A stretch of 64,000 nucleotides of DNA from assembly GCA_903917735.1 (NCBI GenBank), contig CAIXBR010000010.1, positions 1 through 64,000 on the forward strand, written 5' to 3'. The notes beneath the pieces were generated by a model. It made no database searches. It saw only the letters and a list, made by a program, of their open reading frames with translations, and was not told the DNA's origin. The DNA comes from an uncultured Elusimicrobia bacterium. GTDB lineage: Bacteria; Elusimicrobiota; Elusimicrobia; Elusimicrobiales; UBA9959. Positions within the stretch are counted from its first letter, which is position 1, and every line of letters begins with the position of its first letter. Positions 1 through 64,000 of the stretch are shown in pieces. Made by a program: the position numbers and the translations under genes.

Positions 1-1
1 G

Positions 2-1432
2 ACCGGCTGGCCTGCTGTCACCTTCCACTACGAGAATATTCTTACCAGCTACCTGTCGGTCCAGGACAGCCCCAGGCAATTCAGGCTTGAGTCAAGTCCC
101 AGCGAGGCGGTTACAGGCCTCTATGTGCAAGGCAATGTTGGCATCGGGACCACAGCGCCGGCGGCCAGGCTGGCAGTCCACGGCCCGGCCCGGATCGGCA
201 TCGACAACTGGGATACTCAGGAGTCCTCCCCGCAGCAGGTCCTGAGACTCTACAGTAATGGCATATCCGGAGTCGCTCCGTATTCGGCCTTCGACTTCAT
301 GACTACGGCAGGATATAACTACTCTAATAAACTCGAGCTAAGGTCGTGGGATTATATCAACGGCCAGACAGGCACTTTGTTCGCTGTGCTGGGCAATGGC
401 AATGTCGGCATCGGGACGGCGAGTCCGGGCCAGCGGCTCACGGTTGTGGGCGGCTCAATTCAGCCGGCAGCCGGCAATTCGGCGGCCGCCGGAATTGAAT
501 TCCCGCTCGATCCGGGCGGGGGCTCCGGCGACGAGGCATGGATCCGCTACTACGCCGAGTCGGGGGAAAACACGAAACTCCAGATCGGCATCAACAATGA
601 CGCCGACGATGACATCTCGTTTTACCAGGCCGGCGCGGAGAGGATGGACATCTATAACGGCAACGTCGGCATTGGTACTACGGCGCCGGGGGCGAAACTG
701 GAGATCAACGCAGGGTCGAACGATGGATTGAGAATAAACAACGGGACCGTGAATGGCGTCGTGTTCAATACAAGCAACAACTCCATGACAGTCGGCACCA
801 TATCGAATCATGACCTTAACCTTTTTACGAATAATTCTTCAAAGGTAACCGTTCAGGCCGGCGGCAACGTCGGCATCGGAACGGCGAGTCCGGGAACTAA
901 TTTAGAAGTAAAGGGAGGAGTAAGCGGGCAGTTAATGCTTCCTCTCTCAATTAACAGCGGTTATTATCTTCCGGGTTCGGCTATCGGGATCGGATTCCAA
1001 ACTGATGGCAGCGCCTACTACACTAAAGGCGCTTTAGTTTATGCAAGTAACGGATCTGGTTGGAATATAGGTAATTTTCATTTCTTGCTCAGAAATGACG
1101 CAAGCTACGCCACGCCTGTAACCTTGGCCGATGCAAAGATGACTATTCTGGCCGGCGGCAACGTCGGCATCGGAACGGCGAGTCCAGTGGCGACGTTAGA
1201 TGTTAATGGTACCGTAAAGTTTTCCGGCGGGTCGACAGGGCAGTATTTAGTAAAAGGTGCTGATGGCAACTTGAATTGGGCCACACCGTCCTTGAGTTGT
1301 TATAATAGTTATGACGGTTCTGATGAATATGGCGGGGCATGCAACGCTGGATATGTTTCTGTTTTTAAAGCGAATATTTATATGATGGGAATTGCACAAC
1401 AATGGGTGCGCGTATGCTGTAAAATTCAATAA
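2..1432 (+). CDS. GNVGIGT-repeat surface/tail-fibre-like protein, 5'-truncated by window edge
   Basis: An open frame runs from base 2 to the TAA at 1430-1432 with no start that must be used, so the gene begins outside the window; a GTG at 125 is only an internal codon. The visible 476 residues contain five copies of a GNVGIGT(T/A)(A/S)P motif, beginning at bases 131, 398, 659, 863 and 1157. Each is followed by a short beta-prone stretch ending in a 'LAVHG/LTVVGG/LEVKGG/LDVNG' phrase. This motif is typical of phage tail fibres and of large repeat-rich bacterial surface proteins with a tail-fibre-like stalk. The last ~50 residues are cysteine-containing (SCYNS, GGACN, RVCCKIQ) and differ from the repeats, so they may be a terminal head or binding domain. 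No signal peptide can be judged because the N-terminus is missing. Function is inferred only from repeat type; adhesion or surface display is the likeliest role. Confidence 0.75.
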   Translation, partial: TGWPAVTFHYENILTSYLSVQDSPRQFRLESSPSEAVTGLYVQGNVGIGTTAPAARLAVHGPARIGIDNWDTQESSPQQVLRLYSNGISGVAPYSAFDFMTTAGYNYSNKLELRSWDYINGQTGTLFAVLGNGNVGIGTASPGQRLTVVGGSIQPAAGNSAAAGIEFPLDPGGGSGDEAWIRYYAESGENTKLQIGINNDADDDISFYQAGAERMDIYNGNVGIGTTAPGAKLEINAGSNDGLRINNGTVNGVVFNTSNNSMTVGTISNHDLNLFTNNSSKVTVQAGGNVGIGTASPGTNLEVKGGVSGQLMLPLSINSGYYLPGSAIGIGFQTDGSAYYTKGALVYASNGSGWNIGNFHFLLRNDASYATPVTLADAKMTILAGGNVGIGTASPVATLDVNGTVKFSGGSTGQYLVKGADGNLNWATPSLSCYNSYDGSDEYGGACNAGYVSVFKANIYMMGIAQQWVRVCCKIQ

Positions 1433-1632
1433 TTCCGGCAGCGTCTGCATCGGGGCGACAAGGCATGGGGCGAAGTGGTCATACTGTTTGTATCGATGAT
1501 AATGGGAATTTTCACAGAGTACCGCCGCCTGTCCAGAATCACCCTTCAACATAGATGGCATTAAATGGATAAACCGGCCTGATTTAGACCGTTTTGGGGT
1601 ATCTACTTGACTCCACCACTCCTCGCGACAGC
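1433..1632. other. Intergenic region with possible decayed coding remnant
   Basis: Two hundred bases lie between the repeat protein and the convergent L,D-transpeptidase gene. In the plus direction short stretches read NSGSVCIGATRHGAKWSYC and, after a frame change, DDNGNFHRVPPPVQNHPS. These have the flavour of a secreted protein C-terminus but are broken by stops. I see no clear terminator, promoter or RNA. It may be a remnant of an alternative C-terminal segment of the neighbouring gene; this is weak. Confidence 0.3.
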
Positions 1633-2361
1633 CTATTTCGCGGGCGTCTCGCCTTCAACACAGATGCTGGTATTGGTCTTGCCGCTGGCCTTTACTATGT
1701 CAAAAAGCGTCTTGGCGTCCACATGGGACAGGCGCACACAGCCGTGGGAGGCGGGTTGGCCCAACAGTTTCTCGGTTTCCGTGGCGTGTATAGCTATATT
1801 GCCGTTGAAGAAGATGGCGTTGGGCATAGGGGCGTTGTTATACAGGCTGGAGTAGTGCATAACCTCCATGGAATCCGGGGCGAAACATCTGCCGCTGCCC
1901 GGAGTTGTGTGGGCAGGCGGCACTCCGGAGGAGATCTTGAAGGCCTTGTTCACTTCTGGCCCCTCCACCGTAAGGCGCTGCGCGTCCAGATCCACTTTAA
2001 TGCGCACCGCGGCCAGCTGCGCCACGGAATTGTTCACAACATAGCGGGAATCAAGGATGCCGTAAGCCCCGGTTTCGTCCGAGTTGGCCGCCAGCCCGAA
2101 AGCCAGGCCCGCCTCGGCGGGAGAATGCTCGTCCAGGAACTTATCGGGGTCGGCGGCGGCTTCAGCCCGCAGAACATCCAGTTTTAAAGCGGCGGCGGCT
2201 TCAGCGGAACCCGGGAGCCCGGAACCGGTTATAAGCGGCAACCCTGCGCCCGGCAGGCCGGCGACGCCGGAGTTCTTGTCCAGACCCGGCAGGTCGAAAG
2301 CAAAACCGGTAGAGGTTAAAGTCAGAAGGAAGGCTGCAATTAAAGATTGCAGGGCTTTCAT
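1633..2361 (-). CDS. L,D-transpeptidase (YkuD family), secreted
   Basis: Predicted periplasmic L,D-transpeptidase, a cysteine enzyme that forms 3-3 peptidoglycan cross-links or attaches proteins to peptidoglycan. The YkuD signature is clear: an upstream His (H192 in IAIHAT) and the catalytic motif SHGCVRLS with C208 in a 242-residue protein. The start at 2361 (MKALQSLIAAFLL) was chosen over an upstream in-frame ATG at 2415. It gives a clean signal peptide (residues 1-20) and has an AAGGAA ribosome-binding site just upstream. The first ~130 residues after the signal are low in recognisable features, with a Gly/Leu/Pro-rich linker. The protein ends ETPAK. It converges on the repeat protein and is separated by ~150 bp from the next minus-strand gene, so it is probably its own transcript. 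Family assignment is firm; the substrate role is inferred. Confidence 0.88.
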   Translation of the reverse strand: MKALQSLIAAFLLTLTSTGFAFDLPGLDKNSGVAGLPGAGLPLITGSGLPGSAEAAAALKLDVLRAEAAADPDKFLDEHSPAEAGLAFGLAANSDETGAYGILDSRYVVNNSVAQLAAVRIKVDLDAQRLTVEGPEVNKAFKISSGVPPAHTTPGSGRCFAPDSMEVMHYSSLYNNAPMPNAIFFNGNIAIHATETEKLLGQPASHGCVRLSHVDAKTLFDIVKASGKTNTSICVEGETPAK

Positions 2362-2513
2362 GAATATTTTTCCTTTGCGAGCGGGCTGGTCACCGGCCCC
2401 TGCAAGGATATTCAATCAAAAATAACGGCAAAGCCGTATGAGCCGAAAGTACCCGGAAAAAAAGTCTTTAGGGCCGGCGGCGGGTAGGTCTTTTATCCCA
2501 TACTCCGGACAAG

Positions 2514-5282
2514 TCAGTGTTTAAGCTTGAAGAGCCGGGAAAACTCGAAAGAAACCCCGGTCATCAGGTTGGTGGCGGTACCCTTGAAGACGGTCCCTGT
2601 GGCCGCATAATAATTCAGGAAGGGGCTTATCATAACGTCGCCATAGAACCTGGTGCTGAACTTGGTGTTTATCTCAAGGCGCTGCTTAAGGTCGGAGACG
2701 GTGTCGAAACGCGTCCGGGAGAAATTCCGGTAGCTGCCATCGGCGCTAAAGGTCAGGGAGGTCCCGGGAATGAGCATAGACAGCCTGAACCCCGCCTCGA
2801 GAGCGTACTTATCCCTGGCCGGTGAATAGGTGTAGGTGCGCTCCATGATAGCTGCTGTATACAATTCCTGGAGGATAGCCCCTTCAAACAGCTTCATGCC
2901 GGCCTTGGTACGCACAACTTTGCGCCGCGGCAGGCCGGGATTGCGGGAGAATTCAGTGTCATAGGCCGCGTTGACGAACGGGCCCAGAACGGCGGCGCCG
3001 AGCAGGCCTTTATAATCCCATATGCTGTACCGGAACTCGCTCTCGAAAAGCAGCTGGTCCATATTCTCAGTGACCACCTTGGCCCCGGCAGCCGGCCATA
3101 CAGTAGTCCTGTAATAGTCGGCCGAAACGCCGGTATCCACCCGCAGCCTGTCCTTATACAGCTCGGAATAGAGTCTGCCGGAACCCTGTACCACGGTCTG
3201 GTCACTGGCGTTGGCCTTGGAATCGCTGACCCCGGAGAAGTTTGAGTTATTGTTTACGCTCGTGTTGCTGAGATGGAGCGCAAGGTTGCGAAGGTTCAGC
3301 CGCCACTGCGGCTGCTGCGGTATCGTCCTTCCCACAAGCTTCCTTACCGCGTCCTCCCAGGCGCCGGGGAGAGGGTTCCCCTTTTCCTTAAAAAGCCTTT
3401 CCATAACGATAGTCTTTATAGTGCCGCGGCCCTGTTCCAGTCTCCGTATATTCTTCAAGTACTGGTTTTTCGCCTGGTCGCGCAGAAAGCTTTCCGGGAA
3501 GGCAGCAAGGTACATCTCGGTGTCGCGCAGCGGCAGCCCCGCTATCTTGTTGTTCTTCGCCAGCCCAGCCTCCGCGTAATAAGTGCGGCTGAAATATTTT
3601 TGGCTTCCGTCCGCCTCTTTGCCGTCTATCTCCAGAGATCCTTTCAGGGAACGTATAAGCGCGCCGGGCACCCACGCCCTCACTACAGGCTCGTCCGGGT
3701 CCAGCCAGCTCCGCACCATGGAGGACGGGATATCCCCCGGAACCGTGCTGGGCAGCGGCCGTATCTTTAGGAACGCGATCTCGGATCTCTCATGCTCGCG
3801 CAAGATGGCCGCGGCAAGATCGTAAAAATCCAGCGTGGAATACTGGTCCTTGTCCGGATAGATCCTGCGCATGTCCGGCAGCGCCGCGTCTCCGGACCCC
3901 ATAAAGTATTTCACTATGCGCTCCTTTATCGAGGCGTGGTCCATGTAATAGATGGAATCCTCCCTGTCGCGGGACACCGGCTCTGAAGTGACGGCCTTCA
4001 ACGAGCCGTTCCCTGCGAATTCCAACTCTATCCTGCCCAGACCGTCCGCGCCCCTGGAGACCACCATGGCCGGCAGTTCGTGTATCTCGCGGTCCCAGTC
4101 GGAAAGTTCCACCCGCTCTTTCCTCCTGGTGGTGTTCTCCCATAGCTTGGGGCCTATTACGATGTCCACCCCCGGAGTAGAGATAAGCTTCCAGATACTG
4201 TCAGCGTCCAGGTGGGAAACCGCTACCACCAGCTTTGCTTTCTCCACGGACCGCAACCTATCCAGCAGACTCCTGAGATCGCCGTCGCGGAAAGGGTCGC
4301 GGACGGACAGCGGCGCGCCGGCGAGCTGGGCCTCGTACAACGGCCCGTCGGGGATCAGCGAAATGAACGCGGTCCTGACCCCGGCTATTTCCCTGAGATA
4401 GTACGGCTTTATCAGCCCGGCGAGCTTCGGGTCTTTAATTTCAAGGTTAGAGCAGACAAGCACCGGCGCTCCGGCCGGGATCACGGGATTTCCCGAGCTT
4501 TCCCACTCCCAGAACGCCCCTATATCGCTGTTGTCAGGCGCCGCCATCTCCATCCCTATATTCGAAAGATATCTGAGTGTATTGCCGACGGGGAGTTTTA
4601 CAAGTTCCGCCAGCGAGCCGCCCATGCCGGCGCCTATAAGCACGTTCTCGTCCTTTTTTACCGCGACCAGGTCTTTTACTTTTTTGCTGAACCCCTTCAT
4701 GCCCATAGGCAGGCAGAATTCGGTGAGCGTGAGATTTTTCCCGTCGTCCTCCACCGCGTAACGCATGGCGATGGTCGGAGACCAGACCTTGTCCGGCTCT
4801 TTCCCCCTCAGGGATATTGCGGTGAACCCTTTTCCGCCAGGCGTACGGCCTCGTACAAGGTCCGCCGGGCCGCCGGCGAGAGAGAAGGAAAAAGGGACAT
4901 TCTCCTCCAGGAACCGCACGGTGCCGGAACTAAGGGGCGCGTCAGCATAAAGGAAAGATTTTCCGCCCTCCAGGACGAAGACCTCGCCTATAACCGAATA
5001 ATCAGTGGTGCTGTCCAGCTCCTTGGGCGCGGCTTTTTCCGGATTTTCAAGGATCATCTTCTGCCCGTCGGTATAGACCACCGCGGCGGACATCTTTCCG
5101 AGCTTTATGGTGCCGGACGAAACCGCCGGAAGCTTTTTAACGGAGGACGTGAGCTCTGAAGTTATGCTGTAGCCGCCATCCGAGTAGAATATGGAACCGG
5201 CTCGCTCCTGCGCCAGCAGCGGCCCGCAGGCCAGCGCGGAGACAAGCGGAATACAAAAATAAAGACAGCGTTTAACGGACAT
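2514..5282 (-). CDS. 5'-nucleotidase-fold protein with degraded metal sites fused to a C-terminal beta-barrel
   Basis: A 922-residue secreted protein with an Ala-rich signal peptide (cleavage probably after LLA at 24). Residues ~210-425 follow the order of a UshA/5'-nucleotidase metallophosphatase domain: IGAGMGGSLAELV, a region where GNHE is expected, PVLVCSNLEI, VAVSHLDADSIW (355-366) and VDIVIGPKLW. The GNHE and GH(T/S)H metal ligands are replaced (APDNSDIG and GPKLW), so phosphatase activity is doubtful. Residues ~500-620 resemble the 5'-nucleotidase C-terminal substrate domain. From ~680 to the end, alternating beta strands rich in Tyr/Phe/Arg look like an outer-membrane barrel. This soluble-plus-barrel arrangement suggests a surface or periplasm-facing anchored protein. 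It is separated from its upstream neighbour by an intrinsic terminator. Domain calls come from motif order and are moderately secure; the function is unknown. Confidence 0.6.
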   Translation of the reverse strand: MSVKRCLYFCIPLVSALACGPLLAQERAGSIFYSDGGYSITSELTSSVKKLPAVSSGTIKLGKMSAAVVYTDGQKMILENPEKAAPKELDSTTDYSVIGEVFVLEGGKSFLYADAPLSSGTVRFLEENVPFSFSLAGGPADLVRGRTPGGKGFTAISLRGKEPDKVWSPTIAMRYAVEDDGKNLTLTEFCLPMGMKGFSKKVKDLVAVKKDENVLIGAGMGGSLAELVKLPVGNTLRYLSNIGMEMAAPDNSDIGAFWEWESSGNPVIPAGAPVLVCSNLEIKDPKLAGLIKPYYLREIAGVRTAFISLIPDGPLYEAQLAGAPLSVRDPFRDGDLRSLLDRLRSVEKAKLVVAVSHLDADSIWKLISTPGVDIVIGPKLWENTTRRKERVELSDWDREIHELPAMVVSRGADGLGRIELEFAGNGSLKAVTSEPVSRDREDSIYYMDHASIKERIVKYFMGSGDAALPDMRRIYPDKDQYSTLDFYDLAAAILREHERSEIAFLKIRPLPSTVPGDIPSSMVRSWLDPDEPVVRAWVPGALIRSLKGSLEIDGKEADGSQKYFSRTYYAEAGLAKNNKIAGLPLRDTEMYLAAFPESFLRDQAKNQYLKNIRRLEQGRGTIKTIVMERLFKEKGNPLPGAWEDAVRKLVGRTIPQQPQWRLNLRNLALHLSNTSVNNNSNFSGVSDSKANASDQTVVQGSGRLYSELYKDRLRVDTGVSADYYRTTVWPAAGAKVVTENMDQLLFESEFRYSIWDYKGLLGAAVLGPFVNAAYDTEFSRNPGLPRRKVVRTKAGMKLFEGAILQELYTAAIMERTYTYSPARDKYALEAGFRLSMLIPGTSLTFSADGSYRNFSRTRFDTVSDLKQRLEINTKFSTRFYGDVMISPFLNYYAATGTVFKGTATNLMTGVSFEFSRLFKLKH

Positions 5283-5332
5283 AATGCATCTATTCTATAT
5301 AATTATCACACTCGCTCCGGCCCTGCCGCGCA

Positions 5333-5374
5333 CAAAAAAAAGGACGGCCCGGGCAAATACCCCGTCCGTCCTTT
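5333..5374 (-). terminator. Rho-independent terminator of the duplicated-domain gene
   Basis: Read on the minus strand, the AAAGGACGG arm at 5374-5366 pairs with CCGTCCT at 5347-5341, and a run of eight T follows. It lies 15 bases past the stop of the gene ending at 5389 and upstream of the gene starting at 5282. Confidence 0.85.
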
Positions 5375-5388
5375 AGTCAGGGCGCGGC

Positions 5389-6303
5389 TCAGAACTCGGC
5401 GGCTTTCTCGTTATTGCGCTCCACGGCCCTTATCTCGTTGTCCAGGTCAGCGCTGTCCCTCTTCATATAATTCAGCAGCGTGCGGGACGTTTCAAGGTCG
5501 TTCGCCCGTACATCGTCCTTCAGATTTCCGTAATTACCCTCCAGCTGATAGCGCCAGTACTGTATATTCCCTATAAAACCTTCGTTCTTCGCGCGCAGCC
5601 GCTCGTAGCCGGCTGGGTCGGCTGTGCCCGCCGGGGTAGGGAACACAAAAGCGCTCTTCGGGACATCCCGCCCTTCCAAAGAGGCACAGACAGCCGCCTG
5701 GGACAATATGGCCTCGCGCTCTGTAGCGCCGGCGGAATAAAGCTGCTCATTGCCCTGCTTGCGGGGCCAGGCGGCGGCTTTGCGGTTATTCTCGTTTACG
5801 GCGTCTATCTCGCCGATTATGGACCAGTGGTCATGGCGCATATAGTTGATAAGGATGTTGGCGGTGGTAAGGTCGTTCTTGCTAAGCACATAGACCAGGT
5901 TCGAGTAGTTGCCTTTGATCTGCTCCTGCCAGTAGCCCACGTTCCTTATAAAGCCGTCGTTCTTTTCCTTCAGCGCCGCGTATTCCGCCGGCTTCTCTAT
6001 GCCCGCCGGGGCGGGAGACAGGAAAGCATTCACCGGAACGGAACGGCTCTTTTCAGCCGTCACGTACCGCAAGGCCTCTTTCTTTATATTAGCGCGCTCG
6101 GAGGCGCCAGCCTGGTATATCCTTTCGTTCTCGGCTTCGGCAGGGGTGACCTGTTTCTGCGGAAGCGGGACGTCGGCTGCCGTACCTTTCAGCGAAACTT
6201 TAATTTGCGCGGCAGACACGCCGTTAATGGTGAAATTATCTGCGGCGTTACCGGCGGAAACGAAGCACAGGGCGGTAAAGAGCGGAATGATGAGATTTTT
6301 CAT
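5389..6303 (-). CDS. Secreted protein with two tandem ~120-residue repeats
   Basis: Unrecognised 304-residue protein. The start at 6303 gives a good signal peptide (MKNLIIPLFTALCFVSAGNA); the longer frame from 6327 adds eight residues that spoil it. After a short linker, residues ~59-177 and ~185-304 are an internal duplication. Both copies carry NE(R/Q)(I/L)Y.AGA(S/T)ER, P.PAG, a K(N)(D/E)GFI(R/G)N(V/I).YW..Q(I/L)(K/E)GNY.NL block, LINYM/LLNYM and a final NN(R/E)KAA. The repeats are rich in aromatic and Asn residues and are probably helical. No cysteine cluster or membrane anchor follows the signal, so a periplasmic or secreted location is likely. It has its own downstream terminator. No function is proposed. 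Confidence 0.7.
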   Translation of the reverse strand: MKNLIIPLFTALCFVSAGNAADNFTINGVSAAQIKVSLKGTAADVPLPQKQVTPAEAENERIYQAGASERANIKKEALRYVTAEKSRSVPVNAFLSPAPAGIEKPAEYAALKEKNDGFIRNVGYWQEQIKGNYSNLVYVLSKNDLTTANILINYMRHDHWSIIGEIDAVNENNRKAAAWPRKQGNEQLYSAGATEREAILSQAAVCASLEGRDVPKSAFVFPTPAGTADPAGYERLRAKNEGFIGNIQYWRYQLEGNYGNLKDDVRANDLETSRTLLNYMKRDSADLDNEIRAVERNNEKAAEF

Positions 6304-6389
6304 AACTGTTTCTCCTACCCATAGCATACAGCGGGCAAAACCATGGCGTAAGGGCCGAAAGGCCTATAAGGCTCCGTGATAAGAACTTT

Positions 6390-7388
6390 TCAGAACGTCT
6401 GCGTTACTTTATTGAGGCCCTTGGGGTTGTCGGGATTAAGGCCTTTCGAGAGGGAAAGGCGAAGCGCCAGCATTTTCATGCGGATGTCCACGGGAATACA
6501 GCTGAAAGGAAATTTGAGTTCACCGGGCCCGACTATTTCATAACGGGTCCCGCGCTCGTCGAGGGCCTTTTTGACCTTAAGGATATCTTCAGGCAATTTA
6601 TCCGAAGGCGTGAACAAAAAGACCAGGTCCCTAGCGGTATAGGCCCCTACGGGGCCGTGCAGGAACTCGGCGGCGGAATAACCCAGCGCGTGGGCCTTGG
6701 CCATCTCCCTGAACTTCAGGGCGGAATCCTCGGCCACGGCGTTGAAAGGCCCGCGCCCGACGAAGCCCAGCATGGGCGCTTTTTTTATTCTCGCCAGCAA
6801 GCTTTCCCCGCCGTAATTATCAGCCACGGCCTCCCGAGCCGCGGTTATGGTCTTTTTAAAGTCAGCGGCAGCGAAGCAGCGGCTCCAGGCCTGGGCGGTC
6901 CACAGCACGGCCCAAAGTTGCAGTTCGAAGCTTTTGGTAGCGGCTACGGGCACTTCTTTCGAATTGGAAAGCAGTATATGCCGCCCGGCCAGGCGGGCCA
7001 GCGGGTTGTTCTTCAGGTCCGCCTCGTTGGTGACGGCCACGCCCCTGGCGCCCCATTTTATAAGCTTTTCCAGGCACGCTGTTATATCGTGGCTGCGGCC
7101 CGACTGGGAGAACGCCCAGACGGCCTGGCCTTTGAAATTCAGCGGCTGCCTGGCCTCGAAGATGGAATGCGGGTGTATGAAGTTGGTTATGGTCCCGGCG
7201 TAGCCCTCCCAGATGTACTTGGCGAACAGTGTAGCCGTGCCGGAAGAGCCGCGCCCTACGAGGTAGACCGTCTTGTCCCTGGACCGCAGAGCCAGTTTCC
7301 CGAGCGTCATGGCCCGGGCCGAGAATTCCTCCAGCAGCGCTGGGGCTTCTGCTATATCGCCGTAGGTGAGGGTGTCCTGTATTTTCAT
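6390..7388 (-). CDS. SIS-domain aminosugar isomerase/deaminase (GlmS isomerase-like)
   Basis: A 332-residue protein with two SIS (sugar isomerase) domains and no glutaminase domain. It matches the GlmS C-terminal half and the stand-alone family that includes AgaS, FrlB and type II glucosamine-6-phosphate deaminases. Visible motifs are GRGSSGTA and SQSGRSHD (phosphosugar binding), KEVPVAATKSFE, GRGPFNAVAEDSALKFREM, AEFLHGPVGAY, and the C-terminal GLNPDNPKGLNKVTQT typical of this group. It likely isomerises or deaminates an amino- or ketose-phosphate in the cytoplasm; the substrate cannot be chosen from sequence. Its ATG (7388-7386) overlaps the TGA (7387-7385) of the displaced 3' part of the DPH6-like gene, so the two were translationally coupled. 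Confidence 0.82.
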   Translation of the reverse strand: MKIQDTLTYGDIAEAPALLEEFSARAMTLGKLALRSRDKTVYLVGRGSSGTATLFAKYIWEGYAGTITNFIHPHSIFEARQPLNFKGQAVWAFSQSGRSHDITACLEKLIKWGARGVAVTNEADLKNNPLARLAGRHILLSNSKEVPVAATKSFELQLWAVLWTAQAWSRCFAAADFKKTITAAREAVADNYGGESLLARIKKAPMLGFVGRGPFNAVAEDSALKFREMAKAHALGYSAAEFLHGPVGAYTARDLVFLFTPSDKLPEDILKVKKALDERGTRYEIVGPGELKFPFSCIPVDIRMKMLALRLSLSKGLNPDNPKGLNKVTQTF

Positions 7389-7580
7389 TTTAAGCTCCGC
7401 GTCCGGCGGCCCCGGACCACCTTGAATTTTTCAACCGCGACAAATTCCTGCCCGCCTATACGCCCGGGCGCGAGCTTCAGCGGCACTATCCTGCCAGCGA
7501 ACGCCGGGCTTTCCAGCACCAGGGTCTGCACGTCGCTGCCGTCTACGGTACGGCCGGCCTTTTTCTCCGCTGTCAGTACG
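7385..7580 (-). pseudogene. Displaced C-terminal part of the DPH6-like gene (frameshifted)
   Basis: Directly after the stop at 7573 the coding signal continues in another frame (LTAEKKAGRTVDG, SDVQTLVLESPAF, GRIVPLKLAPGR) to a TGA at 7385. That stretch fits the C-terminal 'HTLV.D.PLF' region that full-length DPH6-family proteins carry. One missing base around the GTACTGA at ~7576 (for example TAC CTG instead of TAC TGA) would join both parts into one protein of about 236 residues. The restored gene ends in an ATGA overlap with the SIS gene, the normal style of this operon. Confidence 0.65.
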
Positions 7581-8097
7581 CGAGGAAATCCGCGTCCATT
7601 TCCCGGCCTACCCAGCGCCTGTCCGCTTTTTTTGTCTCGATGCCGGTGATTAGCGCGCGGACGCCCAGCTGCAGGCAGAGCCGGACCGCGTAGACGAGGT
7701 CGAAACCTATCACCGGGGCTTCCAGGCCGAACCCGGCCCGGACGGCGGCTTTGCGCCAAGAATCTATTTTCCCCCCGCAGCGGCAGCGGGCCACTCCGGA
7801 AACCAGGGTATCCGCCCCGCAGGCCTCGGCGGCCGCGCGCGCCAGAAGGGCCACGTTGCGGGACAAGGCCTTCACGTTGAAACCGGGCCCGGTCTTAACA
7901 ACAACCGACGGAACCCATAAAAGCCGGGCGTGGGCCGCTATTAGCTCCGGCTTCCTGAAATCGTTGAAATACCTGGCGTGCCCTGCTCCCCCGTCGAAGG
8001 TGACCAGGCAGGCTATCTTCAGGCCGGCGGCCGCGGCCTCGAGCAAGGCCAGGTGGCTGTCCTTTCCGCCGCTGTAGATTACCGCGCAGTTCTTCAT
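7573..8097 (-). CDS. DPH6-like ATP-pyrophosphatase (diphthine-ammonia ligase family), N-terminal part
   Basis: The 174 residues as read begin MKNCAVIYSGGKDSHLAL, a PP-loop (SGGKDS) that binds and cleaves ATP to AMP and pyrophosphate. They continue with the family's CLVTF, ARYFNDFRKPELIAAHARLLWVP, VSGVARCRCGGKIDSW and GREMDADFLAY segments. The family amidates diphthine in eukaryotes and archaea; bacterial members have uncertain substrates. The reading frame stops early, and the missing C-terminus is present downstream in another frame. The start lies in a six-A run shared with the end of the HAD gene (positions 8097-8102), where a second one-base shift is suspected. As sequenced it may be inactive. 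Confidence 0.7.
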   Translation of the reverse strand: MKNCAVIYSGGKDSHLALLEAAAAGLKIACLVTFDGGAGHARYFNDFRKPELIAAHARLLWVPSVVVKTGPGFNVKALSRNVALLARAAAEACGADTLVSGVARCRCGGKIDSWRKAAVRAGFGLEAPVIGFDLVYAVRLCLQLGVRALITGIETKKADRRWVGREMDADFLAY

Positions 8098-8941
8098 TTT
8101 TTCCGGTTATCTTTTTCTTTTCCGCGCGCAGTCTCTTTATTCCTGTCTCTATGTCGCGCAGGTCCATGCCGGTGCGGCCGTAATGCGCGTGTTCTATGGG
8201 CGAGTCCGGGCAGATATAGGTGCCGCGCCGCACGCCGCGCGGGTCTTTCAAAAGCCCCAGCCAGATAAGCCAGGGTTTCATGTTCGAAAAATCCTTGGTC
8301 ATCAGCTCGGGGTTGGAGCGCATTACGGCCTGGGGGTCCCCGAAACCGTCCAACACCACGCCGCTGTGATAACCCGCCTCTTTGGCGGCCTCCACGTCGC
8401 GGTGGGTGTCGCCTATCACGAACACCTCGCGCTGCTTGATAGTTGTTTTGGCGATTTTAGCGGCCCGCGACACCGCTTTTTCAAGGACCTCGCTCCGGTG
8501 GTGAGAGTCGCAGCCATAGCCGCCGAAAGCGAAATGCTTGATAAGGCCGGAGGGCTCCAGCTTTATAAAAGCCCCGTCCTTCAGGTTGCCGGTGCCCAGG
8601 CCCACCAGCACGTCCTTGCGGGCCGAAAGCTTCGCCAGGAATTTCTCAACGCCTTTTACCTTGTGGTAATTTTTAGCCTTTACTGAAACCAGCACCTCTA
8701 CAGGCAGGCGGTCCACGTATTTCTGCGTAAGCACGGACATTTCCTTCTTTGTGGGCTTGCGGCCGGCTCCGGCTTTAAAAGCGTTTTCAAAATTTGATTT
8801 ATCCGTGGCCCCCTGCAGCTGGATGGACTTGCAGGCCTCGGCGCGGCCGGTCATGGCCTCCACGGCATGGTTCAGCGCGCGGGCGCCGGCGCCGCCGGCC
8901 TTTATAAGCGTACCGTCGATGTCGAACAGGATGATCTTCAT
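7895..8941 (-). CDS. HAD-family phosphatase (C-terminus probably run on by a frameshift)
   Basis: A cytoplasmic HAD hydrolase. Motif I is FDIDGTL (residues 5-11), motif II is in LVGLGTGN, and motif IV is VIGDTHRDVEAAKEAG. A helical cap lies between motifs I and II. About 60 extra residues after the HAD fold contain PWLIWLGLL and GTYICPDSPIEHAHYGR. The last ~65 residues (after ITGKNEE) are simply the overlapping DPH6-like gene read in another frame, and are basic and uninformative. One more A in the A run at 8097-8102 would end the protein at GKK with an ATGA overlap to the next gene. The natural end is therefore probably near 8095. An AAGGA ribosome-binding site precedes the start, 9 bases after the hutI stop. 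The substrate is unknown. Confidence 0.72.
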   Translation of the reverse strand: MKIILFDIDGTLIKAGGAGARALNHAVEAMTGRAEACKSIQLQGATDKSNFENAFKAGAGRKPTKKEMSVLTQKYVDRLPVEVLVSVKAKNYHKVKGVEKFLAKLSARKDVLVGLGTGNLKDGAFIKLEPSGLIKHFAFGGYGCDSHHRSEVLEKAVSRAAKIAKTTIKQREVFVIGDTHRDVEAAKEAGYHSGVVLDGFGDPQAVMRSNPELMTKDFSNMKPWLIWLGLLKDPRGVRRGTYICPDSPIEHAHYGRTGMDLRDIETGIKRLRAEKKKITGKNEELRGNLQRRKGQPPGLARGRGRRPEDSLPGHLRRGSRARQVFQRFQEAGANSGPRPAFMGSVGCC

Positions 8942-8950
8942 TGTAAATCC

Positions 8951-10201
8951 TTAAAACCTTGGATGGACGATCTGGCCTTTCTTTACGGTCAGCAGATTCT
9001 GGTTGGCGCCGAAATAATAGCAAAGCTCCCGGTAATCGTCGGCGTCGAAGAAGGCCAGGTCAGCCTGCATGCCGGCGGTCACGCTTCCCACCCTGTCCCC
9101 TATGCCCAGCGCCCAGGCCCCGTTCACCGTGGCGGCGCAGATGGCCTCCTCCGGGGTCATGCCGCAATGAGTACACGCGGCCGACAGCACGAACTGCATG
9201 TTCCAGGTCGGGCAGGTGCCCGGGTTGAAATCAGTGGCCAGCGCCACCGGCACACCCTCGGAGATTATCTCACGGGCGGGCGGGTACTTGGCAAGCCCCA
9301 GGTAATAATTGGAGGCCGGCAGTAGGGTGGCTATGGTGCCGGCGTCGCGCATGACGGCTATATCCTCGGCGTAGACGTAGTCAACGTGGTCGGCGCTGAT
9401 GGCGCCGGCGGCGGCCCCGGCGCGGGTTCCGCCGTAGTTACAGAGTTGCTCCGAGTGCACCTTGGGCTTCAGCCCCAGGCGGGCGGCTTCTTTCAGATAG
9501 GCCGTGGTCTGCTCTGGAGTAAAGTATCCTTTCTCGCAGAAGATATCAGCGAAGACCGCAAGCTTTTCGGCGGCGGCCTTCGGCAGGATCTCGGCGGTCA
9601 CATAGTCCAGGTATTTTTGTGCGTCGCCATTGAACTCCGGCGGCACGCTGTGCGCGGCCAGCAGGGTAGGCAGCATTTCAAGGGGCGTAAATTTCTGCGC
9701 GTCGCGCACGGCCCGCAGCATTTTAAGCTCGGACTCCAGGCTTAAGCCGTAACCGCTTTTCACTTCTATAGTGGTGGTACCGCATTCCAAGAAGCGCGCG
9801 GCCCGCGCGGCCAGTTGAGCGGCCATGCCCTTTTGCCCCTGGGCGCGCACCGCGCCTATGCTCGACAGTATTCCCCCGCCGGCGGCTTTTATCTCCTGGT
9901 AGGAGGCCCCGGCAGTGCGCATGGAAAAATCCTTAAGGCGCGGCTCGGCGAATACCGCGTGGGTATGGCTGTCCACAAAACCCGGCAGGCAGATGCCGTT
10001 CACTTCCACTTTCCTGGCTTTCTTGGCCAGGGGGTGGCGCGCTACGGCGGCGCGGGGCCCGGCGGCCTCTATCACGCCTCCATTCACCAGCACCGCGGCG
10101 TTATCTACCAAGCCGGTCTCGCGCATAGCCGCCCCCGCGCGTGGAGCATTGTCCCCGGCGAAGGTCAGGAGTTGTTTTATCCCGCTAAAAAGTATAGCCA
10201 T
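8951..10201 (-). CDS. hutI: Imidazolonepropionase
   Basis: Third step of histidine degradation: hydrolyses 4-imidazolone-5-propionate to N-formimino-L-glutamate. It is an amidohydrolase of 416 residues, the usual length. Metal site HTH lies at 79-81 in GFVDSHTHAVFAEPR, with KSGYGL, the KVHSEQ His, SADHVDY, and the substrate Asp in ATDFNPGTCPTWNMQ. The start at 10201 (MAILFSGIKQ) has a GAGGG ribosome-binding site six bases upstream. The longer frame to 10318 would translate through a palindromic element and was rejected. Neighbours HutU, HutH and FTCD supply the rest of the pathway. A large structured palindrome lies just upstream, between yajQ and hutI. Confidence 0.95.
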   Translation of the reverse strand: MAILFSGIKQLLTFAGDNAPRAGAAMRETGLVDNAAVLVNGGVIEAAGPRAAVARHPLAKKARKVEVNGICLPGFVDSHTHAVFAEPRLKDFSMRTAGASYQEIKAAGGGILSSIGAVRAQGQKGMAAQLAARAARFLECGTTTIEVKSGYGLSLESELKMLRAVRDAQKFTPLEMLPTLLAAHSVPPEFNGDAQKYLDYVTAEILPKAAAEKLAVFADIFCEKGYFTPEQTTAYLKEAARLGLKPKVHSEQLCNYGGTRAGAAAGAISADHVDYVYAEDIAVMRDAGTIATLLPASNYYLGLAKYPPAREIISEGVPVALATDFNPGTCPTWNMQFVLSAACTHCGMTPEEAICAATVNGAWALGIGDRVGSVTAGMQADLAFFDADDYRELCYYFGANQNLLTVKKGQIVHPRF

Positions 10202-10221
10202 AATTGTCCCTCGAAGTCTCC

Positions 10222-10349
10222 CGGGCGGCCGGGGAATTACCCTGCTCACCCGGGCCGAGGAAACCCTTGCGTCGGTTTCCCCCCGCCTTACTTTGATTGC
10301 GGGGCCCCCTTTCCGCAACGGGTGCTCAGGGTAATTCCCCGGCCGCCCG
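10222..10349. repeat. 128-bp palindromic element with predicted four-way junction
   Basis: Arms 10222-10244 and 10327-10349 are perfect 23-bp inverted repeats. Inside, CACCCG (10247-10252) pairs with CGGGTG (10319-10324). Two further hairpins are nested: GGAAACC/GGTTTCC (10259-10265 with 10274-10280) and TTGCGG/CCGCAA (10297-10302 with 10313-10318). The whole would fold like a cloverleaf. It fills the yajQ-hutI gap. A similar element with a different sequence lies at 33188-33321. Confidence 0.8.
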
Positions 10350-10360
10350 CAGCGGGTCCT

Positions 10361-10858
10361 TTACCTGAAATTATCGAACTGCAAGGTTATGCCGTAGTCG
10401 CCGCCGCGCAGCAGGGTCATTACGTTCTGCAGCTCGTCCTTGGATTTGGAAGTGACGCGCAGGGTATCGCCCTGTATGGAGACATTGGCCTTCAGCTTCT
10501 GGTCTTTTATGGCCCTGACTATCTCCTTGGCCTTTTCCTGCGGTATACCCTGCTGCACTTTAACGGCCATTTTGGCGGTGCCGCCCAGGGCGCTCTCTAC
10601 TTTCTGCGCCTCGAAATTCTTCACCGGCAGGCCGCGCTTGGAGATCTTGGTCATCAGAACTTCGTAAAGGGCCTTCACCTTGTAATCGTCGGAGGACTGC
10701 AGCATTATGCTGTTGGCTTTCTTGTCGAAGTTGACCTCGGATTTTGAATCCTTGAAGTCGTAGCGGTTGATAACTTCCTTCATGGCGATGGCTATAGCCT
10801 CGTCCACCACGGTGTACTCCACCTTTGAAACCACGTCAAAACTGAATTCAGAAGCCAT
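10361..10858 (-). CDS. yajQ: YajQ family nucleotide-binding protein
   Basis: A 165-residue cytoplasmic protein of the YajQ/DUF520 family, which has two ferredoxin-like folds. Characterised members bind cyclic di-GMP or other nucleotides and act as effectors. The family signature is intact: start MASEFSFDVVSKVEYTVVDEA, NRYDFKDSKSEV, the ESALGGTAKMAVKVQQGI block, and the end ITLQFDNFR. The start has a GGAGGA ribosome-binding site. It sits between hutU and hutI, an unusual neighbour for catabolic genes. The upstream operon encodes a class III nucleotide cyclase, so a nucleotide-sensing link is possible but only inferred. Confidence 0.95.
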   Translation of the reverse strand: MASEFSFDVVSKVEYTVVDEAIAIAMKEVINRYDFKDSKSEVNFDKKANSIMLQSSDDYKVKALYEVLMTKISKRGLPVKNFEAQKVESALGGTAKMAVKVQQGIPQEKAKEIVRAIKDQKLKANVSIQGDTLRVTSKSKDELQNVMTLLRGGDYGITLQFDNFR

Positions 10859-10887
10859 AATTTATATCCTCCATTTATATCGTTCGG

Positions 10888-10970
10888 TCGCGAGTCGTAA
10901 GTCTTGAGTCGGGAGTCAAGAGACAGAGTTAAATATTCCAGACTCTTGACCCATGACTCTCAACTCACTT
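10888..10970. repeat. GAGTC-rich imperfect palindrome (copy A)
   Basis: Five GAGTC/GACTC pentamers flank an AT-rich centre (AGTTAAATATT). On the minus strand the element begins at the hutU stop with AAGTGAG, four variable bases and GAGTCATG. The same beginning is seen at the acyl-CoA dehydrogenase stop (copy B, 21771-21844). Confidence 0.65.
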
Positions 10971-12617
10971 CAACATCGGGATCTTCACGCCTTTCTTTTT
11001 TGCGAAATCCGAGGCTATCTTGTAGCCGGCGTCGGCATGGCGCAGCACACCCATGGCCGGGTCGTTGGTCAGCACGCGCTCCAGGCGCAGGGCCATCTCT
11101 TTAGTGCCGTCGGCCACGGTCACTTGGCCCGCGTGCAGGGAATAGCCCATGCCTACCCCGCCGCCGTGGTGGAAAGAGACCCAGCTGGCACCCGAAGCCG
11201 TATTGATCAGCGCGTTAAGTATAGGCCAGTCTGCTATGGCATCCGAGCCGTCCTTCATGGATTCGGTCTCTCGAAAGGGGCTGGCCACCGAGCCGGAATC
11301 CAGATGGTCGCGGCCTATCACGATGGGCGCGGAGATCTTCCCCTTCTTCACCAGATCGTTGATGCGCATGCCCATGATGTGGCGCTCGCCGTAGCCCAGC
11401 CAGCAGATGCGCGACGGCAGGCCCTGGAACTTCACCTTCTTAGTGGCCATGTCCATCCAGCGCTTCAGGTGCTCGTCCTTCGGGAACAGGTCCAGCACCA
11501 GTTTGTCGGTGACGGCAATGTCCTTCGGGTCACCGGAAAGCGCGGCCCAGCGGAACGGACCTTTTCCTTCGCAGAAAAGGTCCCTTATGTAAGCGGGCAC
11601 AAAGCCGGGGAAGTCGTAGGCGTGTTTCACTCCCTGCTTGAAGGCCATGGTGCGGATATTATTGCCGTAGTCGAAGGTTATAGCTCCGGCTTTCTGCAGT
11701 TTCAGCATGGCCTCCACGTGTATGGCAATGGATTCCATGGAAAGCTTAAGGTATTTCTTCGGGTCCTTGCGGCGCAGCGCGTCAGCCTCTTTTACGCTGT
11801 AGCCTTTGGGGATATAGCCTTTCAGCGGGTCGTGGGCGGAGGTTTGGTCGGTCAGCACGTCTATCTTCACGCCGCGGCGGGCCATCTCAGGCAGCACCTC
11901 GGCGCAGTTCCCCAGCAGGCCTATGGAAAGCGGCTGCTTCGCCTTCACGGCTTTCTCGGCCATGATCAGGGCTTCGTCCAGACTGCGGGCAATGGTATCC
12001 ACGTAGGCGGTGTCCAGACGCTTCTGTATGCGCGTTTCGTCCACTTCTATAACTATGGCCACGCCGCCGTTCATGGTGACGGCCAGCGGCTGGGCACCAC
12101 CCATGCCGCCCAAGCCCCCGGTAACGGTGAGACGGCCGGACAGGTCGCTCTTGAAATGCTTGCGCGCGCAGGCGGCAAAGGTCTCGTAAGTCCCCTGCAG
12201 TATGCCCTGGGTACCTATGTAGATCCAGGAGCCGGCTGTCATCTGGCCGTACATCATCAGGCCTTTCTTCTCCAGCTCGTCGAAGGTCTCCCAGTTGGCC
12301 CAGTTGCCGACCAAATTAGAATTGGCGATTATCACGCGCGGGGAATGCTCGTGGGTGCGCAGCACCCCTACGGGCTTGCCGGACTGTACCAACAGCGTCT
12401 CGTCGTTCTCGAGGTTGCGCAGGGAAGCCACTATAGCGTGATAGCAGTCCCAGTTGCGGGCGGCCTTGCCGCGCCCGCCGTAAACTATCAGGTCCTCGGG
12501 GCGCTCCGCCACCTCGGGGTCCAGGTTGTTCATCAGCATGCGCATGGCCGCTTCCTGCTGCCAGCCCTTGCACGAAATTTTATTGCCATGCGGCGCGCGT
12601 ATGATCTTTGAATTCAT
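10965..12617 (-). CDS. hutU: Urocanate hydratase
   Basis: Second step of histidine degradation: adds water to urocanate to give 4-imidazolone-5-propionate, using tightly bound NAD+. The 550-residue length fits the family (about 555). Signatures visible are [35 protein letters not shown], the NAD-binding [29 protein letters not shown], and [18 protein letters not shown] near the C-terminus. The start at 12617 ([11 protein letters not shown]) has a strong AGGAGGA ribosome-binding site; the longer frame to 12665 overlaps hutH and lacks support. It lies 14 bp downstream of hutH and is surely co-transcribed. Its stop lies at the edge of a GAGTC-rich palindrome. Confidence 0.97.
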
Positions 12618-12631
12618 AGCCGATCCTCCTA

Positions 12632-14161
12632 TTAGTCCTCTATAAAGCAGCCGCTCAGTATGCATTCCGCCACGTCCTCTATCCGGTAGGAGAAGACTTC
12701 GTCGCCCTTGAAGGCCGGCGAGACTTCGCGCAGCTTCACAAGCGCCGCCTCCAGCCTGGCGCTGGACTTCAGCGGGCGGTGGAACTCCACGCCCTCGGCG
12801 GCGGCCATCAGCTCTATGGCCACTATGCGGGCGGTGTTGCGCACCACGGTGCTCAGCTTCAGCGCGGCGTTCATGCCCATGCTGACGAAATCCTCTTTGT
12901 TGGCGGAGGTGGGGATGGAGTCGGCGCTGGCCGGGTGGCTGAGGATCTTGTTCTCGTTGCAGAGCGCGGCCGCGGTGACGTGGGCTATCATGAAGCCGGA
13001 TTCCAGACCGGGGTTGCGGGCCAAGAAAGGCGGCAGTATCTTGAAGTCGCTCACCAGCTGGGCTATGCGGCGCTCCGAGATGTTGCCGAGGGCCGTTATG
13101 GCGATGGCGGCGAAGTCGGCGGCGAAAGCCACGGCCTGGCCGTGGAAATTACCACCGGAGAGCACCTCTATGGACCCGCGTTTCTTCCCCTCCACCACCA
13201 GCGGGTTGTCGGTGACACTGGCAAACTCGGTCTCGAAAACATTCAGCGCGTACTCGATGGCGTCGCGCATGGCGCCCATGGCCTGCGGCATGCAGCGCAG
13301 GGAGTAGGGGTCCTGCACGCGCTTGTCGTTGTGGGCGTGAGAGGCGCGTATCTTGCTGCCTTTCAGCATGGCCTCCAGCATCTCCGCCACTTCCACCTGC
13401 CCGGCGTGGGGCTTCAGCGCGTGTATGCGCGGGTCGAAAGCCGACGGCGTGCCTTTCAGGGCTTCCACCGACATGGCGCCGGTAAGCACCGAGGAGTAGA
13501 ACAGGTTCATCGCCTCGAAAAGAGCCAGGCCGCCCACTGCCTTCATGGCCTGCGTGCCGTTTATCAGGGCCAGGCCCTCTTTTTCGGCCAGCTCTATGGG
13601 TTTAAGGCCTGCCTTCTTAAGTACAGCGGCCGAAGGCTGGAATTCTTCCTCGCCTGCGAACTTGGCGAAGCCTTCGCCTATAAGGGTCAGCGCCATGTGC
13701 GCCGAAGGGGCAAGGTCCCCGCTGGCCCCTACGGAACCTTTCGACGGGATGAACGGGACCACTCCTTTATTGATAAGGTCGGTCAGACGACGCACCAGCA
13801 CGGGCCTGACTCCGGAATTACCCATGGCCAGCTCGTTAACGCGGGCGAACATCAGCCCAAGGACCTCTTCATCCTCCAGGGGTTCCCCCACGCCGCAGGC
13901 GTGGCTGCGTATAAGGTTGACCTGCAGGCTTTTAAGGCTTTCCCTGGAGACGCGCTGGCTGGCCAGCTCGCCGAAACCGGTATTTATGCCGTACATCACC
14001 TTGTCCTCGGCCAGCAGGGCCTCAAGGCTGGCCCGGCGGGATTCGATGAGTTTCAGGGCTTTAGGAGGAATAACCACTTTCCTGTAGCCGTACGCTACCT
14101 CCGCCAGGTCCACTATGTCCGGCGCGGAACCGAGGGTAAAAGGCTTGTTCTTTTTTTTCAT
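12632..14161 (-). CDS. hutH: Histidine ammonia-lyase
   Basis: First step of histidine degradation: eliminates ammonia from L-histidine to give trans-urocanate. The 509-residue protein has the MIO-forming Ala-Ser-Gly triad at 146-148 ([17 protein letters not shown]). It also has [11 protein letters not shown] near the N-terminus, [19 protein letters not shown] and [15 protein letters not shown]. All are standard for the aromatic ammonia-lyase family, and the TGFG and QDPYS contexts favour histidine over phenylalanine. Its ATG overlaps the stop of the upstream exonuclease gene (ATGA at 14158-14161), and hutU follows after 14 bp. Confidence 0.97.
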
Positions 14162-14748
14162 GATGTATATCCTCCGCTTTTTTTTATCAGGTCTTCCACG
14201 GTAACCGTGCCGGCCGCCTTGAAGGCGCTTATAAAATGCTCGAAGATCTTGCGGGTCATCTCCACGTCGCTAAGGGCGCGGTGCCAGCCGCCGTTGGAGA
14301 TGTTCAGTTCCTCCGCTATCTTGCCCAGGCGGTTGCTCTGGAACTTCCAGTTCTTACGCGCTATGGCCAGGGTGTCCACCACGTTCAGCCTGGGGAACCT
14401 GAGGCCCACGCGCTCGAACTCCGCCTTAAGGAAACCGATGTCGAATTCGGCATTATGCGCCACTATAACGGTGTTCTCCAGCATGGCGAGAAGCTGCGGG
14501 GCCACGCCGCCGAAAGCGGGACTGCCAGCCACCATTACGTCGGTGATGCCGTGTATTTTCGAGACTTCCGTCGGTATGGGCATGCCCGGGTTCACCAGCT
14601 CGGCCAGGGTGCCGACGCGCTCTATGCCGCGGAAGCTTATGGCGGCCACTTCACACACGCGGGCCGCCCTGGGGGAAAGCCCGGTGGTCTCTACGTCTAT
14701 GAACGTGAACACGGCCTCTTCTATTTTTAATTTTCCTATAAGTTCCAT
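14158..14748 (-). CDS. DnaQ-like 3'-5' exonuclease (DEDDh)
   Basis: A 196-residue exonuclease of the DNA polymerase III epsilon/RNase T type. The DEDDh motifs are clear: FIDVETTGL (Exo I), VAHNAEFDIGFL (Exo II) and WHRALSDVEMT (Exo III, with catalytic His). KIHGIT, typical of epsilon-like proteins, is also present. The N-terminal ~15 residues (MELIGKLKIEEAV) precede the fold; there is no polymerase or GIY-YIG domain. It is probably a proofreading or repair exonuclease acting in the cytoplasm. Translation of hutH is coupled to it by the ATGA overlap, although the functions look unrelated. Confidence 0.88.
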   Translation of the reverse strand: MELIGKLKIEEAVFTFIDVETTGLSPRAARVCEVAAISFRGIERVGTLAELVNPGMPIPTEVSKIHGITDVMVAGSPAFGGVAPQLLAMLENTVIVAHNAEFDIGFLKAEFERVGLRFPRLNVVDTLAIARKNWKFQSNRLGKIAEELNISNGGWHRALSDVEMTRKIFEHFISAFKAAGTVTVEDLIKKSGGYTS

Positions 14749-14782
14749 GAATGCCTTACATTAGACCGCGGCCAGATACAGT

Positions 14783-15493
14783 TTATAACACGCCGTAATA
14801 GATATATCTGGTGAAAAACCCTACTCCTAACGTAAAGAATATATTAAGCGCCACGTTGAGGGTGGACATGTCTATGATGCGCTTCCTGTGCATATAGAAG
14901 AGCTGTACCGCCCAGGCGATGGCGAAAGGAACCCACCAGTAGCCGGCCACGAAGAAAAAGGCCCACAGGACCACCCGCTCGAAGATCAGCAGATACTTCT
15001 CGTCGAAATGCGGGTAGGCCTTGCCGAAAAGGTCCTTTTCCAGGAAGTAGATTATCACGGTGGTGGCATGCGTAACTAGCACCAGCATGCAGGCTATGGC
15101 GATCCATTTCTCTCCCAGCAGTGTACCCGGCGCCGGCACGGACACGGGCGAGATCATGAACAGCACGTAGATATGGATCACCTGGTCCAACAGGAAGCTG
15201 ATGGTATTATCCTTGTACCAGCCCTTCATACTGTAGACGCGCAACTCGTCCACGATGTAATGGATGGTGAACATTATCGCCAGCGCCCACCAGCCGTTTA
15301 TCCCCGTGCCGCCGACGCTGACCCAGGTATCGCCGAGGTAAGGCCAGGTCAGCGAGACGGAGACCACGAAGTGGGTCAGGCAATGTATGAGCATGCCCCA
15401 CATGTACTTGCGCTTCAGCTTGTTCACGATGTCGAACTGCAGCGTGAAGTCGGAGAGCAGGTGCGAGAGCAACAGCCGCCAGAATATTGTCAT
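14783..15493 (-). CDS. DUF3307 integral membrane protein
   Basis: A 236-residue polytopic membrane protein. The N-terminus (FWRLLLSHLLSDFTLQFDIVN) matches the HLL-DF-LQ signature of DUF3307. HCLTHFVV and a HYIVDELRVY segment follow, also typical of the family. Roughly six to seven hydrophobic segments are spread over the length. The molecular function of DUF3307 proteins is not known to me. The ribosome-binding site GAGGAA overlaps the stop codon of the upstream cyclase gene, so the two are co-translated. Confidence 0.8.
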   Translation of the reverse strand: MTIFWRLLLSHLLSDFTLQFDIVNKLKRKYMWGMLIHCLTHFVVSVSLTWPYLGDTWVSVGGTGINGWWALAIMFTIHYIVDELRVYSMKGWYKDNTISFLLDQVIHIYVLFMISPVSVPAPGTLLGEKWIAIACMLVLVTHATTVIIYFLEKDLFGKAYPHFDEKYLLIFERVVLWAFFFVAGYWWVPFAIAWAVQLFYMHRKRIIDMSTLNVALNIFFTLGVGFFTRYIYYGVL

Positions 15494-15500
15494 TTGTTCC

Positions 15501-17675
15501 TCAGCCTTTCTCCGTCAGGTTGAATGCCTTGTCCCAGTCTTTGGGCGGCTCCTTGCTGAACAGCTCCGCCTTGTCTACATAGAACTTGGAGGGCCCGTCC
15601 TCCGGACGGGCCGCCAGGGCCGCTTTGAAGTCAGACAGAGAACCGGCGTAGTCTTCCTTGTAGAACTTCTCCTGGCCGGCGTTGTAATGCTTCAGCATCT
15701 CCCTGATCTCCGGCGCGGCCTGGCCTTTAAGGGCGAAAGGCTCGTAGACTTTCACCGGGATGACCTTCCCCACCACCCGGATGCTGCCGAGGAAGCGGTG
15801 GTCGAAGTCGTCCTTGATGCTCTCGAAGGTGTATTCGCTGGTCATGATCTTGGAGGCGAAGTATTTGTTGGCGCCCTCCATGCGGGAGGCCATGTTCACC
15901 GAGTCTCCCATCACGGTGTAGGAAAGGCGGGACCGCGATCCCATGTTCCCCACTACCATCGCGCCGGAGTTCACGCCCACGCGGCATTTCGGCTTTATCG
16001 TGAATTGCGTGAGGGACTCGTTAAGGCGCATCATCTCTTTCTGGCAGTCTATGGCCGCCAGCACGCCGAGCTTGCGATGGTCGGCCTGGTCCAGCGGGGC
16101 GTTCCAGAAGGACACAACGCAGTCGCCGATGTACTTGTCCACCGTGCCGTCGTACTTCAGGATGACTTCGGTGAAGGCGGACAGGTATTCGTTGAGCATG
16201 GCGGTCAGCTCTTCGGGCGACAGTTTTTCCGACATGGTCGTGAACCCGGCCATATCCAGGAAAGAGACCGTCATGTCGCGCTTCTCGCCCCCCAGAGACA
16301 GTTTGGACGGGTCCTTAGTTATCAGGTCCACCACCTTGGGCGACAGGTACTGCCCGAAGGTGTTCTTGATCCACTTCTTCTCCCGACCTTCGGCCAAACC
16401 CTTGTCCACCGTGATGTAGGCGAACGGGAGGAACAGTGCAATTGCTATAGAACCAAAAGGCATCAGGGTATTATTGGACAACAGCGTTATATCCATGACC
16501 AGCAGAGCGGCAAGAACGCCCAGGCAGACCGATATCAAAGAAGCGAAAGAAAAGCGCCGCATGAACACCGGAACCCAGGGAAGCAGAATAATGAGAAGAG
16601 TGCTGTAGATCAGATTGAATTCTCTGCGGAAATCTCCGGCAAGGATGTTATCCACGAAGGTAGCGTGCACTTCAACTCCCGGAAGCTGGTTAAGGAACGG
16701 GCTTGGCATATGGTCGAAAGCGCCCGTAGCCGTAGATCCAATAAATGTAATGCCGCCTTTCAAAGCCTCCTTTTCTTCTTTAGTGAGCTGCCCGCTTATT
16801 ATATCCGCGGCCGAAATATGACGGAAGCTGGCGCCTTTTATATTATTAGCGTCTTTATCCCATGCGGGATGCAGTTTCCAGTTCTTAACATACCTGTAAT
16901 TCAGGATCTTCACGCTGCCGCTCTCGACAAAGATCTGGGAAAGGCTTTTTCCGGAGTAAACCGCGTACGTGCCGGCGCCCAAAGAGGGTACGGAAAGGTC
17001 GGCGCAGTCTTTTCCGCATTTAACATCCGTAAGCCCCGCGGCGCCATATGTCAGGAATTTATCGTCAACCCCATCCGTATTAGTGTCCTCGCCGGGATAG
17101 AAAGGGTAATAACGCCGCACCTGACCGTCCTGGTCCATCGCCTTTTCCACATGCGGCTGGGCGATAAGCGCGCTTGCCTTCGTAAGCCCCATTAACGGTA
17201 ATTTTACTTTGCCCGTATCCAAGTCGACATGTATCAGGTTCACCACATTGCCCGCTCTTGCCACCGCTTCCACATACTTCCTGTCATTTTCGGGATTGTC
17301 CCGGTCCGGCTCCACCAGTATAACATCGACCCCGATAACTTTAACACCGAGCTTGTTAAGTTTATCTACCAGTTCGCCGTAATAGCGCCTCTTGACGGGC
17401 CAGCCATAACGCTCCAAAGTCAATTCGTCAAGCGCTGTTATGGTTATCTTAGGATTAGAGGGCTTGTTGATATATTTTCCGAACAAGAAAGTAAGGGGGA
17501 TCTCCCTCTCACGCAAGGTAAGCGTGGATAATGCCTCAGGAAGGTTTACAATTATGTGGTCCCACCCATAATCCACCTTGCGCGTAACATCAATGGCAAA
17601 AAGGAAAAGCCATACCAGAGTAAAAAAAACAATAATCGCGTATATTTTCTTGTTTCCTGTCGTAATGCTTTTCAT
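15501..17675 (-). CDS. CHASE2-domain adenylate/guanylate cyclase
   Basis: A 724-residue membrane-bound class III nucleotide cyclase. There is one N-terminal transmembrane helix (~10-30), an extracytoplasmic CHASE2 sensor region (~35-345, including ITALDELTLERYGWP and FIGSTATGAFDHMPSP), three short membrane segments (~355-430) and the catalytic domain (~465-640). Metal-binding D474 (SFLDMAGFT) and D518 (YIGDCVVSF) and the transition-state pair N594/R598 (VNMASRM) are all present, so it should be active. A TPR-like helical tail (HYNAGQEKFYKEDYAGSLSDF) follows. The start at 17675 has an AAGGAAA ribosome-binding site; the frame to 17711 adds 12 residues. It lies 40 bp below the histidine kinase gene. 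cAMP as product is likely but not proven. Confidence 0.9.
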   Translation of the reverse strand: MKSITTGNKKIYAIIVFFTLVWLFLFAIDVTRKVDYGWDHIIVNLPEALSTLTLREREIPLTFLFGKYINKPSNPKITITALDELTLERYGWPVKRRYYGELVDKLNKLGVKVIGVDVILVEPDRDNPENDRKYVEAVARAGNVVNLIHVDLDTGKVKLPLMGLTKASALIAQPHVEKAMDQDGQVRRYYPFYPGEDTNTDGVDDKFLTYGAAGLTDVKCGKDCADLSVPSLGAGTYAVYSGKSLSQIFVESGSVKILNYRYVKNWKLHPAWDKDANNIKGASFRHISAADIISGQLTKEEKEALKGGITFIGSTATGAFDHMPSPFLNQLPGVEVHATFVDNILAGDFRREFNLIYSTLLIILLPWVPVFMRRFSFASLISVCLGVLAALLVMDITLLSNNTLMPFGSIAIALFLPFAYITVDKGLAEGREKKWIKNTFGQYLSPKVVDLITKDPSKLSLGGEKRDMTVSFLDMAGFTTMSEKLSPEELTAMLNEYLSAFTEVILKYDGTVDKYIGDCVVSFWNAPLDQADHRKLGVLAAIDCQKEMMRLNESLTQFTIKPKCRVGVNSGAMVVGNMGSRSRLSYTVMGDSVNMASRMEGANKYFASKIMTSEYTFESIKDDFDHRFLGSIRVVGKVIPVKVYEPFALKGQAAPEIREMLKHYNAGQEKFYKEDYAGSLSDFKAALAARPEDGPSKFYVDKAELFSKEPPKDWDKAFNLTEKG

Positions 17676-17682
17676 ATTTTCC

Positions 17683-17712
17683 TTACCCCTTTCCCCTGGC
17701 AGTTGCATCACA
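17683..17712. repeat. Possible short copy of the CTTACC...CAGTTGC repeat family
   Basis: Between the kinase stop and the cyclase start the plus strand reads CCTTACCCC ... GGCAGTTGCATCA. This is the same order of blocks as the repeats at 28321-28399 and 54411-54473. On the minus strand it ends in the cyclase ribosome-binding site. Similarity is short. Confidence 0.35.
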
Positions 17713-17715
17713 AAA

Positions 17716-19731
17716 TTATTTGACCGTAAACCTGAACACCCCGCCGGGCCCCGCTTCCGCCCAGATCCGTCCGCCGTGCAGTTCCACTATCTTCCGGGCG
17801 ATGGCGAGGCCCAGGCCGAAGCCGGTCTCGCCCTCTCCGGCTTTAAGCCGCTTGTACTTCTCGAAAATGGTCTCCAGCTGGTCCGCCGGTATGCCGGGGC
17901 CGCTGTCGGCCACGGTGAACACCAGACCGCCGCCCGCCGCTTTCACCGAAGCCGTCACTTTACCGCCCTCGGGGGTGAACTTCCAAGCGTTCGAAAGCAG
18001 GTTTTCCATCACCCTGCGCAGCAGCGAGGAGTCGCCGGTGAATTCCCCTTTTTCCGCGCCGGCGGTTTCCACCAGCAGCTCTATTCTTTTCTCGCCGAAA
18101 AGCGCGCGGAAACTTTCCGCCGAAGCTGCCAGGAATTCGGCCGCGTTTATCTTTGTCATGTCCGGCTTAAACTGGCCCGCTTCCATGCGCGAAATATCCA
18201 GTATGTTCTCCAAAAGCTTGAAAAGCCTGTCGCTGGAGTCCCTGACGTTCCTGACGTACCCGGCCTGTTTAGCCTCCGCGGGGAACTCCCTTTCCAGAAG
18301 CTTTATGTAGCCCTGCATGGTCAGCAGCGGGGCGCGCAGGTCATGCGCCACGGAATGAAAGAAGTCTTCTTTCATCTGCTGCATCTTCCTTTCCAGCGTT
18401 ATGTCGCGCAGCACCATGAAAACGGCGGGGGTCTGCGTCCTGGCGGAAAGCGTCTGTATGCTGGCCCGGTAATATTTCTTTTTTCCGCCCTTCTCCAGTT
18501 CTATTACTCCGCCCTTTGAAGCCGCTTTTTTGTTCACAAGCCCGGCTATCATGCGGCGCAGCGCCTCGTTCTCCCCCGGCGCGGCGTCCCCCACGCTAAG
18601 CAGCGAGCGCGCGGCAGCGTTGGCGTATAACAGCTCGCCGCGCAGGTCGCAGAGGATGATGGCGTCGTGGATCAGGCTCACCAGCAGTTCCAGCTTCTGC
18701 TTTTCCTCAAAAACTTTCTCTACCTGTATACCGTGGTAGCGGTCGACTTCCCGCATCATGGAGTTGAAGGCCTGCAGCAGCCCGGCCAGCTCCGAGAATT
18801 CCGTCTCCTCGCTTACCTGTGTCTTGAACTCCCCTGCAGAAACGCGCCCGGCGCCTTCCATAAGGGCCGCCACAGGCCCCGCCAGGCTGCGGCTGAACAG
18901 CAGCGCGGAAAAATAGAAGGCGGTGCCCACCGATAGCAGGAAAAAAGCCATAAGCCAGGTTATGCGGTTCACTCCGGCAAAAGCCTCCGCGCGGTCCTCT
19001 ATGGCCAGCACGTAAAGGTCGAAACCGCGCACCGTCGCCGCCGCCCCGATATACGGGCCGTCCCTGCCGTTAATTTCAAAGACCTGCCCGCGCTTCAGTA
19101 TAGAGCGGACTTCCGCGCGGTTGAATTTTTCAAAAGAGCCCGAGAGCGGGAGCGCGTTGCCCTCCGCGTCGGACAGCAGCAGGCCGCCGGTGGCGCCCAG
19201 GCGCTGCGAGCGGAGTTTCTCGAACAGATCTCTGAGGTTGACGGCGGCGAAAGCGTAATAGCCACCGCCCAGGGGATAGACCAGGCGGCAGACCGGCATG
19301 TCGTAGATCATCTCGAAACGACCCAGAGCGGCGCGCCCGCTGGCCGCGGCTTTTCTGAACTGGGGGTCGCCGGCCAGGTCCAGGTAGCCAAAGTACCTTT
19401 TAAGTTCGGGGACCCCGCCGCTGAGGACTTCCCGCCCGTCGGCGCCGGTGAAAGCCAGGTACAGGAATTCCGGGTTGTTCTTCAGCGCTTTCTCCAGGCT
19501 GGCCCTGTTGACGTAGGACGCGTCCGTGTCCCACATGCGTTCGAAGCGGCGGGAAAGGTCCTGCGCCTCGCGCTCCATCATCAGAGATCCCATCTGCGAG
19601 ACGTTCTGCTGCAGGCTGGAGATGTCAGCTTTGGCCCTCGACTGGAAATAGAACAAAAAGATGCCGCCCGGGACTATAGGTATCAGCCCAGCCCCGAACA
19701 CCAGCAGTAAAAGGCGGTTAAGTAAGGTCAC
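17716..19731 (-). CDS. Membrane sensor histidine kinase (Cache-HAMP-PAS-HisKA-HATPase)
   Basis: A 671-residue sensor kinase. Helices at ~5-28 and ~256-280 enclose a periplasmic Cache-like sensor (~30-250); HAMP (~280-335), a coiled PAS region (~345-450), HisKA and HATPase_c follow. The H-box is FFHSVAHDLRAPL with phospho-acceptor H463. The N-box is NLLSNAWKFTP, G1 is DSGPGIP and G2 is GFGLGLAIA, all intact. There is no receiver domain and no response regulator next to it; the nearest is at 34862. Its GTG start overlaps the etfA stop (GTGA at 19728-19731), with AAGGGAAA upstream. It is therefore translated with an electron-transfer flavoprotein, which suggests a metabolic or redox signal; this is inference. 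Confidence 0.9.
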   Translation of the reverse strand: MTLLNRLLLLVFGAGLIPIVPGGIFLFYFQSRAKADISSLQQNVSQMGSLMMEREAQDLSRRFERMWDTDASYVNRASLEKALKNNPEFLYLAFTGADGREVLSGGVPELKRYFGYLDLAGDPQFRKAAASGRAALGRFEMIYDMPVCRLVYPLGGGYYAFAAVNLRDLFEKLRSQRLGATGGLLLSDAEGNALPLSGSFEKFNRAEVRSILKRGQVFEINGRDGPYIGAAATVRGFDLYVLAIEDRAEAFAGVNRITWLMAFFLLSVGTAFYFSALLFSRSLAGPVAALMEGAGRVSAGEFKTQVSEETEFSELAGLLQAFNSMMREVDRYHGIQVEKVFEEKQKLELLVSLIHDAIILCDLRGELLYANAAARSLLSVGDAAPGENEALRRMIAGLVNKKAASKGGVIELEKGGKKKYYRASIQTLSARTQTPAVFMVLRDITLERKMQQMKEDFFHSVAHDLRAPLLTMQGYIKLLEREFPAEAKQAGYVRNVRDSSDRLFKLLENILDISRMEAGQFKPDMTKINAAEFLAASAESFRALFGEKRIELLVETAGAEKGEFTGDSSLLRRVMENLLSNAWKFTPEGGKVTASVKAAGGGLVFTVADSGPGIPADQLETIFEKYKRLKAGEGETGFGLGLAIARKIVELHGGRIWAEAGPGGVFRFTVK

Positions 19732-20927
19732 TTTCCCTTTTTGAGCGCTTCTATCAGCTTCGGCACTATTTCGTGCGCGTCGCCCACTATGCCGTGCTTG
19801 GCCACGTTGAAGATAGTGGCATTCGGGTCCTTGTTCACGGCGATGATAACGTCGGAGGCCTTCATGCCCACTATGTGCTGCACCGCGCCCGAGATGCCGA
19901 AAGAGAGATACAGCTTGGGGGACACGGTAGTGCCGCTCTGGCCCACCTGGTGCGTCTTTTCCTTAAAGCCCAGGTCTACTGCCGCGCGGGAGGCTCCCAC
20001 TACGCCGCCCAGCAGCTTCGAAAGCTCTTCCAGCTGCTTGAACTTCTCCCTGGTCTTCATGCCGCGCCCTCCGGAAACTATGATATTGGCGTTCTCTATC
20101 TTCACGCTTCCGGCGTCGTGCGAAATCTTCCGCTCCAGCACCTTCACCCGGCGCAAGCTTTTATCCAGCTTGGCTGTTTCCCTCACCACCAGCGCCGAAC
20201 GGCCGTGCACCGGCTCGTCCAGCTTCATAACGTTGGGGCGCACGGTGGACATCTGCGGCCGGGACTTGGGGGCCAGGATGTCGGCCATGATGTTGCCGCC
20301 GAAGGCGGGCCGGGACTGCAGCAGCAGGCCGTCCTTGATGGCGAGGGCCGTGCAGTCCGCCGTCAGGCCCACGTAAAGCGTGGAGGCCACGCGCGGCGCG
20401 AGGTCGCGGCCCTGTATGGTGGCGCCGTAGAGCATGATGGAGGGCTTGTGGCTGGTTACCAGCCCCACTATCACGCTGGAGAAGATATCGGTGTTGTATT
20501 CAAAGAGTTCGTCGTGCTCCACCATGTAGACCTTGTCCGCCCCGTAAGCGCCGACCTCTTTTTCGTAATTATGATCCTTGTCTGTCAGCAGCACGGCGCA
20601 GAGTTCCTCCCCCAGTTCGTCGGCCAAGCGGCGGCCGGCCGAAAGGAGTTCGAACGTGACCTGCTTTATTTTTTTGGGGTGAGTTTTGTCCCTGGTCTCG
20701 GCAAGCTCCACATAAACCCAGACGCCCTTGTAGCCGGAGAGGTCCCTGGCCGAGGCTTCTTCCCGGGTAATGGTTATGGCCTGCACGGGGCAGATCTGCA
20801 CGCAGACTCCGCAAAGGGTGCAGGCCTCGTTCATCACGGCTTTCTTATCTATCAGGTTTATCGCGGCGAAAGGGCAGACGGGCACGCATTTGTTGCAGCC
20901 TATACACTTTTTGGAAACCTCTATCAT
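19728..20927 (-). CDS. etfA: Electron transfer flavoprotein alpha subunit with N-terminal 2x[4Fe-4S] ferredoxin
   Basis: EtfA pairs with EtfB to carry electrons, via FAD, between acyl-CoA dehydrogenases and other carriers. In this 399-residue protein residues 1-60 form a bacterial ferredoxin domain with two CxxCxxCxxxCP clusters (C8, C11, C14, C18 and C36, C39, C42, C46). The ETF N-domain follows, then the FAD-binding C-domain with VGASRAAVDLGF, VGQSGTTVSPKLY, GISGAVQHIVGM and AVNKDPNATIF. The fusion means direct electron exchange with iron-sulfur carriers is possible, as in several anaerobe ETFs. The start has a CAGGAGA ribosome-binding site. It lies 37 bp after etfB and overlaps the histidine kinase start. 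Confidence 0.95.
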   Translation of the reverse strand: MIEVSKKCIGCNKCVPVCPFAAINLIDKKAVMNEACTLCGVCVQICPVQAITITREEASARDLSGYKGVWVYVELAETRDKTHPKKIKQVTFELLSAGRRLADELGEELCAVLLTDKDHNYEKEVGAYGADKVYMVEHDELFEYNTDIFSSVIVGLVTSHKPSIMLYGATIQGRDLAPRVASTLYVGLTADCTALAIKDGLLLQSRPAFGGNIMADILAPKSRPQMSTVRPNVMKLDEPVHGRSALVVRETAKLDKSLRRVKVLERKISHDAGSVKIENANIIVSGGRGMKTREKFKQLEELSKLLGGVVGASRAAVDLGFKEKTHQVGQSGTTVSPKLYLSFGISGAVQHIVGMKASDVIIAVNKDPNATIFNVAKHGIVGDAHEIVPKLIEALKKGK

Positions 20928-20964
20928 CGTATTCTCCTGTTATTAAATGGTCTTGTCCGGCTTG

Positions 20965-21753
20965 TCAGTCGAGAAAATGTTCCTGTTTCATTATCTGCAT
21001 TATCTTCTCGGCGCCTTCGGAGCCGGAGCCGGAGAACATGGCGGCCTTCTCCCTCTGCGGCGGAGGATAGATCCTGTCCACCTGGGTGGGCGAGCCCTTG
21101 AGCCCCAGGTACTGTTCCTCTGCGCCTATGTCCGCGGCGTTCCAGACGTGGAAAGGCTTCTTGAGCGAGGCGTTGACCGAAAGGAAAGAAGGGTATACGG
21201 GAACATAATCCTTATGCATGATCATGGTAAGCAGCACGGGCGGCCTGGCCTCTACCAGCTCGTGGCCGCCGTCTATAAGCTTGCGCGCTATGATGCGGCG
21301 GCCGTCCACTTCCAAGTGCTCGCAGAAAGTTATCTGCGCCATGCCCAGCTGCTGGGCCACGCCGGGGCCGGTCTGGGCGGTGTCGCCGTCTATGGCCTGC
21401 ATGCCGGTGAAGATCATGTCCACCTTGCCTATCTTTTTTATGGCCTTGGCCAGCGCGTAGGAGGTGGCCCAGGTGTCGGAACCGGCGAAAGCCATGTCCG
21501 ACAGCAGTATACCCTCATCGGCGCCCAGCGCCATGCCCAGCTGAACCACGCTCTTGGCCTGCGGCGGGCCCATGGAGACCAGCGTAACCTTGAAATTATG
21601 CTTCTTCTTAAGCTCCAGCGCCGCCTGCAGGGCGAAATGATCGTAAGGGTTTATGATGCTGGGAACTCCGGCGCGGATAAGCGTGCCGGTCTCGGGGTTT
21701 ATCTTCACTTCGGTGGTATCCGGCACCTGTTTGACGCAAACAACGATGTTCAT
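20965..21753 (-). CDS. etfB: Electron transfer flavoprotein beta subunit
   Basis: A 262-residue EtfB, starting MNIVVCVKQVPDTTEVKI. It contains the conserved INPYDHFALQAALELK, the nucleotide-binding MGPPQAKSVVQLGMALGAD, TGMQAIDGDTAQTGPGVAQ and LDGGHE-like IDGGHELVEARPP segments. It forms the AMP- or second-FAD-binding half of the ETF heterodimer. Whether this ETF bifurcates cannot be decided by eye. The start at 21753 is preceded by AAGGAG; the longer frame to 21798 runs into the GAGTC palindrome and was rejected. Confidence 0.95.
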   Translation of the reverse strand: MNIVVCVKQVPDTTEVKINPETGTLIRAGVPSIINPYDHFALQAALELKKKHNFKVTLVSMGPPQAKSVVQLGMALGADEGILLSDMAFAGSDTWATSYALAKAIKKIGKVDMIFTGMQAIDGDTAQTGPGVAQQLGMAQITFCEHLEVDGRRIIARKLIDGGHELVEARPPVLLTMIMHKDYVPVYPSFLSVNASLKKPFHVWNAADIGAEEQYLGLKGSPTQVDRIYPPPQREKAAMFSGSGSEGAEKIMQIMKQEHFLD

Positions 21754-21770
21754 GTGCTTCTCCTTAAAAT

Positions 21771-21844
21771 CAGTCGAGAGTCGCGGGTCTGGGGTCATTG
21801 AGTTATTAAGTCTTTCGACTTCGGACTCATGACTCGCGGCTCAC
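21771..21844. repeat. GAGTC-rich imperfect palindrome (copy B)
   Basis: Lies between the acyl-CoA dehydrogenase stop and the etfB ribosome-binding site. On the minus strand it begins AAGTGAG, four bases, GAGTCATG, exactly as copy A at the hutU stop. An AT-rich centre (TTAATAA) and GACCC/GACTC pentamers on the other side follow. Confidence 0.65.
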
Positions 21845-23481
21845 TTCGCTTTAAACGTCTGCTTCAGCTTGGCGGCCACAATATCCATGTCGGCTATCAT
21901 GCCTTTCTGTTCGGCCTGCACGGCCTCTATATTCACGGCGTCCGACAGGTCCCCGGCGGTATCCGCGGCGCCCAGCACCAGCGCCAGGCCTTCCATGGCG
22001 GTGTTCAGGGCGGCTTCGCGGGCCATCACGCGGGCCATGGCCTGCCAGCCCTGCTTGTCGAAACGCACGGTTTCGCTGTATTTATCTTCCGCGGCGGCGC
22101 GCGAGAAGCAGGCGGCCACCTCGGCCGCGGCTATCAACCGGCCCAGCTTGAAAGTGACGTGCTGGTGGCGGGTCAGTTTCTGCACGCGGCACTCTTCAAG
22201 CACCGCGCCCAGCGCCCGCAGCGCCAGTGCCGAGGCATGCGCACCGACTCCGGGGACCTTGGCGTGCAACTGGTCCAGCTGGTCGGCCATGTCCAGGTAA
22301 TATTTGCCGCGGGACTTCAGATGCTCCTGCCAGCGGCCTCGGTAAATGGTCATCTCCAGCACTTCACTGGTGCCTTCGTAGATGCAGGTGATCTTAATGT
22401 CGCGCTTGATCTTCTCCACCGGGAAGTCCTTGGTGTAGCCGTAGCCGCCCAGCGCCTGTATGGCGTCGTCGGCGGCCTTGTTGCCCCACTCGGAGGCGGA
22501 ATACTTGGCTATAGCTCCCTCGGTCTGCAGCCCGTGTTCGCCGCCGTCCAGCCTGAGGGACGTGTATTCGATATAGGACCGCGCCGCTTCCATGTGAACG
22601 TAATTGGGCACTATCAGTTTATGGGTGTAGCCCTGCTTGTCACAGAGCGGTGTGCCGGCCTGTATGCGCTGCTGGCTGTAGCGGATGGCATGCTCCATGG
22701 CCTCCGCCCCGGCGCCAAGGCCGAAAGCCGCCACCATAACACGGGTATAGCCGAACACAGCCTGGGCCTGGAGCAGGCCTTTCCCCTCCTCCATGCCTAT
22801 CAGGTTCTCGGCGGGCACGTAAACGTTGTCCAGCGAGAGCCCGGCGGTATTTGAAAGCCGTATCCCGTGCTTATCCTCGTGCTTGTTGGGCGAGAAGCCT
22901 TCCATGTCCCTCTCCACTATGAACCAGGAGGGACCGCCCGGAGCCATGGCCAGCACGGTATACATATCGGCCACGCCGCCATTGGAGATCCACTGTTTGT
23001 TGCCGCTGATGAGGTAGCCGGCTATCTTGCCGTTCTTCACCACGTGCTCGGCGCGGGTGCGCAGATTGATCAGGTCGGAGCCGGCATCAGCCTCGGTGGC
23101 GGCGTAGGCCACCAGCAGCTTTTCGGTGGCTATCCGGCGCAGCCATTTGTCCTTCTGTTCTTCGGTCCCGCCCACGTTGAGCGGGTCGGTGCCGAGGAAG
23201 GTGGCGAAAACGCCGGTGGCAATACCTAGGTCTATGCGGGCCAGGGCCTCGCAGACGCGGTAGATGTCGAAGGTGCCGCCGGAAATGCCGCCGTATTCCT
23301 CCGGTATCATCAGCAGGTGCACGCCCAGTATCTCGGGGTCGTACATCTCCTTGAGGATATCCGCGGGGAACTCGTTCTTCTCGTCCAGCTCGCGGATCAG
23401 GTCGAAGGGGATACGTCTCTTGGCGTACTCCTTCAGGCTGTCCAGCATTAAATTCCGGGAAATCGCGTCGATACTTGCCAT
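21841..23481 (-). CDS. Acyl-CoA dehydrogenase
   Basis: A 546-residue flavoprotein that introduces an alpha-beta double bond in an acyl-CoA and passes electrons to ETF. The middle domain shows AYAATEADAGSDL and GNKQWISNGGVADMY. FAD/C-domain motifs are IQALGGYGYTKDFPVE and IYEGTSEVLEM; E369 in that motif is the expected catalytic base. About 150 residues follow the usual end of the family and form an extra helical domain, as in larger ACADs of the VLCAD/DUF1974 type. The start at 23481 (MASIDAISRN) fits the family better than the frame to 23526. EtfB and EtfA follow directly. The acyl substrate is not evident. Confidence 0.93.
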   Translation of the reverse strand: MASIDAISRNLMLDSLKEYAKRRIPFDLIRELDEKNEFPADILKEMYDPEILGVHLLMIPEEYGGISGGTFDIYRVCEALARIDLGIATGVFATFLGTDPLNVGGTEEQKDKWLRRIATEKLLVAYAATEADAGSDLINLRTRAEHVVKNGKIAGYLISGNKQWISNGGVADMYTVLAMAPGGPSWFIVERDMEGFSPNKHEDKHGIRLSNTAGLSLDNVYVPAENLIGMEEGKGLLQAQAVFGYTRVMVAAFGLGAGAEAMEHAIRYSQQRIQAGTPLCDKQGYTHKLIVPNYVHMEAARSYIEYTSLRLDGGEHGLQTEGAIAKYSASEWGNKAADDAIQALGGYGYTKDFPVEKIKRDIKITCIYEGTSEVLEMTIYRGRWQEHLKSRGKYYLDMADQLDQLHAKVPGVGAHASALALRALGAVLEECRVQKLTRHQHVTFKLGRLIAAAEVAACFSRAAAEDKYSETVRFDKQGWQAMARVMAREAALNTAMEGLALVLGAADTAGDLSDAVNIEAVQAEQKGMIADMDIVAAKLKQTFKAK

Positions 23482-23504
23482 TAAACTCTCCTTAAAAATT
23501 ACTG

Positions 23505-24995
23505 TTAAGCCTTTACCGCTTCGCAAGAGGAAATGTAGCCTTTCACCTCGGCTGTTATCTTTTCAGCGAAAACCTTGTCTTCCAGGCCTTCGGCGTTGAT
23601 GAAAACGTTCTCCGCCGCGCAGCGGATGGCGGCCTCCAGCAGGTAGCGGGCGCTGCGGTAGTCGGAAACCACGTGCGGGGAAACATGGGAGGCGCAGACG
23701 CTAAGCCCCGCCATGGCCTCGGAGGCCAGGCGCGCGGTCTTAAGCGGCACTTCGGCCGCGTGCTTCAGCGCCGCCTGCATCTTCACCTTGCGCTCAGGAT
23801 CGTCCTTGGGGATCTTCATAGCTTCCATGAAAACGTCGAAGGAAGCGGCGTCCTCGGAGACGCAGCTCTGCAGCGCCGCTTTATGCCCGCCCAGGCTTTC
23901 CAGCAGCGAGCGCAGCGCGGGCTTCTTGGCCTCGTCCAGCTTCTTGCCGCGCAGGGTTATCCCCAGGGCCATCTGGCCGAGGGCGCAGCCCATGGCGCCG
24001 CTCACGCCGGCCGCGGACCCGCCGCCGGGGGTGGGGTCGGTGTTGGCCAGCGCGTCCACAAAAAGTCCGGCGCCGGCCTGCCAGGAGCTCAGCAGCTTCA
24101 GCAGCTTGGTTTCGAGCACCTGCTCTTCCTTTTTGAAATCCTTCACCTGCAGGGCTTCCACGGCATAATCGGTGAGCGCATCCTGGGTGGTGAGGCCGAT
24201 AAGCTCGGTCCCGGTTATCGCTATGTTCTTAGGCGCAAGTTCTTTCGCCAGTTCGTCCATCACACGCTTTATAGAGGTGGTCTTGTAGTCGGTCAGCACG
24301 GTGGACATCTGCACCTGGCCTTTCGATTCCAGGAAGATCTCCTTGGCGCGCAGGGCCGGCAGGCCGCCGCCGGAGGTGCGTATTTTCTTCGCCAGTATCT
24401 TGGCGAAGTCCATGTCTTTGGTGTCCAGGTTCACGTTAAAATTGACTATCTGGTTGCGGGCGCCCACGGCCATGGCGCCGGCGGTGGGGTGTATGTGGTT
24501 GGGGCCGAAGTCCGGCGTCTTCTCGGGATTAACACCGATCTCCGTGCGCAGGCCCTCGAACTGGCCCTTGCGCACCTTGGCCAGGTCGCGGCGGTGTTCG
24601 AACTTGGCGGCGCGGTCATAGAGGTAGACCGGGATGTTCAACTCGCGGCCTATGCGCTCACCGGCAATCTCCGCCAGCTTGATGCAGTCCTCTATGGTGG
24701 AGTCCATTACCGGAATGAACGGCGCCACGTCGGTAGCGCCCATGCGGGGGTGCTCGCCTTTGTGGTGGTTAAGATCTATGAGTTGGGCGGCTTTTTTGGT
24801 GACCGCGAACATGGCGTCGGCGGCGGTTTCCACCGGGGCCATGAAGGTGAGCACGGTGCGGTTATGGTCGGCGTCCTTCTCCACGTCCAGGATCAGCACG
24901 CCGGGCACCGCGCGCGCGGCATCCACTATAGCGTTGATCTTAGAGAGGTCGCGGCCTTCGCTGAAATTAGGAACACATTCCACGAATTTTCCCAT
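23505..24995 (-). CDS. ftcD: Bifunctional glutamate formimidoyltransferase / formimidoyl-THF cyclodeaminase
   Basis: Last step of histidine degradation. It moves the formimino group from N-formimino-glutamate to tetrahydrofolate, giving glutamate, then releases ammonia to make methenyl-THF. Residues 1-~300 are the transferase (VECVPNFSEGRD, HRTV-like NRTVLTF, DLNHHKGEHPRMGATDV, GPNHIHPTAGAMAVGAR). Residues ~310-496 are the cyclodeaminase (ALANTDPTPGGGSAAGVSGAMGCALG). The 496-residue fused form is animal-like and less common in bacteria, where the activities are often separate. A GGAGG ribosome-binding site precedes the start. It is the first gene of the long minus-strand block, with a probable promoter at 25049-25077. 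Confidence 0.96.
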   Translation of the reverse strand: MGKFVECVPNFSEGRDLSKINAIVDAARAVPGVLILDVEKDADHNRTVLTFMAPVETAADAMFAVTKKAAQLIDLNHHKGEHPRMGATDVAPFIPVMDSTIEDCIKLAEIAGERIGRELNIPVYLYDRAAKFEHRRDLAKVRKGQFEGLRTEIGVNPEKTPDFGPNHIHPTAGAMAVGARNQIVNFNVNLDTKDMDFAKILAKKIRTSGGGLPALRAKEIFLESKGQVQMSTVLTDYKTTSIKRVMDELAKELAPKNIAITGTELIGLTTQDALTDYAVEALQVKDFKKEEQVLETKLLKLLSSWQAGAGLFVDALANTDPTPGGGSAAGVSGAMGCALGQMALGITLRGKKLDEAKKPALRSLLESLGGHKAALQSCVSEDAASFDVFMEAMKIPKDDPERKVKMQAALKHAAEVPLKTARLASEAMAGLSVCASHVSPHVVSDYRSARYLLEAAIRCAAENVFINAEGLEDKVFAEKITAEVKGYISSCEAVKA

Positions 24996-25048
24996 AAAAC
25001 CTCCGTACAGATTTGGAAGGCTGGATAAGCCCTCTTAAATATATATAA

Positions 25049-25077
25049 ATTATACTAATTAGGCCGGAGGACTGGAA
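25049..25077 (-). promoter_or_regulatory. Probable sigma-70 promoter for the ftcD block
   Basis: On the minus strand a perfect TATAAT (25054-25049) is preceded, 17 bases upstream, by a weak -35 hexamer TTCCAG (25077-25072). The transcript would start about 45 bases before the ftcD ATG, leaving room for its GGAGG site. Confidence 0.5.
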
Positions 25078-25086
25078 GACTACTAG

Positions 25087-25215
25087 CGGTCTGAAGACCG
25101 GGCATAAGATCCGCACCCCGTTCTGCCCTTTAAATGCGAAAACCCGCTTTTGGCGGGTTTTCGCTTCCCCTTCCTTCGGGGAGTTCACATTTGGTGGCCA
25201 CTTCGTGGCGACCAT
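25087..25215. other. Hairpin-dense intergenic region (four consecutive stem-loops)
   Basis: Stem-loops are visible at 25087-25100 (CGGTC/GACCG), 25136-25164 (12-bp GCGAAAACCCGC with GCGGGTTTTCGC), 25166-25182 (TCCCC/GGGGA) and 25195-25215 (GCCAC/GTGGC inside GGT/ACC). The 12-bp stem may terminate transcripts of the gene ending at 25263, although no long T run follows it on either strand. Confidence 0.55.
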
Positions 25216-25262
25216 ACATACTATAGCACACAATCCTTGACTTGTCAACCCCTTGACAGAGA

Positions 25263-25910
25263 TTATTTCTTTTTATCCTTCCAGGCGCTGTAGTTAATTA
25301 CGAACATGACATTGACCGTATCCACGGCCCCTAGCTTCAGATTGGAACCGTTCACATTGGAGCCGTTCATGTTGAAGATATGATGCCAGCGGAGGTCAAG
25401 GCCCGCCATGGTCCCCCACCAGAAAGGATAGACAGCCCCGGCGCCGAGGTTGATACCGGCGCTGGAACCGGAATCCGAAGGATACCGCGTCGCGCCGACG
25501 GAGTAGGCGCCTTTGCTCCATTGATAAATACCCGCGCCCAGCACGCCGTAATAAGTATCCCCCCCCACCGGGAGGGAGGCCTTAACGAAAGGCATCAGGG
25601 AAAATATCTTCACCTTCAGGTCCTGTATTCCTCGGTTCAGGTACCGCTGCGCGTAAGATGATTCCACGCCGTAGCTCAGCACTTCGTCCACCCGCTTCGA
25701 GGCCGCCAAGCTTAAAACAGGCGACGTCTTAAACCCAGCGGTCTTATCGCCCCAGTGCCCGCCAAGAGGCAGGCTCCAGCCGTAGCCGCCGGAAAGATAG
25801 CCGGCCAGGTAGCGCGTCGGCTCCGGCAGGTCGTCGAGGCCGGGGAGGGTCTGGGCCGCGGCGGGAAGCGCCAGACAGGCCAGCAATAAAGCCGGCAGCA
25901 GCCTCTTCAT
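25263..25910 (-). CDS. Predicted small outer-membrane beta-barrel protein
   Basis: A 215-residue secreted protein with a clear signal peptide (MKRLLPALLLACLALPAAAQ). The mature part alternates polar and aromatic residues over about eight strands (for example LAGYLSGGYGWSLPLGG, TYYGVLGAGIYQW, AGINLGAGAVYPFWW, MAGLDLRWHHIF, VNVMFVINYSAW). This pattern fits an OmpA/OmpW-like eight-stranded barrel. A short NGSNVNGSN repeat lies in the last loop. The specific family and role are not identified. Its start overlaps the stop of the upstream epimerase gene by four bases (ATGA at 25907-25910), so both are co-translated. Confidence 0.7.
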   Translation of the reverse strand: MKRLLPALLLACLALPAAAQTLPGLDDLPEPTRYLAGYLSGGYGWSLPLGGHWGDKTAGFKTSPVLSLAASKRVDEVLSYGVESSYAQRYLNRGIQDLKVKIFSLMPFVKASLPVGGDTYYGVLGAGIYQWSKGAYSVGATRYPSDSGSSAGINLGAGAVYPFWWGTMAGLDLRWHHIFNMNGSNVNGSNLKLGAVDTVNVMFVINYSAWKDKKK

Positions 25911-26992
25911 CTGCTCCCGCCGGGGACCACGCCTATGCCGGCTTTTACACGGTCAAGGGAATAGACCCCGTCCTTCGAGAGGAAAGAAGCACCGCGCATG
26001 CCGCTGTTCTTTATAAAGAACGGGATATCCAGGTCGATAAAATCGAAACCGCCCAGACCGCCGGCGAACTGCGCCGCCGCCGCCGAGGCCAGTTCGCTCT
26101 CCACCATCTCGCCCATCATGAGCTTAAGACCTTTGGCGCGGGCCAGGGACCATACTTCGCGCGCCCGCAGGAACCCCAGCTTGGTAAGTTTTATATTCAC
26201 GGCGGTAACCGCGTTCTTCCTTATCAGCCGGAAAACGTCGTCGAGAGAATACGCCGACTCGTCCGCACAGACCGGCATGGGCAGGCGCTTTGAAAGATAG
26301 GCCAGGCCGTCCATATCATCCCTGGGCACCGGCTGCTCCACGACCGCCGGATGAATGCCCCTGCGGCCCAGGTCCTTTATGAATTTTTCCGCTTCCTTTG
26401 CGCCATAGGCGCAGTTCGCGTCAAGATAGACGGCGCAGCCGGGCGCGGCTTTCTTTATGGCTTCCAGCCGCCTAAAATCCTCGTCCATGTCCGAGCCGGT
26501 CTTCACCTTGAAAATATGGAAACCGCGGCGGCGCATCTTCAGCGTAAAATCATAGGCGGCGGCGGAGTTCCCTATCACCACGGTTATGTCCGTCTTCAGC
26601 CTGGGCGTGCGGCCGCCGAAGAACTTCCAGAGAGAAATGCCCTGGAGGCGGCAGGCCAGGTCCAGCACGGCCATCTCCGCCGCGGCCAGGGCCGCGCGGT
26701 TGCCGTCCAGCAGTTTCTCAAGCTCGCACATCGCCCCAAGGTAATCGGCGGCGTCGCGCCCGCAAAGCAGCTCCCCCGCGCGGCGGAGGCTTTTCATGGT
26801 GCGCTCCCTGGTCTCACCGGTTATATGAGTGGCTATAGCGGCTTCCCCGAAACCTTTCACGCCGCCCGCTGCCTCTACGGTAAAAATAGCGTTCTCCAGG
26901 CTGCGGTGGCTGCCGCTGGAAATAGTGAACGGCGTAAAAAGTTCAGCGTCTAATTCCTTCACCGAGAATTTTTTAATATAGCCGTCTTTCAT
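25907..26992 (-). CDS. Dipeptide epimerase (enolase superfamily, L-Ala-D/L-Glu epimerase-like)
   Basis: A 361-residue enolase-superfamily enzyme of the muconate lactonizing subgroup. The N-terminal capping domain (1-~125) contains GFGEAAIATHITGE. In the barrel, the KxK base is in IFKVKTG, metal ligands are Asp in LDANCAY, Glu in VEQPVP and Asp in ADES, and the second Lys base is in NIKLTKLG. MVES and DLDIPF near the end are typical of L-Ala-D/L-Glu epimerases, which recycle murein peptides. MurQ, DacB and an L,D-transpeptidase elsewhere in the window fit cell-wall recycling. Other dipeptide specificities are possible. It overlaps the tail of the glycosyltransferase remnant upstream by 20 bases. 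Confidence 0.88.
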   Translation of the reverse strand: MKDGYIKKFSVKELDAELFTPFTISSGSHRSLENAIFTVEAAGGVKGFGEAAIATHITGETRERTMKSLRRAGELLCGRDAADYLGAMCELEKLLDGNRAALAAAEMAVLDLACRLQGISLWKFFGGRTPRLKTDITVVIGNSAAAYDFTLKMRRRGFHIFKVKTGSDMDEDFRRLEAIKKAAPGCAVYLDANCAYGAKEAEKFIKDLGRRGIHPAVVEQPVPRDDMDGLAYLSKRLPMPVCADESAYSLDDVFRLIRKNAVTAVNIKLTKLGFLRAREVWSLARAKGLKLMMGEMVESELASAAAAQFAGGLGGFDFIDLDIPFFIKNSGMRGASFLSKDGVYSLDRVKAGIGVVPGGSR

Positions 26993-27431
26993 GGTTGTTT
27001 TTCCTTTTCCGGAGTGATCTCGCGCCCAGCAGCATCAGCACCACCACTATCAGGAAGATCAGCACGCTCTGGAACAGCAGCAGCCAGATCCCCAGCGTGA
27101 AATGAGCGCGCCTTATGGTCCAGGCGCCAAGCCCGATGCAGACGTTCAGAAGCACCATAAAGCCCACGGCCTGCTCTACGCTGACCCCAAACTTCATCAG
27201 CCTGTTATAAAAATGGTCCTAGCCGGTATATTCCAGCCACTCATCCACGTTCGTGACACTGCCATTCCTGACGCGGGAAACGGTAGTATAGTAGTATAGA
27301 TGATGCCGAAGATGGGGATGCCGGGCGCCAGTTCATGCGCAAGAAACCCACGCAGGCCCCGGGGCCAGTGCGGCCGAGAGGAAAGACAGCGGGAACTGGT
27401 TCGAGTTCCAGCCTATGCCCAATATTTTCAT
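26973..27431 (-). pseudogene. Decayed WecA/MraY-type glycosyl-phosphate transferase (C-terminal remnant)
   Basis: Reading the minus strand across three frames recovers the end of a polyprenyl-phosphate N-acetylhexosamine-1-phosphate transferase. The pieces, in order, are NQFPLSFLSAALAPG, GFLAHELAPGIPIFGIIYTT, RVRNGSVTNVDEWLEYTG, then an in-frame TAG where a basic residue is expected. After the stop come DHFYNRLMKFGVSVEQAVGF (the D-H-.-.-.-RL block) and two membrane helices ending GARSLRKRKNN. The N-terminal half of the gene is absent. At least two frameshifts and one stop mean it is not functional. A 74-residue frame (26973-27197) is the only intact piece. Confidence 0.7.
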
Positions 27432-27443
27432 CGGCAGAAACTC

Positions 27444-28241
27444 CTATTTGCTGCTCTCTACGCCTTCGAGCACGAGCGCTTCCGTTATTACCCGCTCGCC
27501 TTTGGAGAAAGCCGCCAGCATGCTCATGTTTGCCAGGTTGTTTATCTGGCGGGGAATGCCGCCGGACCTTTCAAAGATCAGCTCTATCGCCTTTTCGTTG
27601 AAAATATTTTCCAACAGCCCCGCCACCTCGAGCCGGTACTCGATGTATTTACGGGTTTCCCCTAAATCCAGCGGCTTAAGGCGGTAGCTGAGCGATACGC
27701 GCTGGCTGAACTGCTTGTTGGCGTCCAGTTTTTCCTTCAGTTCCGGCTGGCCGCTGAGCAGCAGGGTCAGCAGGAAGCAGGTCTCGGTCTGAAAATTCAG
27801 CAGCAGGCGCAGTTCCTCGAACACGTTCTCGTCGTTTATCAACTGGGCCTCGTCTATCGCCACCACAACGTGCTTGCCGTCCTGGAAGGTGTCGCGCAGG
27901 AAGCGCTCTATCCCCATCAGCACGTCTTCCTTGGTCTTGGGCACGTTGTAGCCGGTAAAATTGTGCAGGATTATCTTCAGCAGGCCCAGGTCGTCCAGGC
28001 GGGGATTCTGCACGGAGGAGAAAATATAGCCCTTCTTCTTGAAGTGGCGCTCCAGCGCTTTAAGGATCAGCGTTTTGCCCGTGCCGTACGCGCCGGTAAG
28101 CACCGCGCAGGCCTTCTTCTCTTCCGCCACGCGGGAAAGCCGTGAAAAAGCCTCCTTGTGCTTTTCGGATTCAAAGAAAAATTCCGTGTCGGGGGTATTC
28201 TCAAAAGGGAGTTTTTTTAGGTTCCAGTGTTTCTGGTACAT
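27444..28241 (-). CDS. ExeA/GspA-type AAA+ ATPase
   Basis: A 265-residue cytoplasmic ATPase. The N-terminus MYQKHWNLKKLPFENTPDTEFFF is the classic ExeA-like lead (a short segment with a conserved PF.N.PD). It is followed by Walker A (GAYGTGKT), Walker B (VVAIDEAQ) and sensor/arginine regions (LSGQPEL, SQRVSLSYRL, RSGGIPRQINNLAN). In Aeromonas ExeA helps assemble the type II secretion pore; related proteins accompany exopolysaccharide export genes. This copy lacks the C-terminal peptidoglycan-binding and membrane parts of ExeA, which suits the polysaccharide-associated type (XrtA/PEP-CTERM locus ATPase). A decayed WecA-like gene directly downstream supports a former polysaccharide locus. No Shine-Dalgarno is visible; a TATAAT lies 12 bases before the start. 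Confidence 0.85.
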   Translation of the reverse strand: MYQKHWNLKKLPFENTPDTEFFFESEKHKEAFSRLSRVAEEKKACAVLTGAYGTGKTLILKALERHFKKKGYIFSSVQNPRLDDLGLLKIILHNFTGYNVPKTKEDVLMGIERFLRDTFQDGKHVVVAIDEAQLINDENVFEELRLLLNFQTETCFLLTLLLSGQPELKEKLDANKQFSQRVSLSYRLKPLDLGETRKYIEYRLEVAGLLENIFNEKAIELIFERSGGIPRQINNLANMSMLAAFSKGERVITEALVLEGVESSK

Positions 28242-28294
28242 GTGTAATATTTAATTATATATAGAAACGGAAAGCAACCGAAAGCAAGAAAATG

Positions 28295-28314
28295 AAAAAA
28301 CCGCGTTTCCGCGG
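28295..28314 (-). terminator. Intrinsic terminator after the alpha-amylase gene
   Basis: On the minus strand CCGCG (28314-28310) pairs with CGCGG (28305-28301), followed by six T (28300-28295). It lies ~85 bases past the amylase stop and before the ExeA-type gene. Confidence 0.75.
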
Positions 28315-28320
28315 CTTATA

Positions 28321-28399
28321 CACTCTTACCCTCTGTTGCTTTCTTTTGCTTTCTTTTGCTTTCTTTTGCTCTCTTTCCTTCAGTTGCTATCAATTGTCA
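28321..28399. repeat. CTCTTACC...CAGTTGC family repeat containing a 10-bp tandem array
   Basis: Bases 28336-28375 are four copies of TTGCTTTCTT (the last reads TTGCTCTCTT). The whole block starts CACTCTTACCCTCTG and ends TTCAGTTGCTATCAATTGTCA at the amylase stop. The same frame of shared blocks recurs at 54411-54473. GAAAGCAA words at 28270-28287 could pair with the array. Confidence 0.6.
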
Positions 28400-29641
28400 T
28401 TTCGTCCAGACCACATAGCCGGGGCCGGTGGTCGCCTGCCCCCAGCCGGCGCCGGGCTCCCACGCCCTATCGCCCAGTTTGACGGCGACTTTTCCGTCCA
28501 CTACGGCGGCGTACAGCCCCTGCTCCGCCTTCAGTATACTTACGCTGCTGATTGAACTTATGCCGGAGGTCCGGCGTATCCGGATCAGGTCCGAGATGGG
28601 GCCTTTTATGCCCGGGTCGAAGAAATGGGGCCAGTAGATACACGGGATGCCCGGGTGGGTAAGTATATAAGCGTAGCCGGCCAGGATCTTATCCGACGGG
28701 AAAGGCCAGGCCCTGGCCCCGAGCCTGCCGCCCGGGCTGGGCCCCGTGTCGTGGTTCTCCACGAAAGTTACCGCATTGGCCGGCCACCACCCTATAAGGC
28801 CCGAGGGCCTGCCGTCACGGTCCGCCAGCCGCCAGTATTCGCCGGCCTTGACAGCCTGCTGGAGTATGCCTTTGGTAGTGAAATCAAAAACCTTTATCTC
28901 GCCGTTCACCGAGTCCATCCAGTCCACGGAAGCCTGCCTGTGTGTGTCCGTGTTCCCCAGGTCCAGGTCGTCCCAGATCTCGGCCACGGAAAAGGAAGGG
29001 CTGGTGGCCCGGTTATAGGCCAGCAGGTAGGAAGAGGCGAAGCCGCGCGCGTAGTCATAACGCCAGCCGTCGTAGCCGACGGTGTCCCTGAGCCCGGCCA
29101 TCCAGGCTTTTATGGAATTCTGCACGTAGATCTTGGTGTGATCTATGTCGCGCGCGAAAGGCACCCCTTTGCCAGTGTCGGCCGCGCCCGTGCCTTTCCC
29201 CCACTCGTCGTCGGAGCAGACCGAATCCGGGCCCCAGGCCGGCTCGGTAAAATCCGCCCACTCATTTGTGCCGACGCGGTGGTTCAGGACCATGTCTCCG
29301 ATCACCCGGATGCCGGCCCAGTGCAGCGCTTTGACCGCCGCGCCGAGCTGCGCCGCAGTGCCGTAGCTGGAATCCTGCACCGCCAACCTGCGGGGCATAT
29401 AGCCTTCGGGTGAAGCGGAATCCGATGACGGCGGAAGCCAGATAAGGTTTATGCCGGCCTTCGACATTTCACCGGCGCGCTTTTCCACTTCTCCCCACCA
29501 GGGAGACGTTTTCCAGGAAGTCCAGTGAAAACCCTGTATCATCACCGTGGAATCCGCGCCCTGGAACGCAAAAAGAGGAGAGCCCTGAAATAAAGCCAGG
29601 CCCGCGGAAAACAGAAAAAATGCAAGGAGTCTTTTTTTCAT
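28397..29641 (-). CDS. Secreted alpha-amylase (GH13)
   Basis: A 414-residue glycoside hydrolase that cuts internal alpha-1,4 bonds in starch or glycogen. Signal peptide MKKRLLAFFLFSAGLALFQGSPLFA precedes a short catalytic barrel. GH13 regions are clear: DMVLNHR (I), nucleophile D196 in GWRYDYARGF (II), acid/base E221 in VAEIWDD (III) and D298 in FVENHDTG (IV). The short form with GFHW near the N-terminus and IPCIYWPHFFD resembles plant/archaeal-type amylases (subfamily GH13_6/7). A C-terminal antiparallel sheet domain ends GPGYVVWTK. No carbohydrate-binding module is seen. It is probably periplasmic or secreted, monocistronic, and closed by the terminator at 28295-28314. Confidence 0.95.
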   Translation of the reverse strand: MKKRLLAFFLFSAGLALFQGSPLFAFQGADSTVMIQGFHWTSWKTSPWWGEVEKRAGEMSKAGINLIWLPPSSDSASPEGYMPRRLAVQDSSYGTAAQLGAAVKALHWAGIRVIGDMVLNHRVGTNEWADFTEPAWGPDSVCSDDEWGKGTGAADTGKGVPFARDIDHTKIYVQNSIKAWMAGLRDTVGYDGWRYDYARGFASSYLLAYNRATSPSFSVAEIWDDLDLGNTDTHRQASVDWMDSVNGEIKVFDFTTKGILQQAVKAGEYWRLADRDGRPSGLIGWWPANAVTFVENHDTGPSPGGRLGARAWPFPSDKILAGYAYILTHPGIPCIYWPHFFDPGIKGPISDLIRIRRTSGISSISSVSILKAEQGLYAAVVDGKVAVKLGDRAWEPGAGWGQATTGPGYVVWTK

Positions 29642-29718
29642 CCTTACCTATTTTTTAGCAGATTAATAAATATTGTCAAGGGCCGATGGGGAATACGGCA
29701 AAGACAGGGGGCAGGGCT

Positions 29719-30768
29719 TCAGCCTAATTTTTTCCTGGTATATTCGGCGCGGAAGGCATCCCGCTCTTCGGGAGTCAGCGCCCGGCCCGCCGCGGCCTGT
29801 ATATGGGCGGGTTGCATCAGAAGGGTCACCTGGTTAAACGTGCTGAAGTCCAGCCCCATGTCCCAGCCCATCGCGGCGCCCATCCTGGCCAGCGAAATAT
29901 TCTGCATGAATTCCTCGTAAGAGAGAGAGCGGGCGTGCTTCAGCAGGCCGAGGGCCCTGTACACTGCGTCCTCGGTCTTCAATTTCAGCCGGCCTTTCAG
30001 CATAGCCTCGCGCGCGGCTATCTCCTGGCGTATCAGATTGCGTATCACGCGGTCCATGTTCTGGCATAATTCCTCTTCGCTGCGGCCCAGACAGGTAGCG
30101 TTGGAGATCTGGTAGAAATCGCCCAGAACGTAAGTGCCCTCGCCGTAGATGCCGCGGGCGGTTACGCCCAGGTGCGAGAGATTTTCCAGCACCTGCGCCA
30201 TGCTGCCCAGGCGGGAAAGCGCCGGCAGGTGGGCCAGGCAGGAAACCCTCATCCCGGTGCCCACGTTGGTCGGGCAGGCGGTCAGGAAGCCGAACTTGGC
30301 CCCGTAGGCGAAAGGCAGCGCGCGGCCCAGGGCCTCGTCCAGCTTGAGGGCGGACCTGAAGGCCTCCTCTATGGCGAAACCGGCGGTGAGGCACTGCAGC
30401 CTGAGGTGGTCCTCCTCGTTGACCATCACGGAGAGGTCCTCGTCGTTGGAGACCGCGGCGGCGGATGCCAGAACGGACGCCACCAGCGAATGCGAAACGT
30501 GGTGCCGCTCCACCAGGAAGCGCTTTTCAAGCCCGGAAAGGGCCTCGGTTTTTATAAAATGGCCCCGCGTAAAAAGGCCGCTTTCCCTGGCCGCGCGCAT
30601 AGCCAGACGGCGTATTTCCGCCAGCTGGCGGGGCTCCGAGCGGTTGGGGAAGCTGAAGCCTTCAAGGTTGCGGGCGAAGCGCACCCGGGTGGAGAAGATC
30701 ATCTCCGGCCAGGCGCCGCGGGCGTTGGCCCAGGTGACGTAAGGGCGGAAAGCCTTAATGACGTCCAC
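29719..30768 (-). CDS. mcsB: Protein-arginine kinase McsB
   Basis: A 349-residue ATP:guanido phosphotransferase. In Bacillus McsB phosphorylates arginines on misfolded proteins and marks them for ClpCP. Signatures are STRVRFARN (ATP phosphate contacts), NEEDHLRLQ, CPTNVGTGMR (the reactive-cysteine block), and GIYGEGT and YQISNATCLG. Length and pairing with McsA match the bacterial protein kinase, not creatine kinase. It overlaps mcsA by 14 bases. The usual partners ctsR and clpC are not next to it here; lipoprotein-sorting genes are upstream instead. Confidence 0.93.
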   Translation of the reverse strand: MDVIKAFRPYVTWANARGAWPEMIFSTRVRFARNLEGFSFPNRSEPRQLAEIRRLAMRAARESGLFTRGHFIKTEALSGLEKRFLVERHHVSHSLVASVLASAAAVSNDEDLSVMVNEEDHLRLQCLTAGFAIEEAFRSALKLDEALGRALPFAYGAKFGFLTACPTNVGTGMRVSCLAHLPALSRLGSMAQVLENLSHLGVTARGIYGEGTYVLGDFYQISNATCLGRSEEELCQNMDRVIRNLIRQEIAAREAMLKGRLKLKTEDAVYRALGLLKHARSLSYEEFMQNISLARMGAAMGWDMGLDFSTFNQVTLLMQPAHIQAAAGRALTPEERDAFRAEYTRKKLG

Positions 30769-31276
30769 TGCGGGCCCCCAGTTCCTTTATGGAGTCGCGC
30801 AAGCGCGCGGCCGCTTCAAAATCTTCCCTGGCCACGGCCGCCTTCAGTTCGGCGCGCGTCTCGGTCAGGCGGCGGGCAGCCTCGGTTTTGGAAAGTTTGG
30901 AAAAAGCCCCGCCGGCATAGGCGCGGCCGGTATGCTGCGAGGCGCCGTGTATGCGGGACATTAGCTCGGTAAGCTGGGGTTCGAAGCTCGAATAACATTC
31001 CGGGCAGCCCAAGCGGCCCGTTTCCTTGAAGTCGGCGTATTTAAGGCCGCAGCCCCCGCAGCGCAGCGTGCGGCGTTCGGCCGGCAGGAAATCCTTGAAA
31101 TAGCCGCTCATGTTACCGACTATATCCGAGATATTGAAAGCCCCGGTCTCAAGCCCCAGCCCCATCCCCTTCCTGGCGGCGCAGGCGGGGCACAGGTGCG
31201 TTTCCGTGACCTTGTTGTTCACGGCCAGCTTCAAAAACACAACGGCGTTAGCCTTATGGCACTCTTCGCAAAGCAC
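30755..31276 (-). CDS. mcsA: McsA-like zinc-finger activator with UVR motif
   Basis: A 173-residue protein with four CxxC pairs (CEEC, CPAC, CGGC, CPEC), which should bind two zinc ions. A C-terminal UvrB/UvrC (UVR) coiled motif (LKAAVAREDFEAAARLRDSIKEL) follows. This is the McsA layout; McsA stimulates McsB kinase. The start is GTG, sharing one base with the lolD stop (TAGTG). mcsB follows with a 14-base overlap, so the pair is made together. Confidence 0.9.
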   Translation of the reverse strand: MLCEECHKANAVVFLKLAVNNKVTETHLCPACAARKGMGLGLETGAFNISDIVGNMSGYFKDFLPAERRTLRCGGCGLKYADFKETGRLGCPECYSSFEPQLTELMSRIHGASQHTGRAYAGGAFSKLSKTEAARRLTETRAELKAAVAREDFEAAARLRDSIKELGARSGRH

Positions 31277-31947
31277 TATTTCTTCTCCTCGGAGAGGCGC
31301 CCCCCGCCCATGCGCAGCAGACGGTCCGCGCGCCTGGCCGCCTCCTCGTTATGCGTGACCATCAGCACAGCGGTTCCCCCGTCGGCAGCGCGCCGCAGGT
31401 CATCCAGCACCGCGGCCGAATTATGGCGGTCCAGGTTGCCGGTGGGTTCGTCGGCGATAAGCAGGGCGGGGCCGTTCCTGAGCGCGCGCAGCATGGCGAC
31501 GCGCTGCTTTTCTCCGCCCGAGATTTCCATCGGGAACTTGCCTGCTATGGCCTCAAGGTCGAAGCGGCGCAGCAGGTCCAGCCCTTTCACGTTCTGAACC
31601 TCACCCAGCACCCTGGCCGGCATTTCTATGTTCTCCAGCACCGTGAACTCCGGCAGCAGCGAGTCGAACTGGAAGACGAAGCCTATGTTCTTAAGGCGCA
31701 GCACGGCCTTCTCAGCCTCGTCCAGGTCCTCCAGGCGCTTCCCGAAAAGCTTTATCCCGCCGCTGTAGGTGTCGTCCAGCAGGCCGATGATGTTCAGGAA
31801 GGTGGACTTGCCGGAGCCCGACGGGCCGACGATGGAAACGAACTCGCCTTTGGAGATGGAAAAATCCAGTTCTTCCAGCACAAGTATCTGCTCGTGTCCC
31901 TGGGTGTAGGCCTTGCTCAGGCCACTTATCTCTACGATCTTATCCAT
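31276..31947 (-). CDS. lolD: Lipoprotein-sorting ABC transporter ATPase LolD
   Basis: A 223-residue ABC ATPase of the LolD/MacB subfamily. It shows Walker A GPSGSGKST, the Q-loop in FVFQFDSLLPEFTVLEN, signature ISGGEKQRVAMLRAL, Walker B LLIADEPTGNLD and H-loop VTHNEEAA. With LolC it extracts lipoproteins from the inner membrane for the outer membrane. The start at 31947 (MDKIVEISGLSKAY) overlaps the lolC end by 8 bases; an in-frame ATG at 31959 has no room for a ribosome-binding site. Pairing with the LolC-type permease next door decides the role over MacB-type efflux. Confidence 0.9.
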   Translation of the reverse strand: MDKIVEISGLSKAYTQGHEQILVLEELDFSISKGEFVSIVGPSGSGKSTFLNIIGLLDDTYSGGIKLFGKRLEDLDEAEKAVLRLKNIGFVFQFDSLLPEFTVLENIEMPARVLGEVQNVKGLDLLRRFDLEAIAGKFPMEISGGEKQRVAMLRALRNGPALLIADEPTGNLDRHNSAAVLDDLRRAADGGTAVLMVTHNEEAARRADRLLRMGGGRLSEEKK

Positions 31948-33166
31948 AGCGTATGGCATCCACCGGGCTGACCTTTGAGGCGCGCAGCGCCGGGTAAATG
32001 GTGCTCAGCATGCAGAGCAGGTAGCTTATACCCACCGTGGCCAGCAGGTCGCGGATCTTAAGTTCCACCGGCACTTTTGTGATGTAATAGATGTCCGCCG
32101 GCAGTTCTACCACCGGGTAAACCGAGATAAAAACGGAGATCCCGACCCCGAGCAGCACGCCGAGAACTATGCCGGTAACGGCGATCAGGTTCCCCTCCCA
32201 GAAAAAGACGCGGCGTATGAAGCCAGGCCCCGCGCCCATCGCACGCAGTATGCCGATATCGCGCAGCTTCTCCACGCTCATCATCAGCAGGTTCGAGGCT
32301 ATATTGAAGGTCGCCACCAGGATTATCAGCGCCAGCACCATCGACATCACGAATTTTTCGAGTTTAAGCGCGGCAAAAAGCGTCTGGTTCATGTCGGCAT
32401 AGGTCTTCACGGTATAGCCGAAGCCGAGCGCCTTGCGCTGCGCGGCTGCCACGGCGCCCGCATCCTGTATATCCTTCAGTTTCACGCCCACGCCGTTGGC
32501 GCCGCCGCCCATGCCGAAGAAATCCCCGGCCGCGCCCAGCGCGCAGTAGGCCATGGTATTGTCGAACTCGTAATAGCCGGTGCGCACCAGTCCGACAACC
32601 CTGAACTTCTTCATCTTGGGAAGGATGCCCATGCCGGTGGAAACGCCCTGAGGAGAGACCAGCACCGCGTCGTCGCCGAGCCAGACCCCCAGGTTCTTCG
32701 CCAGTTCCTCACCCAGCACTACGGCGGGCGGGGCGTCTTTCACGGGTTGCGCCAGCGCGTCCCAGGAGCCGCGCGTCAGCGATTTTTTCAGGCTGTTCAC
32801 GCCGGCCTCCCCGGCGGGGTCCAGACCCTTCACCACCACACCGGTAGAGCGGTTATCAAAGGTCAGTATGGCCTGGCCTAGCACGAAAGGGGATTGTGCG
32901 GCTACCCGGCTGTCAGCCAGCAACGAGGAACGCACCATCTCAAGGTCACGCGGCTGCATGCGGCCATAAATTGTCACGTGGGCCTGCGCGTCCACTATCT
33001 TCTGCTTGATGTCGGACTGGAAGCCGTTCATGATGGCGAGCGTAACTATCAGGGCCGCCACTCCGAGCGCCACGCCCGCCACGCCGATAAAAGTGGTGAT
33101 CATGGCGAAGAGGCCCTTCCTCTTCGCCAGCAGGTAACGCCGCGCTATAAAGAATTCTGTGGACAT
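31940..33166 (-). CDS. lolC: LolC/LolE-type lipoprotein-releasing permease
   Basis: A 408-residue inner-membrane protein of the FtsX/MacB permease class. The N-terminus (MSTEFFIARRYLLAKRKGLFAMITTFI) followed by a helix at ~20-45 is typical of LolC/E. A large periplasmic domain (~50-260) precedes three C-terminal helices with VEKLRDIGILRAMGA and the ending ALRASKVSPVDAIRYG. Only one permease gene is present, so a LolC/E homodimer (LolF-like) is likely. No clear Shine-Dalgarno is seen upstream, and the 134-bp palindromic element lies between lysS and this start. lolD follows with overlap. Confidence 0.9.
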   Translation of the reverse strand: MSTEFFIARRYLLAKRKGLFAMITTFIGVAGVALGVAALIVTLAIMNGFQSDIKQKIVDAQAHVTIYGRMQPRDLEMVRSSLLADSRVAAQSPFVLGQAILTFDNRSTGVVVKGLDPAGEAGVNSLKKSLTRGSWDALAQPVKDAPPAVVLGEELAKNLGVWLGDDAVLVSPQGVSTGMGILPKMKKFRVVGLVRTGYYEFDNTMAYCALGAAGDFFGMGGGANGVGVKLKDIQDAGAVAAAQRKALGFGYTVKTYADMNQTLFAALKLEKFVMSMVLALIILVATFNIASNLLMMSVEKLRDIGILRAMGAGPGFIRRVFFWEGNLIAVTGIVLGVLLGVGISVFISVYPVVELPADIYYITKVPVELKIRDLLATVGISYLLCMLSTIYPALRASKVSPVDAIRYG

Positions 33167-33187
33167 AACAGGGATTTACGTTGTGCG

Positions 33188-33321
33188 ACCCAGGCGCCGC
33201 GTGGACCGGAACGCAAAACACGGTCGGCCACACCGTGGCCACCCTCACCATTCAGCCTCGGCGCTGCGCAAGCCTCGGCTTCATGAAGGTTTTGCTAACC
33301 CGGTCCACGTGTCGCCTGGGT
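33188..33321. repeat. 134-bp palindromic element with predicted four-way junction (second copy by architecture)
   Basis: Arms 33188-33209 and 33300-33321 pair with one mismatch and one G-T wobble. An inner stem GCAAAAC/GTTTTGC (33213-33219 with 33289-33295) encloses two hairpins: GGCCAC/GTGGCC with flanking GGT/ACC (33222-33243), and two facing GCCTCGGC words (33255-33262 with 33272-33279). Sequence differs from the 10222-10349 element but the layout and size match. Confidence 0.7.
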
Positions 33322-33359
33322 GACCGTTACTGGTGATCGGGGCGAGCCGGGCTTCGGCG

Positions 33360-34865
33360 TTACTTCGCCGCTTCGCTATCCGTATTCGGGCGCAGCAGCG
33401 GGAACAGTACGACTTCGCGAATGGACGGTTTGCCGGTCAGCAGCATCGTCACGCGGTCTATCCCGATGCCGATACCGCCCATCGGGGGCATGCCGTACTC
33501 CATGGCCTCTATAAAATCCTTGTCGAGAATGTCGGCCTCGCCGTTGTTCTCTTCCTTCTGCTGGCGCAGCTGCTCCACCAGGCGGCTCTTCTGGTCCTCG
33601 GGGTCGTTCAGCTCGGTGTAGGCGTTGGCTATCTCCTCGGTGCCGGCGAAGAATTCGAAGCGCTCAACCAGCGTTTCATCTCCGGGCTTGCACTTGGCCA
33701 GCGGGGTGATTGCCGTGGGATGGTCGAAAACGAAGGTAGGCTGCTGCAGGTCCGCCAGTATCTTATCGTCCATGATGCGGTCGAAGATCTTGGCGGAGGT
33801 GGTGTCCGGGCCGCACTCAACATGCAGCTTCTTCGCGAGCTCCACCAGGTTCGGGCGGTTGAAGCGCTTGCCGTCGAGAATGTTGTGGATGTCCTCGCCG
33901 GTCTTGACCTTCCACTCTTCGGGCAGAGACAGGCGGCGGAACGGCGGCTTCAGATTTATCTTCTGGCCGTTATAATCCACTGTCTCGGAGCCGATGACCT
34001 GGATAAAACGCTCAAAGAGCTTCTCCACCAAGGCGGCCATGCCGTGGTAGTCGGAATAGGCCTTGTAGGCCTCCACCATCGTAAATTCAGGGTTGTGGCG
34101 GGTATCTACGCCCTCGTTGCGGAACACGCGGCCTATCTCGTAGGCGCCCTGGAAGCCGCCGATCAGCAGCTTCTTGAGCGGCAGTTCGAGCGCGATGCGC
34201 ATGTACAGTTCGTACCTGTAGGCGTTGTGGAAAGTGATGAACGGGCGCGCGCTGGCTCCTCCGGCCTGAGAACAGAGCACCGGGGTCTCAACCTCCAGCA
34301 TGCCCTCGCCGTTGAGCACCTCCCGCAGCGTGGCCACTATCTGCGCGCGCTTCACGAAGATGTCCCGCACGTCGTCGTTGCAGATTAGGTCCAGGTAGCG
34401 GTCGCGGTAGCGGGCCTCGGCGTCGGTCAGGCCGTGGAACTTCTCGGGCAGCGGGCGCACGGCCTTTGACAGCACAGTAATCTTCTCGGCGCTGACCGTC
34501 AGTTCGCCAGTGTGGGTCACGAAGAGTTTCCCTTCCACGCCCAGGAAGTCGCCCACGGCCAACTGCTTCTTGAATAGTTCGTAAGCCTCATCGCCCACGG
34601 CGTCCTTCTTTACGTATATCTGTATTTTGCCTGTGCCATCCTTCAGATGGGCGAAGGTAGCCTTGCCCATCACGCGCATCAGCATCATGCGGCCAGCTAT
34701 CGTCACCTGCGTTTCCGCAGGGAGCTTGGCGGCCTCGGCTATCTTATGGGTAAGCGTGAAACGGTGGGGGAACGGGTCTATGCCCTTTTCCCTTATGGCC
34801 TTTATCTTGGCGTAGTTATTGGCGACTATTTCATTGATGCCGGAATTAGGAGGGGTAGTAGTCAT
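33360..34865 (-). CDS. lysS: Lysyl-tRNA synthetase, class II
   Basis: A 501-residue class II enzyme charging tRNA-Lys. The N-terminal OB-fold anticodon domain spans ~60-150 (TIAGRMMLMRVMGKATFAHLKDGTGKIQIYV). Motif 2 is YEIGRVFRNEGVDTRHNPEFT and motif 3 is GIGIGIDRVTMLL near the end. The start at 34865 (MTTTPPNSGINEI) overlaps the response regulator stop (ATGA at 34862-34865); the longer frame to 35012 only reads through that gene. Genomic linkage lysS-lolC-lolD is seen in other Gram-negative groups. Confidence 0.97.
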   Translation of the reverse strand: MTTTPPNSGINEIVANNYAKIKAIREKGIDPFPHRFTLTHKIAEAAKLPAETQVTIAGRMMLMRVMGKATFAHLKDGTGKIQIYVKKDAVGDEAYELFKKQLAVGDFLGVEGKLFVTHTGELTVSAEKITVLSKAVRPLPEKFHGLTDAEARYRDRYLDLICNDDVRDIFVKRAQIVATLREVLNGEGMLEVETPVLCSQAGGASARPFITFHNAYRYELYMRIALELPLKKLLIGGFQGAYEIGRVFRNEGVDTRHNPEFTMVEAYKAYSDYHGMAALVEKLFERFIQVIGSETVDYNGQKINLKPPFRRLSLPEEWKVKTGEDIHNILDGKRFNRPNLVELAKKLHVECGPDTTSAKIFDRIMDDKILADLQQPTFVFDHPTAITPLAKCKPGDETLVERFEFFAGTEEIANAYTELNDPEDQKSRLVEQLRQQKEENNGEADILDKDFIEAMEYGMPPMGGIGIGIDRVTMLLTGKPSIREVVLFPLLRPNTDSEAAK

Positions 34866-35245
34866 TTTTTTGAGGCTATTGCGTCCTTTACAATTTTTAC
34901 AAGGTTCTTGGGTTCGAAAGGCTTTTCCACGAAAGCGAAGATGTTGGAAGAAAGCTCGAACAGGTCTTTCATCTGCCCCTTGGCCGTCAATATCACTATC
35001 GGGATATGGCAAAGTGCATCAATCTCCTGCAGCTTGGACTGGAAGGTATAGCCGTCCATTTCCGGCATCATTATATCCAGGATGATAGCGTCCGGGATCA
35101 CGGGGGCGGGGTCCTTGGCGGTGAGCTTGTTGTAAGCCTCCAGGCCGTTATAGGCCTCGAGGACGTCCAGCTTTTCCCGCTCCATCAGAACTCTGATCAG
35201 GTACACTACGTCTTTCTCGTCGTCGATTACCATCACCTTGGACAT
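34862..35245 (-). CDS. Single-domain response regulator (CheY-like)
   Basis: A 127-residue stand-alone receiver domain. The acidic pocket is D8/D9, the phospho-acceptor is D57 in ILDIMMPEMDG, the switch Thr is T87 in ILTAKG and the conserved Lys is K108 in VEKPFEP. There is no output domain, so it works by protein contact, as CheY or a phosphorelay carrier does. No kinase is adjacent; orphan kinases at 17716 and 58135 are candidates. A GGGGGA site precedes the start, and translation is coupled to lysS. Confidence 0.93.
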   Translation of the reverse strand: MSKVMVIDDEKDVVYLIRVLMEREKLDVLEAYNGLEAYNKLTAKDPAPVIPDAIILDIMMPEMDGYTFQSKLQEIDALCHIPIVILTAKGQMKDLFELSSNIFAFVEKPFEPKNLVKIVKDAIASKK

Positions 35246-35331
35246 GAGTCCCCCGTAAGATACAGAGTGTGAGCCGCCTCCGGCCCCTTTTATAACAGTT
35301 TATTTTACAAGATATAGCGCGGATAAGACAA

Positions 35332-35370
35332 GCGAGTGTTCACAGCGAGTGTTCACAGCGTGTGTTCACA
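35332..35370. repeat. Three tandem 13-bp repeats, GCG(A/T)GTGTTCACA
   Basis: Units at 35332-35344, 35345-35357 and 35358-35370; the first two are identical and the third has one change. They lie in the divergent spacer between the response regulator and ndk, and run straight into a second array. Confidence 0.9.
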
Positions 35371-35420
35371 GCGTGCACGTCCGCGTGCACGTCCGCCCTG
35401 CACGTCCGCCCTGCACGTCC
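35371..35420. repeat. Four tandem 12/13-bp repeats with TGCACGTCC core
   Basis: Two 12-bp units GCGTGCACGTCC (35371-35382, 35383-35394) and two 13-bp units GCCCTGCACGTCC (35395-35407, 35408-35420) follow the previous array without a gap. A partial fifth unit (GCCC) ends it. Confidence 0.9.
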
Positions 35421-35485
35421 GCCCTTTCAGGCCCGCCGACAAAAATGTAGAATGGTTCTGTATAAGATTCCGGCGGAGGCGCGTT

Positions 35486-35959
35486 ATGGCTATTGAAAGA
35501 ACCCTTGTCCTCATTAAACCCGACGGCATGCAGCGCCATCTTGCCGGCCTCTCGATAGACCGGCTCGATAACACTCACCTTGACATGGTCGGCGCCAAGG
35601 TGGTCTCCGTAACGGAGGAACTGGCCCACAAGCACTACGCGCTGCTCGAGGGCCATGGCGTCTTCGCCGACAAGGAACAGTACCAGCAGTTGATCAATTT
35701 CATAAAGGGCGACTACCACGGTGTCTCCTACCGCCGCGTGATAGCGCTGGTCTACAAGGGCGAGAACGCCGTTAAGGGGATCCGCGCCGCCGTCGGCGTC
35801 ACCAACCCTGAGGAAGCCTCACCCGATACTATAAGAGGCGCCTTCGGCAGGATCTGCCGGAAATTCGGCTACTTCGAGAACGTGGTGCACGCCTCCGGCA
35901 ACCCCGAAGAGGCGGAGCGGGAAATAGGGATATGGTTCAAGCCCGAGGAAATAGTCTGA
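35486..35959 (+). CDS. ndk: Nucleoside-diphosphate kinase
   Basis: A 157-residue cytoplasmic enzyme that moves the terminal phosphate from ATP to NDPs through a phospho-histidine. The N-terminus is ERTLVLIKPDG and the active His is H135 in NVVHASGNPEEAEREI, a variant of the usual HGSDS context seen in longer NDKs. YRRVIALVYKGENAV and the TNPEEASPDTIRG block are also standard. The start at 35486 has a GGAGG site eight bases upstream; the longer frame to 35336 translates the tandem repeats and was rejected. Confidence 0.95.
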   Translation: MAIERTLVLIKPDGMQRHLAGLSIDRLDNTHLDMVGAKVVSVTEELAHKHYALLEGHGVFADKEQYQQLINFIKGDYHGVSYRRVIALVYKGENAVKGIRAAVGVTNPEEASPDTIRGAFGRICRKFGYFENVVHASGNPEEAEREIGIWFKPEEIV

Positions 35960-35981
35960 CGCTCTTCCGGCACTGGCAAAA

Positions 35982-36851
35982 ATGAGACTTAGCACCGCCA
36001 TCCTCGCCTTCTGCGCCCTCCTCGCCCCTTTCGCCGCCCGGGCGCAGGAGCGGGAAGAAGAGCGGGTGACGCTGACCACCGAAGACGGCTGGAACCTGAA
36101 CGCCCGCTACCTGAAGGCCGCGGAAGGCGCCCCCACCGTAGTGCTGATACACACCAACAAGAGCGACCTTACGGAATGGGAACCCTGGTTCAAGCCGATG
36201 CGCCGCTACGGTTTCGGCTACCTGGCCCTGGACCTGCGCGGGCACGGCAACAGCTTCGTCCTGCCGGACGGCTCCACCACCACCTGGCGCTCTTTCAGCG
36301 TCAGCGGCTCGGACAACGAATACAACCGCATGCTTCGCGACGTGGACTCGGCCATGGCCTATCTTTCCACCCATTCCGTGACCGCCGCGCAGACGGTGCT
36401 GGCTGGCTCGGTGCTGGGGGCGAACCTGGCCATCAAAGCCGCCGCCATAAACCCGGAGATCCCGATGGTCATAGCCATCTCTCCGGCCCTTAACGTCAAC
36501 GACGTGCTTTCGGTGAATCCTCTGCGCGCCTACGGCAAAAGGCCCCTGCTGATGATAGCCGGCGCCGACCGCGCCAAGCAGTATAAGGAATTCCAGCTTT
36601 TAAACGACATTGCCAAGATGGCCTGCGGCAAGAACAACGTCACGGTAATGATAGAGGCGAAAGGCTTCGGCCCCAACCTGGTCAACAAATACAACCTGCG
36701 CCGCGTGCTGGACTGGATAAAGAATCCCAGACTGCCGGATATCGTGACAGCATCGACCGCGGCGCCGGCCGGGCTTGCTCCCGGACCCGCAGAGCAACCG
36801 GCCACATCCCAAGAGGAGCAGGAAGAATACTCGCCCTTACCCCAGGACTGA
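35982..36851 (+). CDS. Secreted alpha/beta-hydrolase-fold protein lacking the catalytic histidine
   Basis: A 289-residue protein with a signal peptide (MRLSTAILAFCALLAPFAARA). The fold is indicated by PTVVLIHTNKSDLTEWEPW, LALDLRGHGNS, the nucleophile elbow AGSVLGANLA (S143) and LLMIAGADRAK, which carries the expected acid. No histidine occurs anywhere after S143; where GHG is expected the sequence reads AKGFGPN. Hydrolysis by the usual triad is therefore doubtful. A Pro/Glu-rich tail (~255-289) ends the protein. It lies 22 bp after ndk and its stop is one base before the murQ start, so the three may be co-transcribed. The role is unknown. Confidence 0.7.
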   Translation: MRLSTAILAFCALLAPFAARAQEREEERVTLTTEDGWNLNARYLKAAEGAPTVVLIHTNKSDLTEWEPWFKPMRRYGFGYLALDLRGHGNSFVLPDGSTTTWRSFSVSGSDNEYNRMLRDVDSAMAYLSTHSVTAAQTVLAGSVLGANLAIKAAAINPEIPMVIAISPALNVNDVLSVNPLRAYGKRPLLMIAGADRAKQYKEFQLLNDIAKMACGKNNVTVMIEAKGFGPNLVNKYNLRRVLDWIKNPRLPDIVTASTAAPAGLAPGPAEQPATSQEEQEEYSPLPQD

Positions 36852-36852
36852 T

Positions 36853-37755
36853 ATGAACAGCTCGGCTTTTTCAAAATATTCGAAGCTTCCCACGGAACAG
36901 AACAACCCACGCACGCGCGACCTGGACCGGGTGCCGCTGCGGCGCGTGCTGGAAAAGCTCAACTATGAGGATATGCTGGTGCCGAAAGCTGTAGCGAAGG
37001 CCATCCCGCAGATAGAGAGAGCCGCGCGGGCCGTTTCCCGCACCTACCTTGCCGGGCGAAAGATTTATTTCATAGGCGCCGGCACCAGCGGGCGCCTCGG
37101 CGTGCTCGAGGCCGCGGAGATCCCCCCCACTTACGGCGTTTCGCCCGACGTGTTCACCGCCCTCATGGCCGGCGGCCAGATGGCCGTGTTCCACTCCAAA
37201 GAGGGCGCGGAGGACGTTTTCGAGAACGGCAGGAAAGAGATAGCTAAACTGGCGCACCGTGGCGACGCCGTGGTGGGCATAGCGGCCAGCGGCATCACCC
37301 CGTACGTGCAGGGCGGCCTGGCCGCAGGCCGGGCGAAAGGCGCCGTAACGGTCCTGGTTACCTGCAACCCCCGCGAAAGAGCGAAGGAAGCGGATATAAG
37401 GATAGCTCTCGACGTTGGCCCCGAGCCGGTTTCCGGCTCCACCCGGATGAAGTCCGGAACGGCCACCAAGCTGGCGCTGAACATGCTCTCCACCGCCTCG
37501 ATGGTGATCTCCGGCAAGGTCTATCGGAACTGGATGGTGGACGTTAAGACCACCTCCAGGAAACTGGTGCTGCGCGCCGAAAGGATCACCGCCACGGTGG
37601 GAGGCGTGGGCCAGCCCGAAGCCCGCCGCCTCCTGGACCTGACCGGCAACGACGTAAAAACCGCCATAGTGATGGCCCGCCTGGGAATTTCGAAAGAAAA
37701 AGCCCTGGCCCGGATAAAGAGGGCCAAAGGCTTCCTGAAGAACATCCTCGGCTGA
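36853..37755 (+). CDS. murQ: N-acetylmuramic acid 6-phosphate etherase
   Basis: A 300-residue SIS-fold enzyme that cleaves the lactyl ether of MurNAc-6-phosphate, giving GlcNAc-6-phosphate and lactate, in peptidoglycan recycling. Signatures are LPTEQNNPRTRDLD at the N-terminus, GAGTSGRLGVLEAAEIPPT with the acidic residue, AASGITPYV, PVSGSTRMKSGTATK, and the C-terminal helical part (LLDLTGNDVKTAIVM). The start at 36853 follows the previous stop by one base; the frame from 36775 lies inside the hydrolase gene. The epimerase at 25907 could handle the peptide part of the same recycling. A strong terminator follows. Confidence 0.96.
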   Translation: MNSSAFSKYSKLPTEQNNPRTRDLDRVPLRRVLEKLNYEDMLVPKAVAKAIPQIERAARAVSRTYLAGRKIYFIGAGTSGRLGVLEAAEIPPTYGVSPDVFTALMAGGQMAVFHSKEGAEDVFENGRKEIAKLAHRGDAVVGIAASGITPYVQGGLAAGRAKGAVTVLVTCNPRERAKEADIRIALDVGPEPVSGSTRMKSGTATKLALNMLSTASMVISGKVYRNWMVDVKTTSRKLVLRAERITATVGGVGQPEARRLLDLTGNDVKTAIVMARLGISKEKALARIKRAKGFLKNILG

Positions 37756-37770
37756 CAAAGCCCGGACACA

Positions 37771-37805
37771 AAAAAACCGCGCCTTTCCAAAAGCGCGGTT
37801 TTTTT
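37771..37805. terminator. Bidirectional intrinsic terminator after murQ
   Basis: AAAAAACCGCGC (37771-37782) pairs with GCGCGGTTTTTT (37793-37804), with a ten-base loop and T runs on the plus strand (and on the minus strand by symmetry). Confidence 0.92.
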
Positions 37806-37915
37806 ACTTTCAGCGCGCAACCGAAGCGGGGAGCCGGGCGTAATAGTGAATAGAGGCCGAGCCTTAAGCTGTACTGCACGGGGCGGCTGCCGCTCAAGTA
37901 TTGTAAAATAATTCC

Positions 37916-39148
37916 ATGCGCCTGCTTTACCTTTTATTCATTATCTGTATCTTTTCAGCTTTTTCACACGCCGCGGACGTACTGACCTTTGAAGAAGCCG
38001 AAAAAGCGATGCTGGCCGCCAACCCGCAGGCCGTCTCCGCGGCGCTCACCCTGGAGGCGGCCCGCTCAAACCTGGCGTCGGCCAGGGACGCCCTTTACCC
38101 GGCTTTTTCCGCGAACGGCTCATATTACCGGCAAGGAGCGCAGGCTCTGCGCGGCTACGGAGCATACTCCTACGGCTTTTCCGGCACACAGCCGCTGTAC
38201 GTCCCGGCGCTGTCCGCCGCGATAAGCGCGTCCAAGGCCTCCGCCTGGGCGATGCAGGCCTCGAAGGACCGCATAGCATCAGCCCTTCGCTACCAGCTTA
38301 AAACCGTTTTCGCCGACATTCTGAACGCGCGCGAAACCATAAATTTATCGCAGGAAACCCTGAAGCGCCGCGCAGACAACCTTGAACTTATCCGGCTTAA
38401 ATACCAGGCGGGGCGGGAGAACAAAGCCGCCCTGCTGGAAACGGACGCCGCGCTGAAAACAGCGCAATGGCAGGACGATAAATACAAAAAAGACCTGCGC
38501 CTGCTGCAGCGCAGGCTGAACCGCCTGCTGGGGCGGCCGGCGCCGGCCCCCGTCCCGGAACTGCAGCTGCCGCAGCCGCCCGAGCCGCCCGCCGATTTCT
38601 CGGCGGTCGCCGCCCGCTTGGAGAGCCACTACTCCCTCAGCTCCGCCCGCGCGGCGCTGGACTCGGCGGAGGCTTCGCTGGAGACCTCGCAAAGCTCCAT
38701 CCTCCCCTCGGCCAACGCCAGCGCCGGCTATCTCTGGAGCGGCGCCAACTGGCCTTCTTCCCCCAACAGCTGGACGCTGGGCGCGGCTCTCAGCTTCCCT
38801 ATCTTCAGCAGCGGCAAGCTTTCAAGCGGCCTGGACGCCGCCCAAAAGGCCGTGTCAGCCGCTCAAGCCGATTACAGGAACGCGCGGGACGAGGTTTACC
38901 TTAACGCCGAGGACGCCTTCCTCTCCTGGCGCGAAGCCAGCTCCTACATGGACGTGGCAAAAAGCTCCATGGACGCGGCCGAAGCCCGGGCCTGGCTGGT
39001 GCGCAAGCAATATCTGGCCGGGCAATCCTCCTATTTCGAATGGCGCAACGTGGAAGAAGAGCTGATCACAGAGAAGAACCAGTACCTGGCGGCGCAGCTA
39101 GGCCTGATAACGGCCCATGCCGCCTTCTCGCAGGCCTCCGGAGAATAG
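37916..39148 (+). CDS. TolC-family outer-membrane efflux protein
   Basis: A 410-residue outer-membrane channel protein with signal peptide MRLLYLLFIICIFSAFSHA. The two-fold repeated helical-barrel structure of the OEP family is visible: LTFEEAEKAMLAANPQ start, long Ala/Leu/Gln/Arg coiled stretches at ~100-205 and ~300-400, and barrel strands such as NASAGYLWSGANW and LGAALSFPIFSSGKL, followed by the usual GLDAAQ. A Pro-rich hinge (PAPAPVPELQLPQPPEPP) joins the halves. With MacA and MacB directly downstream it forms a tripartite export system. No Shine-Dalgarno is seen; a TAAAAT lies six bases before the ATG. Confidence 0.9.
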   Translation: MRLLYLLFIICIFSAFSHAADVLTFEEAEKAMLAANPQAVSAALTLEAARSNLASARDALYPAFSANGSYYRQGAQALRGYGAYSYGFSGTQPLYVPALSAAISASKASAWAMQASKDRIASALRYQLKTVFADILNARETINLSQETLKRRADNLELIRLKYQAGRENKAALLETDAALKTAQWQDDKYKKDLRLLQRRLNRLLGRPAPAPVPELQLPQPPEPPADFSAVAARLESHYSLSSARAALDSAEASLETSQSSILPSANASAGYLWSGANWPSSPNSWTLGAALSFPIFSSGKLSSGLDAAQKAVSAAQADYRNARDEVYLNAEDAFLSWREASSYMDVAKSSMDAAEARAWLVRKQYLAGQSSYFEWRNVEEELITEKNQYLAAQLGLITAHAAFSQASGE

Positions 39149-39149
39149 A

Positions 39150-40109
39150 ATGAAAAGACCTTTTTACAGAATGAAGCGTTTCCTGATCCCGGTGATCATC
39201 GCCGCGCTTATCGGCGGCATCTGGGGGCTGGCCAGGCGCGCCGGCGCCAAGAGCGAGGCCAAGCGCATTGCCGAGCTCTCCCCCGCCCACCCCGCCCGCG
39301 GCGGCCTGGTGGTAAAGACGCAGGCCACGGGCAACGTGGAGCCCGAGAACCGCGTGCTGGTCACCCCCTCCGTCAGCGGCCGCTCCGAGCAGGTGCTGTT
39401 CGCGGAAGGCCAGCAGTTAAAGAAAGGCCAGATCATGGCCTGGGTCAGTTCCAGCGAACGCACCGCGCTGCTGGATTCCCTTAAGATGAAGGACAGCACG
39501 CCCGAGGAAAGAAAGATGGTGGAGGAGGCCTACAACCTTACTCCGGTGGTGGCCCCCATCGACGGCATGGTGGTAAAGCGCTCCGTGGAGCCGGGCCAGT
39601 CCGTCAGCGAGGCCAAAGAGCTGGCCGTGATCTCGGACCGGCTGATCATAAAGACTTTCGTGGACGAAACAGACATCGGCACGGTAAAGGAAGGCCAGAA
39701 GGCGGAGTTCTACCTTGACGCCTTCCCGAAGGACAAGGAGGAAGGCCACGTCATCGCCATCTCGCGCGAGTCCTCCCAGAAGGACGGCGTCATCGTCTAC
39801 GAGGTCAAGACGCTGCCCGACCGCTACATCCCCGCCATGCGCTCCGGCATGACGGCCGACGTGCTGATAGTGACAGGCCGCCGCGACAACGTGCTCACCA
39901 TCCCCAAGCGCGCCGTTAAATACAAGGACGGGGACGCCTTGGTCACCACCAAGTCCAAGGCGGGCAAGGTAGAGGAAAAAAAGATTTCCGTAGGCGCGGC
40001 CAACGAGAACACCATAGAGGTGCTCTCCGGCCTGGCCGACAACGACACGGTTTATTATTCCACCGGAGTGCCGAAGGAACGCTCCGGCTTCCAGGTAAAT
40101 TCCGACTGA
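39150..40109 (+). CDS. macA: MacA-like periplasmic adaptor (membrane fusion protein)
   Basis: A 319-residue adaptor with one N-terminal membrane helix (FLIPVIIAALIGGIWGLA). Lipoyl halves are seen in ATGNVEPENRVLVTPSVSGRSEQVLFAEGQ and VVAPIDGMVVKRSVEPGQSV, and beta-barrel and membrane-proximal parts follow. The helical hairpin between the lipoyl halves is only about 30 residues (SSERTALLDSLKMKD...), much shorter than in E. coli MacA. Contact with the TolC protein may therefore differ. It starts one base after the tolC stop and ends one base before macB, so all three are one transcript. A later in-frame Met at 39171 is an alternative start. Confidence 0.9.
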   Translation: MKRPFYRMKRFLIPVIIAALIGGIWGLARRAGAKSEAKRIAELSPAHPARGGLVVKTQATGNVEPENRVLVTPSVSGRSEQVLFAEGQQLKKGQIMAWVSSSERTALLDSLKMKDSTPEERKMVEEAYNLTPVVAPIDGMVVKRSVEPGQSVSEAKELAVISDRLIIKTFVDETDIGTVKEGQKAEFYLDAFPKDKEEGHVIAISRESSQKDGVIVYEVKTLPDRYIPAMRSGMTADVLIVTGRRDNVLTIPKRAVKYKDGDALVTTKSKAGKVEEKKISVGAANENTIEVLSGLADNDTVYYSTGVPKERSGFQVNSD

Positions 40110-40110
40110 C

Positions 40111-42066
<1,956 letters not shown>

Positions 42067-42193
42067 CCCCGCGCCGCAGGCGGTTTGACCGCCGACATAG
42101 GCCTTTAGGGCAACCCCCGGTTGGGCACAAAGACCCTGGTGACCGGCCGGTCATAATGCTAAACTTTATCTTAGGTAATCTAAGGAGAATAAA

Positions 42194-42898
42194 ATGAAAA
42201 AATTGACCTCATTAGCTTTGATACTGGCTTTCTCGCAGATCGCCGGGGCGCAGATGAACTTCGACAAGGGCATAGACGTGAAGAGCGCCATTAGCAGCGC
42301 TAAAGCCTCGGACGCCGTCATCCCCGCCGCCAGGTTCCCCCAGATGGTGAACATGACCCGCGACTGCAAGAAGATAACCTTCGGCGCCGCCGACCCGCTC
42401 GCCTCCGCCGTAGTGCCGCTCCGCGCCCAGGAAGAGGACCAGGACTGCCAGAACATGGGCCCCTACGTAGGCCAGATCTGCACCCCCTCCTTCAGGAACT
42501 ACAGCGCCGACGCGCAGATCGTAGTAACTCAACCCCGCGAACTTAAACCGGACCAAAAAGAAGTTTTTGAAGTCTGCCTGTGGGGCTCTTTCCTCAGCAT
42601 GAAACCGGTCTCCACCGTTTACAAATACAACGTCAACCGTGTGCTCGATGTTTTCCAGATCACACCTCAGGGCCCCATTCAGCCTAAGGAGCTGGCCAAG
42701 AGCGCGCCCGCCCAGGGTGTCTGCAACATAGCCATGGACGACGGCCACTTCTGCACCTACCGCTGCAAGGACGGCAGCTACATCACCAACCCCAACCCGT
42801 TCCCTACGATCCCGGCCCCCAACCAGTGGGTAGGCCCGATCTCCACTCCCTGCAGGCCCACCGTTCCCAACACGCCGCTTATAACCTTCACGAAGTAA
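42194..42898 (+). CDS. Secreted cysteine-rich protein of unknown function
   Basis: A 234-residue protein with a clear signal peptide (MKKLTSLALILAFSQIAGA) and an AAGGAG ribosome-binding site. The mature part holds eight cysteines (RDCKK, DQDCQ, QICTP, FEVCL, GVCNI, HFCTY, YRCKD, TPCRP), which suggests four disulfides in the periplasm or outside. The end is Pro/Asn-rich (NPNPFPTIPAPNQW). No family is recognised. A terminator hairpin (42917-42950), later duplicated by an IS insertion, follows 18 bases after the stop. Confidence 0.7.
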   Translation: MKKLTSLALILAFSQIAGAQMNFDKGIDVKSAISSAKASDAVIPAARFPQMVNMTRDCKKITFGAADPLASAVVPLRAQEEDQDCQNMGPYVGQICTPSFRNYSADAQIVVTQPRELKPDQKEVFEVCLWGSFLSMKPVSTVYKYNVNRVLDVFQITPQGPIQPKELAKSAPAQGVCNIAMDDGHFCTYRCKDGSYITNPNPFPTIPAPNQWVGPISTPCRPTVPNTPLITFTK

Positions 42899-42916
42899 AC
42901 TTCATAGAACTGCGTA

Positions 42917-42950
42917 ACAAAAAACAGCCGGCTAAAAGCCGGCTGTTTTT
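42917..42950. terminator. Terminator hairpin, left copy of the 34-bp IS target duplication
   Basis: AAAAAACAGCCGGCT and AGCCGGCTGTTTTT form a symmetric stem with an AA-containing loop, able to stop transcription in both directions. The identical 34 bases recur at 44821-44854 on the other side of the IS element, so this is one half of a target-site duplication. Confidence 0.92.
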
Positions 42951-44820
42951 CCCGACTTTGACACTTAAACCCTGAAAATCCGCCTTGTCTCCAATGAAGT
43001 GGGTCTAGGAAATCCGAAAATGTAGGCACACAATCTTTCTAAATTGTGCCAATTTATATTGACGACAAACGCGGTGCCTGCCATAATATTTGTGTGTCTT
43101 GAGAATAAATCATAACGCACAAGGCGTAGCGTACCTCCAGATCGCCCGCAGCTACCGGGAAGCCGGCAAAGTCAAACGGGAGATTTTGTTTTCACTTGGC
43201 CGACTGGACGTATTGCAGGCCACCGGACAAATTGACGCACTGGTAAAAAGCCTGTCGCGCTTCGCGACGCGGCAACAACTAATAGATTTAAGCGAAGATG
43301 TTTCAGTGTCACAGGTATACCACCTGGGTGCCGCGCATGTGGTGAACAAAATGCTGGAACGCCTGGAAATCAAACGGATGCTTGAACGCCTGGCGGCGGA
43401 GCATCCTCGGATGAAGCTGCCCTGGGCGGCGATAATTACCGGTATGATTATGAGCCGGTTTATCAAGCCGTGCTCGAAACGGCGATTAAATCTGGAACAA
43501 TGGGAAAAGATTTATCCCGGTATTTTGGAAATGGACGCGCCGCCACTGAAAAGTTTTTATCGTGCGATGGATGTGCTATGGGAACACCGGGAGGATGTCG
43601 AGGCGACACTGTTTGAACGTGGCGGGGAGAGGGATTTATTCAACCAAGAGCTCGACGTGGTTTTTTACGATTTAACGACGCTTCATTTTGAAAGCGTCAA
43701 TGACGCCCCAGACGACGGCGAGTTGCGGCGCTTTGGTTACAGCAAGAACCACCGTAAAGATTTGACGCAGGTAATCCTGGGGCTGCTGGTAGACCGGGAC
43801 GGTGTGCCGGTCGGATACCAGCTGTTTCCCGGCAACACGTATGAACCGCACAGCCTGCCGGTCATCCTGGAAAAACTGAAAACTAAATATCACATTACCC
43901 GGATTGTTTTAGTTGCGGACCGGGGAATAATCACGAAAGATAATTTAAACGAGTTGCAGAAAGCGCAGATGGATTTTATTTTGGGGGCGCGTTTGTGGGG
44001 CATGACGAAGGAATGGCAAGCCGAAGTAATGGATAAGAGCAAATATCGGCTGTTAAACAAAGCCGGGACTTTGCTAATCCGCGAAATGGAATACCAGAGC
44101 AGTCGATTGATTGTGACATAGAGCCGGGAGCGCGCCGAGCGGGACGCATTCATCCGGAAAGAGATTGTAAGAAAAATCCGGGAGCAGTTGGACAAGAAAA
44201 ATCCAGAGCCGAAGCAATTCGTGACGCACAAGGGATACCGGCAGTTCTTAAACGGTTTAAATGAGGGAACGCCGGTAATTGACGAGCAGGCCATCAGCGA
44301 GGCTCAAACCCGCGACGGTTTTTTCGGTGTACTAACAAATGTCGCAGGCACAACGTTGCGCGACGAAGAAATTTATGACCGCTATAGAGATCTATGGCGC
44401 GTGGAAGACGCTTTTGGGGAAATCAAGGGGCCAATCCAAACGCGGCCGATGTTTCATTGGGTTGATTCCCGGATTCAGTCACACGTGCTCTTGTGCCTGT
44501 TGACCTATTATGTGGAAGCAATCCTCATCCGGGATTTTCGCAAAGCCAAGTCATCGTTCACAGTAGGCGAGTGGTTTCGGGCGCTCAATGAAGTCTATGC
44601 GATTCCCGTAGACGTGCGCGGAACGCGGGCGTGGGTGCGCAATGAAATTAAGGGAGTTGCGGCAAAGGGCTACGAAATTATGCGGATGAAATTGCCAGAC
44701 CGGGTGCTCAAGATCGAGAAAATACACACCGGGGAGGGTGTAGGTACACAAGATTTTGCGTAAATTGCAAAAAGTGCTTAAAAATTAAGGATTTCTCAAA
44801 AACTAACTGTCAAAGTCGGG
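42951..44820 (+). mobile_element. IS1634-like insertion sequence, 1870 bp
   Basis: The element is bounded by terminal inverted repeats that share CCCGACTTTGACA, one variable base and TTA (42951-42967 and 44820-44804). It is flanked by exact 34-bp direct repeats (42917-42950, 44821-44854). It carries one transposase gene with IS1634-type DDE and Y-R-E-K features. IS1634 and the related IS1549 are known for unusually long, variable target duplications, which fits. Upstream of the transposase, TTGACG (43059-43064) and CATAAT (43082-43087) are spaced 17 bases, but the start would then be almost leaderless. A GGCACACAAT...ATTGTGCC hairpin lies at 43025-43050. Confidence 0.9.
43090..44763 (+). pseudogene. 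IS1634-family transposase interrupted by an in-frame amber codon
   Basis: Frame 43090-44121 and frame 44188-44763 are the same frame, separated by a single TAG at 44119-44121. Together they read as one transposase of about 557 residues. The DDE residues are visible: Asp in VVFYDLTTLHF, Asp in VLVADRGI, and Glu after the stop in the Y-R-E-K motif YRDLWRVEDAFGEIK. In relatives the stop position reads Tyr (VTYS.KRA.KD), so a TAC or TAT to TAG change is likely. The possible start is TTG at 43090 or 43099. The first product lacks the catalytic Glu, so the element is probably immobile unless the amber is suppressed. Confidence 0.88.
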
Positions 44821-44854
44821 ACAAAAAACAGCCGGCTAAAAGCCGGCTGTTTTT
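44821..44854. terminator. Terminator hairpin, right copy of the 34-bp IS target duplication
   Basis: Identical to 42917-42950. It lies 17 bases past the dacB stop (minus strand) and serves as its terminator; before the insertion a single hairpin served both convergent genes. Confidence 0.92.
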
Positions 44855-44871
44855 TATTCCCCGGAGCGGTT

Positions 44872-46299
44872 TCAGAAATCCTTGTACAGCTCCAGCAGAA
44901 GCTCCTCGTGCAGTTTGTCCAGCGCGGAAGGCTGGGCGGAATAGCCGTTCATTATAGAGGTGAAGGCCAGCGTCCGGCCTTTTTTCGTCTTAAGGTAGCC
45001 GGTATAGGAACGCACACCGTTAAGCGAACCAGACTTGAGCCTTAAATTGTTTTCAAGGGGCGTGCCTTTGCCCATGGCGCGCAGGTGTCCGGTGGCGTCC
45101 GGGTCGCCCGGATAGACCAGAGAATCGGAAAAGGCGGCGTAATAGCTCTTCTTGTAGACCGCGCGCAGCAGATCCGTGAAATTTTCGGCCTTGACGGTAT
45201 CGCGGGAGGAAAGCCCGCAGCCGTCCACGATGTCCAGTTCGGAGACGTCGGCCCCGGCTGAGGACAGGAAGCCCCGCACGGCGGAAAGACCCGCTTCCGG
45301 GCTGCCGCCGCCGAGGTGGCGCAGCAGGAGCTCGGCGTACAGGTTGAAGCTGTGCTTGTTGGTCACGCGCACCACGCTCCTGAGCGGCGCGGAAACGGTC
45401 TCCATTATTTTTGTCTTTACAGCCGGGGCGCTCCCGCTGTAAGGCTTCTTATTCGAGTTTATCCCTGCTTTTACCAGGTAGGCGTTAAAAGCCTGCGCGG
45501 CGAACAGGGCCGGGTCCGGCAGCGCGCCCTTTATGGCGAACTCAGGCTGGCCCTGCGGTATCGAGCCGCGCAGCACGGCCTGGTACTGACCGGGGAAAGC
45601 GTAGATGTAGCCTTCATCTCCGGAACCGGACGGGCCGGTCTTCATATGGTCCTCGAATTTAAGGCCCTCCACGTACGGCTCGGTGCGCAGCACTGTAGCC
45701 TCTCCGCCCGCCTTGTCCGCCGGTTTAAGGAACAGTTTGTAAAGCCCGTCATTGATGGTAAGCGCCGAAGGTTGGGCGGCGTAGTAATTGCCGATGTCCT
45801 CCCACGCCCAGGAACCGGGCGGCACGCTTTCAAAAGCCGTGTCGTCGCCCACTACCGCTCCGTTTATCACTTTTATGCCCGCTGTCTTTAGCGCCGCCGC
45901 CCAATCCTTGAAAACCTCCTCCATAGGCGCCGCGCCTTTTACCAGCTGCGAACCCAGCGAAGGGTCCCCTCCGCCCTTTATATAGATGTTGCCGTTCAGA
46001 AAGCCGTTGGAAATAGCACCGTCGTAATACAGTACCGTGCCGAACGTATGCTCAGGGCCGAACTTATCCAGGGCCGCGGCGGTCACAAAGACCTTCAGGA
46101 TGCTGGCCGGGGTCAGGTTGCGGCGCGGGTTGAACTCCGCCACGGTCTTCCCGGTGGCCGTGTCTTTCACGCTTAGTCCCCAGGCCGCGTTCTTTATGCC
46201 CGCGGAGCCGGCCGCCGCCTTGATCTGCCCTTCGATACCGGACGCGCCGAGCAGGAGCGGGAAAAGGAGTAAAAAGGAAACGAGGATCGTCGTTCTCAT
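44872..46299 (-). CDS. dacB: D-alanyl-D-alanine carboxypeptidase/endopeptidase (PBP4, DacB type)
   Basis: A 475-residue periplasmic penicillin-binding protein of class C. After a signal peptide (MRTTILVSFLLLFPLLLGAS) the catalytic motifs are SxxK in TPASILKV, SxN in KHSFNLYAELLL and K(S)G in LKSGSLNGVRSYTGYL. The insert between SxxK and SxN (IYIKGGGDPSL, VVGDDTAFE) is typical of DacB. It trims or cleaves peptidoglycan peptide bridges. No Shine-Dalgarno is visible; a TATACT lies seven bases before the ATG and mirrors one for the divergent gene. Confidence 0.95.
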   Translation of the reverse strand: MRTTILVSFLLLFPLLLGASGIEGQIKAAAGSAGIKNAAWGLSVKDTATGKTVAEFNPRRNLTPASILKVFVTAAALDKFGPEHTFGTVLYYDGAISNGFLNGNIYIKGGGDPSLGSQLVKGAAPMEEVFKDWAAALKTAGIKVINGAVVGDDTAFESVPPGSWAWEDIGNYYAAQPSALTINDGLYKLFLKPADKAGGEATVLRTEPYVEGLKFEDHMKTGPSGSGDEGYIYAFPGQYQAVLRGSIPQGQPEFAIKGALPDPALFAAQAFNAYLVKAGINSNKKPYSGSAPAVKTKIMETVSAPLRSVVRVTNKHSFNLYAELLLRHLGGGSPEAGLSAVRGFLSSAGADVSELDIVDGCGLSSRDTVKAENFTDLLRAVYKKSYYAAFSDSLVYPGDPDATGHLRAMGKGTPLENNLRLKSGSLNGVRSYTGYLKTKKGRTLAFTSIMNGYSAQPSALDKLHEELLLELYKDF

Positions 46300-46306
46300 A
46301 GGGAAA

Positions 46307-46333
46307 AGTATAGCAAAAATGCTAAATTATACT
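46307..46333. promoter_or_regulatory. Mirror-image -10 elements between dacB and the divergent gene
   Basis: On the minus strand TATACT occupies 46312-46307; on the plus strand TATACT occupies 46328-46333. They form a palindrome (AAAGTATA ... TATACTTT). Each lies only four to seven bases from its start codon and neither gene has a Shine-Dalgarno. Both transcripts would be leaderless or nearly so, and one factor could control both. Confidence 0.5.
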
Positions 46334-46337
46334 TTCA

Positions 46338-47264
46338 ATGAGATTTATCCTAGCAGCCGTCCTGGCCCTGCTGCCGGCCATAGCCTCCGCAGAAGACGCG
46401 CCGGAGAAGAAAACCACCTACGAGGTGGAACTGGACCCGTATTATTCGGCGGTCGGCATGTACAATAGTCTGACCGGCAAACCCATTCCGCACCTGAAAG
46501 TGGACTCAGAGATGGAGATCTACAAGGAACTGATCAGCAAGTTCTACCAGCCCCGCACCCTTATCCTGGAAGCCAGCCTTAACCCGCTGCCGTACGCCGG
46601 CACGCTTATACGAAAGCACCAGCCCGGCTTCTACGACAACATGCAATGGAGCAGCAATTTCAACGCAGTACAGGCCGTGACGGCAGGCTTCGAGGAGCCG
46701 TGGGCCATGTCGCTGTTCCTCGGCAACGTGGTCTCGTTCGACACCATAAACAAGTCCCTGGAGGGCAAACGCAACGGCTACTCCGGCCTGCTCATAAGCT
46801 ACGGGAACTACCATATCAAGGACAACACGCTTATCAGGGACAACTGGATAGAGGCGGAAGGCAAACTGAAGGGCGAACAGATCCTGGCGGACCGCTCGCT
46901 CCGGTGGAGCTTCCGCGGCGGGGCCAAATTCCACGAGAACCGCTACATCGCGGATTCTTTCTATATCGGCTTCAGGCGCAGCCGCACCGACTTCAAGGAA
47001 AGCGCGTCGAATAACTTCTGGCTGCATAACAGCGGCTTCGAGTACGTCTCGGACTTCTCGCAGAAAACGCTGGAGCCGATAAGGCATTACCTGGTGGTGG
47101 ACAAGAAATTCCCGATGAAGAATTCCCGCATGGCCTTCACTCTCGGGCTCGGCTTCGTCTGGACCGCCGATAAAAAATATTCCGGCCCGCTCTCCGAAAG
47201 CGCGGCCGGCGTAAAAACGCCCAACAGCTTCCAGTTCATCCTGCGGCCCAACCTGGAGTTTTAA
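46338..47264 (+). CDS. Predicted outer-membrane or periplasmic protein, unknown family
   Basis: A 308-residue secreted protein with signal peptide MRFILAAVLALLPAIASA. The rest alternates aromatic and polar residues (YEVELDPYYSAVGMYNSL, EEPWAMSLFLGNVVSF, GLLISYGNYHI, RWSFRGGAKFHEN, MAFTLGLGFVW) and ends in Phe (RPNLEF). Both are usual for an outer-membrane beta-barrel recognised by the BAM machinery. No Pfam family is recognised by eye. The next gene starts eight bases after its stop, so they may work together. It diverges from dacB through a shared 38-bp spacer. Confidence 0.7.
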   Translation: MRFILAAVLALLPAIASAEDAPEKKTTYEVELDPYYSAVGMYNSLTGKPIPHLKVDSEMEIYKELISKFYQPRTLILEASLNPLPYAGTLIRKHQPGFYDNMQWSSNFNAVQAVTAGFEEPWAMSLFLGNVVSFDTINKSLEGKRNGYSGLLISYGNYHIKDNTLIRDNWIEAEGKLKGEQILADRSLRWSFRGGAKFHENRYIADSFYIGFRRSRTDFKESASNNFWLHNSGFEYVSDFSQKTLEPIRHYLVVDKKFPMKNSRMAFTLGLGFVWTADKKYSGPLSESAAGVKTPNSFQFILRPNLEF

Positions 47265-47272
47265 TCTGTAAA

Positions 47273-49003
47273 ATGAAATACCCGGAGCTGATCCCAACCG
47301 ACCGCAGTCCGGCCCCGCTGGGCCGCATCCTTCCGCGCGACCGGCACAGGCTGAGCTTCGTCCTCCTGTGGCTCTTCTTTTTAGCCTACCTTTGCTATTG
47401 GGCACGCATGCACTGGGGCTGGCTCTTTGATCCTCTTTTGCAGAACGATGACGCCCGGATATGGCTCTTCCCTTTCCACCGCTACACTCCGGGAAGTCCG
47501 CTGGCGGACGATCCCGTAGCCATGGAGAAACTGGCGCTGCTCCCCTCCGGGATCCGCCTGCTCTACAGGTTCCTTGTTCCCTGGGCCGGCCTCTATGCCG
47601 CTGCGAAAATCGTACAGGGTATCTGCCTGGGGATAATAGGCTTATCGGGATGGGCGCTGGGCAGGTCAAAAAGGGGCGGCTTGGCCGCGGGGATCCTTCT
47701 GGTATTCCTGATGCTGAACACCAGGTTTATCCCTAACACCATGGCTGGCGGTCTCGCCCGCGGGTTTGCCTTCCCCTTGAGCGCGCTGTGGGTGGCCGGG
47801 GTCTTCACCAGGAGGGAGAGGCTGCGCTGGGCAGCCATCCTGCTGCTAGCCCTGACCTACCCGATGTCCATGGTGCTTCTTTTAGGCTGCGAAGCTCTGA
47901 CGGCTCTATGGGAGAACTTGCGTAAAACAGGAAAAGCAGTACGGCTTCGCCTGCTGCGCGCGATACTCCTGGCCTGCGTCAGCGTACTCATAATCCTGCC
48001 TTACATGGCCAGCACAAGGAAGATCGGCCGGCCTTTTACCCTTCAAGAGGCCATACACGAGCCCGCCTTTTATCAAAAAGGGAGGCTTTACGAGCTTCCC
48101 TTCCCGGGTATCAGGGAAGTGCGGGAAAAACTGTCCCCTTATCCCGGCTATATCGTAGTGTCGTCCGTCCTGGCGGTCCTTGTCCTGTTCTCGCTGCTGG
48201 CGCGCTTCGTCCTGCCCGTCGAGGCGCTGGCCTTACTGACGGTTTCCTGCGTGCTGTACTGGCTTTCCCGGGTATTCGCCTTCCGGCTGTTCATGCCGGA
48301 GCGGTTCTTGGACTATGCGGATCCCGTTCTGTGCATAATGCTGGCCCTGGCTATGTTGCGCCTTATTGCTGTCAGGATCAGGGAGCCCAAAAGGGCGGTC
48401 TTGCGCAACCTGGCCGTCTGCGGTTTTATCGCGGCCTTCGTTTTTCTTTTCCCGAAAAACATACGGCCTGAAAACGGGATGACCATTGAAGGACGCAGCC
48501 ACAACCAATTGTACGCCTTCCTGCGAACGCTGCCGCCCGGCATCCGGATCGCCTGCCATCCCGATGACGGCAATGACATCCCTTTCTGGGCCGGGAGGGC
48601 CACTCTGGTCAACCATGAAAATCTTTTGCCGTTTTCCGTGGAATTCTGGGAGTTCCAGAAAACGCGGACGCGCGATACCCTGTCGGCGCTTTACTCTGCC
48701 AACAGGAGCGGCGTGTTTTCATTTTCCGAGAAATACCAAGTGACGCACTTCCTGCTCAATGAAGAGCGCTATGGCCCCGGCTTCAGGGAGGCGGCCTCCA
48801 TTTTTGAGCCTTTCGGGAGCTACGTCAGGGGGCTAATGGTTCCCCTCGAAAGGGAGGACCTAGCGCTGGCGGACATTCCACCGCAGGCCGTGGTATTGCG
48901 CGACCCGCCTTTTCTACTGGTGGAAGTTAAGCGTTTGAAGGATTGCTGGGGGACAAAAGACACACAAAAGAGAAAAGCCCAGGAAGTTCTGAAAAAAGAG
49001 TGA
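47273..49003 (+). CDS. Polytopic membrane protein (GT-C-like layout), unknown function
   Basis: A 576-residue inner-membrane protein. About ten to eleven hydrophobic helices occupy residues ~27-425, with short charged loops. A soluble C-terminal domain (~430-576) contains GMTIEGRSHNQLYAFLRTLPPG and RIACHPDDGNDIPFWAGR. A first periplasmic loop with NDDARIWLFPFH recalls the acidic loop after helix 1 in GT-C glycosyltransferases and oligosaccharide-handling enzymes; that resemblance is suggestive only. It follows the outer-membrane protein gene after eight bases with a poor ribosome-binding site, so translation is probably coupled. No substrate is proposed. Confidence 0.65.
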   Translation: MKYPELIPTDRSPAPLGRILPRDRHRLSFVLLWLFFLAYLCYWARMHWGWLFDPLLQNDDARIWLFPFHRYTPGSPLADDPVAMEKLALLPSGIRLLYRFLVPWAGLYAAAKIVQGICLGIIGLSGWALGRSKRGGLAAGILLVFLMLNTRFIPNTMAGGLARGFAFPLSALWVAGVFTRRERLRWAAILLLALTYPMSMVLLLGCEALTALWENLRKTGKAVRLRLLRAILLACVSVLIILPYMASTRKIGRPFTLQEAIHEPAFYQKGRLYELPFPGIREVREKLSPYPGYIVVSSVLAVLVLFSLLARFVLPVEALALLTVSCVLYWLSRVFAFRLFMPERFLDYADPVLCIMLALAMLRLIAVRIREPKRAVLRNLAVCGFIAAFVFLFPKNIRPENGMTIEGRSHNQLYAFLRTLPPGIRIACHPDDGNDIPFWAGRATLVNHENLLPFSVEFWEFQKTRTRDTLSALYSANRSGVFSFSEKYQVTHFLLNEERYGPGFREAASIFEPFGSYVRGLMVPLEREDLALADIPPQAVVLRDPPFLLVEVKRLKDCWGTKDTQKRKAQEVLKKE

Positions 49004-49070
49004 GTTCAACAGTGAGCCCGCTATCTTTGGAAAACCGGGTAGAGAATAAGTTCGGATGGGCTGTTTCTGC

Positions 49071-49973
49071 TTACTGTTTCCGGCTGTACCGGCCGCTCTT
49101 CATCGATTCGAAATAGACCACATCGGACTTTGAGAGGAAGCGGGGCGTAAATTTAAGCGCATTAATACAATCCAGAATATAGAACAGGGCCGCGAGAACC
49201 TCGTTCTCCGCTTCACCGCATTTCCCTTCCAGCGCCTCGGACCCGCAGTACAGGGCCTGGTCCGGCGACAGCACGCTCTCCAGCATAAAAGCTTTCCCGT
49301 AATGAGCGAGCCTACCCGCATTTGCACGGGCGCTCACCGCCGGGTACGGCGGCAGGGAAAGCCCCAGGCGTATGGTATCGTTCACGCGCTCGTTCAGTTC
49401 CAGCGCCGTCTCGACACCGGAGCCGGCCACTACCAGTCCGTGGTTGGCCAGGAAGAAAACCTGCGGCCCGCGCGCCAGAGCGCGCTCGTTTATGGCGGTG
49501 CAGAGCTGGGGACCGGGAGACTTGTAGGGGATAAACTCGGCGTTAGGGAAAAGCCTTCGGCCCAGCGCGTGGCCTTCCGCGCTCATGTTCAATATATTCG
49601 CGTAGACGGAATGGGTATGTATCACCACTGTATTCAGCAGGGAGTGGAAACCTGTCTCTATGGATGGTTTGGCCGGCTTAACGCCTTTAACAGACAGGAC
49701 CTGAGCGCATATATATTCGGAAAATTCGTTTTCCCCGCCGGGGCCCGAGGCGATGCGCCGCTTTATGTTGCCGTAGTTAACCAGCGCATAGCCGTCGGCG
49801 GCGGTGACGTCCTTCAGCTGTACGCCGGTGGCCTTCACCAGCATCCTCTCGGCGCCTATCTTCACAGAGACATTGCCGCCGCCGCCCTGGGTTAAGTCGG
49901 GGCGCGCTCCCGCCGCGCGGGCCGCGCGGGCCAGCCGTTCGGGGCCGTTATCGAGAGAGGGATCAAAAGGCAT
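49071..49973 (-). CDS. Class II aldolase/adducin family protein
   Basis: A 300-residue zinc aldolase-fold protein. LTQGGGGNVSVKIG and VKATGV are the substrate-phosphate loop, IETGFH carries the catalytic acid, VIHTHSVYANIL supplies two zinc His ligands and FFLANHGLVVAG a third. The family includes fuculose- and ribulose-phosphate aldolases/epimerases. It is longer than the classical ~215-residue enzymes by a C-terminal helical part (~215-300), similar to aldolase domains found alone in nucleotide-sugar loci. The substrate is unknown. Its start shares one base with the xerC stop. Confidence 0.87.
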   Translation of the reverse strand: MPFDPSLDNGPERLARAARAAGARPDLTQGGGGNVSVKIGAERMLVKATGVQLKDVTAADGYALVNYGNIKRRIASGPGGENEFSEYICAQVLSVKGVKPAKPSIETGFHSLLNTVVIHTHSVYANILNMSAEGHALGRRLFPNAEFIPYKSPGPQLCTAINERALARGPQVFFLANHGLVVAGSGVETALELNERVNDTIRLGLSLPPYPAVSARANAGRLAHYGKAFMLESVLSPDQALYCGSEALEGKCGEAENEVLAALFYILDCINALKFTPRFLSKSDVVYFESMKSGRYSRKQ

Positions 49974-50881
49974 TACTTTTTGGACCTCGGGTGCGCCTTG
50001 TCGTAAACTTCCTTCAGGCGCTCCAGCGAAACGTGAGTGTAGATTTCCGTAGTCTGCAGGTTCTTGTGGCCCAGCATCTCCTGCACGGATTTTAGGTCGC
50101 AGCCGTGGTCCAGCATATGGGTGGCGAAGGAATGCCTGACGGAATGCGGGTTCATCGGTCTGGCAAAACGGGCCCGCCTGGCCATTTTCTTAAAGATCAG
50201 CGCGATGCCGGCCCCGGTGAGGCGCGTATTCATGTGGTTCAGAAAAAGCGGCAGGCCGTGCGCCAGTGGCCTGGGCCTGGTCTCAAGATATTCGCGTATA
50301 GCGTTCAGCGCCTTGTCCCCCACCGGCACAAGCCTTTCCTTAGAGCCCTTGCCCATCACGCGGGCGAACCCGGAGTAGAGGTCCAGGTCTCCGAGGTTCA
50401 GGCTGGCGGCCTCTGAGCGGCGCAGGCCGCTCGAATAGATCAGTTCGAACAGGGCGTAATCGCGCAGGGCGAAATAATAGCCTTTTTCCCGGGCGTTGAC
50501 TTCCCCGGGGCGGTTATAGTCCTGCAGTTTCCCCACCTCGCCCTCGGTCAGGAACCTCGGCAGGCGTTTCTCTTTTTTGGGGATGGTTATCAGGTCGAAA
50601 GGGTCCGTCTCCAGCTGGCCGGTCTCGAGCAGATAATGAATGAACGAGCGCACGGCGGAGATCTTGCGGAGCAGGGTGTTGCGGGAAACCTTCCGGTCGC
50701 TGATAAAGGCGATATAGCCGCGCATCAGCAGGCGGTCCAGCCCCCCGGGGCCAGGGGCCTTGCTGGCCGCCGCATAAGACAGGAATTCCCCCAGGTCGAA
50801 CTGATAGGCCTTTATGGTGTTGCGGGCGAAGTTGCGCTGCGCCCGCAGATGCAGCAGGAATTGGTCCACCAGCAGTTTCAT
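49973..50881 (-). CDS. xerC: Tyrosine recombinase XerC/XerD
   Basis: A 302-residue recombinase that resolves chromosome dimers at dif. The N-terminal core-binding domain is complete (FLLHLRAQRNFARNTIKAYQ). Catalytic residues are R154 (SSGLRRSE), Lys in GKGSKER (178-183), H246 and R249 (NPHSVRHSF), H272 (LGHKN) and Y281 (TTEIYTHV). Position near topA and dprA is a common arrangement for the chromosomal Xer protein, so it is unlikely to be a mobile-element integrase. XerC versus XerD cannot be separated here. The topA terminator lies just upstream. Confidence 0.93.
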   Translation of the reverse strand: MKLLVDQFLLHLRAQRNFARNTIKAYQFDLGEFLSYAAASKAPGPGGLDRLLMRGYIAFISDRKVSRNTLLRKISAVRSFIHYLLETGQLETDPFDLITIPKKEKRLPRFLTEGEVGKLQDYNRPGEVNAREKGYYFALRDYALFELIYSSGLRRSEAASLNLGDLDLYSGFARVMGKGSKERLVPVGDKALNAIREYLETRPRPLAHGLPLFLNHMNTRLTGAGIALIFKKMARRARFARPMNPHSVRHSFATHMLDHGCDLKSVQEMLGHKNLQTTEIYTHVSLERLKEVYDKAHPRSKK

Positions 50882-50908
50882 ATACTAATTCTATCAATTT
50901 CCCGCCAT

Positions 50909-50943
50909 AAAACAAGGACGGCGGGTTTCGCCCGCCGTCCTTG
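50909..50943 (-). terminator. Intrinsic terminator after topA
   Basis: A 13-bp stem CAAGGACGGCGGG (50913-50925) with CCCGCCGTCCTTG (50931-50943), followed on the minus strand by TTTTA. It lies 17 bases past the topA stop and upstream of xerC. Confidence 0.88.
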
Positions 50944-50959
50944 ATCCCTCGCCGGAGTA

Positions 50960-53200
50960 TTAAACCGGTTTGGTCCTCGAGTTTATCAGCTTCTCCACCT
51001 CTTCCGGGGTGGGTTGCTCGATATTGCGGCACTTAGGAAAGCCCGAGCAGGCCAGGAAGTAGCCGCGCGCGCTCTTGCGGAGCAGCATGGCGTTCTTGTT
51101 GCACTTCGTGCAGATCTTCTCGCTCTTTATCGGTGCGAAGTAATCCTGCTTATTGCCTTCCTTGTCCAACGGCACCTTACCCTTGCACTTGGGGAAGCGC
51201 GAGCAGGACAGGTACTTCCCGAAGCGGCTTTCGCGCTGCACCATCGGGCTCAGACAGAGCGGGCACTTCTCGTTGGTCTTGATCACGTTCGGGCGGGACC
51301 TGGTCATGTCCTTCTCCGCGGTGGCGAGGTCGGCCGCGAACGGAGTATAGAAATCCTCCATGAACTTCACCCAGTCCATGTTGCCGTCGGCTATATCGTC
51401 CAGCTTGTCCTCGATGGAGGCCGTGTAGGAGATCTCCATGATCTCCTTGAAGAAATCCTTCAGCTTCTCGGTGACGAGGGCGCCCAGCTCCGTGATCAGC
51501 AGTTTTCTGTCCTTCTCGCGGTTGATATAGCCGCGGTCTATGACGTTCTTGATGATGACGGCGTAGGTGGACGGGCGGCCGATGCCGTGCTTCTCCAGCG
51601 TCTTGATGATGCTGGCCTCGTTGTAGTTCGGCGGGGGGCTGGTCTTGTGCGCCTTGGTGGAGACGTCCTTCAGCATGACGACGTCGCCCTCTTTGAGGGG
51701 CGGCAGCGCGGCCGAGCCTTCCTCGTCCTCGCCGGCCACTTCCTCTTCCTTCTCTTCCATGTAGATCTTCAGGTAGCCCTCGAACTTCACCGTGCGGCCG
51801 CTGGTGCGCAGGACAGAGCGGCCCTTCTCGTCGGAGAATTCCACGCTGAGGGAGTCGAAGATGGCCTCTTCCATCTGGCTGGCCATGAAGCGGCGCCAGA
51901 TGAGGTCGTAAAGTTTGACCTGGTCGGGGTTCAGGAATTTGCCCACCTCTTCCGGCCGCTTGTAGGCGGAGGTGGGGTGGATGGCCTCATGCGCTTCCTG
52001 CGCGCCCTTTACCTTCTTAAGGTAAGTGGGAGGCTTCTCCGGGCAGAAATCCTTGCCGTAGATCTCGGCAATGAACTTGGCCGCTTCTTTCTGCATGTCC
52101 ACCGACACGTTGAAGGAGTCGGTACGCATGTAGGTGATAAGACCGGAGCGCTCGCCGTCCAGCTCCACGCCTTCGTAGAGGCTCTGGGCCACCTTCATGG
52201 TGCGGTCCGAAGAGAAGCCCAGCTTGTTATAGGCGTCCTGCTGCAGGGTGCTGGTGATAAAGGGCGGCTTCGGCTTTTGGCGCACCGCCTTGGCGTCAAC
52301 CTTGGATACCGTCAGCTTGTTATTGCGCAGGTGAGTGCCGGCCTCCACGGTGTCCTCTATCTTCTTGAAGACGGAGGTCTTGTAGCGGTAATCCTCTGCG
52401 AAGAGCTTCAGCAGTATGGTCTGCTCGATGGCCGCGCCTTCCCAGCGCACCAGCTTGGATTCGAAGTCCTTGTAGCCGCTTTGGTCTCCCTCGGGCATGA
52501 CCTTGGCCAGCTTGGTATAGACCGTGTAATAGTCCTCTTCCGTGAAGGCGGCTATTTCCTTGGCGCGCTCGGCTATCAGGCGCACGGTAACGGACTGTAC
52601 GCGGCCGGCGGACAGGCCGCTCTTTATCTTGCTCCACAGCAGCGGGGAGAGCTTGTAGCCCACTATGCGGTCTATGATGCGGCGGCTCTGCTGGGCGTTC
52701 ACCAGCGCCATGTCCAGGTCGCGCGGACTCTTGAGCGATTCCTCTATGGCGGTCTTGGTTATCTCGTGGAAACTAATGCGCTTGAACGGCGCGTCGGTCT
52801 TTATGACCTCGCGCAGGTGCCAGCTAATGGCCTCCCCTTCGCGGTCAGGGTCGGTGGCCAGGTAGACCACGTCGGCGTTCTTGGCTATGGAGTTCAGCTC
52901 AGAGATGATCTTCTTGGCGCGCTCGACAAGGACGTACTTGGCCGCGAACTTGTCCTTTACGTCCACGCCCAGTTCGTCCTTGGGCAGGTCGCGCACGTGC
53001 CCGAAAGAGCTGCGCACGACAAAATCGGAATCGAGGAAGCGGCTTATCGTCTTCTCCTTGGTGGGAGACTCGACTATAACAAGATGCTTCGTCCCGGCTT
53101 TGGCGGGCTTGGTTTTTTTTTCAACCGCGGCCTTGGGTGTTTTCTCCACCGCAACCTTGGGGGTTTTATTTGCAATAACTTTAGGTGTTTTTTCAGCCAT
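50960..53200 (-). CDS. topA: DNA topoisomerase I
   Basis: A 746-residue type IA topoisomerase that relaxes negative supercoils. The Toprim domain shows HLVIVESPTKEKTI and LATDPDREGEAISWHL. The DNA-gate has GLSAGRVQSVTVRLI, and the catalytic Tyr lies in LITYMRTDSFNVS. The C-terminus has two Cys4 zinc fingers (CPLCLSP...CSRFPKC and CTKCNKN...CSGFPKC). The first ~37 residues are a basic KTPK-type repeat (KTPKVIANKTPKVAVEKTPK), an extension not found in E. coli TopA and probably DNA-contacting. There is no Shine-Dalgarno; a TTGCTT-17-TATTAT promoter ends 11 bases before the ATG. The xerC gene downstream is separated by a terminator. Confidence 0.96.
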   Translation of the reverse strand: MAEKTPKVIANKTPKVAVEKTPKAAVEKKTKPAKAGTKHLVIVESPTKEKTISRFLDSDFVVRSSFGHVRDLPKDELGVDVKDKFAAKYVLVERAKKIISELNSIAKNADVVYLATDPDREGEAISWHLREVIKTDAPFKRISFHEITKTAIEESLKSPRDLDMALVNAQQSRRIIDRIVGYKLSPLLWSKIKSGLSAGRVQSVTVRLIAERAKEIAAFTEEDYYTVYTKLAKVMPEGDQSGYKDFESKLVRWEGAAIEQTILLKLFAEDYRYKTSVFKKIEDTVEAGTHLRNNKLTVSKVDAKAVRQKPKPPFITSTLQQDAYNKLGFSSDRTMKVAQSLYEGVELDGERSGLITYMRTDSFNVSVDMQKEAAKFIAEIYGKDFCPEKPPTYLKKVKGAQEAHEAIHPTSAYKRPEEVGKFLNPDQVKLYDLIWRRFMASQMEEAIFDSLSVEFSDEKGRSVLRTSGRTVKFEGYLKIYMEEKEEEVAGEDEEGSAALPPLKEGDVVMLKDVSTKAHKTSPPPNYNEASIIKTLEKHGIGRPSTYAVIIKNVIDRGYINREKDRKLLITELGALVTEKLKDFFKEIMEISYTASIEDKLDDIADGNMDWVKFMEDFYTPFAADLATAEKDMTRSRPNVIKTNEKCPLCLSPMVQRESRFGKYLSCSRFPKCKGKVPLDKEGNKQDYFAPIKSEKICTKCNKNAMLLRKSARGYFLACSGFPKCRNIEQPTPEEVEKLINSRTKPV

Positions 53201-53211
53201 AATAGGTATCT

Positions 53212-53240
53212 ATAATATTATATTTTATCCTTATAAGCAA
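53212..53240 (-). promoter_or_regulatory. Probable topA promoter
   Basis: Minus-strand TTGCTT (53240-53235) and TATTAT (53217-53212) are spaced 17 bases. Transcription would begin about five bases before the topA ATG, giving a near-leaderless mRNA. An alternative TATAAT-like hexamer overlaps a few bases upstream. Confidence 0.5.
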
Positions 53241-53270
53241 AAATAATCGAGGAAACAGGGCGGAGGAAGG

Positions 53271-54401
53271 CTAGTACGCCTTATTATACCGCCCGTTCCG
53301 GGACAGCACCAGCGAAGTGGTTTCCAGCTCGAACAGGGCCGCCGCCGCGCGCTGAACCTGCCAGGCCAGCCGGGCCGTAATCTCGTCCGCGTTAAGGCCG
53401 CCTTCATCCCCGGCTATAGCCTTATAAGCTTCCAGCGCGTCCGGGGAGAGGTTGCGCAGCGCCGCCTCTGACGGCCCAATGGCAGCCTCCGCCTTAGCCG
53501 GTCTCAGGCCGAACAGGTACTCGGAAGGAAAGCAGGCGATTATATCCTCGGCGTTCTCAGCTGGGTAGGCGCCGTTCTTTATAAAGTAGTTCGGGCCGCG
53601 GCTCATGGGGGAATCCACCGGGCCCGGCACCGCAAGTACCTCCCGCCCCTGGTCCAGCGCGAAGCGCGCCGTGATCAGCGCTCCGGACTGGAAGCCTCCT
53701 TCCACTACCACCGTGGCCAGAGAAAGCCCTGAAATGATCCGGTTGCGCCTGGGGAAGTTCTGCGGCAGGGGCCCCTGGTCCAGCGGGAACTCGGAAAGCA
53801 CGGCCCCGCCTTTTTCCACTATCTTATCTGCCAGTTTCCGGTTTTCAGGAGGATAAATTACATTAAGCCCGGCTCCCAACGCCGCCCAGGTCTCTCCGCC
53901 AGCCGCCACGGCCGCCTGGTGCGCCGCGGTGTCCACGCCACGGGCCAGGCCGCTGACCACCGCTACCCCCGCAGCCGCCAGTTCCCCCGCCAGGCGCCCG
54001 GCCGTGCGGAGGCCGTAAGGCGTGGCCTTGCGCGTACCCACTATTGCCGCGGCCGGCACCGGCTTAAATTCCCCCCGCAGGTAAATTACAAGCGGCGGGT
54101 CGTATATTTTTTTAAGAAGTTCAGGATAGCCTTCGTCCAGTACTGTTAAGACAGCGACGCCGGCCTTCTCCGCGGCCAGCAGTTCTTTCTCCGGGTCGGC
54201 GGCCCCGGTCTGCGCGGCAAGGCGCTCCGCGGTTTCCGGCATAACGCCGCCCTCGGCTGCTATTTCAGCCGGAGGCCGTTTAAGCAGCTCGGCCGCCCCG
54301 CCGTAAAGGTCTATCAGGCGCAGCAGCCAGTCGCTCTTGTAGCAGGCGAAGAAGTTAAGGCGCACGCGCGCCAGTTTTTCCGCTTCAGCCGAAACCCCCA
54401 T
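53271..54401 (-). CDS. dprA: DNA-processing protein DprA (Smf)
   Basis: A 376-residue protein that binds incoming single-stranded DNA during transformation and loads RecA. The Rossmann-fold core is clear: YPELLKKIYDPPLVIYLRG, AIVGTRKATPYG, VVSGLARGVDTAAHQAA, LGAGLNVIYPPEN, FPRRNRIISGLS, VVEGGFQSGALITA and VPGPVDSPMSRGPNYFI. An N-terminal SAM-like region and a C-terminal winged-helix-like region (DALEAYKAIAGDEGGLNADEI) flank it. ComM lies two genes upstream. The start has AGGGGGG close by, provided by the end of a dispersed repeat. Confidence 0.95.
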   Translation of the reverse strand: MGVSAEAEKLARVRLNFFACYKSDWLLRLIDLYGGAAELLKRPPAEIAAEGGVMPETAERLAAQTGAADPEKELLAAEKAGVAVLTVLDEGYPELLKKIYDPPLVIYLRGEFKPVPAAAIVGTRKATPYGLRTAGRLAGELAAAGVAVVSGLARGVDTAAHQAAVAAGGETWAALGAGLNVIYPPENRKLADKIVEKGGAVLSEFPLDQGPLPQNFPRRNRIISGLSLATVVVEGGFQSGALITARFALDQGREVLAVPGPVDSPMSRGPNYFIKNGAYPAENAEDIIACFPSEYLFGLRPAKAEAAIGPSEAALRNLSPDALEAYKAIAGDEGGLNADEITARLAWQVQRAAAALFELETTSLVLSRNGRYNKAY

Positions 54402-54410
54402 ACATTTCCC

Positions 54411-54473
54411 CCCTCTTACCTTCTGCCGCCTTGCGCCGCTCTCCTGCTTTCAGTTGCCGTCAAATAACCGTCA
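54411..54473. repeat. CTCTTACC...CAGTTGC family repeat, second copy
   Basis: Plus strand CCCTCTTACCTTCTG ... GCTCTC ... TTTCAGTTGCCGTCAA ... GTCA matches the order of blocks at 28321-28399. It fills the space between the LysM gene stop and the dprA start, and on the minus strand its last block supplies the dprA ribosome-binding site. Confidence 0.55.
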
Positions 54474-55400
54474 CTTCTTCTTAACAATATACCCTTTAAA
54501 AATGCCGGTTACGGCGTCTATGACCCTTGCCTTAACTATTGAGCCGTCCACGCTTACGACCGCGGCCATGCCCGCATACTGCACTTCGCGGCCCAGTTTT
54601 TTGCCGGCCTTGTCAAAAGCTACTCCGCTTTTCAGGTAAACGGTCAGGTAATCCCCCGGCTTGACCATGTCCGGCCTTTCCATGGAAACGACAATGGACT
54701 CCCCTTCGATAGAAAGGCTTTCATCGGTGAAATTGTCCTTGCCTTTTTCTTTAGCGGTTATAACGCCGTCCTCGTGCCAGAGGGCCGGAACTATCTTAGC
54801 CCTGTCGGACCATTCCTTCTGGTGTTCCGGCATCTCCTCGGAAAGATCGCTGCGCTCCGCATCTTTAAGGGACTCGGACAGTTCCGCGCGCGCGGCCTTA
54901 ACAAAAGACGGCTTCGCGCTTACGGCCGCCGGGACTATTACGGGAACTTCCTTCTGCTGGGCCACGTCCGCGCTGTAAAAATCCGCTTCCTTTACGGTAT
55001 CCGCGCCGGTTATCTCCGGCTCTTTCTTGATCTCGGGCTTGACCTCTTCGGTTATATCCGGAATGACCAGTTCCTGCCTGGGATAAATACGGTCCGGGTT
55101 CTGCACCATTCCGATGTTGGCGTTATAGATCTTGCCCCATTTAAAAGGATCCTTGTAATATTTAGAGGAAAGGCCCCAGAGGGTATCACCATCCGCGACC
55201 AGGTGTTTTTTGCCTACGGAGAAGCCGCCGCCTGTCGGCGCCGTTTCCTTAGCCGGCTCCGCGTTCACGGCTGCGGGGGTAGACGCGACAACCGGCGCGC
55301 CATAATTTTCTTTTATCTCCACCTCAGTAAGCTTGGCCTGCTGGGCGTAAAGCCCGGCGGGAAAAAGAATGATTGCCGCGGCTAAGACCGTTCTTTTCAT
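54471..55400 (-). CDS. Secreted LysM-domain protein
   Basis: A 309-residue protein with signal peptide MKRTVLAAAIILFPAGLYA. One LysM domain spans ~64-114 (HLVADGDTLWGLSSKYYKDP ... NPDRIYPRQELVIP), which binds peptidoglycan. A charged, probably extended region (~115-230) follows. The C-terminal part (~230-309) is beta-rich (MVKPGDYLTVYLKSG, YAGMAAVVSVDGSIVKARVI), similar to the domain that accompanies LysM in several Gram-negative envelope proteins. It likely sits on peptidoglycan in the periplasm. Its start overlaps the comM stop (ATGA at 55397-55400), linking an envelope protein with competence genes. Confidence 0.85.
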   Translation of the reverse strand: MKRTVLAAAIILFPAGLYAQQAKLTEVEIKENYGAPVVASTPAAVNAEPAKETAPTGGGFSVGKKHLVADGDTLWGLSSKYYKDPFKWGKIYNANIGMVQNPDRIYPRQELVIPDITEEVKPEIKKEPEITGADTVKEADFYSADVAQQKEVPVIVPAAVSAKPSFVKAARAELSESLKDAERSDLSEEMPEHQKEWSDRAKIVPALWHEDGVITAKEKGKDNFTDESLSIEGESIVVSMERPDMVKPGDYLTVYLKSGVAFDKAGKKLGREVQYAGMAAVVSVDGSIVKARVIDAVTGIFKGYIVKKK

Positions 55401-56938
55401 ATGCCTCCGAAAGTAGGTACTGATGATTTATCCAACATGCGGTACTGCACGGCTTCTATGACATGCTCCCGCTTTATCGCGGCGGCGCCTTCCAGGTCCG
55501 CTATGGTCCGAGAAATTTTCAGTATCTTATCCAGCGACCTGGCGGAGAAGCCCAGCTTGTTCATAGCGGTCTCAAGCACCGAAGAGGCGCCTTCGGGCAG
55601 GGCGCAATGGCGGCGCAGTTCGGCCCCGGCCATGAATGCGTTCGCCCGCGCGTGGCCGCCCTTGAAGCGGGCGCGCTGTATCTCTATCGCCTTCATCACC
55701 CGCGCAGCTATTACCGCCGAGGGCTCGCCCCTGGGAATAGCTTCCCAATCCGCGTACTTCACCGGCGAAAGCTGCACCTGCAGGTCTATGCGGTCCAGTA
55801 TAGGGCCTGAGACCTTGGCCCGGTATTTGTGCACCTGCAGGGGAGTACAGGCGCAATCCCGCGTGGGATGGCCCAGGTAGCCGCAGGGGCAGGGGTTCAT
55901 GGCGGCCACAAGAAGAAAACGCGCCGGGTAGGCTACGCTCTCCTTTACCCTTGAGACAGTCACCTTCCAGGCTTCAAGCGGTTCGCGCAGCGCCTCTATG
56001 GCGGGGCGGGAGAATTCGGGGAACTCGTCGAGAAAAAGCACCCCGTTATGGGCCAGGGAAACCTCGCCCGGGCGCGGGCTGGCACCGCCGCCTATCAGGG
56101 CTGCATCGGAAATGGTATGGTGCGGCTCGCGGAAAGGCCGTTCCCTCACCAGGCGGCCGGCCAGGCCCAGGCCGCTGACGGAATAAAGCTTTGTGGTCTC
56201 GAGCGCCTCGTCGAAGTTCATAGAGGGCAGCAACGCGCCGAAGCGGCGGGCGAGCATGCTCTTGCCCGCGCCCGGAGGACCTACCAGGATTATGTTGTGG
56301 AAGCCCGCGGCGGCTATCTCCAGGGCGCGTTTGGCGAAAGGCTGGCCTTTCACTTCGGAGAAATCGCCCGCGGGCGCCCCGGCGGCGGGCTTATTCTCCT
56401 GCGCGGCGCAGGGCTTCAGCTCGGCAGCCCCGGTAAGCCAGTCAGCCACCTCCTTCAGGCTGGCTGCGGAAAGACATTTTATCCCCGAGACGGCGGCTTC
56501 GGCCGAGTTGCCGGCCGGAACTACCGCCGTCTTTCCCAACTCTTTCAGCGCCAGCAGCATCGGCAGCACGCCGGCCACCGGGCGCAGCGCGCCGTCCAGC
56601 GCCAGTTCGCCTATAAAAAAAGTGTCTTCCAGGGCAGCCGGCGGTTTCTTGCCCAGCTTACCCGAGGCGGCCAGAACGCCAAGGGCTATGGGCAGGTCGA
56701 AGTGGGTGCCGGCTTTCTTTATCTCGGCGGGAGCCAGGTTCACGGTTATACGCTTGGAAGGGAAATCGAATCCGGAATTGCGCACGGCGGCCACCACCCT
56801 GTCCTTGGCCTCCTTAACTGCGGCGTCGGGCAGGCCTACCACCACATAGGCCGGCAGGCCGGCGGCTATATAAACCTCGGCGTTCACCTGGAAGCCGTCT
56901 ATGCCCTTCAGGCACAATGTGCGAAGCTTGGATAGCAT
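55397..56938 (-). CDS. comM: ComM/YifB family Mg-chelatase-like AAA+ ATPase
   Basis: A 513-residue ATPase. In Vibrio and Acinetobacter ComM is a branch-migration helicase for natural transformation. The N-terminal Lon-like domain (IDGFQVNAEVYIAAGLPAYV, VGLPDAAVKEAKDRV, ITVNLAPAEIKKAG) comes first. Walker A is GPPGAGKSMLARR, Walker B is VLFLDEFPEF, and AMNPCPCGYLGHPTR holds the family's cysteines. PILDRIDLQVQLSPV and DLEGAAAIKREHVIEAVQYR close it. The pair comM-dprA implies the cell can integrate transformed DNA, although no uptake pilus genes are in the window. Confidence 0.95.
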   Translation of the reverse strand: MLSKLRTLCLKGIDGFQVNAEVYIAAGLPAYVVVGLPDAAVKEAKDRVVAAVRNSGFDFPSKRITVNLAPAEIKKAGTHFDLPIALGVLAASGKLGKKPPAALEDTFFIGELALDGALRPVAGVLPMLLALKELGKTAVVPAGNSAEAAVSGIKCLSAASLKEVADWLTGAAELKPCAAQENKPAAGAPAGDFSEVKGQPFAKRALEIAAAGFHNIILVGPPGAGKSMLARRFGALLPSMNFDEALETTKLYSVSGLGLAGRLVRERPFREPHHTISDAALIGGGASPRPGEVSLAHNGVLFLDEFPEFSRPAIEALREPLEAWKVTVSRVKESVAYPARFLLVAAMNPCPCGYLGHPTRDCACTPLQVHKYRAKVSGPILDRIDLQVQLSPVKYADWEAIPRGEPSAVIAARVMKAIEIQRARFKGGHARANAFMAGAELRRHCALPEGASSVLETAMNKLGFSARSLDKILKISRTIADLEGAAAIKREHVIEAVQYRMLDKSSVPTFGGI

Positions 56939-57018
56939 AATAAACCAGCCCCCCCGATAAATAACGGACCAAACCCTCCGCGGAACAGGACTACTGCTGC
57001 CGCCCCCGGCCCGCGGGA

Positions 57019-58122
57019 CTAGCGGTGAAGGGAGAACGCCACTTCCTGGGCGCCGGTCCCTTCAAGCTCAAGTCCGAGAGAATCCCCGCGCAGCACGGCG
57101 CTCGCGAACTCCTGCGGATCCGGGTGGATAGGCTCTACGGTGAACAGCGCCACTCCGGAAGAATAGCTCTCGAGCCGCAGGCCTTTTACATCTACGCGCT
57201 GAAGCTGCGCTTTTATCTTTTCCAGCGCCGCCAGCCCGTCAACTCCGGAGATCTTCACCCGGATCGCGGCGTCAGATCTAAGAAAACGGTCGGATTTGGC
57301 GGCGGCTTCCTGGGCCAGCAGGTCCCCTGCCGAAGCCAGCGCCTTTGAAAAAGAAACAGCTTCCAAGGAGTCTATGGCGTTGGCCTGAATGGAAAGTTCC
57401 AGAAGGGACTTACCGGTCTTCGCTTCGTAGATCACGGCGGAAGCGTCCGCTTTGGAGGGATAAAAGCCGGTATTAATGCCGGCCCCGGAAGGCGAGGGAA
57501 AAGCCGAGGCGAAGATAAGCAGGTCCGCCCCGGCCGCTGAGGCGGCGGCGATCAGCGCCTCCCGCGGGCCCGAGACCAGCGCCTGCTCAGCCGTAAAAGG
57601 GAACTCTTTTATCGTCACGGCCGAACGCTTGGTGAAAGCGTCGCGGAAAGTTTTGGCGAAAGCCGGGGCCGGAGTTCCACCCTGGACGAAAGCGGCCACG
57701 GGGCCGGCCGCCGCCTTCCCGGCCAGGTTAAGGCCGCGCAGGGCTGAAGCCAGCCTGTCATGGTAAACCCACACTTTTGTGCCGACCCGGTAAAAAGCGC
57801 CGTCCTGCCCCTCCGAGACCACCTTGTGTTTTGCCACGTAAAGCTGCGGGGTCTTAAGCGGGCCGTTCTCCAGCGCCGGATAATTCTCGGCCCGGGCGGT
57901 ATCGTCCATATAAAGCTCGGCGGCGCGCCTCACCGCGCTTCTCTGCGCGTCCAGCACGGCTTTGTCACGCGAGGCGCCCAGGTCGGCGGCGTTAAAATCG
58001 GCGGACCCTTCCGCGTAGAGCATCTCCGGGTCGGCTTTAAAGGAGCCCGGGGCCGGGGATGTGGCGCAGGCCGCGGCCGCCGCCAGCAAGGCTGGCGCTA
58101 ATATCCTGGCTAAATTTTTCAT
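57019..58122 (-). CDS. Secreted LPP20/FlgT-like protein, possible lipoprotein
   Basis: A 367-residue envelope protein. The signal is MKNLARILAPALLAAAAACATS; a Cys follows an Ala-rich stretch, a weak lipobox, so lipidation is possible but unsure. Residues ~35-85 (AEGSADFNAADLGASRDKAVLDAQRSAVRRA) match the N-terminal domain pattern of LPP20/FlgT proteins. The central part (~130-250) has an FGG-like sensor-free alpha/beta look with ADLLIFASAFPSPSG. The C-terminus (KISGVDGLAALEKIKAQLQR) resembles the small BON/secretin-like fold that ends such proteins. It lies 12 bases after the GAF kinase gene, so it belongs to the right-end operon. Confidence 0.65.
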   Translation of the reverse strand: MKNLARILAPALLAAAAACATSPAPGSFKADPEMLYAEGSADFNAADLGASRDKAVLDAQRSAVRRAAELYMDDTARAENYPALENGPLKTPQLYVAKHKVVSEGQDGAFYRVGTKVWVYHDRLASALRGLNLAGKAAAGPVAAFVQGGTPAPAFAKTFRDAFTKRSAVTIKEFPFTAEQALVSGPREALIAAASAAGADLLIFASAFPSPSGAGINTGFYPSKADASAVIYEAKTGKSLLELSIQANAIDSLEAVSFSKALASAGDLLAQEAAAKSDRFLRSDAAIRVKISGVDGLAALEKIKAQLQRVDVKGLRLESYSSGVALFTVEPIHPDPQEFASAVLRGDSLGLELEGTGAQEVAFSLHR

Positions 58123-58134
58123 GAAGTCCCCTTC

Positions 58135-60060
58135 CTATTTTTTTGATACCGGCAGCGCGAAGAAGAACTTCGCGCCTTTGCCCGGTTTTGACTCGACCCA
58201 GATCTTGCCGCCGTGCTTTTCCACCACTGATTTGGAAATGGCCAGCCCAAGACCGGTCCCCGGCACCTGGTTGGCGCTGGTCCTGCCGCGGTAAAACTTA
58301 TCGAACACCATCTTCTGTTCTTCCGCCGGTATGCCTGGGCCGTTGTCCTCCACACAGATCACCACGGCCTCGCCCTTGTCCGTGCCGCTCACCAGAACAT
58401 TGGCGCCGGCGCCGGCGTATTTTATGGCGTTTATAAGGAGATTGTCTATCACCTGCGTAATCCACCGGGTGTCGGCCTGGACGTGCGGCAGCACCTTGGA
58501 GGTGCTGTTGGCGATGGAGACCTTGCTTTCCCTGGCCTTCAGCTGGATGGTGGAGACCGAGGAGCGCACCAGCTCCGCCAGGTCCACCTTCTGGAACTCC
58601 ATCTCCACCTTGCCGTTAAGCCGCGATAGGTCCAGCAGGTTGGAGATCAGATTCGTCAGGCGGTTAACCGACTGGTCCGTGACCGTAAGGAAATTATGCT
58701 GCTGCTCGTTTAGCGGCCCCACCTCCCCGCTGAGTATGACGGAGACGAACCCCTTTATGGTGGTCAGCGGGGTTTTCAGTTCGTGGCTGACGGTGGCCAG
58801 GAAATCATCCTTCAGCCTGTTAAGCTGTGCCAGTTCCTCCGCTGTTCTGGAGAGGTTGCCGTATAGGGTGACCATCTCTATGATGATGGCCAGCTCGTCG
58901 GCGATAATGGTGAGGAATTCCAACTGGTCGGGGGTAAAGAAATCCTGGCGGCGGCTGCCCACACGCATCACGCCGATAATGCGGTCGTGCAGGGAAATAG
59001 GGACTATCATCAGGGAATGTATCTCCCACAGCTTGGCGTAGCGGGTGAGCACGTCCGGGTCGTTCTGCGCGTCGGCGGTGATGAAGGGCTTGCGTGTGAG
59101 GAAGGTGCGCACCGAGGCCGAGGCGTGGTTGCTGACCGGGATGCTGTAGAGCATGCGCTCGGAATCGGGGATGCCGAACGAGCCGGTGCTTACCACCAGC
59201 TCCCCTTTGGTCTCGTCGAAGAGCAGGCAGGCCACCACGTCGGCCTCCACCATTTTAGCCACGATATTCAGTATGGCGGCGCAGCCGCCCTGGGGGTCTT
59301 GTTCCGGCCCCGTCACCTTAGTGACCACCTCGTACAGGGCCTTGCGCTCGCGGGCGCGCTGTATCAGGCGCGACCCCGCCACGTCCAGCTCCTTCACCAC
59401 GGCGTTCACCTCTTCCTTCAGGTGCTCTGTCTCTTTTTTCAGGGTAAAGACCTTGTCCGAAACTTTTGAAATGGAGGTAAGTTGGGAGGCCACAAAGCGC
59501 AGGTACGGCTGGGCCGCGTCGAAAGAGGCGGCAGAGGAGGCCCCAAAAACTATCAGCCGTTCCGCGGCTCCCGCCGCTGGTTTGAAAGGGCACATCAGGA
59601 CGGACTTGATGTCGAAAACGGAAAAAAGCTCGGCTACGCCCTGGTAGTCGCCGGTGCGCACGTCGTCGAAGCGCAGCAGCTCGCCTTCGGCGGAACTGCG
59701 GTCGAAGGCGCTCCATTTATAAGAAGTAAGCAGCTTGGGCTCCACCTTGAAATGCTTGAGGTAATTCACCAGCTTCCACTGGCCCTCCTGCTTTTCAAAT
59801 ACCAGCATGGAGCTGTCCGGAAAGGCCTTGTGGAACTTTATCAGATAGTAGTTGGTGATGTCGCCGTAATGCTCGGCCTGCTCAGGGGCGTAAGCGCGCT
59901 CCATGGTTTCCCGGGTGAAGGCGGTGAAGTCCTGGAAAGACCTTTTAGAGACGCGCAGCGCGCTTTCCGCGGGCAGCACGGTCCTGAATTTCAGGTACCA
60001 ATAGGCCCCGAAAGCGCCCGTAGCGCCCAGAACACCCGCACCTATAAGTTCGTTCAGCAT
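58135..60060 (-). CDS. Membrane-anchored GAF sensor histidine kinase
   Basis: A 641-residue kinase with one N-terminal hydrophobic helix (LIGAGVLGATGAFGAYWYL). A first GAF-like sensor (~45-195), a coiled coil (~200-245), a second, clearer GAF domain (~248-400, VVACLLFDETKGELVV ... HDRIIGVMRVGS) and HisKA/HATPase_c follow. The phospho-acceptor is H426 (FLATVSHELKTPL), the N-box is NLLINAIKYAG, G1 is DNGPGIP and G2 is GTGLGLAIS, all intact. No receiver is adjacent. Its start is two bases after the stop of the DnaA-like ATPase, so it is part of the same transcript and possibly the input of that system. Confidence 0.9.
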   Translation of the reverse strand: MLNELIGAGVLGATGAFGAYWYLKFRTVLPAESALRVSKRSFQDFTAFTRETMERAYAPEQAEHYGDITNYYLIKFHKAFPDSSMLVFEKQEGQWKLVNYLKHFKVEPKLLTSYKWSAFDRSSAEGELLRFDDVRTGDYQGVAELFSVFDIKSVLMCPFKPAAGAAERLIVFGASSAASFDAAQPYLRFVASQLTSISKVSDKVFTLKKETEHLKEEVNAVVKELDVAGSRLIQRARERKALYEVVTKVTGPEQDPQGGCAAILNIVAKMVEADVVACLLFDETKGELVVSTGSFGIPDSERMLYSIPVSNHASASVRTFLTRKPFITADAQNDPDVLTRYAKLWEIHSLMIVPISLHDRIIGVMRVGSRRQDFFTPDQLEFLTIIADELAIIIEMVTLYGNLSRTAEELAQLNRLKDDFLATVSHELKTPLTTIKGFVSVILSGEVGPLNEQQHNFLTVTDQSVNRLTNLISNLLDLSRLNGKVEMEFQKVDLAELVRSSVSTIQLKARESKVSIANSTSKVLPHVQADTRWITQVIDNLLINAIKYAGAGANVLVSGTDKGEAVVICVEDNGPGIPAEEQKMVFDKFYRGRTSANQVPGTGLGLAISKSVVEKHGGKIWVESKPGKGAKFFFALPVSKK

Positions 60061-60062
60061 CT

Positions 60063-61898
60063 TTATACCAGGTCTACCAGAGTTTTAGCGTATACGGCTT
60101 TTGAATTAAGCCTGTCGCTGGGCAGCCACGCGCTCTTCACGAGGTAGCTGTCCAGTATCTTGAAAGTAAGGTGGCGGAATTCCCCCTCCTGCGCGCCCAG
60201 CGCCGAGGTGGGCTGCGGGCCCATTATTATGGCCCCGTTAATGCCCCGCTCGCTGGCAAAATTGCCTATTTTAAAAGGTATGCCGTAAAGCTCGTCGGAG
60301 TTGTACTCCTCTATAAAGACCTGGCTCCACTCGGTGTTCAGGCCCAGTTCTTTCGCGCGCTCGTGAACGGAGAAAAGAGCGAACTCGGCCTCGCGCCGCA
60401 TACCCCTGGGATAGAATATCCCCCATTTGAACCAGGCGTCGCGCGCGGAGGGCTGCCAGGAGGCGGCTTTGGCCAAGGCATCCTCGCCGGGAGGCGCGCC
60501 GGCGGCGGCTTCTCCTGCGCCGAGCAAAGTACCCAGCAGCTGGGCGTGGGTGGCGTTATTCATCGGGTTGACCACGAATTTTTCCAGCTTCTTCATGCCT
60601 TCCAGCGTCTTGACCACGTCTCCGAACGGCATGGAACCGGCGGCGAAGTAGTTATTGATCTCTTCCTCCGAAAGCTTTACCTCCAGCCCCTGCAGGAGCT
60701 GGTTCAGGATGGCCTTGTAGGCCTGCGCGGCGGGCATCTTCAGGTCCACCATCCAGCCCTGCGTGAACTGGAACCCGACCGCGTCCTCAAGTCCGGCCAG
60801 CGACTTGGGCGGGAAGACCGAGGTGACCACGATCTGCTTGTTCTGCGTTACAAAATCGTTGAGCCACTTGGAAAGATATTTTTTATTATCTTCCGAGACC
60901 ATAAGCAGGTGCACGTCGTCTATTATCAGCACCTTCACCTTGGCGAACATCTCCTCCAGGCGGGCCATCGCGCCGTCCTTTATGGCCAGTTCAATGCCCT
61001 TGGAAAGCTTTATCCCGTCGGTAACGAAGATATTGCTCTGGCCTATGGAAGCGGAAAGCCCGTAAGAGATGGAATTCACAAAATGGGTCTTGCCGGTGCC
61101 GGGGTTGCCGAAAACCAGCAGGGGGTTGTAGATAACGCCAGGATTTTCCACAACGGCCATGGCGGCGGCGTGGGCGAAACGGTTATGCGAGCCGGCTATC
61201 AGGGTCTGGAAACTGTAGGTGGGGATCAGCGGCAGCTCCATGGACCACCGTGCTTTTATCCTGGACGAAGCAGAAGGCCCGGCCGCGGCAGGCGCGGCGG
61301 CGGAAGCGGCTACAGGGGCCGGGGCTTCTTCCCTTCTGGTCCGCGTGGAAATGGACGGAACGCCCATCCCCTGCCTTCCGGACTGTTTTGCCGGTTCGGG
61401 CGCTGGTTCGGGCGCGGGCCTGGGCTGTTCTACCGGCCTGGGCGCCGGTTCGGGCGCGGGGGCGGGCCCGGGCTGTTCTACCGGCCTGGGCGCTGGTTCG
61501 GGCGCGGGCCTGGGCTGTTCTATCGGCCTGGGCGCCGGCTCGGACGCGGGGGCGGGCCTGGGCTTCTCGGCCTGGGGAGCGGTCTGCTGCTCCATTTTTA
61601 ATTTAGGTCTAGGAGAATCGAAAGGCGCCGGCTCTCCGCCGAAGGCGTCCTCCGGCTCCGGCGCGGCGGCGCTTAGTTCCGCGGTAACCGCCTTCAGCTT
61701 TTTCATCATTTCCATTTCCAGTTTGGAAAGGTAGATGATGAAATCGAATTCGCCTGATGTTTTTTCGGGACGTGAACATACGCTGCCAAGTTTCTTAACT
61801 ATCAGGAAGATGTCTTTCATCTCCCCTTTTATCAGCAGTTTATGCCGGCCTGGATTTTTGTCGTTCGGCGCCGGTGCGACGTCCCACTTTTTTATCAT
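60063..61898 (-). CDS. DnaA-like AAA+ ATPase without DNA-binding domain
   Basis: A 611-residue protein. Residues 1-~75 are a small folded N-domain of unknown family. Residues ~78-215 are a low-complexity PAPRPVEQP-type linker with five to six near repeats. Residues ~220-405 are a DnaA domain III: YSFQTLIAGSHNRFAHAAAM, VYNPL-like IYNPLLVFGNPGTGKTH (Walker A, K270), VLIIDDVH (Walker B, D327/D328) and VVTSVFPPKSL (sensor I). DnaA domain IV is absent. Box VII, which in DnaA reads RL.SRF with the arginine finger, reads AVGFQF here. A ~120-residue C-domain of unknown type (WFKWGIFYPRGMRREAEF ... GINGAIIMGPQP) ends it. It is unlikely to start replication; it may be a regulatory or positioning ATPase. 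Confidence 0.8.
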   Translation of the reverse strand: MIKKWDVAPAPNDKNPGRHKLLIKGEMKDIFLIVKKLGSVCSRPEKTSGEFDFIIYLSKLEMEMMKKLKAVTAELSAAAPEPEDAFGGEPAPFDSPRPKLKMEQQTAPQAEKPRPAPASEPAPRPIEQPRPAPEPAPRPVEQPGPAPAPEPAPRPVEQPRPAPEPAPEPAKQSGRQGMGVPSISTRTRREEAPAPVAASAAAPAAAGPSASSRIKARWSMELPLIPTYSFQTLIAGSHNRFAHAAAMAVVENPGVIYNPLLVFGNPGTGKTHFVNSISYGLSASIGQSNIFVTDGIKLSKGIELAIKDGAMARLEEMFAKVKVLIIDDVHLLMVSEDNKKYLSKWLNDFVTQNKQIVVTSVFPPKSLAGLEDAVGFQFTQGWMVDLKMPAAQAYKAILNQLLQGLEVKLSEEEINNYFAAGSMPFGDVVKTLEGMKKLEKFVVNPMNNATHAQLLGTLLGAGEAAAGAPPGEDALAKAASWQPSARDAWFKWGIFYPRGMRREAEFALFSVHERAKELGLNTEWSQVFIEEYNSDELYGIPFKIGNFASERGINGAIIMGPQPTSALGAQEGEFRHLTFKILDSYLVKSAWLPSDRLNSKAVYAKTLVDLV

Positions 61899-61903
61899 AG
61901 TGC

Positions 61904-63913
61904 TCAGCGAAGTATAAGATCGGTCACAAGGTCCAGCGCCGCGGAGTGGCTGAAGTTGGACGGATCGTAATGCCTAAAAAACCCCCCGGAAGAAGAGAAA
62001 GCGTTCTCCATCTCGTAGACTTTTTCCTGGGGGATGTTGCCGACGCAGATCAGGCCCAGTGCCCCGATGTCCGCCACCGACTGGTGAAGGAAATTGGCGT
62101 TTATATCAGGATCGCACTCGCGCACCGCGGCGCGCTTGATGAACATGGGCTTCGTAGGCGATTTCAGACAGATAGAATCCAGCTCGGCCATGACGGTCGC
62201 GCAAAGCGCCCTGTCTTCGGCGGCATAAAGGAACATCAGCGCCTTAACGCGCTCCGCGGGTATGCCGTCCGGAACGGGCTTGGAAGCCAGGACGTCGAGG
62301 TCCCCTGCCTGTGAACGGGAAGTTTCCCCAAGGGTAGCGCCTGCGTCGGAAATTACGGTTTTACCTCCTTCCCCGGAAGCGCCGGGCGGCGGCGCCACCA
62401 CCAGCGTCTCGTCACCTGACTGCGCGGCCGGGGCCTGCCCGGACAAAAGCGAAATGGCCGGCTCGAGTTGTATCCCCTGGGAGGCCTGCGTCTCAGGCGC
62501 CGGAGCAGCCGCATCCTGCGCACGAAGTTCTATTCCACCGCCCTGTATTCCAGGCTGCGGTTCGGAAAGGGGCTCCGGCTGCGATACCGACTGTACTTCA
62601 GGCTGTGCTCCAGGCTGCATGCCTAAATCAAGTTCCGCTCCGGCAGGCTTAACGGACGGCTGTTTCGCAACTACCTCAGGCTGCGCCTCTGAAAACACAT
62701 TTTGGGCCGCCTCGATGGCCGGCTCAACAGGCTGCGGGATCTGCGGGGTTTCCGCTGCCCGCTCAGCCTGGGTCACCGGTTCAGCCTCGGGCTCCGGAGC
62801 GGGCGTCTCCCCCGCGTCCTGGACAGGCTGCTCTTCGGCCTTTGAAGGTTCAATGGTAAACGCCTCGAAACCGGTTTCAGGCTCGGCCGCGGGTCCGGGC
62901 AGAGCCGGCTCGGACTCCGGGGAAGGCTGTAGCTCTTCGGGCTGCGGCATTTCTGTTTTTTCTTCTTCGGGCTGGTTGTTTCCCACGTCCCCCCCCTGCG
63001 GCTGTGCGGCCGCTTTAAGTTGCCGTTCGAATTCTATTAGTTCGTCCATACCCGGCTCTATATCCCCGGACACTTCCGCCTGAGGCTGGGCGGCGTCTAT
63101 GGCGACTTCAGGCTCCGGCCGGCTATTTTCAACTGGGGCAGGCTCGTCTTTTGAAGGCTCTCCGGTCCCGGAAAGCTGCATGAGCGCGTCTATGTCCGGT
63201 ATGCCAAAATCCCTGGTAGTATCATAAGGCCTGACGGAGCTGCGGACTTCGGAAAACTGGTCGGCCTGCGGAGCTTCGGACAGTTCGGCCTGCGGCATTA
63301 TAAGGTCCGGCTCGGGTTGCATCGCCTCCTCCTGCGGGGGCAGTTGCTCTTGCGCAGGCGGGGTCAGCTCGGGAACGGAAAGGGACGGGCCTGCCGGCTC
63401 CGCAGTATTTTCAGCGGAAGGTTCCAACGGGACTTCTTGAAGTTCAACGGGAGAGTCGGTTTTTTTCTCTTCCTTTTGCGCCTCTTCTCCGAACATGTAA
63501 TCCCCCAGGCTCAGAAGAACGAGTTTTTCCTGGGCTGGTTCTATCTGCACTGGCGCCGGCTCGGGCTGTTTTTCCTCCGGTGCCTCCGCGCCTTCGGGCA
63601 GGCCGGAGAAAGCCTCGAGAATTACAGTTTTGTCGGCATCGGCTGCCCTGGGTTCCGGTTCTGACACGGCCGTCTTTTCCGCGGGGACTTCTGCCCCTTC
63701 GGGAAGATTTGAAAAGGCCTGGAGGACTACCGTCTTATCGGCATCATAGGCAGGAGGTGCGGCTTTCATCTCGCGTTTCGGCGCGGTCTCTGCGGGCGGC
63801 ATTTCCGGCATTCTAATGCCGTCGAGTATGGACGGCATCTTGTTGAGCAGGCCGTTGAGGTCCGAAAGGATATCGTCTATCGATTCTTTCTTTTTTCCGT
63901 CTTTACTATCCAT
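61904..63913 (-). CDS. Acidic Pro/Glu-rich scaffold-like protein with folded C-terminal domain
   Basis: Unrecognised 669-residue cytoplasmic protein. The N-terminus (KKESIDDILSDLNGLLNKM) is helical. Two near-identical blocks, DADKTVVLQAFSNLPEGAE (57-75) and DADKTVILEAFSGLPEGAE (92-110), are followed by ~430 residues dominated by Pro, Glu, Ala and Gln. This region is almost surely disordered and holds further KTV/DETL motifs (DETLVVAPP, GKTVISDAG). The last ~120 residues (VKALMFLYAAEDRAL ... ALGLICVGNIPQEKV ... AALDLVTDLILR) form an alpha/beta domain. The start at 63913 has GGGGGCGG six bases upstream; the GTG at 63934 is less likely. The gene precedes the DnaA-like ATPase by five bases. A scaffold role is inferred. 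Confidence 0.65.
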   Translation of the reverse strand: MDSKDGKKKESIDDILSDLNGLLNKMPSILDGIRMPEMPPAETAPKREMKAAPPAYDADKTVVLQAFSNLPEGAEVPAEKTAVSEPEPRAADADKTVILEAFSGLPEGAEAPEEKQPEPAPVQIEPAQEKLVLLSLGDYMFGEEAQKEEKKTDSPVELQEVPLEPSAENTAEPAGPSLSVPELTPPAQEQLPPQEEAMQPEPDLIMPQAELSEAPQADQFSEVRSSVRPYDTTRDFGIPDIDALMQLSGTGEPSKDEPAPVENSRPEPEVAIDAAQPQAEVSGDIEPGMDELIEFERQLKAAAQPQGGDVGNNQPEEEKTEMPQPEELQPSPESEPALPGPAAEPETGFEAFTIEPSKAEEQPVQDAGETPAPEPEAEPVTQAERAAETPQIPQPVEPAIEAAQNVFSEAQPEVVAKQPSVKPAGAELDLGMQPGAQPEVQSVSQPEPLSEPQPGIQGGGIELRAQDAAAPAPETQASQGIQLEPAISLLSGQAPAAQSGDETLVVAPPPGASGEGGKTVISDAGATLGETSRSQAGDLDVLASKPVPDGIPAERVKALMFLYAAEDRALCATVMAELDSICLKSPTKPMFIKRAAVRECDPDINANFLHQSVADIGALGLICVGNIPQEKVYEMENAFSSSGGFFRHYDPSNFSHSAALDLVTDLILR

Positions 63914-63963
63914 AGAACCGCCCCCGTGCCGCACAGGTAAATATATACGCGCGTTACTTTTTA

Positions 63964-63969
63964 ATTATA
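63964..63969 (-). promoter_or_regulatory. Extended -10 promoter element of the right-end operon
   Basis: Minus-strand TGCTATAAT contains a perfect TATAAT (63969-63964) with the extended TGn. The -35 region is poor (TTTAAT about 18 bases upstream). The start codon is about 50 bases downstream, with a GC-rich ribosome-binding site. Confidence 0.6.
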
Positions 63970-64000
63970 GCAAGTTGTTTGCGCAGGATTAAACCTCTTT

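What the first reader, a model, noticed from the sequence alone, without database searches (positions are those of the whole stretch)
42917..44854. IS1634-like element duplicated a whole terminator: 34-bp target repeats, each a functional hairpin
The 34 bases at 42917-42950 and 44821-44854 are identical and each is a complete bidirectional terminator. The insertion gave each convergent neighbour (cysteine-rich gene and dacB) its own terminator. It therefore insulated both genes instead of damaging them. Long target duplications are a known IS1634/IS1549 property.
Basis: partly seen in the sequence, partly recalled or inferred. Interest (0 to 1): 0.6.

Follow-up and report, generated by a model that had tools for sequence, protein, structure and literature searches.

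The report
Jumping gene duplicated a transcription stop
A small bacterial jumping gene landed on the single transcription stop signal shared by two facing genes and copied it, so each gene keeps its own; close kin in a related species land on such stops more often than expected, which is a modest new twist on a known kind of element.

Summary
A 1870-bp IS1634-family element (42951-44820) with perfect 13-bp terminal repeats is flanked, without gap, by identical 34-bp direct repeats, each a complete bidirectional terminator by sequence.

Duplication of one ancestral terminator is well supported. All 12 homologues (45% identity or more) of the cysteine-rich gene in the genus end in exactly one such terminator; none of 25 dacB homologues has this hairpin. 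The window's own empty site was not found, but the IS has a second case: in sister species G026 a 73-bp target repeat holds another whole terminator, and G018 keeps that site empty with one hairpin.

Long variable target repeats are known for IS1549/IS1634. New here: in 3 of 3 paired insertions of this IS in the genus (34, 73, 180 bp) its left end sits in a terminator, against 1.4% of positions and 5.2% of noncoding positions; a Persicobacter relative (406 bp) has its right end there. It is not family-wide: 0 of 3 in G067, 0 of 5 in Actinobacteria/Aliarcobacter, and two unpaired G026 ends fail. Numbers are small; survival between convergent genes or T-run preference may contribute.

"Insulation" fits the anatomy but is untested. 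This copy's transposase has an internal stop.

The parts
42194..42898 (+). cysteine-rich secreted-looking gene, left neighbour, no family match
   Evidence: ORF; no Pfam or NCBIfam match; homologues in 28 of 32 genus genomes at E <= 0.001
42917..42950 (.). left copy of the 34-bp target repeat: bidirectional terminator, native to the cysteine-rich gene
   Evidence: exact repeat; fold; same hairpin behind homologues without IS
42951..44820 (+). IS1634-family insertion sequence, 1870 bp
   Evidence: terminal repeats, transposase family
42951..42963 (+). left terminal inverted repeat CCCGACTTTGACA
43090..44763 (+). transposase frame, interrupted by TAG at 44119-44121
   Evidence: relatives read on at this place
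44808..44820 (-). right terminal inverted repeat
44821..44854 (.). right copy of the 34-bp target repeat: bidirectional terminator, the duplicate, now behind dacB and behind the transposase
   Evidence: exact repeat; hairpin absent behind 25 of 25 dacB homologues in the genus
44872..46299 (-). dacB, D-Ala-D-Ala carboxypeptidase (PBP4, S13), right neighbour, convergent
   Evidence: TIGR00666 E 4.2e-69, PF02113

Best explanation
An IS1634-family element inserted at the one bidirectional terminator between the cysteine-rich gene and the convergent dacB gene. The two target strands were joined 34 bp apart, just outside the hairpin, so that repair made two complete terminators around the IS (shown by anatomy and comparison). 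Both neighbours kept an intact 3' end, and the IS lies between two terminators. In the same genus this IS repeatedly joins its left end within or just behind a terminator, while the other end is joined at a variable distance (34, 73, 180 bp). I infer that a terminator (as hairpin, T-run or polymerase pause site) is a preferred landing point for the first join and that the second join is loosely placed. This copy is probably immobile now because its transposase frame has an internal stop.
For: 34-bp repeats abutting perfect terminal repeats. One hairpin behind 12 of 12 homologues of the cysteine-rich gene, never two; 0 of 25 dacB homologues with it. Same IS in G026: target repeats of 73 of 73 and 180 of 180 identical bases; the 73-bp one holds a whole terminator, and G018 has the empty site with one hairpin. 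Left junction in a terminator in 3 of 3 paired insertions of the genus against 1.4% of positions and 5.2% of noncoding positions: P 1.4e-4 on noncoding; 2 of 2 without the window, P 0.0027. Persicobacter relative with a 406-bp repeat: right end at a terminator with an 11-bp stem.
Against: The window's own empty site was not found. The preference rests on three insertions, one of them the trigger of the finding; two unpaired left ends in G026 (C6, C8) are not in detected terminators, giving 2 of 4, P 0.015. 0 of 3 in G067, 0 of 5 long-repeat elements of Actinobacteria and Aliarcobacter, and only a weak stem in the second Persicobacter copy. The anchored end is the left one in the genus but the right one in Persicobacter.
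Confidence: 0.75

Rival explanations
1. Two identical hairpins were already present and the IS inserted between them.
For: The window's own empty site is not available.
Against: The repeat ends exactly at both IS ends; 0 of 12 homologues of the cysteine-rich gene have two hairpins and 0 of 25 dacB homologues have this one; the 73-bp case has a real empty site with one hairpin.
Confidence: 0.03
2. The IS has no target preference; insertions in or next to terminators between convergent genes are the ones that survive selection.
For: Noncoding sequence is about 8% of G026 and terminators lie in part of it; IS1634-family elements are over-represented between convergent genes in a large survey (PMC9208149 passage); long-repeat relatives elsewhere are not at terminators.
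Against: Terminator-like segments are only 5.2% of noncoding positions, yet 3 of 3 paired left ends lie in them.
Confidence: 0.3
3. The IS prefers T-runs or AT-rich tracts, and terminators are hit only because they hold T-runs.
For: T5 abuts the left end in the window, in the 73-bp case and at C6, and A5/T5 abuts the right end of both Persicobacter copies; short-repeat members use AT-rich 5-6 bp targets (PMC2266710 passage).
Against: Only 46 of 928 T5/A5 runs, 26 of 143 noncoding ones, lie in terminators in G026; the 180-bp case joins in the loop of a GC stem with no T-run at the junction.
Confidence: 0.3
4. The duplication is an adaptation: the insertion was kept because it insulates both genes.
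For: Layout in the window and in the 73-bp case, where both convergent genes end with a hairpin copy.
Against: 21 of 25 dacB homologues have no detectable terminator; the two copies are still identical, so the insertion may be too young for selection to show; no expression data.
Confidence: 0.1

Closest known systems
IS1549 (Mycobacterium smegmatis) and IS1634 (Mycoplasma mycoides), IS1634 family
   Same: Family of the transposase; long direct repeats of variable length, 8-514 bp depending on the copy (PMC2266710 passages)
   Different: No terminator at the junctions is stated in the passages read; the original papers (PMC93511, PMC106989) are not held. The sequences of IS1549 and IS1634 themselves were not compared
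Short-repeat IS1634-family members such as ISAzo6, ISPfe2, ISGka5
   Same: Related transposase; similar terminal repeats, e.g. CCCGACTTCAACAGTG
   Different: Target repeats of 5-6 bp; parted from the long-repeat elements by one branch of the tree (99/95)
IS1272 (IS1182 family), inverted-repeat-replacing insertion
   Same: Targets stem-loop structures (PMC5678879 abstract)
   Different: No target repeat is made and the target inverted repeat is replaced; here the hairpin is kept and doubled
Insertion sequences that target REP palindromes; group IIC introns behind terminators (the latter recalled, no call)
   Same: Preference for extragenic palindromes (PMC1525189, title and start of abstract in the search listing)
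   Different: REPs are dispersed repeats, here the targets are unrelated gene terminators; the introns use a different chemistry (recalled)

Membership tests
IS1634 family | Transposase of the IS1634 family | tested here: met
   NF033559, 332.9 bits against a cut-off of 100, E 3.8e-99; DDE_Tnp_1
IS1634 family | Length 1500-2000 bp and terminal consensus C-----YT (PMC2266710) | tested here: met
   1870 bp; CCCGACTT at both ends
IS1634 family | Intact catalytic residues and active transposition | not tested
   Residues were not examined one by one; this copy has an internal TAG, so activity is unlikely
IS1634 family | Target repeat of 5-6 bp (typical members) | tested here: not met
   34 bp; 73 and 180 bp in G026. 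This separates it from the typical members, not from the family, since long-repeat members are known
Long-repeat (IS1549/IS1634-like) subset | Long target repeats of variable length in copies of one element | tested here: met
   34, 73, 180 bp in close copies of one genus
Long-repeat (IS1549/IS1634-like) subset | Groups with long-repeat elements on the transposase tree | tested here: met
   8 long and 9 short rows parted by one branch, 99/95, one change against a shuffled mean of 5.9; unrooted, and IS1549 itself not in the tree
IS1272-type inverted-repeat-replacing insertion | No target repeat; target inverted repeat replaced | tested here: not met
   Target repeat present and hairpin kept twice

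The most novel reading that the evidence does not exclude
A lineage of IS1634-like elements uses intrinsic terminators as landing pads: one end is joined at the terminator, the other at a variable distance of tens to hundreds of bases, so that insertions tend to leave a terminator on each side, sparing the neighbours and shielding the element. This would also give a first handle on the long, variable target repeats: the first join is placed by the terminator (hairpin, pause or R-loop) and the second by how far the strands are open.
Probability: 0.35. Interest if true: 0.6.

Novelty: new variant of a known kind. Interest (0 to 1): 0.4.

Why it matters
A passage of PMC2266710 (2008) says that no mechanistic model had been proposed for the long, variable target repeats of these elements. 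A junction fixed at a terminator with a variable second junction is a concrete, testable clue. It would also be a way for a jumping gene to insert without harm and to multiply terminators in a genome.

Tried and rejected
Other copies in the own genome: only this full copy, plus a 33-residue remnant on C34. Empty site of the window: none of the 25 dacB loci examined has the cysteine-rich gene beside dacB; macB lies in the same locus in 15 of the 25, at gaps of 10 to 1281 bp. IS relatives in viral contigs: none. Plasmid elements whose repeats could not be resolved: 5 of the first 14 (L209, L214, L216, L217, L218) and 7 of the next 12 (L223, L224, L225, L227, L228, L230, L231). Idea that the hairpins belong to the IS: rejected, since the terminal repeats lie inside them and the cysteine-rich gene carries the hairpin without any IS. 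Two different gene masks gave the same terminator share of noncoding sequence, 5.2%. The first tree held a mistranslated row (G222) and long branches; it was rebuilt with G222 in its right frame, a Novosphingobium row added, and G162 (4-bp repeat), L. johnsonii and R. rhodochrous dropped; the split was the same. Elusimicrobiota elements with unresolved repeats were not counted.

Papers: passages seen in PMC2266710, PMC9208149, PMC3281130, PMC8024623; abstract of PMC5678879; PMC1525189 only in the listing. Ten searches listed no title or abstract stating terminator targeting by IS1634-family elements; the library holds only open papers, so this is weak.

Full report
What is there. The element runs from 42951 to 44820 (1870 bp). 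It begins and ends with CCCGACTTTGACA in inverted orientation. The 34 bases ACAAAAAACAGCCGGCTAAAAGCCGGCTGTTTTT stand directly before and directly after it, identical at every position. Either strand folds into a 14-bp stem with a 3-nt loop (-21.8 and -21.6 kcal/mol) bordered by T-runs, so each copy looks like a terminator in both directions; that it works as one is inferred. The transposase matches NCBIfam NF033559, IS1634 family (E 3.8e-99), and Pfam DDE_Tnp_1, but its frame has a TAG at 44119-44121 where relatives read on. It is the only full copy in the genome.

Was one terminator duplicated? The cysteine-rich gene on the left has 12 homologues of at least 45% identity in the genus loci fetched; all 12 have exactly one terminator-like hairpin starting within 60 nt of the stop, 10 of 12 with the GCCGGC...GCCGGC stem, none with two. 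dacB has 25 homologues in the genus loci fetched; none has this hairpin, and 4 have any detectable terminator. In 15 of the 25, macB lies in the same locus as dacB, in 10 of them less than 170 bp away, without the cysteine-rich gene. So the left hairpin is native to the cysteine-rich gene and the right one is the copy. The exact empty site of the window was not found.

A second, cleaner case. A scan of 340 genomes of the phylum for the terminal repeat found six ends of a near-identical IS in G026, same genus, five of them at contig ends. Pairing ends by their flanks gave target repeats of 73 bp (73 of 73 identical) and 180 bp (180 of 180). The 73-bp repeat ends in a whole terminator whose T-run abuts the IS left end, as in the window. 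In G018 the same region is contiguous with one hairpin. It lies between convergent genes (by my reading of the translations, a release-factor-like gene and a CBS-domain gene; no family search was run on them), and after insertion both keep a complete 3' end with a hairpin. In the 180-bp case the left junction is in the loop of an 11-bp stem followed by TTTATC.

Is this a preference? With a fixed detector (stem of at least 7 pairs with at least 4 GC pairs, loop 3-10, at least 4 T in 6), terminator-like segments cover 1.4% of 320 kb of G026 and 5.2% of its noncoding positions. The left junction is inside one in 3 of 3 paired insertions (34, 73, 180 bp), P = 1.4e-4 on noncoding positions. Leaving out the window, which was picked for this property, it is 2 of 2, P = 0.0027. 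Two more left ends in G026 without a partner, C6 and C8, are not in such segments, which weakens this to 2 of 4, P = 0.015. The detector was written after the cases had been seen, so these values are indicative. T-runs alone explain less: 46 of 928 T5/A5 runs, and 26 of 143 noncoding ones, lie in terminators.

The wider family. From plasmids I fetched 14 of 126 records with a relative of the window transposase, one more Persicobacter record of the same list, and 12 of 122 records found with the Persicobacter transposase. Repeats could be resolved in 15 of these 27: eight short (5-6 bp; L205-L208, L210-L213) and seven long (Persicobacter 406 and 33, Aliarcobacter 682, Actinomyces oris 57, Rhodococcus 24 and 28, Mycobacterium riyadhense 610; the 682 and 610 bp repeats each hold one mismatch). 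A second copy of one Rhodococcus element on the same plasmid has 158 bp. In the tree of 26 transposases, nine with short and eight with long repeats, the window among the latter, are parted by a single branch (99/95; one change against a shuffled mean of 5.9). The tree is small and unrooted, so it does not say which state is older.

Terminators in the wider group. With a slightly looser detector, the Persicobacter 406-bp insertion has an 11-bp-stem terminator at its right-end junction and the 33-bp one a weak 6-bp stem; the other five of seven have none. A related Persicobacter lacks the IS and is contiguous across the left junction; the terminator side could not be aligned there. Three pairs of ends in G067 with the same terminal repeat (49, 50 and 152 bp, the last 149 of 152 identical; its transposase is not assembled) are not at terminators. 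So terminator landing is at most a trait of some lineages.

What is known. Long variable repeats of IS1549 and IS1634 (8-514 bp, no mechanistic model) and 5-6 bp in other members are stated in PMC2266710 (passages). IS1634-family elements are over-represented between convergent genes (PMC9208149 passage). Hairpin targeting is known for IS1272, without target repeats (PMC5678879 abstract). Ten searches of open papers listed nothing on terminator duplication or targeting for this family, which is weak evidence of novelty.

Verdict. The insulation reading is plausible but untested, and dacB may not need it. The interesting addition is the repeated placing of one IS end at a terminator with a variable second end. 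The sample is small, and selection against gene disruption cannot be excluded.

Noticed in passing
L139:142-297 (G026 contig C6): An abundant dispersed repeat of about 155 bp: matches in all 32 genomes of the genus searched, 75-98% identical, about 7 to 19 listed matches per genome. Its function is unknown.
   Followed up: no
L176 around 1418-1465 (G018) and L084 around 1255-1290 (G026): The stop codon of the release-factor-like gene seems to lie in the loop of its own terminator hairpin, in frame in both genomes.
   Followed up: no
G035:C257:10844-11296 (L147): A 453-bp stretch with both terminal repeats of this IS type and only the end of the transposase: a MITE-like deletion derivative.
   Followed up: no
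G222:C27:29-2440 (L086): A relative 84% identical in the transposase, but 2412 bp long, with about 0.5 kb between the first 70 residues and the rest of the frame.
   Followed up: no
window 42194-42898: The cysteine-rich gene has no family match, occurs in more than one locus in several genomes of the genus, and carries its terminator with it; beside dacB it was seen only in this genome.
   Followed up: partly
L240 and L233 (Rhodococcus sp. M8-35 plasmid): Two copies with identical transposase on one plasmid have target repeats of about 23-24 and 158 bp.
   Followed up: partly

What the first reader, a model, noticed from the sequence alone, without database searches (positions are those of the whole stretch)
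57019..63969. Undescribed four-gene system: acidic scaffold, DnaA-like ATPase, GAF kinase, envelope protein
One promoter (TGCTATAAT at 63964) drives four genes with gaps of 5, 2 and 12 bases. The order is a disordered scaffold, a DnaA-derived ATPase, a membrane sensor kinase and a secreted LPP20/FlgT-like protein. The composition suggests signal-controlled assembly at the membrane (polarity, motility or cell-cycle control). I know no named system with these parts.
Basis: partly seen in the sequence, partly recalled or inferred. Interest (0 to 1): 0.78.

Follow-up and report, generated by a model that had tools for sequence, protein, structure and literature searches.

The report
Elusimicrobiota DnaA-like ATPase and kinase operon
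In this little-studied bacterial phylum, a protein descended from the DNA-replication starter DnaA has lost its DNA-binding part and is encoded with a companion protein and a sensor kinase; in sister lineages the same genes sit beside a pilus-motor gene and a microcompartment that handles DNA sugars, which points to an undescribed control module for pili or DNA uptake.

Summary
The genes, their gaps and the promoter are real. The extended -10 box TTGCTATAAT upstream of gene A is conserved in 25 of 33 related loci. The boundary and reading need changing. (1) A-B-C is the conserved core: A and B carry the same previously unannotated C-terminal domain, and C is a GAF histidine kinase. B-C adjacency reaches other classes of Elusimicrobiota. 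(2) D is a FlgT-like lipoprotein. In most relatives it heads a trio with a GNA1162-like and a CsgG lipoprotein, both missing here, and nothing marks a transcript end between D and yifB-LysM-dprA. (3) Outside this family a distinct PilT clade sits next to A/B in 30 of the 33 sampled genomes that hold both. The cluster lies in or beside a sugar-phosphate (SPU) microcompartment locus, which in the window's genome is 30 kb away. (4) B is a DnaA paralogue without the DNA-binding domain. In this lineage it has also lost the arginine finger and sensor II arginine. Best reading, inferred from neighbourhood only: a kinase-controlled AAA+ switch acting on a PilT-type motor (type IV pilus, possibly DNA uptake). 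No named system matched in the libraries and papers searched.

The parts
63964..63992 (-). Promoter of gene A: TTAATC (63992-63987), 17-base spacer, extended -10 TTGCTATAAT (63973-63964)
   Evidence: TGnTATAAT in 25 of 33 relatives upstream of A and in none upstream of the other genes tested; overlaps the 3' end of an upstream gene whose stop is at 63956-63954
61904..63913 (-). Gene A: acidic, Pro/Glu/Gln-rich adaptor with conserved N-terminal helix motif (ESIDDILSDLNGLLNKM) and folded C-terminal domain
   Evidence: no Pfam/NCBIfam family
61907..62272 (-). C-terminal domain of A: four beta-alpha units, Rossmann-like; homologous to the C-terminal domain of B and of A-like proteins beside PilT in other classes
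   Evidence: AlphaFold pLDDT about 95 over this part; hhalign to A-like proteins of other classes E 4.4e-8, 94.9%; to B directly E 3.3e-5, 72%; no PDB match with E <= 0.001
60063..61898 (-). Gene B: DnaA-derived AAA+ protein without DNA-binding domain
   Evidence: PF00308 E 4.5e-31; profile and fold match to DnaA domain III
61659..61898 (-). N-terminal domain of B (beta-beta-alpha-beta-alpha), conserved across the phylum; also at the start of some A-like proteins (L089)
60579..61235 (-). AAA+ domain of B: Walker A GNPGTGKTH and Walker B LIIDDVH kept; box VII arginine finger and sensor II arginine lost
   Evidence: alignment with the genome's own DnaA and B of other classes
60066..60443 (-). 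C-terminal domain of B, shared with A, in place of DnaA domain IV
58135..60060 (-). Gene C: membrane-anchored GAF histidine kinase (H-box, N, G1, F, G2 boxes readable)
   Evidence: orthologues next to B in other classes, with three GAF domains
57019..58122 (-). Gene D: lipoprotein, weakly FlgT/LPP20-like; accessory rather than core
   Evidence: FlgT_N E 0.015 for one relative; 9hmf lipoprotein E 0.019 and FlgP E 0.8; homologues found in the window's class only
55397..56938 (-). yifB (comM-like), probably same transcript; 80 bases after D
   Evidence: TIGR00368 573 bits; no conserved promoter before it
54471..55400 (-). LysM protein, probably same transcript
   Evidence: PF01476
53271..54401 (-). 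dprA, probably last gene of the transcript (topA after it has its own conserved TATAAT)
   Evidence: ORF named from sequence inspection; string conserved

Best explanation
A-B-C is a phylum-specific signalling module built on a repurposed DnaA paralogue. Shown: B keeps ATP-binding motifs but not DnaA's DNA-binding domain; A and B share a C-terminal domain; both are encoded with a GAF histidine kinase; in sister lineages the same genes directly follow a distinct PilT-clade ATPase gene. Inferred: the kinase senses a cytoplasmic or membrane signal; A and B assemble on each other through the shared domains in an ATP-dependent way; the assembly docks on and switches a PilT-type hexameric motor, i.e. 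it controls type IV pilus retraction or the timing of DNA uptake. In the window's family the dedicated PilT gene is gone, so the module would act on one of the genome's other PilT proteins (e.g. the pilB-pilT-pilC locus on contig C11). D and the downstream yifB-LysM-dprA genes share the transcript but are not needed for the core.
For: A-B and B-C gaps have medians of 6 and 3 bases over 41 loci each. B-C adjacency in other families and classes (L086, L088-L093, L097-L099). PilT-clade gene: 36 of 199 sampled genomes carry it; 30 of the 33 that also have detectable B hold both within about 3.5 kb, the other three on separate contigs, mostly near contig ends (compared by hand). The clade is monophyletic (100/99) and passes the PilT cut-off. 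The pilT-A-B order persists in genomes with no shell-protein match (G069, G084, G087, G089, G104, G105, G138). By hand comparison all 112 sampled genomes with B also have a PilT-family gene, against 36 of 87 without. Shared domain A/B. In f11 a single-domain response regulator directly follows C.
Against: All evidence is gene neighbourhood, inherited within one phylum, so the genomes are not independent. The PilT clade is absent from the window's own genome and its family. Gut relatives kept B and D but lost C. PilM was not detected in them, so a complete pilus is doubtful there. The PilT co-occurrence is confounded by the PilT-poor family f10. In the window's lineage B lacks the arginine finger and sensor II arginine, so cycling ATPase activity is doubtful. 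No A-B, B-PilT or C-partner interaction was predicted or tested.
Confidence: 0.38

Rival explanations
1. The module serves the sugar-phosphate (SPU) microcompartment: kinase C with A and B controls its expression, assembly or placement, and the PilT-clade ATPase is a cytoplasmic motor recruited to it rather than a pilus motor.
For: BMC shell genes lie within about 0.5-5 kb of B in some 20 sampled genomes of other families and within 13-35 kb in the window's family where both are on one contig (hand comparison). Contiguous AldDH-BMC-DeoC-PilT-A-B-C-D-yifB-dprA-topA in L083. tpiA-deoC still directly precede B in the genome sized like E. minutum. The window genome has BMC, DeoC, aldehyde dehydrogenase and PTAC genes on the same contig.
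Against: About 50 gut genomes and several families have B with no BMC match. The pilT-A-B order survives where no shell-protein match was found. SPU catalogues (PMC4207490, PMC8217296) mention no such genes.
Confidence: 0.22
2. No single system: A, B, C and D are separately acting housekeeping or regulatory genes kept in order by operon inheritance, like yifB-dprA-topA.
For: The whole string dnaJ-rsmE-mtaB-z-A-B-C-D-yifB-LysM-dprA-topA is conserved in the window's family. C is lost while B stays in gut lineages. D has its own trio with GNA1162-like and CsgG genes.
Against: B-C and pilT-A-B orders recur in classes where every flanking gene differs. A and B share a domain.
Confidence: 0.2
3. One reading: signal-controlled assembly of an envelope, polarity or cell-cycle complex with D as the secreted effector.
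For: Membrane-anchored kinase and lipoprotein on one transcript; D is kept with B in gut lineages that lost C.
Against: D was found only in the window's class, and A-B-C exists without it elsewhere. No polarity or division gene was seen in these neighbourhoods.
Confidence: 0.12
4. B is a replication regulator of the Hda or DnaC type that acts on DnaA or the helicase.
For: AAA+ domain closest to DnaA domain III; B of other classes passes NCBI's DnaA cut-off.
Against: Far below the Hda cut-off (31.8 vs 194.8 bits). No DNA-binding domain. Genome has a separate canonical DnaA. Neighbours are pilT and a kinase, not replication genes. Arginine finger lost here.
Confidence: 0.05

Closest known systems
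DnaA (and Hda)
   Same: AAA+ domain III with Walker A and B; B of other classes also keeps box VII arginine and sensor II NIRELEG
   Different: No domain IV (DNA binding), different N- and C-terminal domains, arginine finger and sensor II arginine lost in this lineage; separate DnaA present
PilT/PilU type IV pilus retraction ATPases (TIGR01420)
   Same: The PilT-clade neighbour in sister lineages passes the cut-off and keeps Walker A
   Different: Own clade, lacks the AIRNLIRE-type motif in the form seen in this genome's C11 PilT; absent from the window's genome
Pilus chemosensory or two-component control (Pil-Chp, Frz, PilS-PilR)
   Same: A kinase next to a pilus-motor gene; in f11 also a single-domain response regulator
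   Different: No methyl-accepting, CheA or CheW gene seen; a DnaA-derived AAA+ protein and its domain-sharing partner instead
SPU bacterial microcompartment loci (Axen 2014 PMC4207490; Sutter 2021 PMC8217296)
   Same: Same locus in sister families: DeoC, RpiB, aldehyde dehydrogenase, BMC shell genes
   Different: PilT, A, B and C are not mentioned in those papers and persist without shell matches
CsgG / GNA1162 / FlgT-like lipoprotein clusters
   Same: D is followed by GNA1162-like and CsgG lipoproteins in most relatives
   Different: Both are absent from this place in the window's genome; no CsgG orthologue of the expected identity elsewhere in it

Membership tests
DnaA initiator | AAA+ domain III with Walker A/B | tested here: met
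   PF00308 E 4.5e-31; DnaA structures are the best matches; GKTH and DDVH
DnaA initiator | Domain IV helix-turn-helix (Bac_DnaA_C) | tested here: not met
   No match in Pfam; C-terminus is the domain shared with A
DnaA initiator | Box VII arginine finger and sensor II arginine | tested here: not met
   GFQFTQGW and FGDVVKTLEG in the window; SRFEWGL and NIRELEG kept in other classes
Hda | Score above TIGR03420 cut-off | tested here: not met
   31.8 bits against 194.8
Hda | Beta-clamp binding motif | not tested
   -
Two-component histidine kinase | HisKA with phospho-accepting His and HATPase_c | tested here: met
   H-box SHELKTP and G2 box GTGLGLAIS readable
Two-component histidine kinase | Cognate response regulator beside it | tested here: inconclusive
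   None among the conserved genes of this string; a single-domain regulator follows C only in f11; the regulator at L002:3520-3960 is not conserved there in relatives
PilT-linked module | PilT-clade gene next to A/B | tested here: not met
   Met in 30 of 33 sampled genomes with both genes, but the clade is absent from the window's genome
PilT-linked module | Effect on pilus retraction or DNA uptake | not testable with these tools
   needs genetics
SPU microcompartment locus | Shell and DeoC/AldDH genes adjacent | tested here: not met
   About 30 kb away on the same contig in the window's genome; adjacent in sister families
FlgT / LPP20 (gene D) | FlgT_N/M/C or LPP20 match | tested here: inconclusive
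   FlgT_N E 0.015 below cut-off; FlgP E 0.8
Anti-phage defence system | Match of the set to a PADLOC system | tested here: not met
   Only weak generic ATPase/kinase-domain matches

The most novel reading that the evidence does not exclude
A DnaA paralogue has been turned into a kinase-controlled adaptor that loads or remodels a PilT-family motor, as helicase loaders of the same AAA+ clade do for hexameric helicases. It would couple pilus-driven DNA uptake to a microcompartment that burns deoxyribose: an uptake-to-catabolism super-locus (pilT, A, B, C, comM-like yifB, dprA, DeoC compartment).
Probability: 0.13. Interest if true: 0.85.

Novelty: categorically new. Interest (0 to 1): 0.62.

Why it matters
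It would be a case of the replication initiator's ATPase being recruited, without its DNA-binding domain, into a signalling module tied by position to a pilus motor and to a microcompartment, across a phylum whose cell biology is almost unstudied. A and the C-terminal domain shared by A and B have no family name, and B of other classes scores above NCBI's cut-off for DnaA, so it could be misnamed DnaA. The novelty call is provisional: only this phylum and an open-access library could be searched.

Tried and rejected
The suspicion that the promoter was only the 3' coding end of the upstream gene was rejected: the box is conserved where that gene was not found. The idea that long B ORFs of gut relatives are A-B fusions was not supported; they start with B's own N-terminal domain and have a longer linker. 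Flagellar link: FliG_C matches occur widely but in long frames of mostly 480-690 residues, not FliG-sized ones, so they were not used as flagellum evidence. PDB fold search with the A domain gave only weak Rossmann-type matches (PIWI MID, E 0.006). Defence system: rejected. Literature searches for PilT with microcompartments, DnaA-like with PilT and kinase, and Elusimicrobia with pili gave no description.

Full report
What was checked. The window lies on contig C10 of an Elusimicrobiota genome (G000; record titles of relatives). The four ORFs, their strand and their gaps are as described. Just outside the window, upstream of A, lie a zinc-ribbon/membrane gene with weak HEAT similarity (called z here; a relative of it scored HEAT_2 at 7e-5), an mtaB-like gene, and the rsmE, dnaJ, dnaK string. 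Downstream of D lie yifB, a LysM protein, dprA and topA.

Promoter and transcript. The called promoter overlaps the last codons of z in this genome, so I doubted it. Counting over relatives reversed that: TGnTATAAT stands upstream of A in 25 of 33 loci and upstream of no other gene of the string; TATAAT is in 29 of 33 with 1.9 expected by shuffling. It is kept where z was not found, so it is not explained by coding. The next conserved TATAAT is before topA. The simplest transcript is A-B-C-D-yifB-LysM-dprA, not four genes. This is inferred from sequence; no RNA data were available.

Conservation. In 43 loci of relatives the order mtaB-(z)-A-B-C-D-(X1-X2)-yifB-LysM-dprA-topA is almost unbroken. 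A-B and B-C gaps have medians of 6 and 3 bases; C-D is looser (median 20). X1 is a GNA1162-like lipoprotein and X2 a CsgG lipoprotein. They form a run with D in most relatives and are missing between D and yifB in the window and in a few others (L043, L057, L063, L074). The best CsgG match elsewhere in the window's genome is only 35% identical, so the orthologue appears lost, allowing for a 93% complete assembly.

Deeper relatives. A 199-genome sample of the phylum has B-like matches in 114 genomes. Two of these, G098 and G203, look like canonical DnaA by frame length, which leaves 112 by my hand count. Loci from other families show B followed by the kinase with quite different flanks. There the gene before A/B is a PilT-family ATPase. 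These PilT proteins form one clade apart from the genomes' other PilT genes (100/99 support), pass NCBI's PilT cut-off, and by hand comparison lie within about 3.5 kb of B in 30 of 33 sampled genomes with both; in the other three the genes are on separate contigs. The clade is absent from the window's genome; the only matches in its family at the search threshold (G082, G205; 48-49% identity) are at the level of other PilT paralogues and are not beside B.

Microcompartment. The same loci carry DeoC, RpiB, triosephosphate isomerase, PTAC, aldehyde dehydrogenase and BMC shell genes, the content of the sugar-phosphate-utilising (SPU) type of PMC4207490 and PMC8217296. Those papers mention no PilT, DnaA or Elusimicrobia. 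L083 links everything: aldehyde dehydrogenase, shell gene, DeoC, PilT, A, B, C, D, yifB, dprA, topA in one run. In the window's genome the shell genes are at C10 91.8-96.9 kb, 30 kb from B. In a genome of 1,643,562 bases, which from memory is the size of Elusimicrobium minutum, tpiA and deoC still precede B although no shell gene was found. B therefore outlives the compartment, and the pilT-A-B order also survives where no shell match was found; this is why I rank a PilT-type motor above the compartment as the likelier partner.

The proteins. B's AAA+ domain matches DnaA domain III by profile and by fold. It has no DnaA domain IV. Its C-terminal domain is homologous to that of A-like proteins of other classes (97.3%, E 2.5e-11), which in turn match A's C-terminal domain (94.9%, E 4.4e-8); the direct A-B comparison is weaker (72%, E 3.3e-5). 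Predicted models give the same order of four beta-alpha units. The B model is of moderate quality overall (mean pLDDT 69). In other classes B keeps the DnaA box VII arginine and sensor II arginine; in the window's lineage both are gone while Walker A and B remain. I infer an ATP-binding switch rather than a cycling ATPase here. C is a membrane-anchored GAF kinase with readable catalytic boxes; relatives in other classes have three GAF domains. D is weakly FlgT-like and was found only in the window's class.

How it may work. Shown: shared operon, shared domain, kinase linkage, PilT linkage in sister lineages, loss of DNA-binding domain. Inferred: ATP-dependent A-B assembly, control by C, action on a PilT-type motor. 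In the window's family the target would have to be another PilT, for example that of pilB-pilT-pilC on contig C11, where a ComEC-like gene also lies (names from sequence inspection). The downstream yifB and dprA fit a DNA-uptake role, but yifB-dprA-topA is, from general knowledge, a common bacterial gene string and is weak evidence.

Limits. All support is comparative within one phylum. Several counts were made by comparing printed tables by hand. Other phyla were not scanned. Co-occurrence with PilT is confounded by ancestry. PilM was not detected in the gut lineages that keep B, which weakens a full-pilus reading there.

Noticed in passing
window 56939-57018: The GNA1162-like and CsgG lipoprotein genes found between D and yifB in most relatives are missing here and in a few other genomes (L043, L057, L063, L074), suggesting repeated loss.
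   Followed up: partly
L095:7437-9131: B of other classes scores above NCBI's DnaA equivalog cut-off (373 vs 343.9 bits) although it lacks the DNA-binding domain, so it could be misnamed DnaA.
   Followed up: no
genomes, e.g. G000:C46:102705-103022: FliG_C-like domains occur in many Elusimicrobiota genomes inside long frames of mostly 480-690 residues, not FliG-sized ones.
   Followed up: no
L002:3520-5440: A response regulator and second histidine kinase sit upstream of mtaB in this genome but not at that place in relatives.
   Followed up: no
window 63550-63800 (- strand), gene A: Repeated DKTV[IV]L-[EQ]AFS-LPEGAE motifs in the low-complexity part of A; could be phosphorylation or binding motifs.
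   Followed up: no
G045:C1:84747-85298: A partial second PilT match with one internal stop in the genome whose size fits E. minutum; a full-length PilT is elsewhere in it (C1:595395-596462).
   Followed up: no
L151:3616-5574 and 14538-18675: Contig C11 of the same genome carries a ComEC-like gene and pilB-pilT-pilC about 20 kb from BMC shell genes.
   Followed up: partly
upstream of topA in relatives: topA has its own conserved TATAAT (20 of 25 loci), marking a likely transcript boundary after dprA.
   Followed up: partly
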